NCBI RefSeq assembly: GCF_015732285.1
Contig: NZ_WIQU01000022.1
Location: 6,536-70,535 of the forward strand
Direction of reading: 5' to 3'
DNA length: 64,000 bases
Origin: Pectinatus frisingensis
Lineage (GTDB): Bacteria; Bacillota; Negativicutes; Selenomonadales; Selenomonadaceae
Numbering within the stretch: the stretch's first letter is position 1; each line of letters starts with the position of its first letter. Below the pieces are notes generated by a model. It was not told the origin of the DNA, made no database searches, and worked only from the letters and a program-made list of their open reading frames with translations. A program made the translations under genes and the position numbers. This document shows, one piece after another, positions 1 to 64,000 of this stretch.

Positions 1-416
1 CGCTTTTCTTGACTATTTCAACTACCGAAGGATACAAATATGTTACAGATAGTGATGGGCGAATATCATCTGTTGAGGCGAATTTAGAATCTGGTATCGC
101 AGATAGAAATAAATATGCGCAAAGAACAGTCGGTGGGGATGACAGATTACCTAATGATGATGGTGGACATTTAATAGCAAGTATCTTCAAAGGTTCTGGA
201 GAAATTGATAATTTAGTACCAATGAATTCTACGTTAAATCGAAGTGAATATAAATCACTGGAAAATACTTGGAAGAATGCTTTGGATGAAGGTAAAACCG
301 TAAATGTTAAAATTGAGCCAACTTATAATAGTGGATCTGTAAGACCGGCTAAATTTGACATCGAGTATACTATTGATGGTAAAAAATATAAGAGGAGTTT
401 AACTAACTATGAATGA
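1..416 (+). CDS. C-terminal part of a polymorphic toxin, DNA/RNA non-specific endonuclease domain (5' end outside window)
   Basis: The reading frame is open to the left window edge, so the TTG at 9 is probably not the real start and only the C-terminus is seen. The visible part matches the Endonuclea_NS_2 type nuclease found at the tips of YeeF/LXG-like polymorphic toxins: a GGHLIA motif (the equivalent of the DRGH metal-binding/catalytic motif) followed by NLVPMNSTLNR and a conserved E..W..AL segment. Such domains degrade nucleic acid in competing cells. The stop overlaps the following gene by 8 nt, and that gene is a YezG-type immunity protein, which strongly supports the toxin call. The missing N-terminus would show the delivery route (LXG, filamentous haemagglutinin-like or Rhs). 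Confidence 0.85.
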   Translation, partial: LFLTISTTEGYKYVTDSDGRISSVEANLESGIADRNKYAQRTVGGDDRLPNDDGGHLIASIFKGSGEIDNLVPMNSTLNRSEYKSLENTWKNALDEGKTVNVKIEPTYNSGSVRPAKFDIEYTIDGKKYKRSLTNYE

Positions 417-840
417 GATGAGAAATATGGAAACTAAAAAAATGGAAGAATTGTATGGTCAAATTGCTGATTTATTAAATCAGATGATTCCAGAAGAATG
501 GTCAAGAATTTTATTATACTCAGAAGTTCGGGAAGGAATGTCACAAGTGTATTTTTATTATTATCGTACATCACAGGATAAGCCAATATATAGTTTAGAT
601 ATCGTAGATATCTACAATATCGATAAACAAAATTTCAAAAATTTCGACCACAAGTTATATGATTGTTTCGAAAGGCTTTGGGAGGAATTTAAGATACAAG
701 GGCAAGAACCATGGACACATCTTACATTTTTCCTAGATAGTACAGGAAAAATGAAAATTGACTATAGCTATGAAGATGTTTCTGAAATCAGCCCTGTAGA
801 GCAACAAGAGAAATGGGAGGCTAAATATTTAAGTTTGTAA
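409..840 (+). CDS. YezG-family immunity protein (DUF600)
   Basis: A 143-residue acidic protein of the YezG/DUF600 immunity family: the N-terminus carries the family pattern of a helix followed by MIPEEWSRILLYSEV and an aromatic FYYY strand, and a W-x-x-L-T-F segment lies near residue 103. In Bacillus the family neutralises YeeF-type nuclease toxins. An AGAGGAG ribosome binding site at 391-397 lies 11 nt before the ATG at 409; the later ATGs at 418 and 427 are too far from it. The 8-nt overlap with the toxin stop suggests translational coupling, which keeps immunity made together with the toxin. It would act in the cytoplasm by binding the nuclease domain. Confidence 0.88.
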   Translation: MNEMRNMETKKMEELYGQIADLLNQMIPEEWSRILLYSEVREGMSQVYFYYYRTSQDKPIYSLDIVDIYNIDKQNFKNFDHKLYDCFERLWEEFKIQGQEPWTHLTFFLDSTGKMKIDYSYEDVSEISPVEQQEKWEAKYLSL

Positions 841-897
841 AATTAATAAAATCCATTAGTAGATTCAAAGCAACTAAAATGAAAAGAGGATTACCCA

Positions 898-1298
898 ATG
901 TTCAATAAACAAATAAAAAATATCTTTCTAGTAGCCTTCATGCTTTTCAGCATAGTAGCCATTACTCAGCCAAATACTACCTATGCTGCTGACGCATCTA
1001 CAGTCGGAGTGGTAAACTACCAGCAATTAATTAATCAGCATCCTGATATGGCGCAAGCGAATGAAACATACAAAGCAGCAGTTAAACAAGCACAAGATGA
1101 TTTTAATGCTAAATCAGCTAACATGAAGGATCAGGATAAAAAGCCTTATTCAAACAGTTACAACAAGGAATCCAACAAAAACAACAGGAACTAATAAACG
1201 CTATTCGTGATAAAGTAAATGCTGCAATCAAAGCGGTAGCTGATGACAAAGGATTAACCGTTGTTGTGGATAAAAGCGTTATCGCTTGGTGTTGTTAG
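898..1298 (+). pseudogene. Frameshifted and truncated OmpH/Skp-family periplasmic chaperone
   Basis: The N-terminus has a signal peptide (hydrophobic residues 8-25, cleavage near TYAADA) followed by VGVVNYQQLINQHPDM, typical of the OmpH/Skp family that escorts outer-membrane proteins. The frame breaks at the A-run 1138-1142 (one A lost): the next frame continues as ALFKQLQQGI and later IRDKVNAAIKAVADDKGL up to VDKSVIAW, the normal OmpH C-terminal part, then stops at 1298 before the usual end. Two faults, the frameshift and the replaced C-terminus, indicate a dead gene. It has a good ribosome binding site (AGAGGA at 885-891). An outer-membrane chaperone of this type implies a diderm host. A sequencing error could explain the frameshift but not the altered end. 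Confidence 0.8.
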
Positions 1299-1438
1299 CA
1301 CATGATTCATTGGCAGGGCTTATTAAAATGATTGACTTGAGCGAGACCTATCCTGACCAAAGTGAGTTATTTGAAGAATACTGGTCAATGAAAGCTGACA
1401 TGCTTGAATCGTTGAAACAAGAGGAAATATCTCTGTGA
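1286..1438 (+). pseudogene. Unrecognised C-terminal gene fragment fused behind the ompH relic
   Basis: In a third frame, an open stretch starts where OmpH homology ends and runs to a TGA at 1436-1438. It encodes about 50 residues containing LVLLAHDSLAGLIKMIDL and an acidic end SMKADMLESLKQEEISL. There is no start codon with a ribosome binding site of its own. It reads like the tail of another protein joined by a recombination scar to ompH; an immunity-type tail is possible given the neighbours, but I do not recognise the family. Confidence 0.35.
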
Positions 1439-1806
1439 CTAAAACTTATTGCAAAATGACGGAATTTCGTGGCTACAATGCAAAAAATCATACACCACCA
1501 TGCTTGCTGATAAACAGAAGGTGCAAAAACTGACTGCATAATCATAATTCTGCAGCCAGTCATCCCCAAAGCTCCTAGCGTAGCGTCAGTGCCGTGGTAG
1601 CATCAATGACGCAATTATCCCTACAGATCTACTCGTGTAAGACAAACTAAATAGCAGCAATACTGGATATAGCAGGTTTTATCCCGGGTATAGGATCATT
1701 TTCTGAAGGCGACAATTCATTACAATACAATATTTTGATAGGATACTGTGTTTAACGGAGCAATCCGTTGATAAATGTTCAAGAAAAGAGATAGGAGCGT
1801 TTTGCT
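1439..1806 (+). pseudogene. Degenerate polymorphic-toxin remnant (hydrophobic pre-toxin segment)
   Basis: This gene-free stretch has stops in all frames, but 1654-1755 reads AAILDIAGFIPGIGSFSEG, the glycine/proline hydrophobic signature (LDxxGxIPGxG) that precedes the toxin tip in many polymorphic toxins. A TAA closes it at 1755. Shorter coding-like pieces occur upstream in shifting frames (for example VIPKAPSVASVP near 1562). I read this as the eroded remains of a second toxin cassette beside the intact toxin-immunity pair. The last 50 nt hold the ribosome binding site of the next gene (GGAG near 1795). Confidence 0.5.
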
Positions 1807-2892
1807 ATGAAAAAAATTTTACCAATTATATTTTTTACATGTATGTTTATATTTTCTCCAATAAGCAGTGCAGCAATATATGTAAATAACGAAAATGGAT
1901 ATTCTATTGATTTACCAAATGGATGGAGTTTAGAACAGGAATCTGAACAGATTACAAATTTTTCAAATGCCCAAAAAATGGATTTGAAAATTATTACCAA
2001 ACCTTCAAATGTTAAAGCTCATTCGCCTGAATATGATTTAGCAAATTTATATTACAATACTAAACAAATTAATCAAATTTCTTGTGTTAATATCCGACCT
2101 GACCTAATAGCTAATCAGATCGCTGTATGCGCTGATTTTTCTCAGCAGGAAAATACTAAAACTTATTCAGATGGTATAATTGCACAATTTTATTATAATA
2201 ATAAACTGTATATATTATTATTTAGTGGTAAACAGCAACAGAAAGAAGCAATGGAAAATGATGCAAATAAAATACTGAAATCAATGAAGTTTATGCAAAA
2301 ATCATCATTTGAATTATATACAGACGGACAACAAGAAACTGCTCAAAAAAATTATGAGGCGGCATCTGTTGATTATAAAAAAGCCTTAGAATTAACTTCC
2401 AATTACACAGGGGCAATGCACCAACTGGCTTATAATTATTCTGAAACAGGTGAATATACTAAGGCAATTGATATTATGACTTCAGCGATTAATATACAGC
2501 CTAATGATCCTGAATATTATAGTGAACGGGGATATGCCTATTTTAATACTAATGATAGTATTGATGCCATCTCAGATTTTTCTAAAGCAATTGAATTGGA
2601 CAATAAAGAGGCCCATTATTATGGTGGACTTGGCAATGCTTATGCACAGCAGAATAATTATCAAGCTGCAATAACCGCATTCGAAAAACAGTTTTCGTTA
2701 AGTGCTAAAAGTGGTAATTCAGCAGAAGCACAATTTAATTTGGCACAATGCTATGAAAAATTAGGGTATAGGGACAAAGCTTTGGAGCAATATAATGCTG
2801 TGCTGAAATCTCAAGATTTACCAGCAGAAATAAAAGCTAAGGCTGAGGTTAGAATTAATAATAATTGGTCAATTCTGCAAGAATGGCTATAA
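1807..2892 (+). CDS. Secreted TPR-repeat protein
   Basis: A 361-residue protein with a clear Sec signal peptide (MKKILPIIFF, hydrophobic to about residue 21, SSAA cleavage). Residues 25-165 form a domain starting YVNNENGYSIDLPNGW, similar to domains found after signal peptides in many secreted or PsbP-like proteins. Residues 170-350 are about five tetratricopeptide repeats (for example GEYTKAIDIMTSAINIQPND and SIDAISDFSKAIELDN). TPRs bind other proteins, so a periplasmic scaffold is likely, with no known partner. It stands alone between toxin remnants and an IS relic. The GGAGCG site 9-10 nt upstream supports the ATG at 1807. Confidence 0.75.
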   Translation: MKKILPIIFFTCMFIFSPISSAAIYVNNENGYSIDLPNGWSLEQESEQITNFSNAQKMDLKIITKPSNVKAHSPEYDLANLYYNTKQINQISCVNIRPDLIANQIAVCADFSQQENTKTYSDGIIAQFYYNNKLYILLFSGKQQQKEAMENDANKILKSMKFMQKSSFELYTDGQQETAQKNYEAASVDYKKALELTSNYTGAMHQLAYNYSETGEYTKAIDIMTSAINIQPNDPEYYSERGYAYFNTNDSIDAISDFSKAIELDNKEAHYYGGLGNAYAQQNNYQAAITAFEKQFSLSAKSGNSAEAQFNLAQCYEKLGYRDKALEQYNAVLKSQDLPAEIKAKAEVRINNNWSILQEWL

Positions 2893-3026
2893 TATACGCA
2901 ATATAAAAGCTGTGCGAATATTATCATGGTTATTAAACTAATCAAAATCATTATGATGTATCCAATTATAGTAGTGCAAGATAAGTTTGTGTTTTTGATA
3001 AAAATCTATAGAGTGATATTTTAACA

Positions 3027-3221
3027 ATGCTCAAAAAATTATTCAATGAAACGATGCAGGAAATGCTGGAAGTGGAAATGGATATGATTCTGGGTTACCG
3101 CGATTACTGGTATGCATATACGCTGGTGCTTGAATATGTAGAAATATTTTACGATACAGTACGGATTTACAGCAATTGTGATTATATATCGCTAGATGAA
3201 TACAAAAAAATGTATCAGTAA
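3027..3221 (+). pseudogene. Mosaic transposase relic: IS256-type start joined to IS3-type end
   Basis: The 64-residue frame is a fusion of two unrelated transposase pieces. Residues 1-27 (LFNETMQEMLEVEMDMILGY) match the conserved N-terminal region of IS256-family Mutator-type transposases. Residues 34-64 (EYVEIFYDTVRIYSNCDYIS) match the extreme C-terminus of IS3-family OrfB integrases. Neither part includes a catalytic triad, so the relic cannot move DNA. It marks an old insertion hot spot between the two TPR genes. Confidence 0.65.
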
Positions 3222-3328
3222 TGTCAGAAAAAAGATACATAATTGGTAAGATAAAGATAAAATACGTTTATCGTTTTATTTATACCAAAAATTGACACAG
3301 AACAACTGTAAGACAATAGCAATATTGT

Positions 3329-3356
3329 TTGTCTATTGAAGATGTTATTATATAAA
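3329..3356 (+). promoter_or_regulatory. Candidate promoter of the second TPR gene
   Basis: TTGTCT at 3329-3334 and TATAAA at 3351-3356 are separated by 16 nt, about 35 nt before the start codon region and its AAAGGTG ribosome binding site. A TTGACA at 3292-3297 lacks a convincing -10. Confidence 0.5.
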
Positions 3357-3390
3357 CTGTAGTTAATACATACTAAAAGGTGATAGTATT

Positions 3391-4239
3391 ATGAAGAAAT
3401 TATATATTGGTATTATGCTGACTTTAGGTCTTTTAACAATTGGATTTGTCTTTCAACCTTTATCAGCTTTAGCATCGGTAGAAAAATCACAGAAAGAATC
3501 AGTGGTCTTGGAAGGGAATAATGAAGAAAAATGTGCAGAACATATGAATCAAGGTAAAGTGTATGTGAGCCAAGGGCAATATGCTTCAGCACTAAATGAA
3601 TATAGTTCGGCTATTGAATTAAATCCAACATTTGTACCCGCTTATTTTAATCGTGGATTGATGTATGAAATGCAGAAACAATATGATTTAGCATTGACCG
3701 ACTATGACCATGCTGTTGAATTAGACCCGACAGATGCGCAAATATTTGATGCTAGAGGTAATATATATATATATCTGAAAAAACGTGATTTAGCATTGGC
3801 CGACTATAATCATGCTGTTGAATTAGACCCGACATATATACAAGTATTGTACGATAGAGGCATGTTTTATTTAAGACAGAAGAAATATGATTTGGCAATA
3901 GTAGACTTTAACCATGCTATTGAACTGGCACCGACAGACGCGGAAGCATTTTGGCATAGAGGTGATTTATATTGTTGGCAGAACAAGTATGATTTAGCGC
4001 TAGCAGACTATAATCATGCTATTGAGTTAGACCCGACAAATATACTCTATTATACTTCTCGTTTATTACTGTATAAACAAGAAGGAAAACGTGATTTGGA
4101 ATTGGCTGATATACAGCATTGTTTAGAATTAGCACCATATGAAAGTAGTTATAGTCTTTTGGTCGATTCTTTATATAAACAAAAATCATTAGCAGATACA
4201 CCAACAGAATTAACGAATCAAAAAGATAATATTGAATGA
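3391..4239 (+). CDS. Secreted TPR-repeat protein with six regular repeats
   Basis: A 282-residue protein with a signal peptide (residues 1-30, ending LSALAS) and six TPR units. The core of each unit begins at 3580, 3682, 3784, 3886, 3988 and 4090, exactly 102 nt apart (34 residues), and the middle ones are nearly the same: YDLALADYNHAVELDPT and close variants. This regularity suggests recent repeat amplification. The protein should be exported and bind a protein or peptide partner; nothing indicates an enzyme. It has its own promoter and ribosome binding site and is not in an operon. Eukaryote-like TPR proteins of this type are common in Negativicutes accessory regions. Confidence 0.75.
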   Translation: MKKLYIGIMLTLGLLTIGFVFQPLSALASVEKSQKESVVLEGNNEEKCAEHMNQGKVYVSQGQYASALNEYSSAIELNPTFVPAYFNRGLMYEMQKQYDLALTDYDHAVELDPTDAQIFDARGNIYIYLKKRDLALADYNHAVELDPTYIQVLYDRGMFYLRQKKYDLAIVDFNHAIELAPTDAEAFWHRGDLYCWQNKYDLALADYNHAIELDPTNILYYTSRLLLYKQEGKRDLELADIQHCLELAPYESSYSLLVDSLYKQKSLADTPTELTNQKDNIE

Positions 4240-4589
4240 TGTATAGAATATTGTAGTGAACCCAAAGTTAGACCTAACCGTAGTAGCATTTATAGTAAGC
4301 GATTACCATTCTGTTATTAGTCGCTTATCGTCGAAAGGTGTGCCGGAAACGGTGTACCGACGCTTTATCAATATTATCTGGCAAATAAGCCGGAGAATTC
4401 AGACTGAGTTGTGCTGCCTGTGACGAACTTCGACGCTTATTTAGGCACGACCATCTTTAGTCGGAATTGGCTCGCCAAGCTGCCGGAAAGTATTCTATAG
4501 CGTGAAAATGACTATGGTGTGTATAAGTAATATTTGTATAATACATTGGATATTCGTCGTAAAAAGTGTTATTTGTTTTCTTTATATCG
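4240..4589. other. Gene-free stretch with decayed coding and IS-like scraps
   Basis: No intact gene is visible. The segment near 4252-4275 (TAGTGAACCCAAAGTTAGAC) resembles the terminal repeat of IS150-group IS3 elements. From about 4410 one frame reads VLPVTNFDAYLGTTIFSRNW up to a TAG at 4498-4500, and another reads LSSKGVPETVYRRFINII, so coding sequence appears to have decayed here. The base composition is already richer in G+C than the TPR genes to the left, as in the ATPase gene that follows. Confidence 0.35.
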
Positions 4590-4618
4590 TTGATATTTTC
4601 GATTTTATGCGCTATACT
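4590..4618 (+). promoter_or_regulatory. Strong-looking promoter of the AAA ATPase gene
   Basis: TTGATA at 4590-4595 and TATACT at 4613-4618 with an exact 17-nt spacer, ending 30 nt before the ATG at 4649 and just upstream of the GGAGGTG ribosome binding site at 4637-4643. Confidence 0.6.
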
Positions 4619-4648
4619 GTACTCACGTTATCATGTGGAGGTGAGTGT

Positions 4649-5953
4649 ATGTACCGATTTGCTATTGAAAAACTCTATAAATGGAAGAAAAGCAAGCGCC
4701 GAAAGCCGCTGATCATCGAAGGGGCGCGTCAGGTCGGCAAGACCTGGCTGATGAAAGAATTCGGTTCCAAGGTGTATGCGAATACCGTATATATCAACTT
4801 CGACTCTAATTCTAGGATGGCGGAGCTGTTCGCGTCTGACCTGAACACTGATCGCCTTATCATGGGGTTGGAGCTTTACGCCGGTCACAAGATCGACGCC
4901 GAAAACACGCTGCTGATTTTTGACGAAGTGCAGGAAGTGCCAAGGGCACTTTCCTCTCTTAAATATTTTTATGAGAACGCACCGCAGTATCATATTATCT
5001 GCGCAGGTTCGCTGTTGGGTATTGCTCTCCACGGCGGAACCTCTTTCCCCGTTGGTAAGGTAGACTTTCTCAAGCTCTATCCGCTTTCTTTCCGGGAATT
5101 CCTGATGGCGACCGGCAACGAGCGATTCACTAAACTACTGGACAAGCAGGATTACGAGATGATCACCTCCTTTAAGCAGACCTACATCGACGCGCTTAAG
5201 TACTATTATTTCGTGGGCGGTATGCCAGAGGCCGTGCAGAGCTTCGCCGAGAACAAGGACTTTAATGAGGCTCGGGAGATACAAAAGCACATTTTGGCGG
5301 CGTATGAGCAGGATTTTTCCAAGCACGCGCCCTATGAGATCGTGCCGAAGATCCGTATGATATGGAACAGCATTCCCTCTCAGCTGGCAAGGGAAAACAA
5401 GAAATTTATTTACGGTCTTGTCCGCGAGGGTGGTCGTGCGAAGGAATACGAGACAGCGATCATGTGGCTCACCGATTGCGGGTTGGTGCACAAAGTCAGC
5501 CGGGTCAACGCCGCCGGAATCCCGCTGAAAGCCTACGAAGACCTGCGGGCGTTCAAGCTGTATATCGTGGACGTGGGGCTATTGGGTTGTATGACTGGAC
5601 TTAGGCAGCGCACACTGCTGGACGGCAATAACCTGTTCACCGAATTCAAAGGTGCACTGACAGAGCAATATGTCTGTCAACAGCTCAAAACCATTGAGGA
5701 TTTGGGCGTCTATTATTTCACCAACGACCGGGGTTCCTGTGAGGTGGATTTTGTCATCGACACCGGCGAAAAGGTCATTCCGGTGGAGGTCAAAGCCGAG
5801 GTCAATCTCAAAGCCAAAAGCCTGCGGGTGTATAAGGATAAATTTAATCCAGAAATCTCCGTCCGTACGTCCATGGCAGATTACAAAAAGGAAGATTGGC
5901 TGGTAAACTTGTCACTGTATGCGGTGGAAGAGATAGATCATGTTGTTTCATAG
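4649..5953 (+). CDS. AAA ATPase with C-terminal DUF4143 domain
   Basis: A 434-residue protein. The start is set at ATG 4649 by a GGAGGTG site 5 nt upstream; the open frame further upstream is promoter DNA. Residues 15-140 hold an AAA_14 ATPase: Walker A GARQVGKTW, Walker B LLIFDEVQEV, and the sensor CAGSLLGIAL. The C-terminal part (about 200-400) is DUF4143, with the PVEVKAEVNLKAKSL nuclease-like lysine/acid motif seen in this family. Family members are mobile accessory genes of unclear role, possibly linked to defence or toxin-like functions. Its G+C content is clearly above that of its neighbours and an IS3 relic starts right after its stop, so it is very probably horizontally acquired. Confidence 0.88.
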   Translation: MYRFAIEKLYKWKKSKRRKPLIIEGARQVGKTWLMKEFGSKVYANTVYINFDSNSRMAELFASDLNTDRLIMGLELYAGHKIDAENTLLIFDEVQEVPRALSSLKYFYENAPQYHIICAGSLLGIALHGGTSFPVGKVDFLKLYPLSFREFLMATGNERFTKLLDKQDYEMITSFKQTYIDALKYYYFVGGMPEAVQSFAENKDFNEAREIQKHILAAYEQDFSKHAPYEIVPKIRMIWNSIPSQLARENKKFIYGLVREGGRAKEYETAIMWLTDCGLVHKVSRVNAAGIPLKAYEDLRAFKLYIVDVGLLGCMTGLRQRTLLDGNNLFTEFKGALTEQYVCQQLKTIEDLGVYYFTNDRGSCEVDFVIDTGEKVIPVEVKAEVNLKAKSLRVYKDKFNPEISVRTSMADYKKEDWLVNLSLYAVEEIDHVVS

Positions 5954-6260
5954 AAAATTATTGAATTCTGCAAGTCAGCCGGCATCCGGCAGAGTATGAG
6001 TAAGGCCGGTTATCCTTATGATAACGCGCCTATGGAACGTTATGACAATACATTGAAAACTGAGCTGATTTATCTGCATTATTACCATTCTGATCAGGAG
6101 TTGAATGCATCCATTGATGAATTTGCTTATGGTTGGTATAATCACGCAAGGCCACATTCATACAACGGTTATAAAACACCATATGAGGCGCGGTATAACT
6201 CATAAAGATTAGGTTGATGTGTTACAAAAATGATTGACTATTACAGTACACCTGCTGTGG
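5954..6260 (+). pseudogene. IS3-family transposase relic (C-terminal end of OrfB plus right IS end)
   Basis: Immediately after the ATPase stop codon, and in the same frame, the sequence reads KIIEFCKSAG then QSMSKAGYPYDNAPMERY, and it continues through NHARPHSYNGYKTPYEARYN to the stop at 6205. This is the end of an IS3-family rve integrase including its last catalytic-region glutamate context; the catalytic D residues and OrfA are missing. The flanking 6210-6253 segment ending ATTACAGTACA resembles an IS3 terminal repeat (TGTACTGTAATAGTC on the other strand). Only the right end is left, so it is immobile. Confidence 0.8.
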
Positions 6261-6304
6261 GAATTTATGGATAACGGTGTAATGAGAGATTGATTTCTAT
6301 AAAT

Positions 6305-6455
6305 AAAAAAAAGAACTGCCGTATGCAGCCATTTTCATTCATAATGCAATATGCCACTTTCTTTATCCGTATTCAGAAAGGTGGGAGACAGTACAGCGGT
6401 AGTGATTTATATTTTTATGAATTCAATGAGTTGTTTCATGCGACAGTTCTTTTTT
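6305..6455 (-). repeat. Structured 3' element, copy B (large imperfect hairpin after cobT)
   Basis: Terminal arms 6305-6324 and 6436-6455 are complementary (A-run plus GAACTGCCGTATG against CATGCGACAGTTC plus T-run) around about 110 nt that is itself structured. The element is homologous along its length to 17443-17586 on the opposite strand. Blocks in the same order include CGGATAA, ATATTGCAT and TATGAATGAAAATG (minus strand, 6330-6369). It sits right after the cobT stop and ends in a U-run in the cobT sense, so it can act as its terminator. It may be a MITE-like repeat, a conserved 3' RNA, or both. Confidence 0.6.
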
Positions 6456-6460
6456 GTAAG

Positions 6461-7894
6461 TCAAATTTCTTTTTGCCTGCCGGCACCGGGGCCGTCATTG
6501 GCGACGGCAACTGCAGCTTCAGCAAAAGTTTTCATATCATTAAGCATGTGGAGGGCTCCCTCTATCAGTATAAGACCGATTCTTTCGGCAGCGTAGCTGT
6601 TGGTTACCGGCTTTTTCAGGCAGTGGCTGGTTTGGATGATATAGGGAAGCAGTTTATTTTTATTGACAATGATATCGGACAATAAAGGTCGTTCTTTTTG
6701 TAAGGCACCTGCCAGATATACAGCAATTTCCTCGAATTTTCCCAGGCAATGTATTGGTTTGGTCAGATTGTCGATGCGTTCCTGGCATTTGTGCATTATT
6801 GAATCATTCAGCTGCAGGGCAGTGTTGATTGGCAGTGTGGTAAGAGCTGTAGAAGCAGGTACGGAATTAGTTCGAACCATATCATATAATTCCACAGCTA
6901 ATTCGATAAAACGACAGATAACGGCAGATCCGGCAGTTTCACTTAACTGTAAGTGCAGGTCTATATAAGGTGACAATCCTAATTTTTTCAGGGCGGCCTG
7001 ATGTGCCGGCTCGCCGGCCAAATGGGAAGGCATGAGATGCGTCGCTGATGCGGGACAGATGGCCTGGGCAATAAGGGCAGCCGCCGCGGTGTTGAAACCG
7101 TCAAGGATTACCAGACAATTGTTGGCAGCAGCACCAAGAATAATTCCGGCAAGACAGCCAAATTCAAAACCGCCGATTTTTGTTAATACATCTATTCCGT
7201 CATTGGTACGGGGTGCATTAACGGCAAGAGCCTTTTTTACGACAGCAATTTTGGTTTGGAGTCTGCTGTCAGATATATTGGTGCCCCTGCCGGTTGCCTG
7301 TTCCGGGCTTAGTCCACAGATCGCTGCGGCAATAGCGGCACTGGAAGTGGTGTTGGCAATGCCCATTTCTCCGAGTAAAAAGCAGTTATATTTTTTTCGA
7401 ACTAGTTCATTGGCAATATTTATTCCTGTAATTAAGGCTTTTTTGGCATTATTTTCGGACATGGCCGGTCCGTCAGTAAAATTATTTGTACCTAATGCGA
7501 TTTTTTTATTGATCAGTCCGGGTAGATTATTAAGATTGGCAGCAATCCCCATGTCGACTACCAGCATGTCCGCACCGGAAAAGTTAGTCATGGCGTTGGC
7601 CACAGCGCCTTTATTGATCAGATAATTACGGGTCATATCGATAGTGGTTTTTTGTGGATAGGCACTGACCTTCATAGCACAAACACCGTGGTCGGCGCAG
7701 GCTATTACTGCAGCTTTTTTCGGTTTGCGCGGATTGATCTGCCCGGTTATGGCAGCATAGTTCAAAAATATATCATATAATCCGCCTAAACCGAAAATGT
7801 TGTGCAGTGCTGCGGCAGGTCCGGTTTTTACTGAAGCGATGAATGCATCATCTACGGGAGTTATTTTATTTACAGTTGCTGTGATTATTCCCAT
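6461..7894 (-). CDS. cobT: Nicotinate-nucleotide-dimethylbenzimidazole phosphoribosyltransferase with an extra C-terminal domain
   Basis: CobT moves phosphoribose from nicotinate mononucleotide to the lower-ligand base of cobamides. The core (about residues 10-345) has the DHGV motif, GEMGIANTTSSAA, the TGRGT loop and the catalytic-glutamate region LSETAGSAV. At 477 residues it is about 120 longer than usual. The added part (about 365-465) carries RIDNLTKPIHCLGKFEEI, like the N-terminal RxDxLTKPPGSLGRLEE motif of CobT, then ALHMLNDMKTFAEA, like the CobT C-terminus: a second copy of the small helical domain without the Rossmann core. The ATG overlaps the tex stop by one base (TAATG), so the two are coupled. 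No cobamide riboswitch is visible upstream. Confidence 0.88.
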   Translation of the reverse strand: MGIITATVNKITPVDDAFIASVKTGPAAALHNIFGLGGLYDIFLNYAAITGQINPRKPKKAAVIACADHGVCAMKVSAYPQKTTIDMTRNYLINKGAVANAMTNFSGADMLVVDMGIAANLNNLPGLINKKIALGTNNFTDGPAMSENNAKKALITGINIANELVRKKYNCFLLGEMGIANTTSSAAIAAAICGLSPEQATGRGTNISDSRLQTKIAVVKKALAVNAPRTNDGIDVLTKIGGFEFGCLAGIILGAAANNCLVILDGFNTAAAALIAQAICPASATHLMPSHLAGEPAHQAALKKLGLSPYIDLHLQLSETAGSAVICRFIELAVELYDMVRTNSVPASTALTTLPINTALQLNDSIMHKCQERIDNLTKPIHCLGKFEEIAVYLAGALQKERPLLSDIIVNKNKLLPYIIQTSHCLKKPVTNSYAAERIGLILIEGALHMLNDMKTFAEAAVAVANDGPGAGRQKEI

Positions 7895-10077
7895 TAAGCT
7901 TTTAATTCCTTTGGTACTTGTTTTAGGCTGAGACCGATCCTGTTTCTGGCGGCATCGACGTTTATCACCATGACATCAAGGATATCACCAACTGAGACAA
8001 CATCTAAAGGATGCTTGACTCGTTTATAGCTGAGTTCTGAGATGTGGATGAGTCCTGCTGTTTTAATGCCAATATCGACAAACACGCCAAAATCAGTAAT
8101 GTTTCTTACTGTACCGCGCATGATCGTACCTACTTTGATATCATCAAGTTTGACAATAGCTTTTCTGGTGAGTGGAGCCGGTAAGTCTTCACGGGGATCA
8201 CGACCGGGCTTTGCCAGGGCATCGATGATATCGCGCACAGTTGGAACACCGGCTTTGAGGGAAACGGCCATTTCGTCCGGGTTTACCAGTTTCAGCTTGG
8301 CTTTTAGTATTTCCAGCTGCTTTTTGTCATTGATATCATCTAGTGTGAACCCGAGTTTATTGAGCAGCTGCTCAGCAATTTTATATGATTCGGGGTGTAC
8401 AGGTGTATTATCGAGCGGCATCGTTCCATCGTTGATGCGGAGAAAGCCGGCACATTGGGTATAGGCTGCCTGACCTAAGCGGGTCACTTTCAAAAGTTCT
8501 TTGCGATTTTCAAAGCTGCCATTGGCATCGCGGTATTTTACGATGTTTTTGGCAACGGCTGCATTTATGCCGGCAATGTGTTTCAATAAGGCGGCAGAAG
8601 CTGTGTTTAAGGCTACGCCAACATGGTTGACGGCTGATTCGATTACGGTATCCAGTGTAGAATTCAATTCTTTTTGGTTTACATCGTGTTGGTACTGTCC
8701 TACGCCAATAGCTTTGGGATCGATTTTTACCAGTTCAGCGAGTGGATCCTGGATACGGCGGGCGATGGAGACGGCACCTCTGATGGTTACATCATAGTCG
8801 GGCAGCTCTTCTACAGCAAGTTTGGAAGCTGAGTATACAGAAGCGCCGGCTTCACTCGTGATAAGATAATGTACATTCAGATTGTTGTCGGCAATCAAAT
8901 TCGCAGTAAATTCTTCTGTTTCAAAGGAAGCAGTGCCGTTACCAATAGAAATTAGTGTTACATTATATTTTTTTATAAGCTGCAATACTTTTTGTGCAGA
9001 TTTTTCTTTGGCGTCTTCGCTCATGGTTATATACAAAACACCGTGGGCAAGAATCTGCCCGGTGGCATCAACAATGGCCATTTTGCAGCCTGTACGATAG
9101 CCGGGATCAAGCCCCATTACGACATGTCCGGCCAGAGGAGCCTGCAATAACAGTTGTTTGAGGTTGGCACCAAAGATGTTTATAGCCTGTTTTTCGGCAT
9201 TTTCAGTCAATAGCGAACGGATTTCACGTTCCAATGCAGGAAATAGCAATCTTTTATAACCATCGGATAAGGCAGTCTGCAGCGTTTGTGTGAAAATTGA
9301 TGGACGGGTAATAAGTTTATCATAAAACCGTTGGATATTTTTGTCGTGGTCGGCGGTGAGCTTTACTTTAAGTGCACCTTTTTTTTCACCGCGGTTTATT
9401 GCCAGAATGCGGTGTGAAGGGAGAGTCCGTATTGGTTCACTATAGTCTTCATACATGAGGAAAGCCTGTTCCGGGTCTTTTTCGGTATCGCGGATTGTTT
9501 CAATCAGACCTTCCTGCCATAAAACTTTGCGCAGCCAGGCACGAATAACTGCAGTCTCAGTTGTGCTTTCAGCTATTATATCCATGGCACCGGCAACAGC
9601 ATCATCAGCAGAAATCACTTCTTTTTCGGGATTGATGTATTTGACAGCCAGATCGTTTATCGTGCCGGCCGTAATTTTTTGCTCTAACATGAGCTGCGCT
9701 AGTGGTTCCAAGCCTTTTTCCCGGGCAATCATAGCACGGGTGCGTTTCTTTTGTTTATATGGAAGATAAATGTCTTCCAATTCCTGAAGCTTTGTGGTTT
9801 TACTGATGGCTGCTTTTAGTTCGTCAGTGAGCTTACCTTGTTCGTCAATATTGTTTAGTATTTCAGTTTGACGTTTTACCAGATTACGCAGATAAGTTAA
9901 TCGTTCCGACAAATCACGCAGTTGTTCTTCCTTCAATTCACCTGTAGCTTCCTTGCGATAACGGGCAATGAAGGGAATAGTGTTTCCTTCGTCAATGAGT
10001 TTCACAGCAGCCGTAATTTGTTTGGGTGCTATATTCAATTCTTTAGCAATAGAAGCATTGATATTTTGTTCTAACAA
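7894..10077 (-). CDS. tex: Tex family RNA-binding transcription accessory protein
   Basis: A 727-residue protein of normal Tex length. In order it has the helical Tex N-terminal domain (IPFIARYRKEATG near residue 34), a YqgF/RuvC-like domain (GLDPGYRTGCKMAIVD near 320), helix-hairpin-helix repeats (about 490-560, GINAAVAKNIVKYRDANG) and a C-terminal S1 RNA-binding domain (VGTIMRGTVRNITDFGVFVD, about 645-720). Tex binds nucleic acid and affects transcription and RNA stability. The TTG start at 10077 has GAGGGA 5 nt upstream. It is the first gene of a tex-cobT pair with an extended -10 promoter just upstream. Confidence 0.95.
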   Translation of the reverse strand: MLEQNINASIAKELNIAPKQITAAVKLIDEGNTIPFIARYRKEATGELKEEQLRDLSERLTYLRNLVKRQTEILNNIDEQGKLTDELKAAISKTTKLQELEDIYLPYKQKKRTRAMIAREKGLEPLAQLMLEQKITAGTINDLAVKYINPEKEVISADDAVAGAMDIIAESTTETAVIRAWLRKVLWQEGLIETIRDTEKDPEQAFLMYEDYSEPIRTLPSHRILAINRGEKKGALKVKLTADHDKNIQRFYDKLITRPSIFTQTLQTALSDGYKRLLFPALEREIRSLLTENAEKQAINIFGANLKQLLLQAPLAGHVVMGLDPGYRTGCKMAIVDATGQILAHGVLYITMSEDAKEKSAQKVLQLIKKYNVTLISIGNGTASFETEEFTANLIADNNLNVHYLITSEAGASVYSASKLAVEELPDYDVTIRGAVSIARRIQDPLAELVKIDPKAIGVGQYQHDVNQKELNSTLDTVIESAVNHVGVALNTASAALLKHIAGINAAVAKNIVKYRDANGSFENRKELLKVTRLGQAAYTQCAGFLRINDGTMPLDNTPVHPESYKIAEQLLNKLGFTLDDINDKKQLEILKAKLKLVNPDEMAVSLKAGVPTVRDIIDALAKPGRDPREDLPAPLTRKAIVKLDDIKVGTIMRGTVRNITDFGVFVDIGIKTAGLIHISELSYKRVKHPLDVVSVGDILDVMVINVDAARNRIGLSLKQVPKELKA

Positions 10078-10111
10078 AAAGTTCCCTCATTTCATTTAGT
10101 ACTGATATGTT

Positions 10112-10120
10112 ATTATAGCA
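10112..10120 (-). promoter_or_regulatory. Extended -10 promoter for tex-cobT
   Basis: On the minus strand TGCTATAAT (TGn plus a perfect -10) lies 35 nt before the tex TTG start. The -35 region 17 nt upstream is weak, as expected for an extended -10 promoter. Confidence 0.5.
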
Positions 10121-10156
10121 TGAAATATTGTGCTGATATATGAATTGAAACAGTTA

Positions 10157-11233
10157 TCAGGAAAAGTCCAGCCGGAATTTTCTGCCGGGAGTTATATATC
10201 GCAGTAAAAATATTTCATTGGCAGGAATCTGACCGACAACGTTTGTTTTTTCATCGGCAGGCTGGGGATTTTTTATAATTTGCAGTTCGCCCTTGTAGCG
10301 TCCGTATAAATCATTATCTAACGTTATCATGCCAATCTGACGGTCTATGGAATTTGCTTGTGTGATAGAAAGATCATTGAATAATTGGCGGCTTTCTTGT
10401 GTTCTTATAACATCACGGGCTTCATCAAGACGAGCAGTGAAAGTGTTGTGCTGCAACAATTGTCCAACAGCAGGATTTTTATTGTAAAGACGGGCCTTTA
10501 TAGTGACAATGTTTTCTTGTAGGTGGGCCAGAGTTTGGATTTCATCAATTGTAGGAAAGCTGTCACCAATGAAAATTGAATTGACACCGAGAGCACATAG
10601 GTGACGGGCTGCCAGGTCAAAGGGCAGACGACGGTGCTCTTCTAAGGTTGGCAGTCCTTTTTTCAAGGGAGGCCGGGGTCGATTATGGCTGGGTATAAAA
10701 GCGCCCACTTTTATACCGTTTTCCTGCAGCATTTGTGTCTTATCGGCCAGTAATTTTTCCGATATGCCGGTACCGGGATGCGGATAGAAATTATGCAAGG
10801 CATCAATGTGCGAAAAATCAGCGTTATACAGTGCCAGTTCATTGAGGATACGTCTGGTAACAGTGGATGCGTTAAGCTGAAGTTTTATATCGCAAGAATT
10901 ATGGCTGAGCTCGCTGATCACCGCATTTTCATAACCATAATCGATACGAAGGCGTTTGATGCCTTTTAATTTAAATAAAGAAGCGTTGAATTTTTTGCTG
11001 CCGAGTAATGTCAAAGTGTCAGGGGAAATATCAGCAATGATTTCCATATTGTTTTGTGATGCCGCTTTCATAAGTTGGTCAAATTGGCTGCGAAAATTGG
11101 CAAAATTGGTTTCGGGGATGTGGAAGGAAGTAAATATTCGTTTGATATGGCAGTCAGCAGCAATATTTATCAGCTGCAGATTTTCTTCAAAAGAATTTTC
11201 CAGACCGGGATAAAGAGAAATGCCGTTGTTCAT
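10157..11233 (-). CDS. mupG: MupG-type 6-phospho-N-acetylmuramidase (DUF871)
   Basis: A 358-residue TIM-barrel protein starting NNGISLYPGLENSFEEN, typical of the DUF871/MupG family. Further family marks are FYPHPGTGISEKL (near 150), FIPSHNRPRPPLKKGLPTLEEHR (near 180-203) and the GDSFPTIDEI segment. MupG cleaves GlcNAc-MurNAc-6-phosphate inside the cell to release MurNAc-6-phosphate. It is the third gene of murQ-murP-mupG, so imported disaccharide, its cleavage and lactyl-ether removal are encoded together. ATG 11233 is preferred over the overlapping TTG 11236 because GAGGTGAC lies 4-5 nt before it. Confidence 0.9.
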   Translation of the reverse strand: MNNGISLYPGLENSFEENLQLINIAADCHIKRIFTSFHIPETNFANFRSQFDQLMKAASQNNMEIIADISPDTLTLLGSKKFNASLFKLKGIKRLRIDYGYENAVISELSHNSCDIKLQLNASTVTRRILNELALYNADFSHIDALHNFYPHPGTGISEKLLADKTQMLQENGIKVGAFIPSHNRPRPPLKKGLPTLEEHRRLPFDLAARHLCALGVNSIFIGDSFPTIDEIQTLAHLQENIVTIKARLYNKNPAVGQLLQHNTFTARLDEARDVIRTQESRQLFNDLSITQANSIDRQIGMITLDNDLYGRYKGELQIIKNPQPADEKTNVVGQIPANEIFLLRYITPGRKFRLDFS

Positions 11234-11330
11234 CAAGTCACCTCATTAAAATAAAATAGCTTAATTGATACATTCTGGGAAGGCGGTTTGTCCGCACAAT
11301 AAGTAATTTTGTGATATCGAGCATACAGAA

Positions 11331-12665
11331 TTATTCATCAGGATCTTCAAAACCGACAAGGTAGGTAACAATGAATCCTGTAAGATAGGCAGTAAAAAGA
11401 CCAAATAGATAGGCAGGCATGTTGTCGGTAGCAGCTGTCAGGGGTAGACCTGATATACCTATAGCAGAAGCACCTACGTTGTTCATTGCCTGGATACCGC
11501 CGCCTAATGCACCACCAATGCAGGCTGTAAAGAATGGTTTTCCCAAGGGCAGGGTGACGCCGTAGATGAGTGGTTCACCAATGCCCATTATGCCGACAGG
11601 CAGTGCGGAAATAATGATTTTTTTTAGTCGTTGGTTTTTGGTTTTGCAATATACGGCAAAAGAAGCACCGACTTGTCCTGCTCCGGCCATTGCCAAAATA
11701 GGCAAAAGTACGGTTACACCGTATTTGGCTAATAATTGTGCGTGAATAGGCGTCAGACCTTGGTGCAGTCCGGTGATGACGAGAGGTAAGAATGTGCCGC
11801 CGAGGATAAATCCAGTCAGCATGCCACCGGAACTGATAGCGGTAGTTACTGTCTGTCCGATAAAGTCGGCAATTATACCGCCGACAGGCTGTAAGATGAA
11901 TATTGCTGGGAAAGTAGCAAGTAAAATGACCAGCAGTGGTGTGAGAAATAGATCAAACATCTGAGGAATGATGTTGTGTAGTTTTTTTTCCAGCCAGGAA
12001 GAAAAAGCTACAACCAGTAAAACCGCTATGATACCGCCGCGCCCGGCAGAAAGTTTTTCATCAAACAGCATTATATCGGATAATGCCGGGTGAGTTATGA
12101 TCACGGCCATTGTTCCACCCAGCATAGGGGAAGCACCAAATTCTTTTGCCGCGTTGATACCGACAAAGATGTTAATACCCCAAAAGACACTGGTGCCGGC
12201 TATTTTTAATATTTGGATTATTGGATTCAGGCTGAGTGAAGCATCTGTTTTCAAGATGATATTTAATAATCCGGTTATAAGGCCGCAGGCAATAAAAGCG
12301 GGAATCAATGGCAGAAAGATGCCACTGATTTTTTTTAACAGTAATTTAAATGGGGTAGCATTTTTTTTGCGGATGGCAGTGTGTAATTGCTCAGCTGCAG
12401 TAAAATCAGGATTTGAAATGGTTTTGTTATTTATAAATTGCTGCATGATTTCGGTAGCTGTCGTGGCTTTACCGGGACCTAAAATTATCTGCAGTTCATT
12501 GCCGTTCAGGACAACTCCCATTACACCATCGAGTTTTTTTATTTTATCAAGTGGCAGATTGTCGGTAATGGTCAATTGCAGCCGCAATCTGGTCATGCAG
12601 TTGTAAACTTTATTTATTTTATAATTGCGCAGTAGGAGATAAATTTGTTTTATTAATTGCTGCAT
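11331..12665 (-). CDS. murP: PTS transporter EIIBC, MurNAc type
   Basis: A 444-residue membrane protein with an N-terminal EIIB domain (residues 1-85, phosphorylated cysteine Cys23 in YNCMTRLRL) and a C-terminal glucose-superfamily EIIC domain (about 105-440) with multiple membrane helices and the GIGEPLIYGVTLP motif. It imports and phosphorylates its sugar; the flanking murQ and mupG point to MurNAc or the GlcNAc-MurNAc disaccharide. No EIIA domain is encoded here, so it must borrow one, as other MurP proteins do. Its start overlaps the end of murQ by 13 nt, with GGAAAGG as ribosome binding site. Confidence 0.87.
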   Translation of the reverse strand: MQQLIKQIYLLLRNYKINKVYNCMTRLRLQLTITDNLPLDKIKKLDGVMGVVLNGNELQIILGPGKATTATEIMQQFINNKTISNPDFTAAEQLHTAIRKKNATPFKLLLKKISGIFLPLIPAFIACGLITGLLNIILKTDASLSLNPIIQILKIAGTSVFWGINIFVGINAAKEFGASPMLGGTMAVIITHPALSDIMLFDEKLSAGRGGIIAVLLVVAFSSWLEKKLHNIIPQMFDLFLTPLLVILLATFPAIFILQPVGGIIADFIGQTVTTAISSGGMLTGFILGGTFLPLVITGLHQGLTPIHAQLLAKYGVTVLLPILAMAGAGQVGASFAVYCKTKNQRLKKIIISALPVGIMGIGEPLIYGVTLPLGKPFFTACIGGALGGGIQAMNNVGASAIGISGLPLTAATDNMPAYLFGLFTAYLTGFIVTYLVGFEDPDE

Positions 12666-13576
12666 TGTTTAACCTTTCCAATATCAGTTTGTATTTGTCT
12701 GATAGAATCGTTGCTGCAGGCAAGTAATTTTTGTGCCTGTGGCATGTCAGCACCAGTCAGGTGCATAACAATGGCCAATTTTACCCTGCCGTTGGTTTTT
12801 TTTAATAATTCGACAGCTGATTCATAAGAAACATCGGTGGCAGCCATGATTATGCGCACGGCCCTTTCCTGAAGTTTTAAGTTGGAGACATGCACATCAA
12901 CCATTAGGTTTTGATATACTTTGCCGAGCTTTATCATGACTGCAGTGGAGAGCATGTTTAAAAGCATTTTTTGAGCAGTACCGGCTTTCATTCGGGTGCT
13001 GCCGGTTATGACCTCCGGTCCGGTTATCATTTCAAGTGGAAAGTCGGCATAGCGGGCAATGGCTGAATTGCTACAGCAGGCCGCGCTGATGGTTGTGGCA
13101 CCAATTCCCTGGGCATATTTCAATCCACCAATAACATAAGGAGTACGGCCGCTGGCGGCAAGACCGACGAGTACATCATCGGATGAAAAGGCTTTGGCTT
13201 TTAAATCATCTTCAGCAGATTTTTTGTTGTCTTCAGCACCTTCTTGTGCTTTGAATACAGCTTCTTTTCCTCCGGCAATTATTCCTTGTACAAGCTGTGG
13301 AGAGATGCTGTAGGTCGGCGGACATTCAGCTGCATCTAAAATACCAAGACGTCCGGAAGTGCCGGCTCCAAGATAAAAAAGCCGCCCCCCTTTTTTTAAT
13401 TTATCAACGATATTGTCAATGGCGGCAGCAATTGCTGGCAGGATTTTTTCAACGGCATCAGCGACTTTTTTGTCTTCGTTGTTAATAATACGGCATATAG
13501 TAAAGGTATCTTTTGTATCTATATTCATAGTAAAAGAATTGCGATTTTCTGTGTTAAGTTTTTTTAAATCAATCAT
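12653..13576 (-). CDS. murQ: N-acetylmuramic acid 6-phosphate etherase
   Basis: A 307-residue SIS-domain enzyme of normal length. It shows LGAGTSGRLGILDAAECPPT (near 69-88), where the second Glu of the family active site lies, then LVGLAASGRTPYVIGGL and TGSTRMKAGTAQK. MurQ removes the D-lactyl ether from MurNAc-6-phosphate to give GlcNAc-6-phosphate for reuse or glycolysis. It is the first gene of the murQ-murP-mupG operon; no murR regulator is visible in the window. Upstream lies a -10 sequence overlapping a TAGCAA/TTGCTA inverted repeat. Confidence 0.95.
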   Translation of the reverse strand: MIDLKKLNTENRNSFTMNIDTKDTFTICRIINNEDKKVADAVEKILPAIAAAIDNIVDKLKKGGRLFYLGAGTSGRLGILDAAECPPTYSISPQLVQGIIAGGKEAVFKAQEGAEDNKKSAEDDLKAKAFSSDDVLVGLAASGRTPYVIGGLKYAQGIGATTISAACCSNSAIARYADFPLEMITGPEVITGSTRMKAGTAQKMLLNMLSTAVMIKLGKVYQNLMVDVHVSNLKLQERAVRIIMAATDVSYESAVELLKKTNGRVKLAIVMHLTGADMPQAQKLLACSNDSIRQIQTDIGKVKQCSN

Positions 13577-13614
13577 AAATTATGTCACCTGTCTATAGTT
13601 AAATTATAGATATT

Positions 13615-13636
13615 ATTATAGCAAATATAATTGCTA
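13615..13636 (-). promoter_or_regulatory. Promoter -10 and possible operator of the mur operon
   Basis: TATAAT (minus strand, 13615-13620) partly overlaps a perfect inverted repeat TAGCAA-6 nt-TTGCTA at 13619-13636. A second short repeat, CTATA-7 nt-TATAG, lies downstream near 13593-13610. Both could bind a repressor of MurNAc use; the regulator is not in the window. Confidence 0.4.
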
Positions 13637-13680
13637 AAAACATGGATTCGCGGTCTTATTTTTTGTTTCCAAATGGATTT

Positions 13681-13740
13681 GAGACCATGAATAATAAAAA
13701 CGACAGTATTTTTACTGTCGTTTTTATTATTCATGGTCTC
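13681..13740. terminator. 60-nt perfect palindrome, bidirectional terminator-like
   Basis: Two perfectly complementary 28-nt arms (13681-13708 and 13713-13740) flank a TTTT loop. The arms start GAGACCATGAATAATAAAAA and end with CGACAGTA. It begins 16 nt after the stop of the secreted protein gene at 13756 and would end its transcripts, though the stem is much longer than a normal intrinsic terminator and the U-run lies inside the stem. Confidence 0.65.
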
Positions 13741-13755
13741 AATGATGCTGATTAA

Positions 13756-14316
13756 TTAATCAATGTTGAGTGGTTCGGCCTTTACAGCAAATGCTTGAGC
13801 CGGGTTGCTAAGAGCAACCGTGGCATACCATACCAGCACACAGTCACCATTTTGTACATTTTGCAACTCAACAGAGACGTTTTGAGGAATTGTCACATAA
13901 GTATTGGTGCTTTCATCGAGAAAACGAACACCATTCGCAGTTTTTTGCGGGTCAGATACGATAGCATACATTGCGCCGGTTTTGTTCTTGGGAGTCATGA
14001 TCAGTGCATAGCCATGTGACTGCGGTGGCAGACTGCGAGTCATTATATGGCTATAATATGCCATAACATCATCACCAACATTGAGACGGTCAAGTGGCAC
14101 ATCTTTGCCGGATTCGCCGGATAAAATCAATGTGTCCCATCCAACCAATATCACTACACTGTTTTTATTATTATTATCAACAACGGTGATGTAATGATTA
14201 TTGATGCCAGATATGTGTCCGCGCAAAATAAGTGGTGATTCGGGTTTAACAGGGGCAGCCAGAACTGTGGCATTGAACAAAAGGAGAGCAGCGAGCATGA
14301 AGAAAATCTTTTTCAT
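13756..14316 (-). CDS. Small exported protein of unknown function
   Basis: A 186-residue protein with a clear signal peptide (MKKIFFMLAALLLFNATVLAAP, cleavage after residue 20). The mature part is predicted to be beta-rich, with an RGHISGINNHYITVVDN start, a conserved-looking VGDDVMAYYSH segment and a second similar block NVQNGDCVLVWYAT. The two blocks (each about 70 residues, ending VGDDVMAYY and NGDCVLVWY) suggest an internal OB/SH3-like duplication. I do not recognise a named family. AGGAGG at 14322-14327 sets the ATG. It is monocistronic and followed by the 60-nt palindrome. Confidence 0.65.
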   Translation of the reverse strand: MKKIFFMLAALLLFNATVLAAPVKPESPLILRGHISGINNHYITVVDNNNKNSVVILVGWDTLILSGESGKDVPLDRLNVGDDVMAYYSHIMTRSLPPQSHGYALIMTPKNKTGAMYAIVSDPQKTANGVRFLDESTNTYVTIPQNVSVELQNVQNGDCVLVWYATVALSNPAQAFAVKAEPLNID

Positions 14317-14424
14317 TAAATCCTCCTAATAATGTATACTGTTAATATACATTATTATACGATAAAACAATAATGTGGTCAAATGTATGACTATAACGTT
14401 AACTATTTAAAAAAAATAGATACA

Positions 14425-15789
14425 TTAATGCTGATTAAACGTATTAAAATTACTTTTCAGACAAAATATACAGCCGATTATAAAACCGATAACGGCTGGT
14501 AATATCCATCCCATGCCGATATTAAAGAAGGGCAGTAATGAATTATAGATATTTAAAATAGATTGAATAAACTCGGTATTTTTTATTAAGAGAGGCAGAT
14601 TGTTGCAGGCATCGCCCAAAGCGGCAAATATAGTAAAAATTGTTGTTGTAACATATACGATCTGCTGATTGCCAAATAGTGGAGACAATAAGGCCAAGAG
14701 TATCAAGGTTATGGATAATGGATAGAGGAACATCAATACGGGAACGGCCAGATTAATTATTTGAGTTAAACCTACATTACTGATAATAAAGGAAATTATT
14801 GTAAAGACAAATACATAGTTTTTGTATGATAAGGAGTTGGGAAACATTTTATGAAAAATATCCGAGCAAGCGGTTATAAGGCCGATAGCCGTTTTTAAAC
14901 AAGCCAGTGTGACTATGATGGCAAGCAGGACATCACCAATCATTCCTAAATAATAGTCGGCTATTTGGGCTAAAGCAATACCGCCATTACTGGATACGGT
15001 AAATTGGTTGACACTGAATACACCAATATAAGCTAAACAAGCGTAAATTATGCTCATCAGTATTAAGGTCACAATACCGGCTTTTATTGTACCAACGGCT
15101 ATATCACTGGGCTGATTCAATCCTAAGCCGCGTAATGTATCAATTACGATAACTCCGAATACAAGTGATGCCAGAGCATCCATTGTGTTGTAACCTTCCG
15201 TAAAACCATGAAAAAATGGTGCGGTTTTAAAGGCATCGTGGGCAGGGGGAATAATACCGCCGCCCATCGGCTGATAAAAGGCGATGATGATGAGAATGGC
15301 CAAAAATAATAAAAATAGAGGATTTAGCACTTTTCCTACCCACAGCAATATTTTATTGGGCTTGAGAGAAAATATGAGAGCAATAAGAAAAAATAGTAAA
15401 GTAAAAATGAATAAGGACAATGTTTGATTTTGCGGGGCAATATACGGTGCCAGACCAATTTCATATGATACTGAACCAGTCCTTGGCAAGGCAAAAATTG
15501 GTCCAATGGTGAGATTAAGGGCAACTGTAAGAAAAACAGCATAATAAGGATGAATGCGGCTGGATAGATCATACAGACTGGAACTTCCGGATATGCCGAT
15601 TGCTAAGACACCAAGAAATGGAAGTCCTACCCCGGTGAGGAGAAAACCCAAAATTGTCGGTATGATATTATTGCCGGCTTCCTGCCCCATATGCACTGGA
15701 AAAATCAGATTTCCCGCACCAAAAAACAGGCCGAACAGCATTGAACCGACAAATACATAAGATGACAAAGAAAGTTTCTTGTGAATCAT
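14425..15789 (-). CDS. brnQ: Branched-chain amino acid:cation symporter, LIVCS family
   Basis: A 454-residue inner-membrane protein with about 12 hydrophobic helices. The LIVCS signature FVGSMLFGLFFGAGNLIFPV lies near the N-terminus, and GFTEGYNTMDALASLVFG at about 215 is also typical. It takes up leucine, isoleucine and valine with Na+ or H+. ATG 15789 is chosen because AAAGAGGTG lies 9 nt upstream; the open frame extends 27 codons further but without a ribosome binding site. It stands alone; no T-box or leucine leader is visible upstream. Confidence 0.92.
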   Translation of the reverse strand: MIHKKLSLSSYVFVGSMLFGLFFGAGNLIFPVHMGQEAGNNIIPTILGFLLTGVGLPFLGVLAIGISGSSSLYDLSSRIHPYYAVFLTVALNLTIGPIFALPRTGSVSYEIGLAPYIAPQNQTLSLFIFTLLFFLIALIFSLKPNKILLWVGKVLNPLFLLFLAILIIIAFYQPMGGGIIPPAHDAFKTAPFFHGFTEGYNTMDALASLVFGVIVIDTLRGLGLNQPSDIAVGTIKAGIVTLILMSIIYACLAYIGVFSVNQFTVSSNGGIALAQIADYYLGMIGDVLLAIIVTLACLKTAIGLITACSDIFHKMFPNSLSYKNYVFVFTIISFIISNVGLTQIINLAVPVLMFLYPLSITLILLALLSPLFGNQQIVYVTTTIFTIFAALGDACNNLPLLIKNTEFIQSILNIYNSLLPFFNIGMGWILPAVIGFIIGCIFCLKSNFNTFNQH

Positions 15790-16151
15790 GAAAATGGACA
15801 CCTCTTTAGATTGTTTTATGACGATAAATTTAAACTTTGAAGATAAAAATTTAATATATACTAAATTCATAATAATTTATAAGTGCAAAATTTAAATTAG
15901 TATATATTTTAGCATATTGTAAAGGTAAGGGCAAAATTATTATACAGCAATCTTTTGGGTCAAATAAATAATTTTTGGATAATGAATCAGTAATGTATAC
16001 TGTACACTTTTTAATAATATGGAAAATTTTTCAGATTTAGAGTATAATAACAAAATGTAATCATTCTTATGACAAAATGTAATTAACCGTTAGAGAGCAA
16101 GATTGAAAAAGATATTGCTGCTAGTGTATTACAAAGGGAGGTTGTACTATT
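15790..16151. other. Divergent intergenic region between brnQ and dctA
   Basis: This AT-rich region should hold both promoters. A TATAAT at 16043-16048 could serve dctA, but its -35 is poor. A short symmetrical GTATACTGTACAC lies near 15995-16007. No tRNA, riboswitch or small gene is visible. Confidence 0.4.
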
Positions 16152-17432
16152 TTGAGTATGAAATTTTTTAAATCATTGCATTTTCAGGTATTTGCATCAA
16201 TAATAATTGGTATTGTATTTGGCTATTTATACCCTGCCCTTGGTACGGAAATGAAACCGTTGGGTGACGCATTTATAAAATTAATTAAGATGATTATAGG
16301 TCCGATTATATTTTGTACTATAGTATGCGGTATTGCCGGTATGGGTGATATGAAGAAAGTTGGCCGGGTCGGTGGTAAAGCCTTGCTGTATTTTGAAGCA
16401 GTAACTACGTTTTCCCTGTTTTTTGGCATATTGCTCGTAGAAGTTTTGAAACCCGGTCAGGGAATGAATATCGATCCATCGACACTTGATGCGTCGTCAG
16501 TGGCTGCATATGCACAGGCGGCACAGACACATACTGTCGGACAGTTTTTTATGAATATAATTCCCAATACAGTAATAGATGCTTTTGCAAAAGGGGAAAT
16601 TTTGCAAATATTACTATTTTCAATTATATTTGGCTGGGCGTTATCGAAGATGGGAGAAAAAGGCAGGCCGCTTTTGCAGATTATCAATGATGTTTCACAG
16701 ACATTTTTCAAGATTGTTGATATAATTATGAAATTGGCACCGGTGGGGACCTTTGGTGCAATGGCATTTACCATTGGTGCTTACGGGATTGGATCATTAA
16801 GCAATTTACTGAAATTACTCGGAACTTTTTATCTGGCATGCTTTTTGTTCTTGATGATCATTATTGGACCTATTGCCAAGTGGGCCGGGATAAATTTTTT
16901 TCATTACCTCAATTATTTTAAGGAAGAACTTTTGGTTGTATTTGGTACGGCATCATCAGAAAGTGTTTTACCGCGTATGATGGAGAAACTGGAAAAATTG
17001 GGCTGCTCTAAATCTATTGTTGGATTGGTCATACCTACAGGGTATTCTTTTAATCTTGATGGGACGTCGATTTATTTGACGATTGCAGCTATATTTTTGG
17101 CACAGGCAACAAATACTGATCTGACTTTTACGCAGGAAGCAACGATAATTGCAGTGCTGCTGCTGACTTCTAAGGGAGCATCCGGAGTTACCGGCAGCGG
17201 TTTTATTGTGCTTGCCGCTACACTATCAAGCATGCCGTCAATACCAGTAGGGGCGTTGGCACTTATTTTCGGTGTAGATCGTTTTATGACACAAGGCCGG
17301 GCTTTAACAAATCTGGTTGGTAATGGTATTGCAACTTTTGTTGTAGCACGTTGGGAAAATGAGCTGGACTATGATAAAATGCAGGTAATTGCCAGTAATG
17401 GTAAAAGAAGTACTAAACACGAATTAGTCTGA
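16152..17432 (+). CDS. dctA: C4-dicarboxylate:cation symporter, DctA type
   Basis: A 426-residue member of the DAACS family that follows the DctA pattern closely. It has [20 protein letters not shown] at the N-terminus, the serine-rich [40 protein letters not shown], and [20 protein letters not shown]. DctA imports succinate, fumarate and malate, which suits a fermenter that uses C4 acids. The TTG at 16152, 10 nt after GGGAGG, is the likely start; ATG 16158 is the alternative. It is monocistronic and followed by structured element A. Confidence 0.93.
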
Positions 17433-17442
17433 ATGAAATTAT

Positions 17443-17586
17443 AAAAAGAGGCTGTCGTACCGATGGCATTGACATCATAGAAATGTAATTCACCGTGTTA
17501 TCCTCCTGCTTTTTTGAGGGCGGATAAGAAAACTGGGATATTGCATGTTTATGAATGAAAATGCACACGTACAGCAGCCTTTTTTA
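17443..17586 (+). repeat. Structured 3' element, copy A (large imperfect hairpin after dctA)
   Basis: Begins 11 nt after the dctA stop. Outer arms AAAAAGAGGCTGTCGTAC (17443-17460) and GTACAGCAGCCTTTTTT (17569-17585) pair imperfectly, and the pairing continues inward (GGCATTGACATCAT against ATGAATGAAAATGC). It is homologous to copy B at 6305-6455 read on the minus strand, with shared blocks CATTGA, TCATA, CGGATAA, ATATTGCAT and TATGAATGAAAATG in order. Its T-run overlaps the stop codon of the convergent GGDEF gene, so it can end transcripts from both sides. Confidence 0.6.
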
Positions 17587-19368
17587 TTGTTCTGTTATAG
17601 TGACGTTGCGTCCGGAATTTTTACCGTTATAAAGAGCCAGGTCGGCTCTTTTTATAATATCTTCTTCGACGGCATCGTCAATATGAATTGTTGAAACTCC
17701 CAGGGTAATAGTAACATGTAATACGTTGTCATTGTGTATCCAGATTTTTTTATCAATTAACTGCCGGATATTTTCAAGTTTATTTTTAGCTTGTTCCAAG
17801 TTGGTTTTTGGCATCAGTAAAATAAATTCTTCCCCTCCCCAGCGTGATGCTATATCGATTCCGGATAAGTTTTTTTTCATGATTTTAGATACTTCGATTA
17901 AAATGAAATCACCGGCGTCATGTCCATACTTATCATTTACTTTTTTGAAAAAATCTATATCAGCCATGCCTAAAGACCAAATTTCTTCGCTGATTTTAAA
18001 TTTTTGAATCATTTCTTTAATTTTTTTTGCTGTGTAGCGGCGATTATTTAATCCGGTCAATTCATCTGTTATTGAAATTTCATGTAATTTTTTATTTAAG
18101 GTAGTAAGATAATTATTTGTATTTTCTTGCAAGATTTTTGTACTTGTCAGTTCAGCTATAGTTTTTTCCAATTCCGAAGTTCTTTCACGGATGATTTTTT
18201 CAAGATTAATGTTTAGCTGGGTTACTTTATTTTCAGCTTTTTTTCTTTTTCTGTATGTTATGAACAAAAAAATAGTCAGTGATGTTTCAAGCAAAATAAC
18301 AATGCTGCCGTAAATTATCCAGTTTTTATAGTGTGTCCATAGAGAAGGCGGTTTATTTTCTATTTGCGTATTTTCCGGTAGTAAGTTTTCATTTATTCCC
18401 CAGCGGGTAAGTTCGTACCAATCAAAAATATATTGATTTACGCAGTTAGGTGTATTGATGACAGGAGAAAGCTTTTTTTTCGCTAAAATATCAATACAGG
18501 CTTTTGCTGCATATTGGCCGACTTGTTTCCAGTTATGCATATAGCCTCCTGTTGCCCCTTTACCTATATAATAAGAATTTATCGTATATATGGGTACTTT
18601 GGCTGAATGGTATATTTTTTGGAAAATTTGCAGAGGAAGGAGTTTTTTGTTATCATCATATCTATTCCAAAATAAATATAATATTGCTGTATCATTTTTA
18701 AAAGTATTTATATTATTGTATATTTCTTCATAATCCATTTTATTGGAAAATACGAATTGAATATTTGGATATTTATCTTTATTGGCGAGAATAGATTTTA
18801 TTGCGCTGTGCCCAAGTGGTGAGTCATTGACGATTATGAAGATTTTCTGTGTATTTGGCCGGGTGGTAAGGATCAACTGAATAATCTTTTCTTTGTCATC
18901 GTTGTCACTGGAAATAATTGTGAGATTGTCAAATAATTGTCTGTTTATCGGTACGGGATCATTGACTTGAATGGCTGCAATAGGGACGTTGGGGAATATT
19001 TTTTGCGAATAAGTTTGCAAAAATGGCAGCATGAAACTATCGCAGATGATAAGATCCGGCGGCGCGTTTTTAAATTTTGCTGCGAGGTGGCGGGCCATTT
19101 CCGGCAGGTAATCATCTTGTGATGCAAAATGGATTAAGTCGAAGTAACTATAAGAATATGTAAAGTTATAAGTATCGTCTTTATTAAATTGTTCTTTTAT
19201 TCCATCTATCCAAGCATTAACGGAAGGATAATCCGGGTTATACCCGCTGATAAAAAGAATATGTTTATCATTTTCTACTGTCTGGCATTCAGCTGTTTCG
19301 CTCAAAGCTGTTATCATAATAATTATCATAAATATGAAAAAGTAATGTTTAAAATAAAATCGTTGCAT
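17584..19368 (-). CDS. Membrane-bound diguanylate cyclase with ABC-type substrate-binding sensor
   Basis: A 594-residue protein. A signal/anchor segment lies at residues 8-28. Residues 32-330 form a periplasmic domain of the ABC_sub_bind type (HILFISGYNPDYPSVNAW at its start). A membrane helix at about 348-370 and a coiled coil at 375-425 follow, and then a GGDEF domain with LTGLNNRRY and RWGGEEFILLMP. The active-site GGEEF is intact, so it should make cyclic di-GMP when the sensor is triggered. The inhibitory RxxD site is replaced by SGID five residues before the motif, so product inhibition is probably lost. No EAL or effector gene is nearby. The natural ligand is unknown. Confidence 0.9.
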   Translation of the reverse strand: MQRFYFKHYFFIFMIIIMITALSETAECQTVENDKHILFISGYNPDYPSVNAWIDGIKEQFNKDDTYNFTYSYSYFDLIHFASQDDYLPEMARHLAAKFKNAPPDLIICDSFMLPFLQTYSQKIFPNVPIAAIQVNDPVPINRQLFDNLTIISSDNDDKEKIIQLILTTRPNTQKIFIIVNDSPLGHSAIKSILANKDKYPNIQFVFSNKMDYEEIYNNINTFKNDTAILYLFWNRYDDNKKLLPLQIFQKIYHSAKVPIYTINSYYIGKGATGGYMHNWKQVGQYAAKACIDILAKKKLSPVINTPNCVNQYIFDWYELTRWGINENLLPENTQIENKPPSLWTHYKNWIIYGSIVILLETSLTIFLFITYRKRKKAENKVTQLNINLEKIIRERTSELEKTIAELTSTKILQENTNNYLTTLNKKLHEISITDELTGLNNRRYTAKKIKEMIQKFKISEEIWSLGMADIDFFKKVNDKYGHDAGDFILIEVSKIMKKNLSGIDIASRWGGEEFILLMPKTNLEQAKNKLENIRQLIDKKIWIHNDNVLHVTITLGVSTIHIDDAVEEDIIKRADLALYNGKNSGRNVTITEQ

Positions 19369-19453
19369 GAAAAATATATACCCTTTGTAAAAAATTAAAT
19401 TTTATAATCTGATTAAACAATAATATATATTCATTATACACAATTATTTAGAT

Positions 19454-19473
19454 AAGTACATGAAAATGTACTT
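19454..19473 (+). terminator. Short hairpin with GAAA loop in the rmlD upstream region
   Basis: AAGTACAT-GAAA-ATGTACTT followed by TTTAT: an 8-bp stem closed by a GNRA tetraloop and a short U-run. It lies between divergent genes, so it may be a leader attenuator of rmlD rather than a gene-end terminator. Confidence 0.35.
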
Positions 19474-19601
19474 TTTATGATGGAAAATGGCAGAAGTTAT
19501 TACTTAAAGGGTATTTCTGATAAACAGAAATATATAATAAAGGAAAATTTATTAGTAAAGGCGAATTATTGTTTACGATGATAAATGTATAGAGGGATAT
19601 A

Positions 19602-20459
19602 ATGAAGATTTTGGTGACAGGTTGTTCGGGGCAATTGGGGTTTGATGTATGTCGAGAGTTGACGAAAAGAAGAATTGATTATTATGGAGCGGTAAGAAAA
19701 GATTTTGATTTAATTGATGGTAAAGCTGCTGCAGCTTTTGTCGCGGCCTATGCTCCTGATGCAGTAATACATTGTGCAGCTTACACAGATGTTGATAGTG
19801 CGGAAGATGAAGTAAATGTTTGCCGGAAAATCAATGTTGATGCAGCGCGGGTAATGGCTCGGGGTTGCAAAACTATAGGGGCCAAGATGATATATGTCAG
19901 TACGGACTATGTATTTGATGGAATCGGTGGGGAATTTTATCCGGTGAATGGATTAAAAGCGCCGTTGAATGTTTATGGACAGTCTAAATCAGACGGAGAA
20001 GAGGCTGTCCGCGGTTCGCTTAACGAGTGTTTTATTGTGAGAACATCGTGGGTGTTCGGAATAAATGGTAATAATTTCGTCAGAACAATGCTGCGCCTTG
20101 CTGAGTCGCATGATGTACTCAAGGTAGTTGATGATCAAGTCGGTTCGCCGACATATACAGTAGATTTGGCAGTATTGCTATGTGATATGGTGATGAGTGA
20201 TAAATATGGTATCTATCATGCAACAAATGAAGGAATCTGCTCGTGGGCAGAATATGCCAGGGAGATATTCCGGCAGACCAAAATATCTGTACAAGTAATT
20301 GGGCAGCCTGCGGTGTCATATCCAACAAAAGCCAAAAGGCCGCTGAATTCTCGTTTGAGTAAGAAGTCGTTGGAGGATGCCGGCTTTACCAGATTACCGG
20401 ATTGGCATGATGCATTACAGCGGTATATCCAGGAGCTGCGGGATAAAGGATCAGTGTAA
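19602..20459 (+). CDS. rmlD: dTDP-4-dehydrorhamnose reductase
   Basis: A 285-residue extended SDR enzyme with the GCSGQLG nucleotide-binding loop at residues 7-13, STDYVFDG near 105 and the catalytic YGQSK (Tyr near 125, Lys near 129). It reduces dTDP-4-dehydro-rhamnose to dTDP-L-rhamnose for surface polysaccharides. rmlA, rmlB and rmlC are not in the window. It is followed after 26 nt by manC, and the pair should make rhamnose and mannose donors for the cell envelope. AGAGGG upstream of ATG 19602 supports the start. Confidence 0.9.
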   Translation: MKILVTGCSGQLGFDVCRELTKRRIDYYGAVRKDFDLIDGKAAAAFVAAYAPDAVIHCAAYTDVDSAEDEVNVCRKINVDAARVMARGCKTIGAKMIYVSTDYVFDGIGGEFYPVNGLKAPLNVYGQSKSDGEEAVRGSLNECFIVRTSWVFGINGNNFVRTMLRLAESHDVLKVVDDQVGSPTYTVDLAVLLCDMVMSDKYGIYHATNEGICSWAEYAREIFRQTKISVQVIGQPAVSYPTKAKRPLNSRLSKKSLEDAGFTRLPDWHDALQRYIQELRDKGSV

Positions 20460-20485
20460 GTTGTTTAGAAAAAGGAGGCAGTGTT

Positions 20486-21877
20486 TTGAAAGTTATAATT
20501 TTGGCAGGCGGTGGCGGTACGAGATTATTCCCGCTTTCACGTAAAAGAAGGCCTAAGCAGTTTTTACATATAAATAAAAATAAATCACTTCTGGCTGAAA
20601 CAGTAGAAAGATTTCGTCAGTTGGTAAAGGCAGAGGATATCGTTATTGTTACCGGCAGGGACTATCTGTTTTCGGTACAAAGTGAGCTGGCTGAATGCGA
20701 TGCATCAGCTGTTCATATAGTATTGGAAAGCGCGGCCAGAAATACGGCACCGGCAATAGCTCTGGCTGCGCAGTACTGCTGTGATGTATTGGGCGGCAGT
20801 GAAGATGAAGCATTGTTTGTAGCGCCATCAGATCATATTGTGCGGCCAATAAGTGTATATGGCGATATGGTACAGAAAGCGGCTGGGAAAGCCCGGGAGG
20901 GACAGTTTGTCGTGTTTGGGGCTGAGGCGGTGCGTCCTGAAACAGGGTTTGGTTATATCGAGGCAGGAGAAAAGCAGTCAGATAAAACATATAAAATAAA
21001 AGCCTTTAAGGAAAAACCCGATAAGGCAACAGCCGTTGAGTATATAAAAAAGGGAAATTATTTTTGGAATGCAGGTATGTTTTGTTTTACATGGCACACA
21101 TATCGTGAGGAACTACGCAAATATGCAGAACCGGTGTATCGCTGTATATTGGAAACTTATGCGCAGACAGCAGCAGCCTTTTCCAAGATGCCGGGTATTT
21201 CCATTGATTATGCTGTAGCTGAAAAAACGCAGCGCGGAGTGATGGTGCCGCTGGATTTATATTGGAATGATGTTGGGTCATGGGATGCTCTTTATGAAGT
21301 ATTGGATAAAGATTCCTCCGGAAATGCTATCAAGGGTGACTGCATCAGTGTAAATTGTTCGGATAGTCTGCTTTGGGGTCAAAGCAGACTGATAGCGGGA
21401 ATTGGACTTAAAGATATAATGGTGGTGGAAACGGATGATGTGATTTTAGTTGCGCAAAAAGGTGAATCCCAGCATGTCCGTGAGATTGTAAACAGACTCA
21501 AGGCTCGCGGCAGACGTGAAGTAGATGAACATACAACTATCTATTATAAATGGGGTTATGCGACGCTGTTAAATGAAGGAACGGGTTATCGTATGAAAAA
21601 ACTGACGATAAATCCAGGCGGTGTGTTGCCGGAAAAGATGCATTATCATCGTGCAGTACATTGGATAGTGACACGTGGTGCCGCATTGGTCGGTATAAAT
21701 GGGCAAGTACGCATGATGCATAGCAATGAAAGTGTATTTATCCCGATGACTACGCCATATAAAATAGAAAACCCCGGTAAGGTGCCATTGATAATAATCG
21801 AAGTGTCCAGTGGTGAGTATTTGGGGGAAGATGATGAGAAGTTTATCAGTTCGGAAAAGGATGTTATAAAGGGATAG
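20486..21877 (+). CDS. manC: Mannose-1-phosphate guanylyltransferase / mannose-6-phosphate isomerase
   Basis: A 463-residue bifunctional type II enzyme. The N-terminal domain (1-290) has the nucleotidyltransferase signature GGGGTRLFPLSRKRRPKQF and the FKEKPD motif (near 173). The C-terminal domain (about 345-455) is a cupin-type phosphomannose isomerase (LPEKMHYHRAVHWIVTRGAA). It makes GDP-mannose. The TTG at 20486 is the start, with AAGGAGG about 9 nt upstream. It is in one operon with rmlD and the dioxygenase gene that starts 3 nt after its stop. Confidence 0.93.
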   Translation: MKVIILAGGGGTRLFPLSRKRRPKQFLHINKNKSLLAETVERFRQLVKAEDIVIVTGRDYLFSVQSELAECDASAVHIVLESAARNTAPAIALAAQYCCDVLGGSEDEALFVAPSDHIVRPISVYGDMVQKAAGKAREGQFVVFGAEAVRPETGFGYIEAGEKQSDKTYKIKAFKEKPDKATAVEYIKKGNYFWNAGMFCFTWHTYREELRKYAEPVYRCILETYAQTAAAFSKMPGISIDYAVAEKTQRGVMVPLDLYWNDVGSWDALYEVLDKDSSGNAIKGDCISVNCSDSLLWGQSRLIAGIGLKDIMVVETDDVILVAQKGESQHVREIVNRLKARGRREVDEHTTIYYKWGYATLLNEGTGYRMKKLTINPGGVLPEKMHYHRAVHWIVTRGAALVGINGQVRMMHSNESVFIPMTTPYKIENPGKVPLIIIEVSSGEYLGEDDEKFISSEKDVIKG

Positions 21878-21880
21878 CAG

Positions 21881-22678
21881 ATGAAAGAAGGTGGAAAAAT
21901 GGCAAAAATGCCTGTTTTATTTATTGGACATGGTTCACCAATGAACGCTGTGGAGAACAATGCTTTTTCGGCAAAATGGATTTCTTTGGCCGATATATTG
22001 CCGCGGCCGCGGGCAATATTGGCAATATCAGCACATTGGTATACTGACGGAACAAGAATAGCAACGTCTATATCACCCAATATGATTTATGACATGTATG
22101 GTTTTCCCCAGGAGCTTTATGCAGTGCGGTATCCAGTAAAAGGATCACCTCAATTAGCTGAATGTACACAAGCAATGATAACAAAAAACGTCAGTATTGA
22201 TAATACTTGGGGTATTGACCATGGGACATGGTCTGTGTTGTGCAGAATGTATCCAAAGGCAGATATCCCGGTATATCAGCTCAGTATTGACAAAAATGCC
22301 AGTGGGGCAGAACAGTTGCAAATAGGCAGGGATATTGCCGGATTGCGCAGCCGCGGTGTATTAATCTTTGCCAGTGGCAACGTCGTGCATAATTTGGGAA
22401 TGGTGAATTGGAACATGTCTGATGGTTATGCTTGGGCTGATGAATTTGATGGTTATATTAAGGAAAAAACTGCTGCAAAAGATTATGCGGCAGTCGTTGA
22501 TTATAAAAAAGCCGGCCAATGCGCTGAGAATGCGTTTTTGACACCGGATCATTTTTATCCGTTATTGGTAGCCATTGGGGCTGTGGAAAAGACGGACAGC
22601 CTTACTGTATTTAATAATGCGTGCACTCTGGGATCATTGTCAATGACCAGTTATTTGTGGGAAGATGCTATTGGATAA
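21881..22678 (+). CDS. DODA/LigB-type extradiol ring-cleavage dioxygenase
   Basis: A 265-residue member of the YgiD/DODA family: FIGHGSPMNA near the start holds a metal-binding His, with SAHWYTDGT, a HGTWSVL segment and the GNVVHNLGMV motif. The bacterial YgiD opens the ring of 4,5-DOPA-like catechols using a non-haem metal and O2, but the role in an anaerobe is unclear. The start may be ATG 21881 (AAAGGG 6 nt upstream) or ATG 21899, just after an AAGGTGG. It seems to be co-transcribed with manC. Confidence 0.85.
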   Translation: MKEGGKMAKMPVLFIGHGSPMNAVENNAFSAKWISLADILPRPRAILAISAHWYTDGTRIATSISPNMIYDMYGFPQELYAVRYPVKGSPQLAECTQAMITKNVSIDNTWGIDHGTWSVLCRMYPKADIPVYQLSIDKNASGAEQLQIGRDIAGLRSRGVLIFASGNVVHNLGMVNWNMSDGYAWADEFDGYIKEKTAAKDYAAVVDYKKAGQCAENAFLTPDHFYPLLVAIGAVEKTDSLTVFNNACTLGSLSMTSYLWEDAIG

Positions 22679-22700
22679 ACAGTAAAAGCTGACCTTATTT

Positions 22701-23459
22701 TTAGTATTTTAGATATTTTGTCACCAAAAATCGCAGATTTTCCTGCAGAGCCATTTCCGTGTCGGCCAATGCACCGGCTGAAGGAGCCAGTTTGTTGTAA
22801 TGAAAGACTTGTTCCTTGTTTTCAATATAATCAGCAGGATAGGCAGTTACGGTCACACCTTCTTGTTCGAAATTTAAAACGGCTCTTTTCATATGGAATG
22901 CAGAAGTCACTAAAATTGGCTCATAAAGTTCATGATCACGTAATATTTGCGCAGAAAAACGGGCATTTTGTTTAGTGTTAAGACTTTTATCCTCTACTAG
23001 TATTTTAGATTCCGGGACTCCTAAATCGAGTAATATACGTTTGGCAATGACAGCTTCTTTCCCGCTGTCTTCATATACCTGGCCACCGGAAACGAGAATG
23101 GGGACATTGAGAAGTTTTTGCAGACGTACCGCCGTTAAAAGACGATTTGCCGGAATGCTGCGTAATTCACCTGTTCCGCTTACATCAGGAGTATCTAAAG
23201 TAGCTCCGCCACCCAGCATTATTATGGCATCACCTGTCGGAAACACTGGTGGGTTATATTCATTTTCCAGATTGCTGACAAGTTTTTGCGACATCCAGCT
23301 TGTTGACAGTAAATATAAACTCATCGTTAGAATTAATATTATAATGGCAACGTATTTTTTTGTATATTTCCAGCAATATATAGCTAACAGTAAAAATAAT
23401 ACAAAAAAAATGCCGGGGGGTAAAATAAGACTGGCACCAAATTTCAATAGGTAAATCAT
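22701..23459 (-). CDS. YdcF/SanA-family DUF218 membrane protein
   Basis: A 252-residue protein with two N-terminal membrane helices (about 10-28 and 34-53) followed by a DUF218 domain. That domain shows AIIMLGGGATLDT, VPILVSGGQVYED, the K-S-L-N-T-K-Q-N-A segment and ILVTSAFHMKRA. Such proteins act in envelope integrity and cell-wall precursor metabolism (ElyC and SanA in enterics). ATG 23459 is chosen because GGGAGG lies about 10 nt upstream; the TTG further upstream overlaps that site. It is convergent with the dioxygenase gene. Confidence 0.85.
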   Translation of the reverse strand: MIYLLKFGASLILPPGIFFVLFLLLAIYCWKYTKKYVAIIILILTMSLYLLSTSWMSQKLVSNLENEYNPPVFPTGDAIIMLGGGATLDTPDVSGTGELRSIPANRLLTAVRLQKLLNVPILVSGGQVYEDSGKEAVIAKRILLDLGVPESKILVEDKSLNTKQNARFSAQILRDHELYEPILVTSAFHMKRAVLNFEQEGVTVTAYPADYIENKEQVFHYNKLAPSAGALADTEMALQENLRFLVTKYLKY

Positions 23460-23668
23460 TAACTGGAATCCTCCCAATGTGTATTATGGCATATATAAAT
23501 ATCATATTATATAGTAACATAAAATTAATAGATATGGTGATTTTATTGTTTGAATGACTTGTTTAAGAAGAATATTAGAAAAGAGAGCTGTATTTACAAA
23601 AAGGATATTTTTTCACTACAGCGAACTGATTAATATAATAAATTTTTTGATAAGAGGAGCGTTTTATT

Positions 23669-24010
23669 ATGTTGATGGAAAAACAAAAAGTTATACGGAC
23701 TGAAAAAAAAGCCGGCGGTAAGGGACATGTCTTAATAGAACATCTTATAACTGCCGCTGAAATGAAGGATAAGTGCCAGATGTTTGCTAAAGTGACCTTG
23801 GAACCGGGATGTTCACTGGGATTTCATAAGCACGAAGGTAATAATGAAACATATCATATAATTACCGGAACAGGTTTATATAATGATAATGGCAATGAAA
23901 TTACTGTGAAAAAAGGTGATACGACTTTTTGTCCTGTCGGTGAAAGTCATGGCATTGAAAATAGATCTGCTGAAAATCTTGTTTTTATGGCATTGATCAT
24001 GAATGAATAA
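23669..24010 (+). CDS. Small cupin-domain protein
   Basis: A 113-residue single cupin. The two motifs are GFHKHEGNNETYHIITGTG (residues 51-69, metal ligands His53, His55, Glu59) and PVGESHGIEN (His near 94). The substrate is unknown; similar small cupins bind metals and act on sugars or act as sensors. AGAGGAG 7 nt upstream supports ATG 23669; ATG 23675 is possible. Monocistronic, ended by the long hairpin at 24069. Confidence 0.8.
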   Translation: MLMEKQKVIRTEKKAGGKGHVLIEHLITAAEMKDKCQMFAKVTLEPGCSLGFHKHEGNNETYHIITGTGLYNDNGNEITVKKGDTTFCPVGESHGIENRSAENLVFMALIMNE

Positions 24011-24068
24011 ACTATATATTTTAGAGATTATGTGTTATCGGCTGTTACACCGATGGGCTTATAGATGT

Positions 24069-24123
24069 AAGATCCAATTAAAAAGGGCTTTGCCTTTGGC
24101 AGAGTCCTTTTTAATTGGATCTT
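24069..24123. terminator. Long bidirectional terminator hairpin
   Basis: 26-nt arms beginning AAGATCCAATTAAAAAGG around a TTT loop. The two unmatched positions are G-U wobbles in plus-strand RNA but mismatches in minus-strand RNA, so it is better for the cupin transcript. The left part serves the cupin gene; its right arm covers the last codons and stop of the convergent MFS gene. Confidence 0.8.
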
Positions 24124-25301
24124 TTAGGGTGGTATATCATCACACGGCACCATACGGCATTAAGCAATAATAAAAGCGCTGTTATAAAAAAAACATTTTT
24201 GATACCAATAAGTGCCGCAAGATGCCCACCAAGGAACGAACCGGCAAACATCCCCAAAAACTGTGCGGATTGATTAAATCCGTAGATGCGTCCCAGACAG
24301 GCTGAAGGGGTATATTGGCGGATAAGATTGTTTACTGAAGGGAGAAGGCCGGCTGTTGCGATACCGAGGATAAAACGAAGTGCGCCGAGTTCAGCAGGAG
24401 TTCGCACGAACCCCTGCAGGATAAAAGAGCAGCCACTTAATAACAGTGAGATAAAAAGTATTTTTTGTGAACCAATGGTATCGGCCAGCCGTCCAATGCG
24501 TGATGCCGAAAGCATGCTGGCAAAACCGGCACAGGAAAAAACAATTCCGGCTATGAGTGCCAGATGTTCGGGTGAGGCAGCTAATTGCGCTATATATACG
24601 GTAATGATTGGTTGAATGGACATTAGTGCGAACTGCATAATAAGTGTCGTGACAAAAAGGCCGATAATTAATTTTTTATCTGGAAGTGCATTAAAGGTGC
24701 GGCTTAATGTCAAGGCAGCGATTTGTGGCTGTGGATGGAAATTTTCTTTGAGAAGAAAAAGCAGCAAAAAACCGACAAAACAACAGGCACCGATTATAAA
24801 AAAATTTTCCCGATAACCGACTGTTTCAGATAATAGACCGCCAAATAACGGTCCCAGCAGTGCACCACTTACCTGTGATGTAAAAAATATACCCAAAGCC
24901 CAGCCAGAATGTTCTTTCGGAGTGGATTGAGCAATAAGGGGGATTATTGCTGCCTGAAAACCACTCATAGCTCCCTGGGCGAGACGCAGCCCGGCAAGCT
25001 GGTATACATTTTGGGCGAGCCCCATTCCCACCATAATAATGCCAAGCCATAAACTGGCACGCAGGGTCATGGGTTTGCGTCCGTATTTATCTGATAAGCG
25101 TCCCCATATGGGAGAAAAAATTGCCAGGCTGATGAAATTGCAGCTGAAAATGATTCCTGACCAGCGTTCTATTTCCTGAAAATTGTTAATACCTAGTGAT
25201 TCAATATAAAGTGGTAAAATAGGTGCCATTTGGCTCATGCCAACAGATACAATAAAACTTGCACAACAGCAAATCGCAAGATTTCGTTTCCAGATTTCCA
25301 T
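24111..25301 (-). CDS. MFS efflux transporter, DHA1 type
   Basis: A 396-residue protein with about 12 membrane helices in two halves, a motif A variant (IWGRLSDKYGRKP near residue 60) and an echo in the second half (ASRIGRLADTIGSQK). Its closest pattern is drug:H+ antiporters of the 12-helix family (TetA/Bmr-like). The substrate cannot be told. ATG 25301 has GGCAGG 9-10 nt upstream, while the further TTG at 25334 has none. It is divergent from a MATE exporter gene, so two efflux genes share one intergenic region. Confidence 0.87.
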   Translation of the reverse strand: MEIWKRNLAICCCASFIVSVGMSQMAPILPLYIESLGINNFQEIERWSGIIFSCNFISLAIFSPIWGRLSDKYGRKPMTLRASLWLGIIMVGMGLAQNVYQLAGLRLAQGAMSGFQAAIIPLIAQSTPKEHSGWALGIFFTSQVSGALLGPLFGGLLSETVGYRENFFIIGACCFVGFLLLFLLKENFHPQPQIAALTLSRTFNALPDKKLIIGLFVTTLIMQFALMSIQPIITVYIAQLAASPEHLALIAGIVFSCAGFASMLSASRIGRLADTIGSQKILFISLLLSGCSFILQGFVRTPAELGALRFILGIATAGLLPSVNNLIRQYTPSACLGRIYGFNQSAQFLGMFAGSFLGGHLAALIGIKNVFFITALLLLLNAVWCRVMIYHPKRSN

Positions 25302-25430
25302 TATAATACGCCTGCCATTTTTAAATTGGTTCAATAATAACTCATATCGTGCAGGTTTATTACATTACGGCTGTATTTGAGGAATAATACATTGCTTGAA
25401 ATGAGCTTTAAATTTATGTTATGATTGCGA

Positions 25431-25450
25431 TAGTAAATATATATTTACTA
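25431..25450. promoter_or_regulatory. Perfect 20-bp palindrome before the MATE gene, probable operator
   Basis: TAGTAAATATATATTTACTA is a perfect palindrome 60 nt before the MATE start. Upstream TTGCTT (25393) and TATGTT (25416) with 17 nt between them would place it at the transcription start; a TATAAT directly follows it at 25451. Either way, a bound repressor would block the MATE promoter. Confidence 0.5.
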
Positions 25451-25509
25451 TATAATATGCAGGGGAAAAAGTAAATATATATAAATTAATTTAGAACTGG
25501 GGAATTTTA

Positions 25510-26856
25510 ATGACTAAAGATTTAACATCAGGCGGGCCGGCAGGCTTGATATTTTCTTTTGCTGTGCCACTTATTGCCGGCAATGTTTTTCAACAGATGT
25601 ACCTGTTAGTAGACACGCTTATTGTCGGCCGGTTTTTAGGCGTCAGCGCTTTAGCGGCAGTGGGTTGCTGTGGTTGTCTGATGTTTTTACTGGTGGGGTT
25701 TGTTATGGGGTTTACGAGTGGGTTATCCATTTATACCGGACAGTGTTTCGGGGCAGGTAATTTTACCGGAGTGAGACAAAGTGCGGCAGCTTGTTTATTG
25801 ATAAGTTTAGCTGCCACGCTTATATTAACATTGCTGGGAATATTATCGGCCAGACCGATGCTGGTTTTTATTCAGACACCACCGGATGTAATTGATATGG
25901 CATATTCATTTATCAGTATTATTTATGCCGGGGCTGGTGCATTAATAATGGTTAATATGATGATGAATTTTATCAGGGCATTGGGTGACAGTAAAACGCC
26001 TTTATATTTTTTAATTTTTGGCACGGTGGCTAATATAGTTTTGGAGATAATATTTATTCCGATGTTGGGGCTGGGAGTTGCTGGGGCCGCAGAAGCAACA
26101 GTGATCTGTCAAGTAATTTCGGTTGCTCTATGTTTTTGGTACATTGCTAAAAAAATGCCATTGTTATGGATAAGACGTGAAGACTGGCATCTGTCATGGA
26201 ATTTTATTTGGCAGCATTTGCGGATAGGGCTGCCAATGGGGTTTCAAGCTTCGGTAATAGCATTGGGGGCAATAATATTACAGATATCTTTAAATAATCT
26301 GGGTGAAACAGCGATTGCTGCTTATGCCGCTGCACAAAAGATCGACTCTATAGCAGTCATGCCGATGATGTCTTTCGGTATGGCAATGGCCGCTTATACA
26401 GCGCAAAATTACGGCGCTAAAAAAATTTCCCGTATTGATGAGGGCGTACGAAAATGCATGCTGATGTCGGGCGGATTTGCTGTTGGTATTGCGATTATAT
26501 TGATAACACTCAGCCCATTGATGCTGGAGCAGTTTGTCGGACCGGGTCAGACAAAAGTTATTGAGTATGGGCATTTATATTTAATAATTGATGGGATAAA
26601 TTATATTATTTTGTCATTGCTGTTTATTTATCGATTTACATTGCAGGGGCTGGGCCAAAGTATTGTTCCCACTATTGCCGGTATTATGGAGCTGGTCATG
26701 CGTGGCATAGCAGCGGTGTTCCTTGTCAATGCATGGGGTTATATCGGAGCCTGCCTGGCTAATCCGTTAGCATGGATAGGATCATGTCTGCCGCTGGCAA
26801 TGATGTATTATTATACGCGCCGCAGTCTGGGCAGATCTTATAAAGCAGCTCATTGA
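25510..26856 (+). CDS. MATE-family Na+/H+:drug antiporter
   Basis: A 448-residue protein with 12 predicted helices in two homologous halves. The N-terminus TKDLTSGGPAGLIFSFAVPL and QQMYLLVDTLIVGRFLGV are typical of the DinF/NorM superfamily, clostridial branch. It exports cationic compounds or drugs with cation influx. The GGGG site 8 nt upstream sets ATG 25510. It is probably controlled through the 20-bp palindrome upstream; no regulator gene is next to it. Confidence 0.9.
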   Translation: MTKDLTSGGPAGLIFSFAVPLIAGNVFQQMYLLVDTLIVGRFLGVSALAAVGCCGCLMFLLVGFVMGFTSGLSIYTGQCFGAGNFTGVRQSAAACLLISLAATLILTLLGILSARPMLVFIQTPPDVIDMAYSFISIIYAGAGALIMVNMMMNFIRALGDSKTPLYFLIFGTVANIVLEIIFIPMLGLGVAGAAEATVICQVISVALCFWYIAKKMPLLWIRREDWHLSWNFIWQHLRIGLPMGFQASVIALGAIILQISLNNLGETAIAAYAAAQKIDSIAVMPMMSFGMAMAAYTAQNYGAKKISRIDEGVRKCMLMSGGFAVGIAIILITLSPLMLEQFVGPGQTKVIEYGHLYLIIDGINYIILSLLFIYRFTLQGLGQSIVPTIAGIMELVMRGIAAVFLVNAWGYIGACLANPLAWIGSCLPLAMMYYYTRRSLGRSYKAAH

Positions 26857-27071
26857 ATAATGATTTTAATAATATATAATTTAGCTTTGTTTTTTAAAGG
26901 GAAAATTTATCTTTATAACGAATAAATAATAGCAGCATAAATGATGGTTTTATTTGACAGTTGCTCAAAATGGCTTGTGAGATAATAATGTGACAATGGT
27001 AAAATACAATGTTCCGGTAACTGCCAGATATAGTATAGTCAGGCATAATTGGTAGAAGGGAATGATAAAGC

Positions 27072-28424
27072 ATGGAATTAAAACGTACAGCATTTAAGGC
27101 TTATGATATTCGCGGAAAATATCCAAGTGAGGTAAATGAGGAACTAGCTTATCGAATAGGTCGGGTGTTTGTTGATATTTTTAATAGCAAAAGGGTAGTA
27201 GTGGGCAATGACATCAGATTGTCAGGACCTAAAATCAAAGCAGCATTGATACGCGGTCTGACGGAAATGGGGTGTGATGTTGTTGACATCGGAGAATGTG
27301 GCACGGAAATGATTTATTTTGCCACATATTTTTTGCAGCTCGATGGTGGAATAATGATTACTGCCAGCCATAATCCAAAAGATTATAATGGAATGAAGCT
27401 GGTCAGACAAGGTGCCCGCCCAATAAGTTCTGATACGGGACTTAAAAGAATAGAAGAAAAAGTTATCAATGGTGAGCTGGGTCGTCTGGCACTCAGACAC
27501 GGCCTTGTAAGTCAGAAAAATATTATGAATGAATATGTTGAACATATTTTAGGCTATGTCGATAAAAAGGTATTGAAACCGTTGACGGTAGTTGTTAATG
27601 CCGGTAATGGCGCCGCCGGTCCGGTACTTGATGTCATGGAAAAATTTTTACCGTTTAAGTTTATAAAAATTTATAATGAACCGGATGGCAATTTTCCCAA
27701 TGGGGTTCCCAATCCGCTGCTTCCGGAAAATCGCGCGGCTACAGCACAGGCTGTACGCGAAAATAAAGCTGATATTGGTGTGGCTTGGGATGGAGATTTT
27801 GACAGGTGCTTTATTTTTGATGAAAAAGGCAGTATGATCGAAGGGTACTATATTGTTGGTTTTTTGGCAAAAGCATTTTTGGAAAAGACACCGGGAGCGA
27901 AGATAATATATGATCCGCGTCTGATTTGGAATACGATCGAAATTGTTAAGGAAGCCGGTGGTATACCCGTTATGTGCAAGAGTGGACATGCGTTTATCAA
28001 AGAAAAAATGCGTCGGGAAAATGCGATTTATGGCGGCGAGATGTCAGCACATAATTATTTTCGGGAGTTTACATTTTGCGACAGTGGTATGATAACGTGG
28101 CTTTTAGTGGCAGAATTATTGTCAAAAGCAGACAGACCGCTTTCGGCGTTGCTGACTGAACGTATGCAGCGATATCCGATAAGCGGTGAAATTAACAGTA
28201 CGGTAAAAGATGCCGAAGCTGTAATGAAAAAAATTGAGGAATTATACGGCAGGACTGGTAAGGTTGATAAAACAGATGGACTGAGCGTAGCTTATGATAA
28301 TTGGCGCTTTAATCTGCGTATTTCGAATACTGAACCGGTGATTCGCCTTAATGTAGAATCGCGTGGTGACAAGAAATTGCTCGAAGTTAAAACTAATGAA
28401 CTGCTTAATATTATAAGAGCATAA
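27072..28424 (+). CDS. manB: Phosphomannomutase/phosphoglucomutase
   Basis: A 450-residue alpha-D-phosphohexomutase: catalytic phosphoserine loop TASHNPKDYNGMK (Ser near 99), metal loop DGDFDRC (near 238), the sugar-binding GGEMSAHNYF (near 321) and phosphate-binding SNTEPVIRLNVES near the C-terminus. It converts mannose-6-phosphate or glucose-6-phosphate to the 1-phosphates for ManC and GalU. It leads a cluster with galU and pgi. The GGEMSAHNYF type indicates the dual PMM/PGM (AlgC) group, so the gene name is by role. AGAAGGG before ATG 27072. Confidence 0.9.
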   Translation: MELKRTAFKAYDIRGKYPSEVNEELAYRIGRVFVDIFNSKRVVVGNDIRLSGPKIKAALIRGLTEMGCDVVDIGECGTEMIYFATYFLQLDGGIMITASHNPKDYNGMKLVRQGARPISSDTGLKRIEEKVINGELGRLALRHGLVSQKNIMNEYVEHILGYVDKKVLKPLTVVVNAGNGAAGPVLDVMEKFLPFKFIKIYNEPDGNFPNGVPNPLLPENRAATAQAVRENKADIGVAWDGDFDRCFIFDEKGSMIEGYYIVGFLAKAFLEKTPGAKIIYDPRLIWNTIEIVKEAGGIPVMCKSGHAFIKEKMRRENAIYGGEMSAHNYFREFTFCDSGMITWLLVAELLSKADRPLSALLTERMQRYPISGEINSTVKDAEAVMKKIEELYGRTGKVDKTDGLSVAYDNWRFNLRISNTEPVIRLNVESRGDKKLLEVKTNELLNIIRA

Positions 28425-28467
28425 ATACAGATACTTGGATAAAATAAAATGATGGCAGGTAATTTTT

Positions 28468-29358
28468 GTGCAGAAAAAAATAAGAAAAGCAATAATTCCG
28501 GCAGCCGGTCTGGGAACGAGGTTCCTTCCGGCGACAAAGGCCCAGCCTAAGGAAATGCTGCCAATAGTTGATAAACCGGCAATACAATTTATTATCGAGG
28601 AAGCTATTGCATCGGGTATTGAAGAAATCCTGGTAATAACCGGGCGTAATAAACGCTCGATTGAAGATCATTTTGATCGATCTTTGGAATTAGAAATGCA
28701 GCTTAAGGCCAAGGGAAAATATGAAATGCTCAAGATGATCGAAGAAATTTCAAGTATATCGCTGCATTTTATTAGGCAAAAAGAGGCACGGGGGTTGGGA
28801 CATGCTGTTTTGTGTGCCAAACAATTTGTCGGGAATGAACCATTTGCTGTATTATTGGGCGATGATTTGGTGGATTCTGAGGTACCGTGTCTGTTGCAAT
28901 TGATAAAGGCTTATGATGATTTGGGTGGCAGTATTCTGGGAGTCCAGGAAGTTCCTCATTCGCAGGTCTGTAACTATGGTATTGTTGATCCTGTGCGGGT
29001 GAAGGATAATGTATGGCAGGCAAAAACCCTGGTGGAAAAACCGGCAATAGATAGGGCTCCGTCAAATCTGGCTGTTTTGGGACGTTATATTTTGCAACCG
29101 CAGATTTTTGAAATATTGGAGCATACGGTACCGGGTAGTGGTAATGAGATACAGTTAACAGATGCTATTCGTGAACTGGGCAGTAAACAAAAAGTATTTG
29201 CCCTCAATTTTTCCGGACGACGCTATGACATTGGTGATAAAGAGGGTTTTTTAGAGGCAACTGTGGAGTATGCATTAAAACGTCCGGAATTACGGGATAG
29301 ATTTATGGCTTATATGATGCATACTATTGGGCCATTATTGTTAAAAGAAGAACAGTGA
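28468..29358 (+). CDS. galU: UTP-glucose-1-phosphate uridylyltransferase
   Basis: A 296-residue GalU: IPAAGLGTRFLPATKAQPKE at the N-terminus, the AVLLGDDLV loop (near 130) and the LVEKP motif (near 191). It makes UDP-glucose for glycans. The start is GTG 28468, preceded by GGCAGG. It sits 43 nt after the phosphohexomutase and 14 nt before pgi, so the three form an operon around hexose phosphates. Confidence 0.95.
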   Translation: MQKKIRKAIIPAAGLGTRFLPATKAQPKEMLPIVDKPAIQFIIEEAIASGIEEILVITGRNKRSIEDHFDRSLELEMQLKAKGKYEMLKMIEEISSISLHFIRQKEARGLGHAVLCAKQFVGNEPFAVLLGDDLVDSEVPCLLQLIKAYDDLGGSILGVQEVPHSQVCNYGIVDPVRVKDNVWQAKTLVEKPAIDRAPSNLAVLGRYILQPQIFEILEHTVPGSGNEIQLTDAIRELGSKQKVFALNFSGRRYDIGDKEGFLEATVEYALKRPELRDRFMAYMMHTIGPLLLKEEQ

Positions 29359-29372
29359 AAGGGTGTTGGTAA

Positions 29373-30836
29373 ATGAGCTTAAAATTGAAATCGGGTTTTG
29401 AATTTGATTATGAAAATCTTGTTGGTGAGGGACGTGTGACCAGGGATGATGTAGAGCAACTGGCACCACAATTAGGTAAGGCTCATAAGGCAATGGACAC
29501 TATGCGTAAAACTGGTGTAATCAAAGCACATTTATCAAAAGATGGTACACCGGAAAAGGTATTGTTCAGTCAGCTGCCATATGTTGAAAAAGGAAACCTT
29601 AATTCCCCGGAATCGATTGATCGTCTTAAAAAATTTGGACAGTCAATGCGAAATCGTATTGATACGGTTATTTCATTGGGAATAGGCGGTTCTTTTTTAG
29701 GTAATAAGGTTTTGTTTGATGTGCAATGTGGCAGCTTTTGGAATATGAAAACACGGGAAGAACGCGATGGTTATCCTCGGGTATTTTTTAGTGGTAATAA
29801 CATTGATCCGCGCAGCACAAAGGATTTAATTGACTATATAAACCATGCTGCTGATATGGCAATGCATCACGATAAAAAAAATCCGCATAAATATAAGGTT
29901 ATGCTGATTTGTATTTCTAAATCAGGTGGCACACTTGATACGATGTCTAATTTTATGGTTATTTATGATGCATTAATGAATAATCCAAATGTTGAGGTCG
30001 AAGTAACTGCTGTTACTGATCCCAATACAGAAAAACCAACATTGCTAAAAAAAATGGCCATGGAAAATAAGTGGGAAAGTTTCGCTGTACCGGATGGTGT
30101 TGGCGGACGTTTTACTATTTTTTGTGAAGTAGGATTGGTTTTGGGAGCAGCAGTAGGTTTTGATATTGAGGCTTTTCTGGCTGGTGCGAAACAGATGGAT
30201 ATTGATTGTCAAAATGATGATATATGGCAGAATCCGGCTATGCTTAATGCTGCACTGAAATTTATCGCATCGGAAAAATATGGACGTAGTGAAGAAGTTA
30301 TGATGCCATATGGGGATTATCTTGAATCCGTTTCGATGTGGTATATTCAGCTGCTGGCTGAATCACTTGGGAAACAATTCAATAAAGAAGGAAAAGAAGT
30401 CTGCTACGGACGGACTCCGATTGTGGCCTTGGGAACACGTGATATGCATTCACAAACGCAGCAGCATCAAGAAGGTCGTCTTAATAAGATAGTACAGTTT
30501 ATCCGTATTGAAAAATGGACAAATGATTTAACCATTCCCAATGTCTTTCCGCAGGCCCATAAACTTGCCGATATAGCAGGAGTGACTATGGGACAGGCAT
30601 TGGAAGTGGCACGACAGTCAAATGCTGATGCACTTGCGTCAAATGGCCGTTTTAATGCATTGTTTAGTCTGCCGGAATTGAATGCTTATTATCTTGGTCA
30701 GCTTTTGTATATGTTGGCTTTATCTGTTGCGTATGAAGGGGAATTGGCCGATGTCGATGCATTTAATCAGCCGGGTGTTGAAGCCTATAAACGTATTATG
30801 GGTCCGAAGCTTCAACAGGTAAAAAGCAGGGGATAA
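29373..30836 (+). CDS. pgi: Glucose-6-phosphate isomerase
   Basis: A 487-residue protein with PGI fold marks: VISLGIGGSFLGNK (near 107), CISKSGGTLDTM (near 183), GVGGRFTIFCEVGL (near 246) and QQHQEGRLN (near 368). It interconverts glucose-6- and fructose-6-phosphate. This length and the QTQQHQEG form fit the type found in some Firmicutes. It ends the phosphohexomutase-galU-pgi operon; the next terminator is at 30940. Confidence 0.93.
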   Translation: MSLKLKSGFEFDYENLVGEGRVTRDDVEQLAPQLGKAHKAMDTMRKTGVIKAHLSKDGTPEKVLFSQLPYVEKGNLNSPESIDRLKKFGQSMRNRIDTVISLGIGGSFLGNKVLFDVQCGSFWNMKTREERDGYPRVFFSGNNIDPRSTKDLIDYINHAADMAMHHDKKNPHKYKVMLICISKSGGTLDTMSNFMVIYDALMNNPNVEVEVTAVTDPNTEKPTLLKKMAMENKWESFAVPDGVGGRFTIFCEVGLVLGAAVGFDIEAFLAGAKQMDIDCQNDDIWQNPAMLNAALKFIASEKYGRSEEVMMPYGDYLESVSMWYIQLLAESLGKQFNKEGKEVCYGRTPIVALGTRDMHSQTQQHQEGRLNKIVQFIRIEKWTNDLTIPNVFPQAHKLADIAGVTMGQALEVARQSNADALASNGRFNALFSLPELNAYYLGQLLYMLALSVAYEGELADVDAFNQPGVEAYKRIMGPKLQQVKSRG

Positions 30837-30939
30837 TTATAAAACATTTGTTTTAAGATGAAACTAATGCAGTAAGTTTTTTTGTCAGCTGTCCTGGCAG
30901 TTTTATTTGATGGTATTTGTGTATAGAAGAAATTCGAAA

Positions 30940-30990
30940 AATAACCCCACATTATCCGGCTATATTATGGAAAGAATAATGTGGGGTATT
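30940..30990. terminator. Bidirectional terminator between pgi and pckA
   Basis: Stem AATAACCCCACATTAT paired with ATAATGTGGGGTATT, followed by a T-rich run (TTTTAG) on the plus side and by A/T-rich DNA on the other side. It serves the convergent pgi and pckA genes. Confidence 0.8.
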
Positions 30991-31038
30991 TTAGTTATTA
31001 TTATACAAAAACAGCGGTAAGATGAAATATCTTGTTAA

Positions 31039-32610
31039 TTAAATGCTTGGCCCCATGCTGAGAATGTCTTCATCAATTTCACCTTTAAATTTTTTAACAT
31101 TTTTATTGAATAGGCCGACTAACTTAGCAGCCTGGCGTTTATAAGCTGCCTTGTCAGCCCAGGTATTGGCTGGTTTCAGAATGTCACTGGGTACATCCGG
31201 ACAATAGTCCGGTACTTCTATCTTGAAGATAGGGTCTGGTATCCAGCCTACACTGTCAAGTTTACCGTCTAGTGCTGCTGAAAGCATTGCCCTGGTGAAT
31301 TTTAATTTCATTCTTGACCCTATTCCGTAAGGACCACCTGTCCAGCCGGTATTGACCAGGTAAACCTTAGTATTATGTTCCTTTATTTTTTGTTCAAGCA
31401 GACGGGCGTACTTTAATGGTGGCAGCGGTAAAAATGGTTCACCAAAACCGATAGAGAAAGTTGCCTGCGGTTCAACAATACCGCGTTCAGTACCGGCTAC
31501 CTTACTGGTGTAACCGGATAGAAAATGATACATGGCCTGCTTAGGATTGAGTCTTGAAATCGGCGGTAATACACCAAAAGCATCTGCTGTTAAGAAAATG
31601 ACAGCTGTCGGATGTCCGGACATACTTGGATGGATTGCATTGGGAATATATTCCAAGGGATAAGCCACACGGGTATTTTCCGTATATTTGGCATCATCAT
31701 AGTCTTCCTGGCGGGTACGGGGATTAAGAACGACATTTTCCAATACAGAACCATATTTAATTGCCCTGTATATTTCCGGTTCGCTGTCTTCTGTCAAATG
31801 AATACATTTGGCATAGCAGCCACCTTCAATATTAAAGATACCATGTTCACTCCAGCCATGTTCATCATCACCAATCAGACTGCGGTGCGGATCTGCCGAT
31901 AGTGTAGTTTTACCGGTGCCGCTTAAGCCAAAGAAGATAGCTGTTTTACCGTCTTTACCTACATTAGCCGAGCAATGCATTGATAAAATACCTTTTTGCG
32001 GCAGGAGATAGTTCATTACTGAAAAGATAGATTTTTTCATTTCACCGCAATATTTGGTTCCACCGATTAAAACCATTCTGTAATCAAAGTTTATTATTAC
32101 AAATGCTTCGGAATGTACTGAATCTTCCATCGGATTTGCCTTTACGCTGGGAAAACATACAAGGGTGAAACCTTCCGGCGTAGTTGGCGGAGTTTCTGGT
32201 TTTATGAACAGTTCCTTTAGAAAAAGATGCTGTGCCGCGGTTTCTGTTATACATTTTACCTGTAGACGGTGGTCCGGATCGGCACCAACATAATTATCAC
32301 TGACGTAAAGCCGATGATTTTTAGCAAAGTTTTTCATTTTTGCGTACAATCGTTCAAAAGTTCGTTCTGTACATGGGGCGTTATTAGTCCAGCTTATGAT
32401 ATTGTGTACGGCAGGAGTATCAACGATAAATTTATCCTTGGGGGAGCGGCCGGTATATTTGCCGGTGTATATGCAGATCGCTCCACGTTTGGAAAGTACG
32501 GCCTCTTTGTTTATTATAGCTTCTTCAAATAATTCCGATACGCTTAAATCACGTGATACCATACGTGCAACAGATAAAATATCAGCAGCTGAAAACTTTT
32601 TATTTTCCAT
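31039..32610 (-). CDS. pckA: Phosphoenolpyruvate carboxykinase (ATP)
   Basis: A 523-residue ATP-dependent PEPCK: YTGRSPKDKF (near 50-59), the P-loop GLSGTGKTTLS (near 230) followed by DDEHGW, and the C-terminal NTGWTGGPYG motif. It links oxaloacetate and PEP; in succinate/propionate fermenters it often fixes CO2 in the PEP to oxaloacetate direction, which fits with DctA. ATG 32610 is chosen (AAGGA about 11 nt upstream) over an in-frame TTG 9 nt earlier. Divergent from alaS. Confidence 0.95.
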   Translation of the reverse strand: MENKKFSAADILSVARMVSRDLSVSELFEEAIINKEAVLSKRGAICIYTGKYTGRSPKDKFIVDTPAVHNIISWTNNAPCTERTFERLYAKMKNFAKNHRLYVSDNYVGADPDHRLQVKCITETAAQHLFLKELFIKPETPPTTPEGFTLVCFPSVKANPMEDSVHSEAFVIINFDYRMVLIGGTKYCGEMKKSIFSVMNYLLPQKGILSMHCSANVGKDGKTAIFFGLSGTGKTTLSADPHRSLIGDDEHGWSEHGIFNIEGGCYAKCIHLTEDSEPEIYRAIKYGSVLENVVLNPRTRQEDYDDAKYTENTRVAYPLEYIPNAIHPSMSGHPTAVIFLTADAFGVLPPISRLNPKQAMYHFLSGYTSKVAGTERGIVEPQATFSIGFGEPFLPLPPLKYARLLEQKIKEHNTKVYLVNTGWTGGPYGIGSRMKLKFTRAMLSAALDGKLDSVGWIPDPIFKIEVPDYCPDVPSDILKPANTWADKAAYKRQAAKLVGLFNKNVKKFKGEIDEDILSMGPSI

Positions 32611-32839
32611 CTTGATCAACTTCCTTCACTAAAGATATCAGATATCATTTTTACTTCGTCTGATTTGATATACTATACTTCTATTTTTTTAATACAAATC
32701 CTTCTAAATTTTTCAATAATTAAGATTAATTTATATAAACTATTATAAAATAATCTTAAACTATTTATAATAACGGTTTGCATTTATGCGATAAATGATA
32801 CTTTCTTATAATACACTGTTTATGCAAAATCATGAATAA

Positions 32840-32868
32840 TTGACTTTATAGGGGGATTTTTATATAAT
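32840..32868 (+). promoter_or_regulatory. alaS promoter
   Basis: TTGACT (32840-32845), a 17-nt spacer and a perfect TATAAT (32863-32868). The start codon is only 33 nt further on, so the transcript has a very short leader with no room for a T-box. Confidence 0.7.
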
Positions 32869-32901
32869 TAGATATATTTGTAACCTTGGAGGTAGAAAAT
32901 T

Positions 32902-35523
32902 TTGAAATATATGAGTGGCAATGAACTGCGGGAAAAGTTTCTGCAATACTTTGCACAAAGAGGTCATTTGCGTCTGCCAAGTTTTTCTTTGATACCGGAA
33001 AATGATCCGTCTTTATTGATGATCGGTGCGGGGATGGCACCTTTTAAACCTTTTTTTACTGGGAAAATGAAACCACCATGCACACGCATAACCACTAGTC
33101 AGCGTTGTGTTCGTACCGGTGATATTGAAAATGTTGGCAGGACAGCTCGTCATCAAACATATTTCGAAATGCTGGGTAATTTTTCTTTTGGTGATTATTT
33201 TAAAGAGGAAGTAATACCTTGGGCTTGGGATTTTCTGACAAAAGAATTAGAGCTTCCTGCGGATAAACTGTGGGTAAGCATTTATCCTAAGGACGATGAG
33301 GCTTATAAAATATGGACGGAAAAAACAACGGTTAATCCACAGCAGATTATTAAACTGGAGGATAATTTCTGGGAAATAGGTACGGGCCCGTGCGGACCTG
33401 ATTCAGAAATATACATTGATCTTGGTGAGGAACGCGGCTGTGGCAAACCAGATTGTGCACCGGGCTGCGATTGTGATCGTTATTTGGAAATATGGAATCT
33501 TGTATTCACTCAATATGATCATACCGAAACTGGTGATTATGTTCCTCTGGCTAAGAAAAATATCGACACTGGTGCCGGTTTAGAACGGTTGGCATCAGTG
33601 GTTCAAGGCAAACCAACTAATTTTGAAACCGATTTATTGTATCCGATTATAGAGTATGCTTCCCTTGTTTCCGGTGTAGCTTATAATGCAGGTGAACAAT
33701 CAGATATTTCTTTAAAAGTCATTGCTGATCATGCCCGTAGTATAGCAATAATGGTAATGGACGGAATTTTGCCTTCTAATGAGGGCCGGGGATATGTATT
33801 ACGCCGTATTTTGCGCCGGGCAGTACGACATGGGCGTATGCTGGGAATCGAAAAGGCATTTTTGGCAGATGCAGTTGATGTTGTAGCTGATATTTACAAG
33901 GATGTTTATGATGAACTTATTGTGCGCAAAGATTATATTAAAAAAGTTATCAGCGTTGAGGAAGAACGTTTTCATCTTACCTTATCACAAGGGATATCGC
34001 TATTAAATGAGGAAATAGAAGAACTTACTGCACAGGGAAAAACTATTCTTAATGGGGAAATAGGCTTTAAATTATATGATACTTACGGGTTTCCTTGTGA
34101 ATTGACCAGTGAGATACTTCATGAAAATCAATTAGTGCTTGATATGGATGGATTCAATAAAGCTATGCAGGCACAAAGGGAACGTGCCAGAAAAGCCCGT
34201 CAGGAAAATAAACGCATTGATATTCCGGATTTACGCAATCTTGATGTTGATAAACTCAGCAGTAATGCCGCAGCTAAGTCAGCAAAGATAGTTTGTATAT
34301 GGAAAGATGCACAGATTACAGACGCATTGCATGACGGTGATGAAGCAGGAATAATACTCGATGTAACACCCTTTTATGCTGAAGGCGGCGGACAGGTCGG
34401 TGATTGCGGTCAATTGATCGGAGAAATGGGACGTGTTGCTATTTCTAATACTAAAAAGTTGCCTAATGGGACGGTTTATCATATCGGTTATGTCACAGAA
34501 GGTGTTATTCATACCGGAGATGATATGAAAATTGAGATAGATGTTGAAAAGAAACTGGCTTCAGCGCGTAATCATACTGCTACGCATTTATTGCAGGCTG
34601 CTTTGAAGAAAGTTGTCGGTGTTCATGTAAATCAAGCCGGTTCGTCAGTAACACCTGAACATTTGCGGTTTGACTTTTCTAATTTTGAACCGATGACGAA
34701 AGAACAATTATCACAAACAGAGCAGATGGTAAATGATGAAATTATTAAGGCCCTGCCGGTAAAAATAAGTCATATGCCTCAGGATGAGGCTAAAAAACAA
34801 GGCGCAATGGCATTGTTTGGCGAGAAATATGGCGATATTGTAAGAGTTGTTACTGTACCGGGATTCAGTATGGAATTATGCGGCGGCAGCCATGTTGAAA
34901 ATATCGGGCAGATAGGTTTATTTAAAATAATCAGTGAAAGTGGTGTCGCGGCCGGAGTTCGTCGAATCGAAGCATTGACCGGCAAGGCTGCTTATGAATA
35001 TACTAAAAAGCAGGAGGCAGTTATTACCGGAGCGGCGGAATCATTGAAAACAGATGTTTTTGATTTAAATGCGAAAATAGTTGGATTGTTGCAGGAAAAT
35101 AGGGAATTCAAACATCGTTTGAATGATGTAAGGGAAACGGTTGCTAAGGCTAATTCGCAAAAATTATTGTCTGATGCAAAACAATATGGTGATTTGAACG
35201 TAGTGTCTGGTAAAGTCGATGCTGCGGATATGGATGAACTGCGCAGTATTGCTGATACAATCTGTAGTCAGTTGAAAAATGGTGTTGTAATATTAGCAGC
35301 TGCAGTTGCAGCGGATAAAGTTAATTTAGTGGTAAAGGTTTCGACAGATGCTGTTAAGAAGGGTGTTCATGCCGGCAAAATAATTAAGGTTGCCGCTCAG
35401 GTGACCGGCGGCAACGGTGGTGGCCGTCCTAATATGGCTCAGGCCGGTGGTAAAATGCCTGGTAAGATACCTGAGGCTTTTGAAAAGGCAATAGAAATTT
35501 TGAAATCACAGATAGATAATTAG
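32902..35523 (+). CDS. alaS: Alanyl-tRNA synthetase
   Basis: An 873-residue class II synthetase of full length. The catalytic domain starts [20 protein letters not shown], with [15 protein letters not shown] (near 70). The editing domain has the zinc motif [11 protein letters not shown] and [15 protein letters not shown]-terminal glycine-rich C-Ala domain ends [15 protein letters not shown]. It charges tRNA-Ala. The TTG at 32902 follows GGAGG by 9-10 nt and is preferred over ATG 32911. It heads the alaS-ireB-ruvX operon, an arrangement common in Firmicutes. Confidence 0.97.
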
Positions 35524-35554
35524 ATATTTTTTCCGTGAAAGGAATGTGATTTAT

Positions 35555-35812
35555 ATGTCCAATATGGAAGAAACAATGATGTTTAAGTTTGGTGCCGATA
35601 AAAAACGGGCTGAAACGGTAATTAAGGAAGTATGTGCGGCGATGCAGGAAAAAGGATATAATCCGATAAACCAGTTGGTAGGTTATTTGTTATCAGGTGA
35701 TCCTGCATATATAACCAGTTATAAAGATGCCCGCAGCAAAATTCGCAGTATGGATCGTGATGAATTGCTGGTAGAATTGGTGCAATTTTATTTGAATCAA
35801 AATAAGCTGTAA
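35555..35812 (+). CDS. IreB family regulatory phosphoprotein (UPF0297)
   Basis: An 85-residue protein of the UPF0297/IreB family, starting [17 protein letters not shown] and containing the conserved [20 protein letters not shown]. In Enterococcus, IreB is phosphorylated by the Ser/Thr kinase IreK and affects cephalosporin resistance. It lies 31 nt after alaS and 15 nt before ruvX, as in most Firmicutes. ATG 35555, with AAAGGA 11 nt upstream, is preferred over GTG 35546. Confidence 0.9.
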
Positions 35813-35827
35813 GAGCAGGAGAATGTA

Positions 35828-36244
35828 ATGCGTGTCATAGGCCTTGATGTAGGAGATAAAACAATAGGTGTGGCGGTTAGCGATGCCCTTATGCTTACAG
35901 CTCAGGGAATCGAGACAATAAGGCGCACAGTATGGGAGAATGATTTACGTCGTCTGAAAGAACTGTTTGATGAATATGATGTTGATAAGATAGTTGTTGG
36001 ACTACCACGAAACATGAATGGCACTGAGGGCGAGCGCTGTGACATTGTCAGAGATTTTGCCAAACGGCTGCAAACCGTTGTTGATAGTGAAATAATTTTT
36101 TGGGATGAACGATTGTCTACAGTAGCAGCGGAGAAATATTTGGTGGCTGCGGATGTCAGCAGGGCAAAACGGCGTAAGGTGATAGATAAAATGGCGGCAG
36201 TTTTTATTCTGCAAGGATATCTTGACAGCAGTCCACGACTTTAA
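35828..36244 (+). CDS. ruvX: Putative pre-16S rRNA nuclease YqgF / RuvX
   Basis: A 138-residue RNase H-fold protein: [19 protein letters not shown] with the first acidic residue Asp6, [16 protein letters not shown] near 55-70 and [14 protein letters not shown] near 95 with the second acidic pair. It processes the 5' end of 16S rRNA and is also annotated as a Holliday junction resolvase. Last gene of the alaS operon; terminator right after it. Confidence 0.93.
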
Positions 36245-36246
36245 TC

Positions 36247-36282
36247 GAAAAACTCAGTCCTTTTCAGGGGACTGAGTTTTTT
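36247..36282 (+). terminator. Terminator after ruvX
   Basis: AAAACTCAGTCC paired with GGACTGAGTTTTTT around a short loop, ending in a T-run. It overlaps no gene and also faces the zur stop at 36297. Confidence 0.85.
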
Positions 36283-36296
36283 AGTTAAAATATTAA

Positions 36297-36731
36297 TCAG
36301 TTTGCGGCAATTATTTTTTGGCAGTCACGACAATAGCCATATAATTCCAAACGATGATTAACGATGGAAAAATCGGTCTGCTTTTCTACTGTTTTTTCAA
36401 ATTCTTTTAAAGGACAGCCACCAATTAAAATGACTTTTTTACAGCGCAGACAGATTAATTGATGTTGATGAGTGGTGGGAAATAATGAATATACACACTT
36501 TTCGTCCATAAAAGAAGTCCGCAGGGTTATTTTTTTTTCGGTGAATTTTTCTAATATTCGATAGACCGTTGATAGATTTACTAATGCATCGCTTTTTCTG
36601 GCCTTGAGATAAATTTGTTCAGCTGTGTGCGGTATTTTGATATTCTTCAATATATTAAGCAGTAAATTGCGTTGTTTTGTACTTTTCATGCCATATTTAT
36701 TGAGATATTCTTTATAATTTAATTCTTCCAT
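36297..36731 (-). CDS. zur: Fur-family metal regulator, probably Zur
   Basis: A 144-residue Fur-family repressor: winged-helix part with LSTVYRILEKF (near 55), then two CxxC motifs, CLRCKK and CRDCQK, that form the structural zinc site, and HQHQ before the first. It is the third gene after znuC and znuB, and a 7-1-7 palindrome of Fur type lies in the znuA/znuC intergenic region, so a zinc-sensing Zur is most likely; PerR or Fur is less likely. ATG 36731 has GAGGAAGG 6 nt upstream; the more distant TTG lacks a site. Confidence 0.82.
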   Translation of the reverse strand: MEELNYKEYLNKYGMKSTKQRNLLLNILKNIKIPHTAEQIYLKARKSDALVNLSTVYRILEKFTEKKITLRTSFMDEKCVYSLFPTTHQHQLICLRCKKVILIGGCPLKEFEKTVEKQTDFSIVNHRLELYGYCRDCQKIIAAN

Positions 36732-36772
36732 CTTCATCCTTCCTCGTCTATAGGATTTATGCTGCAAAAATA

Positions 36773-37579
36773 TTATTGTAGCAGTTTAGCTTTTATTTTA
36801 TATTTATAAAATAGTACACATAACAATAATAACACTGAATTCAATGCTATTATACCACCAGGAGCCGCATTGACCCAATAGGAAATGATAATGCCGGAAA
36901 AAATATCAATATAACTAAACAAGATACCATAGCAAAGTGTTTTTTTAAAACTCATTTCTAATTGTAAGGCAGCCGCAATCGGTAAAGCTATTAGTGCACT
37001 GATAACTAAAATACCGACGATACGTATTGATATTGATATGGTAGCAGCTACTAGAATAGCAAATAGATAATTGATTAATTTTACATCCAGTCCGGCTATT
37101 GTAGCACCTTCCTCATCAAAGACAATAAAGACCAATGCTGAATAAAAGCGATAGACGAGAAAAAGAGAAATGGCACTGAAAAATAGGACCCAATAAAAAT
37201 CTGCCCGGGTGACAGTTAAAATACTGCCGAACATCAGTGAATCGATATTAGCATGCACCAGACCGGAACTGAGTAAAGTGATTGCTATACCGATAGACAA
37301 TGATAGTATGATAACCAGAATTAATTCGGCATAGGTGCGAAAGTGTTTTCTCAGCCATTCTATGATGACACTAAAAACCGACACAGCTAAAAAAGCGCTT
37401 AATACCGGATTTTCTTGAAAAAGCATGCCTAATGCTATACCAGCCAGTGACGCATGTGATAATGTGTCGCCAATCATGGAATAACGCCTGAGCACGAGAA
37501 AAATGCCGATGACAGGACATAATACGGCGATAAATATAGAAATTAAAAAAGCATTCTGCATAAAACTATAAGTAAGCAT
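36773..37579 (-). CDS. znuB: Zinc ABC transporter permease
   Basis: A 268-residue ABC-3 family permease with about eight helices (MQNAFLISIFIAVLCPVIG at the start; LVLRRYSMIGDTLSHASLAG motif). It forms the membrane channel for zinc or manganese uptake. Its start overlaps the znuC stop by one base (TAATG), so the two are translated together. The zinc role is inferred from the Zur-like gene downstream and the operator. Confidence 0.88.
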   Translation of the reverse strand: MLTYSFMQNAFLISIFIAVLCPVIGIFLVLRRYSMIGDTLSHASLAGIALGMLFQENPVLSAFLAVSVFSVIIEWLRKHFRTYAELILVIILSLSIGIAITLLSSGLVHANIDSLMFGSILTVTRADFYWVLFFSAISLFLVYRFYSALVFIVFDEEGATIAGLDVKLINYLFAILVAATISISIRIVGILVISALIALPIAAALQLEMSFKKTLCYGILFSYIDIFSGIIISYWVNAAPGGIIALNSVLLLLCVLFYKYKIKAKLLQ

Positions 37580-38247
37580 TAATAATTTTCTCCTATGTCA
37601 TTTTTCAGATGTTCTTTGATATATTGCTGCGGCAGACAAATATGGCCGTGACCCTTTTCAATATGGTAAAGGGCTGTAGAATTTTTTACAGCAGCCTGAA
37701 GATTGTGTTCTACACAAATGATCGTTGTTTTGTCCTGTCGGTTGAGAGTACGCAAAAAACCGTATATTTCAATTTGGCTTTGCCGGTCAATACCGTTAGA
37801 AGGTTCATCGAGTATCAACAGTTTGGGATTTCCCAGAAGTGCTCTGGCAATGAATAATTTTTGGCATTGTCCACCGGACAGCTGGCCAATGAGAGTATTT
37901 TCCTTTCCGTTTAAGTGTAATAATTTAAGGACGTCGGGTATTTTTACGGTGAGAGATTTTTTTTGGACTTTTTTGTAGCAATTAAGAACCTCATTAACTG
38001 TTATAGGGAAATGAGTGTTTAACTGATTGAAACGTTGCGGTACATATGCCGTGGTAGGATAAGTGTTTTCTATTGTTCCGGAATCAGGTGTAAGCAGACC
38101 TAAAATCAGACGTATTAAAGTGCTTTTGCCTGAACCGTTGGAACCGATTATTGATATGTAATCGCCATGGTTGACGGTGAGGTTTATATTAATAAGCAAA
38201 TTACGCTGATTGTTATATGAAAAATACAGATTATTAATTTTTAACAT
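37579..38247 (-). CDS. znuC: Zinc ABC transporter ATP-binding protein
   Basis: A 222-residue ABC ATPase: Walker A GSNGSGKSTLI (36-46), signature LSGGQCQK (near 130), Walker B LLILDEPSNGID. It powers import through ZnuB. First gene of the znuC-znuB-zur transcript, divergent from znuA. Confidence 0.9.
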   Translation of the reverse strand: MLKINNLYFSYNNQRNLLININLTVNHGDYISIIGSNGSGKSTLIRLILGLLTPDSGTIENTYPTTAYVPQRFNQLNTHFPITVNEVLNCYKKVQKKSLTVKIPDVLKLLHLNGKENTLIGQLSGGQCQKLFIARALLGNPKLLILDEPSNGIDRQSQIEIYGFLRTLNRQDKTTIICVEHNLQAAVKNSTALYHIEKGHGHICLPQQYIKEHLKNDIGENY

Positions 38248-38284
38248 GAAAATCCTTTCTGATTAATCTTGACTTTTTTCTTTT

Positions 38285-38347
38285 TATATTATATCTTTAT
38301 ATTATTGCAAATGCAAATTATTTGCAATAATATAAAGATATAATATA
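38285..38347. promoter_or_regulatory. Zur-type operator inside a long perfect inverted repeat
   Basis: Perfect 27-nt arms (38285-38311 and 38321-38347) with a 9-nt spacer. Inside is a 7-1-7 palindrome TGCAAAT-T-ATTTGCA at 38312-38326, the usual Fur/Zur box geometry. The flanks contain TATAAT-like sequences for both directions (TATAATATA toward znuA). It should switch znuA and znuCB-zur together. Confidence 0.65.
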
Positions 38348-38372
38348 TACTGGGAAAGGTGGAATTATTTTA

Positions 38373-39287
38373 ATGAAAAAGAATCTAATTATTGGTTTTT
38401 TACTTGTAATGTTCTTAATTGTTGTTTCGGGATGCGGGAAAACAAATCCTTCTTCATCGCAGGAGCAAAATAATGATAAGTTGCCTGTAGCAGTGTCCTT
38501 TCAGGCCATGAAAGAGATAACAGAGGCTGTGGGAAAGGATCATGTTGAAGTAAATTGTGTCATACCAGACGGTACAGAACCGCATGATTTTCAACCGACA
38601 GCTAAAGATCTGACGATAATCAGTAAATCAAAAATGTTTATTTATAACGGTTTGGGATTGGAAAAATCGTGGCTGGATAAAGTTACGGCAGCTGATGATA
38701 ATAAGGGTCTTACATTGGTTGAAGCGTCAAAGGAGGCTACGCCAATGATGGTGGCGGAAGATAACAGTGACAGTAAAGTAACTGATCCACATTTTTGGCT
38801 GAGTGTTGAAGGAGCTAAACTCGAGGCTAAGAATATAAGGGATGCCCTGATTGCGGCAGATGGTAAAAATAAAGCCGATTATGAAAAAAATTATCAGGAA
38901 TTTGCTGGTAAATTAGATGACTTGAAGAAGGAATATACCGAGAAGTTTCAAAACTCAAAACGTCATGATTTTGTGACAGGACATGCCGCATTTGGTTATT
39001 TGGCCAGAGATTTTAATTTGAAACAAAATAGTGTATCAGATGCTTTGCTTTCCGGTGAACCAAGTGCCAAAAAATTAAAAGAATTGACGGATTACTGTCG
39101 TCAAAATAATGTCACAACTATTTTTGTGGAAGATATGGTAAATCCGAAAATTTCTGAAACACTGGCTACGGAAGTCAATGCCAAGACTGTTAAAATCTAT
39201 ACATTGGAAAGTAGTCCGGACAATTTGGATTATATCAGTGCGTTGCGCTATGATTTAGATAAAATTTATGAAAGCTTGAATTCGTAA
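38373..39287 (+). CDS. znuA: Zinc ABC transporter substrate-binding lipoprotein
   Basis: A 304-residue cluster A-I binding protein with a lipobox (VVSGCG, Cys21). The metal-binding histidines are in EPHDFQPT, DPHFWLS and TGHAAFGY. The long His-rich loop of many ZnuA proteins is absent; only the short VAEDNSDSKV stands in its place. It captures zinc outside the membrane for ZnuBC, encoded divergently under the shared operator. GGAAAGGTGG upstream. Manganese is the alternative metal. Confidence 0.88.
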   Translation: MKKNLIIGFLLVMFLIVVSGCGKTNPSSSQEQNNDKLPVAVSFQAMKEITEAVGKDHVEVNCVIPDGTEPHDFQPTAKDLTIISKSKMFIYNGLGLEKSWLDKVTAADDNKGLTLVEASKEATPMMVAEDNSDSKVTDPHFWLSVEGAKLEAKNIRDALIAADGKNKADYEKNYQEFAGKLDDLKKEYTEKFQNSKRHDFVTGHAAFGYLARDFNLKQNSVSDALLSGEPSAKKLKELTDYCRQNNVTTIFVEDMVNPKISETLATEVNAKTVKIYTLESSPDNLDYISALRYDLDKIYESLNS

Positions 39288-39305
39288 AAAATCTATACGT
39301 TTAAT

Positions 39306-39345
39306 AAAAAATTAATCCCTCCGTATTGTGGAGGGATTAATTTTT
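39306..39345. terminator. Bidirectional terminator between znuA and rpoC
   Basis: AAAAATTAATCCCTCC pairs with GGAGGGATTAATTTTT around a GTATTGT loop; A-run on one side and T-run on the other serve both convergent genes. Confidence 0.88.
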
Positions 39346-39376
39346 GCCTAATTGCTAAATGAAAGTGGCATGAAAA

Positions 39377-42300
39377 TTATTGGGCTTTATTTTCAACTGT
39401 TTTTTCCGGTTCATCCAAGTCTTTTATTTGGATATTGCGATAACGGCTCATGCCGGTACCAGCAGGAATTAGTTTACCAATTATGACATTTTCTTTTAGG
39501 CCAATAAGTGGATCAACCTTACCCTTTATTGCAGCATCAGTAAGTACCCGGGTCGTTTCCTGGAATGAAGCTGCAGATAAGAATGAATCTGTTGCCAATG
39601 ATGCTTTGGTAATACCCAGCAGGATTGGATGGGCAACTGCCGGCATTCCGTCGGCTTCAATGATTTTTGCGTTGGCAGATTCGAAGGTATTGATATCAAT
39701 ATATTCTCCCGGTAAGAATTCCGTGTCACCGGAGTCTTCGATTTTCACTTTATGAAGCATTTGGCGGACCATCACTTCAATATGCTTATCATTTATTTCA
39801 ACACCTTGGGATTTATATACTTTTTGTACTTCATAGACAAGGTATTTTTGTGTTTCTTTCAGACCGCAGACGCGCAGGATGTCATGTGGATTGATAGAGC
39901 CTTCAGTGATTTTATCACCGGGTTTAACAGTCAATTTATCGCGGACCAGCATTCTTGCGCCATAAGGTATTGGATATTCACGGGCATCACCTTCTGGTGG
40001 AGTTACCACGACCACACGCATACCTTTTTCTTCAGTAATGCTTACTTCACCAGCAATTTCAGAAATGATGGCATGGTGTTTTGGTTTGCGTGCTTCAAAT
40101 AGTTCTTCGACACGCGGCAGGCCCTGGGTGATATCTTCTCCGGCTACACCACCGGTATGGAAGGTACGCATAGTCAGCTGCGTGCCCGGTTCTCCGATCG
40201 ATTGTGCGGCAATGATACCGACAGCTTCACCAATATCAACTTCGGTGGCATTAGCTAGATCACGACCATAGCATTTTATGCATACACCAAATTGCGATTT
40301 ACATGTCAATACACTTCTTATCGTTACTTTTTCGCGTACACTACATATTTTATCAGCAAGTTCATCAGTAATACTGTCATTAATAGAAGCAATTTTTTCA
40401 TTTGTTGAAGGATCAAGGATATCTTCTGCCAGAACACGTCCGACGATTCTTTCCTTCAATGATTCAATTACACCGTTACCTTCTTTTATTGCTTCAACTT
40501 CAATACCACGGATACTGTTGTTGCGGACCTTGACTTCTTTGGCGTCACTATTTAATATATTTTCAATGCTTTTTTCTGTCAGTGGTTCACCACCGGCAAT
40601 TAAAATATCACCGGCACAATCACGAACATCTTCGGTAACTTTTTTGCCCAGCATTTCATGCATCATTGCTTTTTTGATGGAATGGCGCACATTTTCTTCC
40701 GGGGCGCCAAGTGCTATTGTTTCTGTAGATACGGTACTGCCAGTGCAAATATCGGCATTTGACAGACCTTTTAGAGTAATTTCAGCAACACCGTGTTCGC
40801 CGATAGATTTTAATGATGTTTCATCAAGAGCTGTATCCGCCGAGAATAGGATATCAGCCGTCTTAGGATCAGTTACATTCTGAGCCAGTATACGGCCAAT
40901 TAAGGTCGGAGCCAGCATGGAAACGGCGCTGGATGCTGAGGTAGCTAGTTTTGCCCGTTCACGAACGAGGTTGATACCTACAATATCACAGTCTTCTTCA
41001 CGCACTATTACATCTTGGGCAACGTCGACGAGGCGGCGGGTAAGATAACCGGAATCTGCTGTACGCAGGGCAGTATCGGCAAGACCTTTACGGGCACCAT
41101 GCGATGATATAAAGTAATCGGATACAGTCAAGCCTTCACGGAAGTTGGCTTTGATAGGCAGTTCAATAATATTTCCGGATGGATCAGCCATTAAGCCGCG
41201 CATGCCGGCAAGCTGGCGCATTTGCTGTTTATTACCGCGGGCACCGGAATCGGCCATCATGAATATTGGATTAAAAGGATCCATATTATTCATCATTGCA
41301 TCGGTTATATCATCGGTGGCCTTGGTCCAAAGATCGCAAACCATTTTATGGCGTTCTTCTTCGGTTATCAGACCACGATTGAATTTTTGTTCAACCTTAT
41401 TGACTTTTTCTTCTGAAGCGGCTAAGATTTCTTTCTTTTCCGGCGGAACGATGATATCGGAAATAGCAACGGTCATACCAGCGATACAAGCGTAATGATA
41501 GCCTAAGTTTTTAACACTGTCAATTACAACAGAAGTCTGGCTGCCGCCTAGTTTTTCATAGCATTTAGCAACAAGTTTGCCAAGTTCTTTTTTATCCATG
41601 CGGATACCTAAACACCATTCGCCGGTTTTTTTATCTTTATAGTAGTAACGTATTGGTTCCGGTAAAATTTCATTGAAGATCATGCGACCTAATGAAGTGT
41701 TGACTAAACCATATTTACCGATACGTACCTTAATTTTTGCCTGCAAATCCAATTCTTTATGCTGATGAGCCAGGATGGCTTCATTTATTCCTGTAAATAT
41801 TTTGTTTTCACCATGTGCACCGGGTCTTAATATTGTCAAATAATAAGAACCCAAAACCATATCCTGGGTAGGTACAATAATCGGACGGCCATCCTTAGGT
41901 GCCAGTATATGATTGGCTGCCAGCATCAATATGCGGGCTTCAGCCTGAGCTTCAGTTGAAAGTGGCAAATGGATAGCCATTTGGTCACCATCAAAATCGG
42001 CATTGTAAGCAGTGCAGGCAAGTGGATGGAGTTTTAATGCTCTGCCTTCAGTCAATACAGGTTCAAATGCCTGAATACCTAAACGATGCAGTGTCGGTGC
42101 ACGGTTAAGCAGGACAGGATGTTCTTTGATAACTTCTTCAAGAACATCCCATACTTCGGGACGCACACGTTCAACCATACGTTTAGCTGATTTTATGTTG
42201 TGAGCTATTCCTGCATTGACTAATTTTTTCATTACAAATGGTTTGAATAATTCCAAAGCCATTTCTTTTGGCAGGCCGCATTGATGCAATTTTAATTCAG

Positions 42301-43342
42301 GTCCTACAACAATAACGGAACGGCCGGAATAGTCAACACGTTTACCAAGCAGATTTTGGCGGAAACGGCCTTGTTTGCCCTTTAACATGTCACTTAATGA
42401 TTTCAGTGGGCGATTTCCCGGACCAGTTACCGGACGACCGCGACGACCATTATCAATCAATGAATCCACGGCTTCTTGAAGCATACGCTTTTCATTCCTG
42501 ACAATAATGTCTGGTGCACCTAGATCGAGCAAGCGTTTTAAACGATTATTGCGGTTTATTACACGGCGATATAAATCATTTAAATCAGAAGTAGCAAATC
42601 TGCCACCATCCAATTGTACCATCGGACGAAGTTCCGGTGGGATGACCGGAACCACATCCAATATCATCCATGATGGTTTATTACCTGATTTGCGAAAAGC
42701 TTCGACCACTTCCAGACGACGTATGGCACGAACCTTTCTTTGTCCGCTGGAGGAAGTGAGCTCAGCTCGTAAACTGGTACTCATTTTGTCCAGATCTATT
42801 TCTTCTAATAACTGTTTTACCGCTTCAGCGCCCATACCAACTTTGAAGCTATTGCCATATTTTGCATTGTATTCGCGATACTCATTTTCTGTGAGTAATT
42901 GTTTTTTCATCAATGGTGTATCGCCCGCATCTAATACTATATATGATGCGAAATACAGGACTTTTTCCAAAGAACGTGGTGATACGTCGAGTATAAGTCC
43001 CATGCGGCTGGGAATACCTTTAAAATACCAAATATGTGAAACCGGTGCTGCAAGCTCAATGTGTCCCATGCGTTCACGTCGAACCTTTGCCCGGGTTACT
43101 TCGACACCGCAGCGATCACATATTACACCCTTATAACGAATGCGTTTGTATTTACCACAATGGCATTCCCAGTCACGTGTCGGACCAAATATCCGTTCAC
43201 AAAACAACCCGTCACGTTCAGGTTTTAATGTACGATAATTTATAGTTTCCGGTTTTTTGACTTCACCATAAGACCATTCTCTGATTTTTTCTGGTGAAGC
43301 AATCCCTATACGCATGGAATCGAAATTATTCACATCCAGCAA
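39377..43342 (-). CDS. rpoC: RNA polymerase beta' subunit
   Basis: A 1,321-residue beta' subunit. N-terminal zinc finger ([20 protein letters not shown], near 60-79), the active-site NADFDGDQM (Asp triad), [18 protein letters not shown], and the second zinc cluster [16 protein letters not shown]. The tail KTVENKAQ ends the protein. It catalyses RNA synthesis with RpoB. TTG start at 43342 with GGGAG about 10 nt upstream; it lies 18 nt after rpoB. The other subunits of the core are not in the window. Confidence 0.97.
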
Positions 43343-43360
43343 AGGGTAATCACTCCCCTC

Positions 43361-46300
43361 TTATTCATCATAATCGTCATCATCGGCAGGCTTGCCGTCT
43401 GACGAAGTATTTCTTCCATCAGTGGTATCTTCTTCATTGGTCATATTGCCTAATTCAGCAATGATATCATCATCGCTGATGGAGTCTTTTTCTGCGGTAT
43501 CGGGCTTGTCGGCAGGAGCATCAACGGGATCGTTTTGAGAATTTTCCCGCGGTGCAGATTTTATATTATCAGCATGTGGTTCAACAATATCGTCATCTGG
43601 ATCGTGAATCATTATTTCCTGAGCATCTTCCGAAAGAACTTTGATATCCAGTCCGATGCTTTGTAATTCCTTAATAAGAACTTTAAATGATTCAGGAACA
43701 CCCGGTTCAGGAATGTTTTCTCCCTTGACAATGGCTTCATAGGTTTTTACACGACCTACAACATCATCGGATTTTACTGTTAAGATTTCTTGTAAAGTAT
43801 ACGCTGCGCCATAAGCTTCCAGTGCCCATACTTCCATTTCTCCGAAACGCTGTCCGCCAAACTGGGCTTTACCACCTAATGGCTGTTGTGTAACAAGCGA
43901 ATACGGTCCTGTGGAACGGGCATGGATTTTATCATCAACAAGATGATGTAATTTCAGCATGTAAACACAGCCGACAGTAACGGGATTTTCAAATGGTTCA
44001 CCGGTACGGCCGTCATAAAGTATGGTTTTGCCGTCATCGGAGAATTGTGACGCATGTAAGGTCTGGAATACTTCATTTTCCTTGGCACCGTCAAATACCG
44101 GAGTAGCTATGTGGATGCCTGCAACATCAGGTTTCGGCATACCATATTTATCATAATCGTAGCCGATATCCCGCAGCCGTTTTTCAACAGTAAGATCACC
44201 TGCTTTGATCTGCATACCCAGCTCGCGTACTGCCATGCCAAGATGTGTTTCCAGTACCTGTCCAATATTCATACGTGAAGGAACACCTAATGGATTTAAA
44301 ACAATTTGTACTGGGGTCCCATCCGGTAAAAATGGCATATCTTCTTCACGCATTACACGAGAGACAACGCCTTTGTTCCCATGACGACCGGCCATCTTAT
44401 CACCCACAGCAATTTTACGCTTCTGAGCAATGTAAACACGTACCAGCTGGTTCACGCCTGGTGGCAGTTCATCATTATTTTCACGGCTGAATATCTTAAC
44501 ATCTACAATCTTACCTGATTCACCATGCGGGACACGCAGTGATGTATCACGCACTTCCCGGGCTTTTTCGCCAAAGATGGCTCTCAATAATCTTTCTTCG
44601 GCGGTAAGTTCGGTTTCACCCTTAGGGGTAACCTTGCCGACCAGTATATCTCCTGGACGAACTTCAGCACCGATGCGGATGATACCTTTTTCATCAAGAT
44701 CTTTTAGAGCATCTTCTGCAACATTTGGCATATCACGGGTTATTTCTTCAGCACCCAATTTTGTATCACGGGCGTCACATTCGTATTCTTCAATATGAAT
44801 AGAGGTATATATATCTTCTTTTACTAATTTTTCGCTTAATAAGACGGCATCTTCATAGTTATAGCCTTCCCATGGCATAAATGCAACGATTATGTTATAG
44901 CCAAGCGCTAATTCACCGTGATCTGTGGCCGGACCGTCCGCAATTGGCTGACCTTTATAAATATTGTCGCCTTTGTAGACTATCGGAACCTGATTTATAC
45001 AGGTCCCTTGATTAGAACGCAGGTATTTTTGTAATTTATAGTTGTCATAGTCGCCGTTTTCCTTGCGGATTATAATCCGATCAGCGGTGACCTTACTTAT
45101 TGTTCCGGCATTTTTGGCTAAAATCATTACGCCGGAATCACAGGCAGCCTTATATTCCATACCGGTACCGACAAGTGGTGCCTGCGTACGTAATAAAGGA
45201 ACAGCTTGTCGCTGCATGTTTGCCCCCATCAGAGCACGGTTGGCATCATCGTTTTCCAAAAATGGAATCATTGCTGTTGCAATAGAAACTACTTGTTTTG
45301 GTGATACATCCATGTAATCTACAGAGTCAGCGGGCATTAAGCTGGTTTCTTCGTGGAAACGTGCTGTTACACGATTGTTGGCAAACCAATCATTATCATT
45401 TAATTTTTCGTTAGCCTGAGCGATTACGATATCTTCTTCTTCATCGGCAGTCAGATAGAAAACGTCACTGGTGACTTTTTTATGGATACGGTCAACTTTG
45501 CGATAGGGAGTTTCGATGAAACCAAAACGGTTGACCCGGGCGTAAGTGGACAGTGAACCAATGAGACCGATATTAGGACCTTCCGGAGTTTCAATAGGGC
45601 ACATGCGTCCATAATGAGAATTATGGACATCGCGTACTTCGAAACCGGCCCGTTCACGTGATAACCCACCGGGACCAAGGGCGCTCAGACGACGCTTATG
45701 AGTAAGTTCACTCAATGGATTATGCTGATCCATAAACTGGGACAATTGGCTTGAACCAAAAAATTCTTTTATTGACGCAACTACCGGACGGATATTAATA
45801 AGCGCTTGTGGCGTAATGGCTTCATTATCCTGAATTGTCATGCGTTCTCTAACGACACGTTCCATGCGCGATAATCCAATGCGAAACTGGTTTTGCAGTA
45901 ATTCACCAACGGAGCGCACACGGCGATTGCCTAAATGGTCAATGTCATCTGTAGAACCTATGCCATCCATCAAGTTCAAAAGATAATTAATTGCGGCCAT
46001 TATGTCTTCGATGGTTATTGTACGATGATGATATTCCAGAGTGGATGAACAAATCATCTTCATTGGTTTATCTTTTTTATTTTTGACATAGAAGGAAATT
46101 ATTTCCCCGTCACCAAAAATATTTTTTTCCTGTTCGACTGTAATGGGATTAAGCATTGTCATATTAATCGGGGTATTTGCAGGAATTACTATTTCACCCG
46201 TGGTGTGGTCAACTAACGGTTCAATCAGTTCATGACCTGATAAACGTCTTTTCCAGCCGAGTTTTTTTGTTATTTTATAGCGGCCTACTGTAGCTAAATC

Positions 46301-47089
46301 ATAACGTTTCGGATCAAAAAACAATCCGTCCAGGAGGGCTTGTGAATTTTCAACTGTAGGTGGTTCACCGGGACGCAGACGTTTGTAAATTTCAACTAAT
46401 GCTTCCTCTTTAGAGGTGGCACTGTCACGTTCCATTGTATTGACAATACGTGGGTCATTATCAAATAATTCGGCGATTGCCTGATTGGAACTTACTCCTA
46501 AGGCACGAATGAGAATTGTAACCGGTAGTTTGCGTGTACGATCTATTCGGACTGAAACAACATCATTAGCATCATTTTCTAATTCTATCCACGCACCACG
46601 GTTTGGAATAAGTGTAGAATTATACAATTGTTTACCAGTGGCATCAGTGGCAACACCATAATATGCACCTGGTGAACGCACTAACTGACTGACGATGACA
46701 CGTTCGGCTCCATTTATAATAAATGTACCTGTTTCTGTCATCAACGGGAAGTCACCCATAAAGACTTCCTGCTCTTTTATTTCTCCAGTTTCATTGTTTA
46801 TAAGACGAACATTGACTCTTAATGGTGCTGCGTAAGTAGTATCTCGTTCTTTGCATTCATCTATGGAATATTTCGGATCACCTAAAGAAAAATTTTCAAA
46901 GGATAAAACGAGATTCCCCGTAAAATCCTGAATAGGTGAGATATCATGGAAAATTTCTTTGAGGCCATCTTTCATGAACCATTCGTATGAACTTCTTTGG
47001 ATATCCAGCAAATGCGGCATATCCATAACTTCTTTAATTTTGGCGTAGCTATACCTTGTTCTTTTTCCTACCGGAACAGGTTTAAACAA
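43361..47089 (-). CDS. rpoB: RNA polymerase beta subunit with acidic C-terminal tail
   Basis: A 1,242-residue beta subunit: rifampicin region [56 protein letters not shown] and [20 protein letters not shown] are intact. The last 80 residues after [10 protein letters not shown] form an extra low-complexity acidic tail ([15 protein letters not shown]... ending ADDDDYDE), not part of the standard fold. TTG 47089 is taken as start (GAGGGG 8 nt upstream, protein [14 protein letters not shown]); an upstream GTG at 47098 overlaps the ribosome binding site. rplJL is not upstream; nnr is. Confidence 0.96.
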
Positions 47090-47142
47090 AATTTTCACCC
47101 CTCAGCACATTTACACAATAATAAAGTAATGAACATTAAAAA

Positions 47143-47173
47143 GGCAAGGCCATTATTGCTGTTCACACCTTGC
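47143..47173 (-). terminator. Leader hairpin before rpoB (possible attenuator)
   Basis: GCAAGG (47144-47149) pairs with CCTTGC (47168-47173), with A- and T-runs on both sides, so it looks like an intrinsic terminator in the rpoB leader between its promoter and start. A second hairpin, TTATCCGTA against TACGGATAA, spans about 47219-47253. Together they suggest attenuation of rpoBC. Confidence 0.55.
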
Positions 47174-47275
47174 TTTTTTAATTTCGTGATATTTCATTGT
47201 ACACCCCGCCTGATATATTTTATCCGTAGGCAATGCACTTCCTTTTACGGATAATTAGCCATTCTGTAATAACCA

Positions 47276-47304
47276 ATTATAGCACAACATAGCTCAAAGG
47301 TCAA
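47276..47304 (-). promoter_or_regulatory. rpoBC promoter
   Basis: Minus strand TTGACC (complement of 47299-47304), an exact 17-nt spacer and a perfect TATAAT (complement of 47276-47281). The -35 half lies in one arm of a 20-nt inverted repeat (47286-47305 and 47326-47345, one mismatch). The leader to TTG 47089 is about 180 nt. Confidence 0.75.
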
Positions 47305-47400
47305 CCAAAACATGAAATAATTTTAGTTGACCTTTGAGTTATGTTATACCAGATATTATGATAAGAGTCAAATATTGTTTGTTCAGCAGCTAGTGTACGA

Positions 47401-48942
47401 TCATAGATTGGCACGGGCCGTTTGAGTATTATTCATTATGTCGCTGGCGATAAGACCGATCATGCCGTGCTGAGCTGCTATATCGCCGGCTTTACCATGT
47501 AAGTAAACAGCAGCTATGGCAGCTTTTTTTGCATCTGTTTCCGCACGTATTGCCGCAGTTATTCCAGCCAGAACATCTCCACAGCCTGCAGTTGCCATTC
47601 CCTGGTTACCGACTGTTGTCAGGAATATATTACCATCAGGACAGGCGACAATAGTTTTTTCACTTTTTAGGATAAAGATACTGTTGTATTTTATAGATGC
47701 TCTGCGGGCATATGACCATAAATCTGCCTTGAGTTCTTTTACTTTGATTTGCAATAAATTGGCCATTTCACCGAGATGCGGAGTCAATATCGGCGGGGTG
47801 AAGCATTTAGCCAACTCATCGATGTGCCCGGAAAATGCAAAGATAGCATCAGCGTCTAATATAACTGGTTTTTTTATTTTATTGACCAGTTCACGTACGA
47901 ATTGTAAAGTAGCAGTATCTCTGCCTAAACCGGGACCGATTAATATGCTGTCATAGCTTTCTTCTCGTGGCAATATTAAATTAATGGCTGAGATTCCCAG
48001 TATTCCGGGTTTTTCTTCTGGCAGAGGTTTTACGATCACTTCTGTCATTTTGCCAGCGAATATAGGGTATAAACTCTCAGCAGTTCCCAAAGTTACGAGT
48101 CCTGCGCCTGCACGCAAAGCTGCCTGAGAGCATAATGACGCGGCACCTGTGTAACCGGTTGAACCTGCAATGACCAGTATTCTGCCGCAACTGCCTTTGT
48201 AAGCATTCATCGGACGAGGCAGCAGAAATTTTTTTGTCAAATTTTTATCAATAAATCTTTGTTTAATAGTTGTATCATTGAGGACATTGAGAGGAATGCC
48301 AATGCTGTCTGTCAATAATTTACCAGTATAGATTACACCTGGATAAAGCAGGTTTCCTATTTTAGGAATACCTAAAGTAATTGTCGTTGTGGCTTTTACT
48401 GCCTGTCCATCGCTTACGGTGCCATTGTCGGCGTTTACACCGCTGGGAATATCAATGGCAACGACTGATTTTCCAGCATTGTTTATGTAAGCAATCATTT
48501 TTTTGTAGTCATCTTTTAATGGCAAGCGAACACCAGTGCCGCAGAGTCCGTCAATGACGATATCAGATAAATTTAGGCCTAATCTGACTTTATCCCAGTC
48601 GTGAGGTGTTTTTATAAAGTAAAGCTCTGCACCCATATGTAGTAATATTGCATAATTCGAACGGGCTGACCCGGTAAAATGTTCAATATTGCCTAAAAGA
48701 AAAATTTTTACTTTAAGATTAAAATTCAATAAATGCCTTGCTGCAACTAAGGCATCACCGCCGTTATTACCCATTCCGGCAGCCACAAAAACAGTTTTAT
48801 CAGAATTGTTTTCCAACAAATTGAATGCAGCCCGGGCAACAGCACGTCCGGCATTTTCCATTAAGACGATTTCTTTGATACCGTATTCTTCAATAGCTGT
48901 TTTGTCAATATTTTTTATTTGTTCAACTGTTGCTATTCGCAA
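47401..48942 (-). CDS. nnr: Bifunctional NAD(P)HX epimerase / dehydratase
   Basis: A 513-residue fusion. Residues 1-210 are the YjeF_N epimerase (LMENAGRAVAR, AAGMGNNGGDAL, GLCGTGVRLPL, DIPSGVNAD). Residues 230-510 are the ADP-dependent NnrD dehydratase of ribokinase fold (GRILVIAGSTGYTGAA, IGPGLGR, GNQGMATAGCGDVLAG). It repairs hydrated NADH and NADPH. TTG 48942 is chosen since GGGGAGG lies 7 nt upstream. It is next to motB but separated by 65 nt. Confidence 0.93.
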   Translation of the reverse strand: MRIATVEQIKNIDKTAIEEYGIKEIVLMENAGRAVARAAFNLLENNSDKTVFVAAGMGNNGGDALVAARHLLNFNLKVKIFLLGNIEHFTGSARSNYAILLHMGAELYFIKTPHDWDKVRLGLNLSDIVIDGLCGTGVRLPLKDDYKKMIAYINNAGKSVVAIDIPSGVNADNGTVSDGQAVKATTTITLGIPKIGNLLYPGVIYTGKLLTDSIGIPLNVLNDTTIKQRFIDKNLTKKFLLPRPMNAYKGSCGRILVIAGSTGYTGAASLCSQAALRAGAGLVTLGTAESLYPIFAGKMTEVIVKPLPEEKPGILGISAINLILPREESYDSILIGPGLGRDTATLQFVRELVNKIKKPVILDADAIFAFSGHIDELAKCFTPPILTPHLGEMANLLQIKVKELKADLWSYARRASIKYNSIFILKSEKTIVACPDGNIFLTTVGNQGMATAGCGDVLAGITAAIRAETDAKKAAIAAVYLHGKAGDIAAQHGMIGLIASDIMNNTQTARANL

Positions 48943-49007
48943 TTGAAAAACCTCCCCTGCCAAGTGTTGCTGCAGGCCAGAGACTAATTTTTGACCTGGT
49001 TATAACA

Positions 49008-49787
49008 CTATTTGATGTTTTGGATGCCATCAGGTGAGTAGCTGCGCGCAATCAACACTTCTACCCGACGATTCTGGGCACGATGCTCCGGTGTATCATT
49101 GGGCACTATCGGATGGTACTCACTGTTTCCTGTAGCTTGAAAGCGTGCAGGGTTAAGATTGGGATTTTTTTGCAAAATTTCTTTCATGAAATTAAGCGCC
49201 CGCTGACTGCTCAAGTCCCAGTTAGAAGGAAAGCGGCTGTTGGAGATGGGGACATTGTCAGTATGTCCGGAAATTATGACACTCTGGCTGATTTCTCCTA
49301 ATAAAGATGCCACGATAGATGTTACTTTGTTGGAGTCATTTGTCAAATCGGCACTGCCAGAAGCAAACAGGGCTTTTTCCTTGATCCGTATCATCAAACC
49401 CGGTTCAGTCATCTGTGTACTGACTTCATTTTCCAAATGATTTTTTTTAATGTATGCTTCAAGCTTTTGCTGTTCTTGTTCTAATTTATCATTTTCTGCC
49501 ACATAATCGTTCATGGACTTTTGTCTGGTTTGATCTTCGGTAAGATAGGCAGAGTAACCGCTTTGTGTTCCCATTTTGTTGAAAAAAGAAATACCGCCTG
49601 CATTGAAACCACGCCGAAATGAAGCTGTAGCATCATCAGTGTTTTTGCTGGAAGCGGCACTGACTGCAAAAAGAACGATAAACAGTGCTAATAGAAGTGT
49701 CAACAAATCTGAATAAGGTAGAAGCCATGCTTCGCTGGCATGTTCTTCCTTGGGCTTAGGTCTTTTTTTTCGTGCCACATCATTCAC
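49008..49787 (-). CDS. motB: Flagellar stator protein MotB
   Basis: A 259-residue protein: short cytoplasmic N-terminus, one membrane helix with the ion-binding aspartate Asp27 (LLPYSDLLTLLLALFIVLF), and a C-terminal OmpA-like peptidoglycan-binding domain (ISGHTDNVPISNSRFPSNWD, and NRRVEV). It anchors the stator to the wall. GTG start overlaps the motA stop by 8 nt. No other flagellar gene is in the window, but a complete pair implies the host swims or has recently swum. Confidence 0.92.
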   Translation of the reverse strand: MNDVARKKRPKPKEEHASEAWLLPYSDLLTLLLALFIVLFAVSAASSKNTDDATASFRRGFNAGGISFFNKMGTQSGYSAYLTEDQTRQKSMNDYVAENDKLEQEQQKLEAYIKKNHLENEVSTQMTEPGLMIRIKEKALFASGSADLTNDSNKVTSIVASLLGEISQSVIISGHTDNVPISNSRFPSNWDLSSQRALNFMKEILQKNPNLNPARFQATGNSEYHPIVPNDTPEHRAQNRRVEVLIARSYSPDGIQNIK

Positions 49788-50565
49788 CCGCTTTTTCAGA
49801 TTTTATTTTGTCTCTTTCCGACTGAGGAATAAATGTCATTAGCTTTGCTTCAATTGCCATTGGTGAATCACCGGCCTGCAAAGATAAAATACCTTCAATG
49901 ATCATTCGTTTCTGGGCGATTTCCATTTGAGACAGAATTTTTAGCTTATTGGCTATTGGCAGCCATAATACATAACCGGTGAATATACCTAGTAAAGTAG
50001 CAACGAATGCAGCCGAAATAGCATGACCGAGTGCCTCAATATCCGATAGATTTCCCAGCGCTGCAATAAGTCCTACAACGGCACCTAATACACCGAGTGT
50101 AGGTGCGTAAGTACCGGCTTGGACAAATATCGACATACCCTCAGAATGACGGTGTTCCATGACCTGCAGTTCTGCTTCCAATACATCACTAACAAATTCA
50201 GGATCCATCCCGTCAATTACCATTGATAAACCTGAACGAAAAAACGGGTCTTCAATTTCATTTACTCTGTCTTCCAACGCTAAGATGCCTTCACGTCGGG
50301 CAACTTGAGATAAATCAACAAAAAGCTGGAGCATTTCAGTTTTGGGTTTGTTGTCAGGCGGCTGTAGCGTTTTTTTGATTAACTTTGGAAAATTCTTCAT
50401 CTGCTCTGATGTAAATCCGGTAAACAGACAGGATATAGTACCTCCGATAATAATCAAAAATGCAGCCGGGTTGATCATTACCGTAGGATCTGCTCCTTTT
50501 AACACATATCCTATACTCACTGATAAAAAACCAACGGCTAAACCGATAATTGTCGATTTTTCCAA
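49780..50565 (-). CDS. motA: Flagellar stator protein MotA
   Basis: A 261-residue MotA with four membrane helices (near 5-24, 35-53, about 150-170, 182-204) and the charged cytoplasmic loop VARREGILALEDRVNEIEDPF used to press against FliG. The P-GAVVGLIAAL helix is typical. With MotB it makes the ion-driven stator. TTG start 50565 with GGGAGGG about 9 nt upstream. Confidence 0.93.
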   Translation of the reverse strand: MEKSTIIGLAVGFLSVSIGYVLKGADPTVMINPAAFLIIIGGTISCLFTGFTSEQMKNFPKLIKKTLQPPDNKPKTEMLQLFVDLSQVARREGILALEDRVNEIEDPFFRSGLSMVIDGMDPEFVSDVLEAELQVMEHRHSEGMSIFVQAGTYAPTLGVLGAVVGLIAALGNLSDIEALGHAISAAFVATLLGIFTGYVLWLPIANKLKILSQMEIAQKRMIIEGILSLQAGDSPMAIEAKLMTFIPQSERDKIKSEKAGE

Positions 50566-50753
50566 GCTTAAATCCCTCCCTGGATTGCTAAATACATTTA
50601 TTTAGAATCGAATTCTAAGTTTAATTGTATATTATTCCATATGGTACAGTAAAAATCCTATTAAAAAATTATTTTATTTCATTTTTATCAAAAATTATTA
50701 TATTTGTATAGTAAAACGGCGAAGAATTCCTTCGCCGCTTCATTATTTGTAGA

Positions 50754-51698
50754 TTATATTTTAATATCGGCCGCCTGTTTGAGCGTTAATTTCGCTTCTG
50801 CGATTATCGAAGTGATTATAGTTTTTGCCGGTTCCACTTTATTTAGCAACGTCAATGTTTGCCCGGCCTGAACCATACCATTTTCGATATCACCGTCAAC
50901 AGCAGCTAATTTATTGGTGCCGGTAGCCATTTTAATGAGTTGTTCCTTGGTTGTGGTACCCAAATTCTCTTTGGTGACAAAATCCTGGGAAAATTTATTT
51001 TTTAGACCACGGACAGCAGCCCCAAGTGTATAACCAGTTACAATAGTATCAGTATCAATAGCTTGTAATAGTTTTTCCTTGACATTTTTATGAACCTGGC
51101 ATTCCTCAGCTACTAAAAAACGTGTTCCCATTTGAATGCCTGCAGCCCCCATCAATAATGCTGCGGCTAATCCCCGGCCATCGGCAAAGCCGCCGGCCAT
51201 GATGACAGGAATATTTACGGCTGGTATGACCTGTTCCATCAAAGCCATAGTTGATAATACCCCGATATGACCGCCGGCTTCCATCCCTTCAGCAACCATG
51301 GCATCAGCACCTGCGTCTGCTACACGTTTTGCCAACTTAACATTGGGAATGACGGGAATTACTTTTATGCCGGCTGAATGCAGAGCTTTGAAATAAGGCA
51401 CAGGATTACCCGCACCTAAAGTTACAAATGCCGGTTTTTCTTCGCAGAGTACTTTAAGAATTTCGTCTTTATTTGGCGCCATAAGCATCATGTTTACACC
51501 GAATGGTTTATCGGTTAATGTTTTGGTGAGCCTTATTTGATCACGGACGAAGTCGGTCGTTCTGCCGCCGCTGGAAATAATACCGGCCCCACCGGCATTT
51601 GATACGGCCGCTGTTAATTTTGCTTCAGATACCCAGGCCATGCCGCCTTGTACTATCGGATATTGCACACCAAGGACTTCCGTTATCATTTTTGGCAT
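50754..51698 (-). CDS. fabK: Enoyl-ACP reductase II FabK
   Basis: A 314-residue FMN enzyme of the nitronate monooxygenase superfamily: YPIVQGGMAWVSEAKLTAAV, GGAGIISSGG, FGVNMMLMAPN, the EGMEAGGHIG catalytic-His segment and GAAGIQMGTRFL. FabK performs the last step of fatty acid elongation with NAD(P)H in many Firmicutes without FabI. The other fab genes are not here. ATG 51698 follows AAGGAGG; the open frame upstream overlaps the neighbouring gene's 3' end and is not used. Confidence 0.88.
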   Translation of the reverse strand: MPKMITEVLGVQYPIVQGGMAWVSEAKLTAAVSNAGGAGIISSGGRTTDFVRDQIRLTKTLTDKPFGVNMMLMAPNKDEILKVLCEEKPAFVTLGAGNPVPYFKALHSAGIKVIPVIPNVKLAKRVADAGADAMVAEGMEAGGHIGVLSTMALMEQVIPAVNIPVIMAGGFADGRGLAAALLMGAAGIQMGTRFLVAEECQVHKNVKEKLLQAIDTDTIVTGYTLGAAVRGLKNKFSQDFVTKENLGTTTKEQLIKMATGTNKLAAVDGDIENGMVQAGQTLTLLNKVEPAKTIITSIIAEAKLTLKQAADIKI

Positions 51699-51750
51699 TA
51701 ATAATGCCTCCTTTTTTATTATCTGATGAACTGCAATTAATTTCATGGTA

Positions 51751-52017
51751 TCATTTTTTATCGTTTTTGTCATTACTATTAGCTAATAAAGTCATTTTTG
51801 CGGCATGTGTCAATTGTTTTATTTCATATTCTCGCTTCATAGCTTCCGATTTAGTGGCAAAAATTTCATAATAAGCAATTGTAACCGGCAGACGTGCCCG
51901 TGTATATTTACTGCCAGCCCCGCTGTTATGCGCTGCCAGACGCATAGTAAGGTTATTGGTCCAGCCGGTGTAAAGGCTGCCGTCACTGCAGCGAAGAATG
52001 TAAGTGTAAGCGGTCAT
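51751..52017 (-). CDS. GIY-YIG nuclease family protein (UPF0213/YhbQ-like)
   Basis: An 88-residue protein of one GIY-YIG domain: YTYILRCSDGSLYTGWTNNL gives the two-strand Y-Y/G motif, with Arg26 (MRLAAHN) and Glu near 63 (KREYEIK) as catalytic residues. YhbQ-type proteins cut DNA weakly; the cellular role is uncertain. It starts 3 nt after the ppiB stop, so it may be co-transcribed with it. Confidence 0.88.
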   Translation of the reverse strand: MTAYTYILRCSDGSLYTGWTNNLTMRLAAHNSGAGSKYTRARLPVTIAYYEIFATKSEAMKREYEIKQLTHAAKMTLLANSNDKNDKK

Positions 52018-52020
52018 TTG

Positions 52021-52491
52021 TTAATTTTCACTGATGGATATTTGCTCAATGATGACATCTTCACAAGGACGATCTTGAAAATCGGTTTTTACCCGACCAA
52101 TATTTTTGACGATATCCATACCGTCGGTTACTTTGCCAAAAACAGTATGATGTCCATCAAGCCAAGGTGTAGCCGCTAAGGTAATAAAAAATTGAGAACC
52201 ACCGGTATTCGGTCCGGCATTGGCCATCGATAAAATTCCTTCTGTGTCATGTTTCAAATTATCATCGAACTCATCAGGAATTGTATAACCGGGGCCGCCT
52301 GTGCCGTTACCGTCGGGATCACCGCCTTGAATCATAAATCCGTCGATTACCCGATGAAAAATTAAACCGTTATAAAACTTTTTATTGATAAGGTCTAAAA
52401 AATTTTTTGTCGTTTTAGGTACTTTATCTTCAAATAGTTCTATTGCAAAATCACCTAATGTAGTTTTAAATTGTATTGTATGATTTATCAT
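52021..52491 (-). CDS. ppiB: Peptidyl-prolyl cis-trans isomerase, cyclophilin type
   Basis: A 156-residue cyclophilin: [15 protein letters not shown] with the active-site Arg, [20 protein letters not shown], and the [11 protein letters not shown] end. No signal peptide, so it works in the cytoplasm. CTGGAG about 9 nt upstream of ATG 52491. Confidence 0.93.
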
Positions 52492-52530
52492 TTTATCGCG
52501 CTCCAGTTTAGTTTTTTTATATAAAATGCG

Positions 52531-53244
52531 TCAGTCGGTTTCGGTTATTGTCGTGTTTTGTCCCGGTTGAGCTGGTGACCATATATTTATCGGTCTGTTG
52601 TTCCCGGCAAAATTATTTGGAAGCGGCCAGGGACTGCGGCCAGCGTTATGCATAGCAATCAGATTTTTTACATCGGTATTGCGGCAGAATTCTTTGACAC
52701 CCCAGTCACAGCAGTCTTCAAGCCGGGTATCAATTGGGAAAAAGGTAATATCCGTTTGTAAACCGATCAATTTTTTCATTTGTTTAGCAAATCCGTTTCT
52801 GGCGAAAGCATTGTTTTGGGCGGTATCGGCTTTCCAGTGCCACCAGTTAAAATCACCGGCATGAAATATTTTCCAACCGTTTGTTTCAACGAAAAAAGAT
52901 ATTCCGGCATCGGTTGAGCTGTAAGAAATCACTTTGATTTGATTATCGGTGTAATTGTCATATTCATTTAATACCACAGTTTTGTCAATTGGCAGTGTTT
53001 TTCTGTCGTGAATATCATAGCTGATAAAGTATTTTGTAACTTTTGCAGAAAATTCTCCTATATCCGGATTCCAGTGATCAAAGTGACTGTGCGAAACAAA
53101 AAAATAAATTTTTTGATATTTTGCCAAAATACTTGGCAAACAATTTTTTTTGTCTATATAGTAATCAAAAATCAGCGCACAATCTTTCAATTCAACGATA
53201 AAGCCGCTATTATATAAATATGTTATTTTAGCTGTTCTGACCAT
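52531..53244 (-). CDS. MBL-fold metal-dependent hydrolase
   Basis: A 237-residue metallo-beta-lactamase fold protein. The metal motif HSHFDHW is near residue 57 and FHAGDFNWWHW near 130; further histidines are lacking compared with full hydrolases, as in UlaG-like proteins. Substrate unknown. ATG 53244 (AAGAGG 10 nt upstream) is preferred over the ATG 7 codons earlier. Confidence 0.8.
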   Translation of the reverse strand: MVRTAKITYLYNSGFIVELKDCALIFDYYIDKKNCLPSILAKYQKIYFFVSHSHFDHWNPDIGEFSAKVTKYFISYDIHDRKTLPIDKTVVLNEYDNYTDNQIKVISYSSTDAGISFFVETNGWKIFHAGDFNWWHWKADTAQNNAFARNGFAKQMKKLIGLQTDITFFPIDTRLEDCCDWGVKEFCRNTDVKNLIAMHNAGRSPWPLPNNFAGNNRPINIWSPAQPGQNTTITETD

Positions 53245-53339
53245 AATTGTAATGCCTCTTTTCATATCCTGATATAGTAATATTTTATTAATAATGATAT
53301 GCTGATGTCAACTATAATATTATATATTTATTTTGTTTA

Positions 53340-53367
53340 TTGACGTTTCACATTATGTTACTATAAG
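53340..53367 (+). promoter_or_regulatory. Candidate cdaA promoter
   Basis: TTGACG (53340-53345), 16 nt, TATAAG (53362-53367), about 180 nt before cdaA. No riboswitch or other structured leader is evident. Confidence 0.45.
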
Positions 53368-53544
53368 ATAATATAGAGAATTTAACAGGTTGCTATTGCG
53401 GTAATATTATCCGTGAACAACCAGATTTTAGATATAGAATTGTTGGTTTTGCCAATTAATTTTCGCTAAATTATAGGATATACAAGGATTTTTATTATAA
53501 AAATAGAATAAATTTATTATACCTTTTTACTAAGGAGAATTCTA

Positions 53545-54369
53545 ATGTTACTAGAAATAAAAGGATTATTATCAACTATCGACATACTTGATATCTGCGA
53601 TATCATTATTGTCGCCGTCATTTTATATAAATTATATGAACTGCTTAACAATACCAGGGCTATCACATTGGTCAAGGGTATTATGGTATTGCTTGTATTG
53701 ACTATGGTGAGTGATTGGCTCGGACTGCATGTTATATATTGGCTGCTGCAAAAAACGGTTACACTTTTATTTGTAGCGTTGCCGATAGTATTTCAGCCTG
53801 AGCTGCGTCGTGCGCTTGAACATATTGGGCAGGGGCGGTTGTTTGTACGGACATCATTGCTTAATATCCAGGAAGCCCGCAGTTTGGTGAGCGAAATTGA
53901 ATCAGCGGTTACCCGTATGTCACAAAAAAAGATTGGCGCATTAATTGTTATTGAACGTGAAATGGGATTGGATGATATATCTTCTAATGGTATTTTTATT
54001 GACGGCATTGTTTCATCCGAACTGTTAATGAATATTTTTATACCCAATACACCACTGCACGATGGGGCTACAATAATCCGTGGCAAAAAGATTATTGCTT
54101 CAGCCTGCCTTCTTCCTTTAACAGATGATCGTACGCTGAGTACTGAGCTTGGTACACGTCATCGTGCTGCCATTGGCTTGTCAGAGCAATGCGACGCCGT
54201 TGTTGTGGTGGTCAGCGAGGAAACGGGTACTATATCTGTAGCTGAACATGGTCGCATATACCGCCATCTTGACTCGGAGCAGCTTAAGCAGTATTTAATT
54301 CCGTTATTTGCGCAAAAATCATCGGCAGTCAGAGATTTTATCAGGAACTGGAGGCAGGGAACAAAATGA
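53545..54369 (+). CDS. cdaA: Diadenylate cyclase CdaA
   Basis: A 274-residue membrane protein: three N-terminal helices then a DisA_N cyclase domain with LHDGATIIRG (DGA near 173) and GTRHRAAIGLSE (RHR near 205). It makes cyclic di-AMP, which controls potassium, osmolytes and cell-wall stress. It leads cdaA-cdaR-FAD enzyme-glmM; CdaR and GlmM are its known regulators. The start has AAGGAG 8 nt upstream. Confidence 0.96.
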   Translation: MLLEIKGLLSTIDILDICDIIIVAVILYKLYELLNNTRAITLVKGIMVLLVLTMVSDWLGLHVIYWLLQKTVTLLFVALPIVFQPELRRALEHIGQGRLFVRTSLLNIQEARSLVSEIESAVTRMSQKKIGALIVIEREMGLDDISSNGIFIDGIVSSELLMNIFIPNTPLHDGATIIRGKKIIASACLLPLTDDRTLSTELGTRHRAAIGLSEQCDAVVVVVSEETGTISVAEHGRIYRHLDSEQLKQYLIPLFAQKSSAVRDFIRNWRQGTK

Positions 54370-55298
54370 TGAAAATGCTTAGGCAGAATTTGATTTTAAA
54401 ATGTCTTTGTCTGTTGCTTGCCCTGGGGTTATGGTTATATGTGATGAATGAACAAAATCCCTCAATAACTAATACTGTGACGGTATCATTGAGTGTTATA
54501 AATGCTCCGGACGGATATCAGATTCATCATGATGAGGATACTGTTAAATTGAAGGTTAAGGCACCAAGGACTTTGTTTGCATCTATTGATAATTCGGATT
54601 TTAAAGCTTATGTCGATTTGAAGAATGTTGAAGAAGGTACACAGACATTGCCGGTTCATATTCAGATGCCGTCAGGGTTTGAACTTTTGTCTACTACACC
54701 GGAAAAAATAAATTTTACTATTGACAAAATCATTCAAAAGCAGATTCCTGTTGATTTATTGCTATCGGGTAAACCGGCTGATGATATGGTTGTATCAAAT
54801 GTAAAGCAGTCAGCTGATACAATAGTTGTAAGGGGGCCGCGTTCTCAGGTTGATACCGTTCGCCGCGCTGTTGGTTATATTGGGCTGGATGGCAATAAGG
54901 AAGACTTTACCGTAATTGTTCCTTTGCGTGCTGTAAATGATAATAATAAGGAAGTGGCCGATGTGACACTTCTAAGTCCCACGGTGAACGCCAATATTGC
55001 TTTAGCACGCGGTTTAACTAAAAAAGTGGTTTCAATAAAGCCAATTACTGATTCTGATCTGCCTGCCGATTATGTACTTGACTCAGTGAAAACAACTCCT
55101 GATAAGATACTGATAACAGGTGATCCGCAGGTTATCAGTACAGTTAATTTCCTTGACACGGAAAAAATAGCTTTAGCTAAAATGACTTCTTCAGGGCAAA
55201 AGACGGTTAAATTAGTTATTCCTGATGGAATTACAGTCTCGAAGGATACAGTTGATGTTACTATTACTGTTTCTGCTAAAAAACTTGATAAAAATTGA
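54366..55298 (+). CDS. cdaR: YbbR-domain protein CdaR
   Basis: A 310-residue protein with one N-terminal membrane helix (LKCLCLLLALGLWLYVMN) and three YbbR domains outside the membrane (for example near residues 50-110, 130-205 and 225-300). CdaR binds CdaA and lowers or tunes cyclic di-AMP output. It overlaps cdaA by 4 nt (ATGA), so both are translated together. Confidence 0.92.
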   Translation: MMKMLRQNLILKCLCLLLALGLWLYVMNEQNPSITNTVTVSLSVINAPDGYQIHHDEDTVKLKVKAPRTLFASIDNSDFKAYVDLKNVEEGTQTLPVHIQMPSGFELLSTTPEKINFTIDKIIQKQIPVDLLLSGKPADDMVVSNVKQSADTIVVRGPRSQVDTVRRAVGYIGLDGNKEDFTVIVPLRAVNDNNKEVADVTLLSPTVNANIALARGLTKKVVSIKPITDSDLPADYVLDSVKTTPDKILITGDPQVISTVNFLDTEKIALAKMTSSGQKTVKLVIPDGITVSKDTVDVTITVSAKKLDKN

Positions 55299-55311
55299 GA
55301 GGTTTGTGTAA

Positions 55312-56940
55312 TTGATTTGCCTGACAAATTTAAATGTAGCCATTGGTGACGTTTTATCGCTGGAAAGTGCAGCGGCTAAGCGGTTGAAAATTTCTTCCGA
55401 CAGCATAAAGAAAATTAGTATTGCCAGAAAAACATTGGATGCCCGGCGTTATAAAAATGCACCGATTCGTTATGTATATACGTTAAATATCACTTTGGAA
55501 AACAGCCTGGAAAAAAAATTATTGCATCGTTTTTTTAAAGATAAGAATGTCAATCAGGTTGTTGAAGTTCCCATGAAAGTATCACGGCCTATTGTCGATA
55601 AGGCAGCAGTTCAACCATTAGTGGTCGGTTTTGGACCGGCGGGAATGTTTTGTGCACTTACCTTGTGCCGTTTTGGTTACAGACCAATTATTTTAGAGCG
55701 TGGCCGTGATGTCGACCAGCGGCATCGTGATATTGAAAAATTTTGGAAATCAGGTATACTTGACACAGTCTCAAATGTTCAATTTGGCGAGGGTGGTGCA
55801 GGAACTTTTTCTGATGGTAAATTAACGACCAGGATTCATGATACAAAAATAAACCAGGTACTGGAAGATTTTATCAGCGCCGGTGCTCCTGCTGAAATAC
55901 GTTATTTGCATAAACCGCATATAGGTACGGATATTTTGCGTGTTGTCGTGAAAAATATCCGCAAAAAAATTATCAGCATGGGAGGGACGGTTAAGTTTTC
56001 CCATCAATTGACAAATTTAGAGGTTATTGATAAAAGGGTGCAGTCTGTTATCGTCAATGGTAAGGATCGTGTGCTGTGCAGTGCATTATTTTTAGGTATA
56101 GGTCACAGTGCCCGGGATACATACGAAATGTTGTATAAAAATGGCATAAGTATGGCAGTAAAGTCCTTTGCAATAGGTGTGCGTATTGAACATCCGCAGA
56201 CGTTGATCGATATGGCACAATATGGGGAGGATGCTGGAAATCCTCAGTTGCCTGTGGCAGATTATGTACTTACGTTTCATGATAAAGCCAGACAATTAAC
56301 TTGTTATTCATTTTGTATGTGTCCGGGTGGCAGTGTAATTGCCGCGGCTTCGGAAGAAAATCGCCTGACAACTAATGGCATGAGTAATTATGCCAGAAAT
56401 TCCGGCATTGCCAATAGTGCATTATTGACACCGGTGACACCGGCAGATTTTGGTAATGATGTTTTGTCCGGCATCGAATTTCAACGCCATTATGAAAATC
56501 TGGCATTTATGGTTGGTGGTGGAAATTATTCAGCACCGGTTCAAACGGTAGGAGATTTTTTGGAACATAATAGTGGTGACGATAAATTTTTGACTGTTCC
56601 AACATATAAGCCGGGAGTTTGCCCAGCAGATCTGCATAATTGTCTACCAGGCAAAGTGGCGGCAGCATTGGAAGCGGCATTGCCGTATTTTGATAAAAAA
56701 ATACATGGCTTTGCCAACAGGAGAGTTGTAATGACCGGATTAGAAATGCGTTCATCAGCTCCCTGCAAGATTAACCGGTTTAAGGATTCATATCTTTCAC
56801 TTAATACTAAAGGGTTATATCCGATCGGTGAGGGGGCCGGTTATGCCGGTGGTATAATGAGCGCCGCTGTTGACGGTATTAACGCAGCTCTCAGCTATAT
56901 AACGGTTGATAAAAATATGACTCAATCTGCTAAAATATAA
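55312..56940 (+). CDS. FAD-dependent oxidoreductase of the COG2509 type
   Basis: A 542-residue flavoprotein. After an N-terminal ferredoxin-like part, the Rossmann GFGPAGMFCALTLCRFGYRP (near 104-123) binds FAD, VQFGEGGAGTFSDGKLTTR is a family mark, and GLYPIGEGAGYAGGIMSAA closes the FAD site. Its substrate is unknown. It sits inside the cda-glmM operon, 13 nt after cdaR and 22 nt before glmM. TTG 55312 is the best start, 9 nt after GAGAGG. Confidence 0.8.
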   Translation: MICLTNLNVAIGDVLSLESAAAKRLKISSDSIKKISIARKTLDARRYKNAPIRYVYTLNITLENSLEKKLLHRFFKDKNVNQVVEVPMKVSRPIVDKAAVQPLVVGFGPAGMFCALTLCRFGYRPIILERGRDVDQRHRDIEKFWKSGILDTVSNVQFGEGGAGTFSDGKLTTRIHDTKINQVLEDFISAGAPAEIRYLHKPHIGTDILRVVVKNIRKKIISMGGTVKFSHQLTNLEVIDKRVQSVIVNGKDRVLCSALFLGIGHSARDTYEMLYKNGISMAVKSFAIGVRIEHPQTLIDMAQYGEDAGNPQLPVADYVLTFHDKARQLTCYSFCMCPGGSVIAAASEENRLTTNGMSNYARNSGIANSALLTPVTPADFGNDVLSGIEFQRHYENLAFMVGGGNYSAPVQTVGDFLEHNSGDDKFLTVPTYKPGVCPADLHNCLPGKVAAALEAALPYFDKKIHGFANRRVVMTGLEMRSSAPCKINRFKDSYLSLNTKGLYPIGEGAGYAGGIMSAAVDGINAALSYITVDKNMTQSAKI

Positions 56941-56962
56941 ATTTCAAGGAGAGATTTTTTTA

Positions 56963-58309
56963 ATGACTAGACTTTTTGGAACAGATGGTGTCCGTGGTGA
57001 GGCTAATAAGGGATTAACTGCTGAATTGGCTTATAAATTGGGTCGGGCAGCGGCAATTTATTTTGGTAAAAAGGCTGACACTTTTAGGATCCTTATTGGC
57101 CGGGATACACGAATATCGGGAGCCATGTTTGAATCGGCGCTGGCAGCAGGTATCTGTTCGGCCGGTGGGGACGTTATAATAACTGGGATTATTCCAACAC
57201 CGGCAGTAGCTTACCTGAGTAAAAAGTATCAGGCTAAAGCCGGGATAGTTATTTCGGCCTCGCATAATCCGTTTCATGATAATGGTATAAAATTTTTTGG
57301 CGGTGACGGCTATAAGTTACCGGATGAAGTGGAAGACGAACTGGAAGATATCGTCCGCAAAATTACTGAGCAGGATACTTATACCAGAGCAGTCGGGGCT
57401 GATATTGGAACGATAGCTTATCGTCATGATTTGATACATGACTATATTGATTATGTGACGGCAACGTGCAAGGTAAGGTTAGACGGATTGAAAATAGTGC
57501 TTGATTGTGCTAACGGTGCCGCCTATGAGGCGATGCCTGCTGTTTTGCGAAATCTTGGTGCTGAGCTGATTGTCATAAATGATAGCCCGGATGGTGTAAA
57601 TATAAATGCTGATTGTGGTTCTACGCATTTGGCTGATTTACAACAGGAGGTTTTGTCACATAATGCTGCCATTGGCATAGCTCATGATGGTGATGCGGAC
57701 CGCTGCCTTTGTGTTGATGAAAAAGGGCGGATTATTGATGGTGATCATATAATTGTAGCTTGTGCTCTGGCAATGCAAAAAGCAGGAACATTAAAAAATG
57801 ATACTGTTGTTTCTACGGTTATGGCTAATATTGGTTTTCATAAAGCATTGGAAGGACATGGCTGTAAAGTTGAAATAACAGCTGTCGGTGATCGGTATGT
57901 GTTGGAAAATATGTTGAAAAATGGCTACAATCTTGGTGGTGAACAATCAGGACATGTTATATTCAGTAATTTTGCCACTACAGGTGATGGTTTGATAACA
58001 GCTCTGCAGGTACTATCTTATATAGTTGATAATAAATTTAAGGCGTCGTCTATTGTGGATGGGATGATAAGTTATCCGCAACTTTTGGTTAATGTAAGAG
58101 TTGCAAGTAAGGATGGCTGGCAGGATAATGCGGCTATAAAGGCTGCCATTGATAAAGGTGAATGGCAGCTTGGCTGCGATGGGCGTATATTGGTGCGGCC
58201 ATCGGGAACTGAACCGCTTATTCGTGTGATGGCTGAAGGGCCTGATCAAAATCAGCTTGAGATAATTTGTCAGGCGATTGCTGCAGTAATAAAAGAACAA
58301 CAAGGATAA
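56963..58309 (+). CDS. glmM: Phosphoglucosamine mutase
   Basis: A 448-residue phosphohexomutase: VISASHNPFHDNGIKFFG with the phosphorylated Ser near 102, DGDADRCL metal loop (near 242), GGEQSGHVI and RPSGTEPLIRVMAEG. It converts glucosamine-6- to -1-phosphate for UDP-GlcNAc, and can inhibit CdaA. It is the last gene of the operon and is distinct from the PMM/PGM at 27 kb. Confidence 0.97.
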   Translation: MTRLFGTDGVRGEANKGLTAELAYKLGRAAAIYFGKKADTFRILIGRDTRISGAMFESALAAGICSAGGDVIITGIIPTPAVAYLSKKYQAKAGIVISASHNPFHDNGIKFFGGDGYKLPDEVEDELEDIVRKITEQDTYTRAVGADIGTIAYRHDLIHDYIDYVTATCKVRLDGLKIVLDCANGAAYEAMPAVLRNLGAELIVINDSPDGVNINADCGSTHLADLQQEVLSHNAAIGIAHDGDADRCLCVDEKGRIIDGDHIIVACALAMQKAGTLKNDTVVSTVMANIGFHKALEGHGCKVEITAVGDRYVLENMLKNGYNLGGEQSGHVIFSNFATTGDGLITALQVLSYIVDNKFKASSIVDGMISYPQLLVNVRVASKDGWQDNAAIKAAIDKGEWQLGCDGRILVRPSGTEPLIRVMAEGPDQNQLEIICQAIAAVIKEQQG

Positions 58310-58330
58310 AAAATAAAAAGATAAAAAAAT

Positions 58331-58370
58331 AAAAAAAGTATCAAAGCTAAAATGCCTTGATACTTTTTTT
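58331..58370. terminator. Bidirectional terminator between glmM and the helicase gene
   Basis: AAAAAAAGTATCAA pairs with TTGATACTTTTTTT; A- and T-runs serve both convergent genes. Confidence 0.88.
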
Positions 58371-58377
58371 ATTACTG

Positions 58378-59979
58378 TTAATTCCTGCCACGAGCTGGTT
58401 CTACGTTTATTTTATAGCCTTTTAAAGTATTCCTATGCATTACTGATATAACTCTTTCAGCAACACTGCCGGGAACTTCAACGAAGGTAAATTTATCATA
58501 TATGTTTATGACACCGATTATATTACCGGGGATATCAGCTTCTGTGGCAATGAAACGAACAATGTCTTCTGGTCTGATTTTTTGATTCCGGCCAATATTT
58601 ACAAAAAGCCTGACCATACCGGGAGCACCGCCGCTGTTGCTGAACTTTTCTTGAGTACTATTGTCATTGTTAGATTGCTCATGTTCTTTTAAGCCTTCTA
58701 CCGACAATTTAACAGCAGCCGCTGCAATATCTAATGAATCATATTTGTCTGCAACCAGATCAGCGACAATCATATGATAATCGGAATAATTGTTGGCTTG
58801 TAATACTTTTATCAATTTTTTCTTTATAGATTCTTTTTGCAGTTCCAGTACATCAGCTGAAGTGGGAAGTTGTCCGCGAATCATACGGTGTTTTATGAGT
58901 TTTTCAATAAGTCGGAGCTGGCTGTATTCCCGTGGTTCTATAAAGGTTATGGCAATGCCGCTTCTGCCGGCACGACCAGTTCTGCCGATACGGTGTACAT
59001 AAGATTCAGGATCCTGCGGTATATCATAGTTTATGACATGTGTTATATCATCGATATCAATACCTCTGGCAGCTACATCAGTGGCAATAAGAATATCAAG
59101 TTTGCCGTCACGGAATTTTTTCATTACACGCTGCCGCTGAGCCTGATTCATATCGCCATGTAAGCCACCGGCCATGTATCCTCTTGCTTCTAATGAAGCG
59201 ATAAGATCATCTACGCCACGTTTGGTTCGGCAAAAAATAATGAATTTGCCTGTGCCTTCTACATCCAGAATACGGCTAAGTCCGTCAAATTTATCACGGG
59301 TTTCGTAATATATTTGATCAATAAGCGGTACAGTAAGATGTCCTTTGCTGATCAATACTTTTTTGGGGCTGTTCATATATCCCTGAGCCAGTTTTTCAAT
59401 TGGTGCAGGCATTGTAGCTGAAAATAGCAGAGTTTGCCTGTTTTCTTTAGGGATATGTGACATAATTGATTGAATATCATCAATAAATCCCATGTCGAGC
59501 ATTTCATCAGCTTCATCAAGTATAAGGGTTTTGATGTGGTCCAGTTTAATTGTTTTGCGATTGATATGATCAAGAAGCCGCCCTGGTGTGCCCACAATTA
59601 TCTTTATACCATTTTTTAAAGCGCGGATTTGTCGTTCAATCATCTGTCCGCCGTAAATTGGCAGAGTCTTTATACGTTTGTATTTGCCTATCTTGTTTAA
59701 TTCTTCTGCGACTTGTATTGCTAATTCCCGTGTGGGAGCTATGACCAATGCCTGAATATGGCGGTTGGTTTCATCTATTTTTTCCACTGTCGGAATACCA
59801 AAGGCGGCGGTTTTACCAGTACCTGTCTGTGCCTGGCCCAGCACATCGTCACCTTCCATAACTAGTGGAATAGTTTTACTTTGAATGGGAGACGGTTCTT
59901 CAAAGCCCATATCGTTTAAAGCATCAATAACTTTTTTGCTTAAGGTGATATCACCAAAGGTCATTGTTTCATTTTTCAA
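58378..59979 (-). CDS. cshA: DEAD-box RNA helicase with DbpA-type RNA-binding domain
   Basis: A 533-residue helicase with all core motifs: Q motif GFEEPSPIQ, AQTGTGKTAAFG, DEADEMLD, SAT, and HRIGRTGRAGRSG. After residue 430 comes a linker and a C-terminal DbpA/RRM-like domain (VRLFVNIGRNQKIRPED to about 530), as in CshA/DeaD. It unwinds RNA in ribosome assembly, cold adaptation and mRNA decay. TTG 59979 is used (AGGAGG 8 nt upstream). The gene symbol is by closest type. Confidence 0.9.
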   Translation of the reverse strand: MKNETMTFGDITLSKKVIDALNDMGFEEPSPIQSKTIPLVMEGDDVLGQAQTGTGKTAAFGIPTVEKIDETNRHIQALVIAPTRELAIQVAEELNKIGKYKRIKTLPIYGGQMIERQIRALKNGIKIIVGTPGRLLDHINRKTIKLDHIKTLILDEADEMLDMGFIDDIQSIMSHIPKENRQTLLFSATMPAPIEKLAQGYMNSPKKVLISKGHLTVPLIDQIYYETRDKFDGLSRILDVEGTGKFIIFCRTKRGVDDLIASLEARGYMAGGLHGDMNQAQRQRVMKKFRDGKLDILIATDVAARGIDIDDITHVINYDIPQDPESYVHRIGRTGRAGRSGIAITFIEPREYSQLRLIEKLIKHRMIRGQLPTSADVLELQKESIKKKLIKVLQANNYSDYHMIVADLVADKYDSLDIAAAAVKLSVEGLKEHEQSNNDNSTQEKFSNSGGAPGMVRLFVNIGRNQKIRPEDIVRFIATEADIPGNIIGVINIYDKFTFVEVPGSVAERVISVMHRNTLKGYKINVEPARGRN

Positions 59980-60038
59980 AAATATATCCTCCTGCTTTCT
60001 AATTTTCACTTTAAAAAAATAAATCGAGTTATAATAGT

Positions 60039-61289
60039 TTATCTGACAGATTTATTTTCTAAGTATAATCGTACCATATTTAATGCTTTTTGCGTAGCAC
60101 GATATTTGATTTCATTTCTTTTACCGGACAGTAAATTTTTGGTGGTGAAAGTGCCCCTTTTTCCTGTGACACTGATATACACAAGTCCGACCGGCTTCTT
60201 GTCGGTGCCGCCGCCGGGACCGGCTATTCCGGTAATGCCCACACCAATATCAGCAGATAAAACTTTAGCAGCACCTTCTGCCATATATTGTGCCGTTTCT
60301 TCGCTGACAGCGCCCTTAGCGGCTAATACAGCAGAAGGTACGCCTAAATGGTTAATTTTAACGGCATTGGAATAAGAGACAATGCTTCCTAATAAATATT
60401 CAGAGCTGCCGGCAATATCAGTTAGACGACTTGTTAAAAGACCACCAGTGCATGATTCCGCACAACTGATAGTTTGATGACTTGTTTGCAGAAGCTTGCC
60501 GACCACATGTTCCATGTTGTCGTCATTTTCAGCATAAATATATTCACCGATGCGGGAATATATTGCCTGACGAAGTGGCGTAATCAAAGCCTCAGCATCT
60601 GATAAATTATCTGACTTGGCTGTAATGCGGATTATTACACCGCTTGGACGAACTAAAAGTGCTAATGTAGGATTTTTTTGTTTTAGAATTAAGTCCCGGA
60701 TTTTTGTTTCTAAAAGTGATTCACCAATATCAAAGGTGTTTAAAACTAATGAATGGATTACATTTTTTAAGCCAAATTTTTCTTTTAGAAAAGGACGCAA
60801 AGAGCGATCAAACATATCCTTCATTTCACGAGGCGGGCCGGGCAAATTTATAATGTATTTTCCCTGATATACTTGCACTATTCCTGGTGCAATACCATTG
60901 TAATTAAGAAAGACGCGAGAGTTTTCCGGAACTAAAACCTGACGAAGATTATTTTGTGTCATTTTGATATTTTTGAGTGTAAAATGACTGTTCATCCGGT
61001 TTAGACTTTCTTCATCAGTGATCATAGGACTGCCGGTTATTTCTGCACAAACATATTTTGTTATATCGCCCTGGGTAGGACCCAGTCCGCCGGTTGTTAT
61101 TATTATGTCGGCCCTTGTTAGAGCAGTTTCTATGACTGCCTTCATCCGGTCGTGATTATCACCTACGGTAGTTTGATAAAATACATCAAATCCTATATCG
61201 TTGAGATGGGCTGCCATATAAGCACTATTTGTATTTACTATCTGACCCAGTAAAAGCTCACTGCCGGTAGTAATAAGTTCAACACGCAT
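60039..61289 (-). CDS. cinA: CinA family NMN deamidase / competence-damage protein
   Basis: A 416-residue protein with two parts: N-terminal MoCF/COG1058 domain (MRVELITTGSELLLGQIVNT, TTGGLGPTQGDITK, NLPGPPREM) with ADP-ribose pyrophosphatase type activity, and the C-terminal PncC deamidase (CAESCTGGLLTSRLTDIAGS). The enzyme recycles NMN to NAMN. AAAAGGGG before ATG 61289. It follows rimO by 13 nt, so they form an operon. Confidence 0.95.
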   Translation of the reverse strand: MRVELITTGSELLLGQIVNTNSAYMAAHLNDIGFDVFYQTTVGDNHDRMKAVIETALTRADIIITTGGLGPTQGDITKYVCAEITGSPMITDEESLNRMNSHFTLKNIKMTQNNLRQVLVPENSRVFLNYNGIAPGIVQVYQGKYIINLPGPPREMKDMFDRSLRPFLKEKFGLKNVIHSLVLNTFDIGESLLETKIRDLILKQKNPTLALLVRPSGVIIRITAKSDNLSDAEALITPLRQAIYSRIGEYIYAENDDNMEHVVGKLLQTSHQTISCAESCTGGLLTSRLTDIAGSSEYLLGSIVSYSNAVKINHLGVPSAVLAAKGAVSEETAQYMAEGAAKVLSADIGVGITGIAGPGGGTDKKPVGLVYISVTGKRGTFTTKNLLSGKRNEIKYRATQKALNMVRLYLENKSVR

Positions 61290-61302
61290 TTGTATACCCC
61301 TT

Positions 61303-62631
61303 TTAGATTTTTTGACCTACTAAATCGTAGGCAAAACCCTGCATTATTTTGACCTTGATAATGTCACCAGGTTCACTGGTTTCATCGTTTTCTACATATA
61401 TTTGTCCGTCTACTTCAGGGGCTTCACGATATGAACGACCGTAAACAACAGATCTTTGCTCTTCATCACGTCCCTCCACCAGAACGTCCATCACCCTGTT
61501 TTCTAAGTTTTTATTTAGCTCTTCTGAAATTTTACTTTGGACACTCATCAGATCATGATACCTTTCCTGCATTATATCTTCTGATATTTGATTGGGCAAA
61601 TTGTAAGCCGGGGTGTCTTCTTCTCTGGAATAAGTGAATACTCCTACCTTATCAAACCGATATTTTTCTACAAAATTTCGCAAAGTTTGATATTGAGCAT
61701 CTGTCTCACCGGGAAAACCAACAATAAATGTCGTGCGTAATGAAACATTGGGAATACGCTGCCGTATTTTTCCAATTATTTCTTCGATATATTCAGTAGT
61801 ATCGCTGCGGCGCATATTTTTCAGAACAGCATTATGTGCATGTTGCAGGGGGATGTCAACATAGTTGCAAATTTTTTCTTCTGAAGCAATGGTTTCAATG
61901 AGTTCATCGGTAAAAGAGTGAGGATAAGTATACTGTATCCTAAGCCAATTTAAATCTTTTATTTTTACCAATTCATGTAATAGTCCTGCCAGGTTGGTAC
62001 CCTTGGATAAATCAGCACCATAGTTAGTTGTATCCTGAGCGATGAGATTTATTTCCTTTACACCATTTTTTACCATTTGTAAGGCTTCTTGTTTTATATC
62101 ATCGACACTGCGGCTTCGGTAATTGCCGCGAACTAACGGTATCGAACAAAATGCACAGCGATGATTGCAGCCATCGGCTATTTTTATATAGGTGCTGAAA
62201 GAAGGCGTTGTTATGATACGAGGCATATCTTTATTGTAAATTGTCTGCATATCATCGATAAATAAAACCCTTTTGCCGTTTAAAACGGCTGTAACAGCGT
62301 CCATTATGCGATTCCAGGCACCTGTCCCGATGACGGCATCAGCCTCCGGTATTTCATCAAGTAAAGTTTGTCCATATCGCTGTCCCAGACAGCCGGCGAT
62401 AATCAGAGCCTTGCATTTGCCATTGTTTTTGTACTCAACCATATCTAATATGGTTGTTACAGATTCTTCCCGTGCCGATTCAATAAAACTGCAAGTATTA
62501 ACAATCAATATATCTGCTTTTGTGGGATCGGATGTTATTTCAACATTATTTTTATTTAAAATACCCAGCATAATTTCTGTGTCAACACGATTCTTAGAAC
62601 ATCCAAGACTTACAAATCCGGCTTTTAGCAT
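61303..62631 (-). CDS. rimO: Ribosomal protein S12 methylthiotransferase RimO
   Basis: A 442-residue radical-SAM methylthiotransferase: N-terminal UPF0004 domain with three iron-sulfur cysteines (GCSKNR near 10, NTCSF near 47, AGCLGQRYG near 81), radical SAM CNHRCAFCSIP (near 153), and a C-terminal TRAM domain. The GCSKNRVDTE start and length fit RimO rather than MiaB. It modifies Asp of ribosomal protein S12. GGAGG before ATG 62631. It precedes cinA. Confidence 0.95.
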   Translation of the reverse strand: MLKAGFVSLGCSKNRVDTEIMLGILNKNNVEITSDPTKADILIVNTCSFIESAREESVTTILDMVEYKNNGKCKALIIAGCLGQRYGQTLLDEIPEADAVIGTGAWNRIMDAVTAVLNGKRVLFIDDMQTIYNKDMPRIITTPSFSTYIKIADGCNHRCAFCSIPLVRGNYRSRSVDDIKQEALQMVKNGVKEINLIAQDTTNYGADLSKGTNLAGLLHELVKIKDLNWLRIQYTYPHSFTDELIETIASEEKICNYVDIPLQHAHNAVLKNMRRSDTTEYIEEIIGKIRQRIPNVSLRTTFIVGFPGETDAQYQTLRNFVEKYRFDKVGVFTYSREEDTPAYNLPNQISEDIMQERYHDLMSVQSKISEELNKNLENRVMDVLVEGRDEEQRSVVYGRSYREAPEVDGQIYVENDETSEPGDIIKVKIMQGFAYDLVGQKI

Positions 62632-62671
62632 TTAATTCCTCCAAGTGATGTTAATTTTGATTTAATTCATG

Positions 62672-63715
62672 TTATTGCAAACGAATATTTTTTACCCATT
62701 CATCTAATAAAGATTTCTTTTGGGCATCTGTGAGCGTTGTTGCAAAAGTGTCAAATAATTTTATGTTTTTTCCGGCATATGTTTTATATGCTAAAGTAGA
62801 ATAATTAGTCGGTATAAAAAAGAAGCCATTACGTTGTAAACATAGTTGAAGATCGTCACCTAAAAGCCATTGGATAAAATAATCGGCCTGCAGTTTATTA
62901 GGGGCATTTTTTAATAGAGCAGTTCCGGTAATTTCAGCATATGTACCATCTTCAGGATAAATTATTGTCAGCGGATAATTATTATTCAGGTATTTGAGGG
63001 CCTCACTTTGCACAGCTATTGATATATTAACTTCTCCCATTCCTGCCATTCTAACTGGAGTTGATAAGTATTTTGAGTATTGAAGTACTTTGGGATGTAT
63101 TTTTTGCAAAAAAGAGAAAGTGTTTTCAGAGCCATAATGTTCAACGAGCGCGTAGAATAATCCAGATGAGACATCAGATGCCAAAAAATCTGTCAAACCT
63201 ATGGTTAAATCTTTATCAGCAGTTAAATCTTCCCAAGTCCGGGGAATAAAAGCTGCCGACTGCAGATAATCTTTGTTGGCACAAAAAATAATCGGATCAT
63301 ACCATACTCCTACCCATAAATTGTTGGTGTCTTTGAATGATTTTGTTACAACATCTTCTTGTTCTGAAGTAGAAGCTGCCAATATACCAGCCGCAGCTGC
63401 CTGACGTAAGATGTCATCACTGGCCAGTATAATATCCCCTTGTCCGTTTAGAGGCATTGTTTTATTTTTTATTTTATCTAATAGTTCCTGTTTGGAAAGC
63501 GGAACAAAATTTACTTTTACTTTGTTGAGTTTTTCATAATCGGCAGCAATTGGCGCCGCCATTTGTGTTGGTAAAGTAGTGTAAATTGTTAATTTATTTT
63601 TGTTTCCAGTGTTTTGTGAGCCGGTTGACGTTTGATAAATCCAATATACGTTTATCGATAGTAAAATCAACAAAATACTGCACGCAATAAAAACTAACGG
63701 TATATAGCGCCGCAT
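62672..63715 (-). CDS. Membrane-anchored extracellular solute-binding protein, family 1 type
   Basis: A 347-residue protein with an N-terminal hydrophobic segment (PLVFIACSILLILLSINVYW) that acts as an anchor or uncleaved signal; it has no lipobox cysteine in the right place. The rest resembles periplasmic binding proteins of the iron/sulfate/spermidine type: LTIYTTLPTQMAAPI, IILASDDILRQAAAAGIL, RTWEDLTADKDLTIGLTDF and GMGEVNISIAVQS. No ABC permease or ATPase is adjacent, so it is orphaned; a sensory or transport role is open. 40 nt upstream of rimO. Confidence 0.78.
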   Translation of the reverse strand: MRRYIPLVFIACSILLILLSINVYWIYQTSTGSQNTGNKNKLTIYTTLPTQMAAPIAADYEKLNKVKVNFVPLSKQELLDKIKNKTMPLNGQGDIILASDDILRQAAAAGILAASTSEQEDVVTKSFKDTNNLWVGVWYDPIIFCANKDYLQSAAFIPRTWEDLTADKDLTIGLTDFLASDVSSGLFYALVEHYGSENTFSFLQKIHPKVLQYSKYLSTPVRMAGMGEVNISIAVQSEALKYLNNNYPLTIIYPEDGTYAEITGTALLKNAPNKLQADYFIQWLLGDDLQLCLQRNGFFFIPTNYSTLAYKTYAGKNIKLFDTFATTLTDAQKKSLLDEWVKNIRLQ

Positions 63716-63807
63716 AAACAGACCCCTTAATAAATAGTCTTTTTAGGTATTTGCAATAATGTAATGATTAATTGATTGAACTTCATATTAGAAGTATAAC
63801 ATTTTAT

Positions 63808-63850
63808 AAAAAATAAGCAACCGTTGGGATTTCAGCGGTTGCTTATTTTT
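63808..63850. terminator. Terminator behind ftsZ
   Basis: AAATAAGCAACCG pairs with CGGTTGCTTATTT around TTGGGATTTCAG, with A- and T-runs at both ends. The right end touches the stop of the partial ftsZ gene. Confidence 0.85.
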
Positions 63851-64000
63851 ATTTGCTGTTTTTTCTCATCCAAATAGGAATATCCGGTATCTCTTTATCC
63901 ATTTTAAAATCACTTATTTTATGTGTGACTGTATTTACGTCCATTTTTTTACCATCAAGCTCCACTGTTACAGTGCTGTCATCAAAACCGGTAGCGATAA
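63849..64000 (-). CDS. ftsZ: Cell division GTPase FtsZ, C-terminal end (partial)
   Basis: The last 50 codons of a minus-strand gene whose 5' part lies beyond the right edge. The translation starts IATGFDDSTVTVE (the VIATGF end of the FtsZ globular domain) and ends EIPDIPIWMRKNSK, the conserved FtsZ C-terminal peptide that binds FtsA, ZipA or SepF (DIPxWMRKN type). The linker between them is only about 20 residues. It would be ended by the hairpin at 63808. Confidence 0.85.
   Translation of the reverse strand, partial: IATGFDDSTVTVELDGKKMDVNTVTHKISDFKMDKEIPDIPIWMRKNSK

Follow-up and report, generated by a model that had tools for sequence, protein, structure and literature searches.

A probable exchange of intrinsic terminators for copies of an old IS1182-type MITE in Pectinatus frisingensis

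What is it that stands directly after cobT, and again where dctA and an oppositely directed gene run towards each other, in the stretch of Pectinatus frisingensis DNA analysed here (64,000 nucleotides, called the window below)? At both places the DNA folds back on itself, an A-run standing before the fold and a T-run after it. Is it a structured RNA of the host, a mobile palindrome or a terminator, and could it be more than one of these? The reading preferred here, to which we give a probability of about 0.72, is that of an old MITE of IS1182 type that put itself in the place of terminators. At roughly a hundred places it appears to have taken over their job, sitting, at the sites checked, where relatives have ordinary terminators.

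Copy 1, a foldback element of 139 nt by profile bounds, occupies 6312 to 6450 on the minus strand, directly 3′ of an open reading frame (6461 to 7894, same strand) with similar DNA in the sister species G001 to G004, which was called cobT in an earlier note from sequence alone and which we take to be that gene. It is the match of the family model R1, described below, at C60:12849-12983. In its fold the 5′ arm of the outer stem P1, AGAACTGTCGCATG (6437 to 6450), pairs with the 3′ arm, CATACGGCAGTTCT (6312 to 6325), an assignment that also draws on family covariation. The central part, approximately 6353 to 6405 and degenerate here, corresponds to a REP-like core by homology of better-kept copies, and the A-run of the 5′ foot (6451 to 6455) and the T-run of the 3′ foot (6305 to 6311) are assigned from sequence and from the composition of family flanks. 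Copy 2, on the plus strand (134 nt, 17448 to 17581, again by profile bounds; R1 match at C60:23984-24115), is of the same build. Its P1 arms, GAGGCTGTCGTACC (17448 to 17461) and CGTACAGCAGCCTT (17568 to 17581), are paired by the same two kinds of evidence, its equally degenerate REP-like core is placed by the same homology at approximately 17490 to 17537, and by sequence its A-run is at 17443 to 17447 and the rest of its T-run at 17582 to 17585. It lies between dctA (16152 to 17432, plus strand; an ORF with similar DNA in G002 and G003, named in the same way and presumably correctly) and a convergent ORF (17584 to 19368, minus strand) containing what we take to be a GGDEF-like motif; the stop codon of the latter (TTA, 17584 to 17586) overlaps the T-run. 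As an observation apart, an open frame of 83 codons (5954 to 6205, plus strand), between an ORF at 4502 to 5953 and cobT, presumably resembles the C-terminal end of an IS3/IS150-type transposase, to judge by the motif RPHSYNGYKTP.

The earlier note had regarded the two copies as homologous on the strength of blocks shared in order along their length, and this is borne out: CATTGA, TCATA, TCAC, CGGATAA, ATATTGCAT and TATGAATGAAAATG are all present in the right order in both, as are the A-run before and the T-run after that it had described. Two instances of the paired motif TATTGCAT-N0-6-TATGAATGAAAATG are present in the window, and 100 shuffles yielded none. TATGAATGAAAATG alone, with up to two mismatches, occurs four times there, which is not above chance since 24 of the 100 shuffles reach four. 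Both copies fold better than all of 200 shuffles (z of −4.0 and −7.0), and no Rfam model matches the window at its gathering score.

How large is the family? A blastn search with copy 1 against the genome to which the window belongs (G000; 2.92 Mb, 71 contigs) gave 40 matches. Model R1, built from 28 copies and confined to sequence because default RNAalifold gave no pairs for them, returned at least 124 matches at E ≤ 0.01 (150 of 1903 candidates scored). Merging hits to opposite strands at a single place, and the parts of one split copy, leaves at least 106 places, so the further copies on whose existence the family idea had been made to depend are there in abundance. Among these 106, 84 are full length by profile and 95 score 34 bits or more. 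The element is thus short (about 135 nt), non-coding and present in many dispersed copies, the features by which a MITE is recognised. A first search of relatives found matches in three of 60 genomes, those of G000, the sister species G004 and a member of another genus, G027. Under laxer filters applied to 16 genomes, G004 gave 79 matches (both-strand duplicates and core-only places included), G027 two and G028 one weak partial match, and there were none in G001 to G003, of the same genus, or in the other ten genomes. No pair among the 3486 that G000's own copies form is above 85% identity, and with no near-identical copies the family is therefore not recently active. One inner motif, used as an exact pattern, was absent from the named genome collection, and the family is undescribed in the literature searched, which comprised open-licence papers, with long result lists viewed in part. 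That the copies are one dispersed, once-mobile family we consider nearly certain.

The outer stem, 14 pairs long (GGGGCTGTCGCAYG) and lengthened by A/T pairs, comes first as one proceeds inwards from the element's ends, followed by conserved inner arms, CATTGACCTCATAAA-ATGCAA against TTGCATATTTATGAATGAAAATG, and then by a variable centre; read by eye from the consensus, the terminal inverted repeats are imperfect and about 42 bp long. The structure test used 79 of the 84 full-length copies (118 to 142 nt) and a named structure, of whose cells 85.8% are paired against 81.6% in shuffles. Both sides have changed at 26 of the 34 pairs, and the covariation score of the whole structure, 0.259 against 0.196, is reached by none of 500 shuffles; as the structure was taken from the same alignment, one control leans its way, and related copies inflate the other. 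In the outer helix 82.6% of cells are paired and 15 of the 17 pairs, three A/T pairs included, are doubly changed, and so the remark made from two copies, that the outer stems differ and yet stay paired, extends to all 79. Even the base just outside each end pairs across the element more often than in mismatched copies (65% against 39%), and the next two bases follow with 71 against 65% and 60 against 51%, with nothing further out. Whatever the identity class, and also among G004 copies and in comparisons between the species, difference rates increase from the 3′ arm through the 5′ arm and the outer stem to the core; for the 113 closest pairs they are 0.096 and 0.148 in the inner arms as against 0.344 in the core. 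G004 has nearly the same arm consensus, and the inner arms are conserved beyond what a plain terminator needs.

Homology links the centre to a REP-like double hairpin. By blastn the core matched 19 of 150 genomes, G000 and G004 included, and 16 of the other 17 belong to the same family. In these relatives it stands alone, in 19 stretches from 18 loci in which no such terminal repeats are seen by eye. As an exact pattern it recurs in 98 stretches of the named records. Of these, the 80 listed come mostly from bins of Selenomonas, Schwartzia and other Selenomonadales, part of them labelled Veillonellaceae, and include two from Acidaminococcaceae and three from Oscillospiraceae. The converse is met in G027, where the same terminus and a ATAAATATGCAA block surround a different centre, in the only two places found. 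Because the core occurs alone in relatives and the termini occur in G027 with another centre, we infer that the termini together with the arms probably form the unit and that the centre is exchangeable. REP-like cores are arranged otherwise elsewhere in G004: L144 (1879-2260; G004:C1:2055377-2055766) has three tandem units of about 162 bp with such a core (ATGCAACCCACCACCGCT..CGGTTCCCCGCCCTTCTAAGGGCGGACAAAGG) and without the element's terminal repeats, and L145 shows a module, present three times (G004:C1:904583/904928, 915293/915639 and 918351/918697), in which two REP-like cores stand inverted to each other at a distance of about 345 bp.

From what kind of mobile DNA could such termini derive? 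The consensus terminus, GGGGCTGTCGCA, is found exactly at four of the eight ends of four IS1182-family loci, from Butyrivibrio pCY186 (L401), Enterococcus pEC369 (L402) and IMG/VR (L397 and L398), and GGGGCTGTCGCT at two; outer Gs are absent at two of the eight, one at the left end of L398 and two at the left end of L397. The terminus of close IS1182-family members, GGGGCTGTCGC followed by A or T, is present at six of the eight ends of the same four loci. Variant ends are seen in L399, L400, L403 and L141, and in L404 neither a terminal pair nor GGGGCTGTCGC was found. The match concerns the outer 12 bp and was made with IS1182 copies, in which, among those examined, the inner part of the approximately 42-bp repeats was not seen. 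Contig C54 of G000 itself holds a relic (L141), a broken transposase gene whose main frame matches NCBIfam IS1182 with E = 6.9e-40, as a fragment below that model's cut-off, and also matches Pfam DUF772. GGGGGTGTCGCACTAAG precedes this gene, and the terminus of the relic, GGGGGTGTCGCA, is near-identical to the element's end. The left ends of L401, L402, L397 and the relic fold into hairpins followed by T-runs. A tblastn search over the loci examined, which included 40 further contigs of G000, whole or in their first 9 kb, found no intact IS1182 in G000. Apart from L141, the candidates for IS ends in L116 and L137 to L143 were rejected as fragments, short hairpins or coding sequence. The target-site duplications for which the earlier note had suggested looking did not materialise: among 84 copies none is clear and no length is consistent. 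Direct repeats of 2 nt number 16 against 7.3 expected, 12 of them being AT, which is self-complementary; perfect 4-nt repeats number three against 0.7 expected and there is one of 6 nt against 0.1, with none at the other lengths from 3 to 15 nt. A few copies may have duplications, of 4 or 6 nt. The absence of clear ones fits the published behaviour of IS1272, which has none either, so that a MITE need not strictly show them. That transposition of IS1182 type spread the family is, on this evidence, probable.

Where, in relation to genes, have the copies come to rest? A simple gene call, by longest ORF, gave neighbours for 93 of the 95 strong copies; the two others, at contig edges, were dropped. 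None lies inside a called gene. Six extend 20 to 56 nt past the called start of a neighbouring ORF, and as start codons were chosen mechanically these starts may be misplaced. The controls are 68 gaps without the element, from 11 stretches totalling 173 kb. Convergent genes flank 43 of the 93 copies as against 11 of the 68 control gaps (p = 4.5e-5), and divergent genes six as against 19 (p = 2.3e-4). The remaining 44 are between codirectional genes, 27 in the sense of the genes and 17 in the opposite sense (p = 0.17). The earlier note had both copies in the same sense as the upstream gene, which is correct for the two in the window and does not carry over to the family. Facing gene 3′ ends (n = 130) are at a median distance of 23 nt, 86 of them within 40 nt; for facing gene starts (n = 56) the median is 145 nt. 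In the flank after the element T is present in 86% of 84 copies at +2 and 69% at +3, and thereafter in about half. The element accordingly has the form of an intrinsic terminator, a hairpin with a G+C-rich stem and a T-rich tract, just after stop codons. Passages of PMC1590033 describe terminators of low-GC Firmicutes as often having an A-run as well as a T-run, and as possibly working in both directions.

If it is a terminator, what do relatives without it have instead? Seven sites could be read in sister genomes where the junction was findable: cobT, dctA, e042, e073, e093 (a short copy of 91 nt), e049 and e003, with only one flanking gene corresponding at dctA and e093. By one fixed rule, a terminator-like hairpin is present at 18 of the 20 orthologous junctions as against 28 of 200 mononucleotide shuffles, 17 being the safer count because the cobT hairpin in G002 lies in the next gene. 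These hairpins, found for six of the seven sites, are unrelated to the element, and the two junctions without one are e049 in G001 and e003, an empty site, in G004. Empty sites, another expectation for a mobile sequence, are thus at hand, as the sister genomes read have no element at e042, e073, e093, e049 or e003. At six of the sites in G000, all but e003, the DNA remaining beside the element either lacks a hairpin of this kind or is not long enough to form one. A plain terminator has survived in G000 at another site, e006, where the element lies about 100 nt beyond it, and for that reason the three positive e006 junctions were left out of the 20. No exact before-and-after pair was found at the hairpin sites, the flanks being too diverged. 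Seven junctions are occupied in both G000 and G004, six by comparison of neighbours plus that of cobT, with a shortened copy; e060 is a doubtful eighth. At five of the seven the element is inverted between the two genomes, and the six pairs are no more alike than random G000-G004 pairs (percentiles 0.04 to 0.69), so that vertical descent could not be shown. The shared junctions suggest targets used more than once and not a common inheritance, and the cobT pair, which has the same orientation in both and is outside the six compared, may have been inherited. The suggestion of small mobile palindromes adopted as terminators, one of those in the earlier note, is upheld by about 100 dispersed copies, their patchy presence in sister species, IS-family termini, positions after stop codons and ordinary terminators at orthologous junctions. 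That the element stands in for terminators we hold to be very probable.

The course of events that we propose is as follows. The element would be a MITE of about 135 bp, with imperfect repeats of about 42 bp, the outer 12 bp of IS1182 type, around a REP-like double-hairpin core. A putative IS1182-family transposase, acting in trans, would have moved copies into the hairpins of intrinsic terminators, in either orientation and without target duplication, the target hairpin being removed, presumably by the insertion itself; the order, terminator first and element later, is likewise what we suppose. Because the element folds end to end, with an A-run at its 5′ foot and a T-run at its 3′ foot, its insertion would amount to a terminator exchange, each event swapping one terminator for another that could terminate in both directions, and selection on the paired outer stem would then keep the resident copies as terminators. 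Whether targeting of terminators, and not only later selection, explains the positions seems evenly poised. The same even odds apply to the fuller picture of a near-neutral element that seeks terminators, removes them and supplies its own bidirectional one, having taken about 100 transcription-unit 3′ ends, with host selection maintaining the copies and the conserved arms perhaps binding a host factor.

There are precedents for several of these steps. In passages of PMC4923244, TnSha1 and IS1272, staphylococcal members of the IS1182 family, are described as inserting into hairpins, five of the first seven targets being confirmed terminators and one of the seven being in a coding region. The cuts are blunt, the hairpin is partly deleted, no target duplication arises, both orientations occur and some targets were hit more than once (PMC4923244). 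That pattern is close to the present one and belongs to the same family as the IS whose termini match; the likeness of the termini, however, rests on other IS1182-family members and not on IS1272's own terminus. IS1272 encodes a transposase, whereas the present element is non-coding, has about 100 copies and is itself a full-length hairpin. As to other MITEs with an IS1182 partner, a table passage in PMC3852290 has the short, non-coding ISMac2-related ones of Methanosarcina acetivorans, of 160 and 169 bp; those of that archaeon differ in numbering 14 and seven copies and in having inverted repeats of about 25 to 26 bp, and no relation to terminators is given in the table passage. SPRITE of Streptococcus pneumoniae, as presented in parts of PMC3049150, is like the present element a terminator-like interspersed repeat, over-represented between convergent genes and near gene 3′ ends, and its co-option as a terminator has been suggested there. 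SPRITE has an 18-bp duplex and a U-rich tract, with 30 copies in one table (PMC3049150), unlike the present foldback of about 135 nt with its IS1182-type termini. The latter was also compared with sister genomes at the same junctions. Termini distinguish it from ERIC, Correia, RUP and BOX too. These share with it small size, interspersion and a stable foldback, and the sections of PMC10969869 that treat them regard terminator formation by such repeats as conceivable and document no many-locus exchange of terminators.

Could the element instead be merely tolerated 3′ of genes, inserting in any AT-rich DNA, persisting only where it does no harm and neither targeting nor replacing terminators? 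The enrichment of pneumococcal repeats between convergent genes has also been read as tolerated parasites, in a passage of PMC3049150, and both the hairpin-less empty site at e003 and the plain terminator kept at e006 would suit that. It sits poorly, however, with terminator-like hairpins at 18 of 20 orthologous junctions, with the absence of a second hairpin beside the element at six G000 sites (most of the stretches being short), with the median of 23 nt to facing gene ends and with a lean of wobbles to the transcribed strand, and we think it unlikely. This last point needs explanation, as over all copies the outer stem has 134 G.U and 107 A.C cells, and because these are similar no strand is fixed. 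If each codirectional copy is taken in the sense in which the upstream gene is transcribed, wobbles outnumber mismatches in the outer helix, 76 to 48 (p = 0.015), and also in the inner stems, 42 to 30 (p = 0.19), p values that are optimistic because the copies are related. The direction is what terminators under selection would predict; for T-run strength in relation to gene direction there is a trend only (p about 0.18). Near equality of G.U and A.C over all copies is also what is predicted if mutation alone were at work, with template switching correcting imperfect palindromes, so that covariation would show no selection. Template switching is compatible with exchange of terminators by an IS1182-type MITE and can coexist with it; as a sufficient account it leaves the positions, the terminators at orthologous junctions and the strand-aware wobble excess unexplained, and is quite improbable.

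The same strand counts bear on a conserved 3′ RNA tied to one strand, which the earlier note had also entertained and for which, in that shape, there is no support: outer-stem G.U and A.C counts are similar overall, orientation is not significantly biased and five of the seven shared junctions are inverted. In its broader form, a structured or regulatory 3′ RNA family of the host, spread by duplication and acting on one strand through its conserved arms, it can point to those arms as the most conserved part in every identity class and to a consensus nearly the same in G004, while the 134 G.U against 107 A.C cells of the outer stem, the 27 against 17 orientations, the mostly inverted shared junctions, the lack of any Rfam match at E ≤ 1 in four loci and the lack of any match in G001 to G003 make it very improbable. 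Still less credit is due to a REP/BIME-type repeat moved by a Y1 transposase (RAYT or IS200-type). It is suggested by the REP-like double-hairpin centre and by the recurrence of that core, outside G000 and G004, almost wholly in the same family, and has against it both the 19 core stretches of relatives without such terminal repeats by eye and the other genus in which the termini surround a different centre. Y1 genes (PF01797) are in all five genus members, so that their presence alone does not track the element; in G000 there is one partial match only, and types were judged by ORF length. An IS605-type element, a Y1 gene followed by a tnpB-like frame, adjoins the T-run of a G004 copy in L068 (1390-1500; G004:C1:719800-719960); it was considered as a parent and rejected, having ends of its own.

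If exchange of terminators by an IS1182-type MITE is the true account, an essential and normally private signal, the terminator, would have been handed at many loci to a transposable element, the handover working by recognition of hairpin shape and by return of the same function. It would also connect what has been published on hairpin targeting by IS1272 to a long-standing puzzle, the crowding of small bacterial repeats between convergent genes.

Several smaller foldbacks deserve mention. Internally deleted copies of about 56 to 76 bp, with both termini kept, are in L016 (G000:C8:138568), L116 (1272-1327), where the short copy abuts a further terminus fragment, and L110 (G000:C65:35513-35588). 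Plain short hairpins with stems, GGGGCTGTCGCATG or GGGGCTGCCGCATGAAG, like the element's terminus are in L138 (G000:C24:105638, after an rplL-like ORF) and L179 (G002:C4:312990), and may be extreme internal deletions of the element or due to chance. One of the two G027 foldbacks (L062, 1496-1630, and L064) is nearly perfect. Related-looking foldbacks with GGGGCTGTCATATG or GGGGCTGCCGCATATA termini are in L135 (1128-1269; G000:C29:10327-10468) and, in G004, in L177 and L178, and the three G004 copies agree over the stretches printed.
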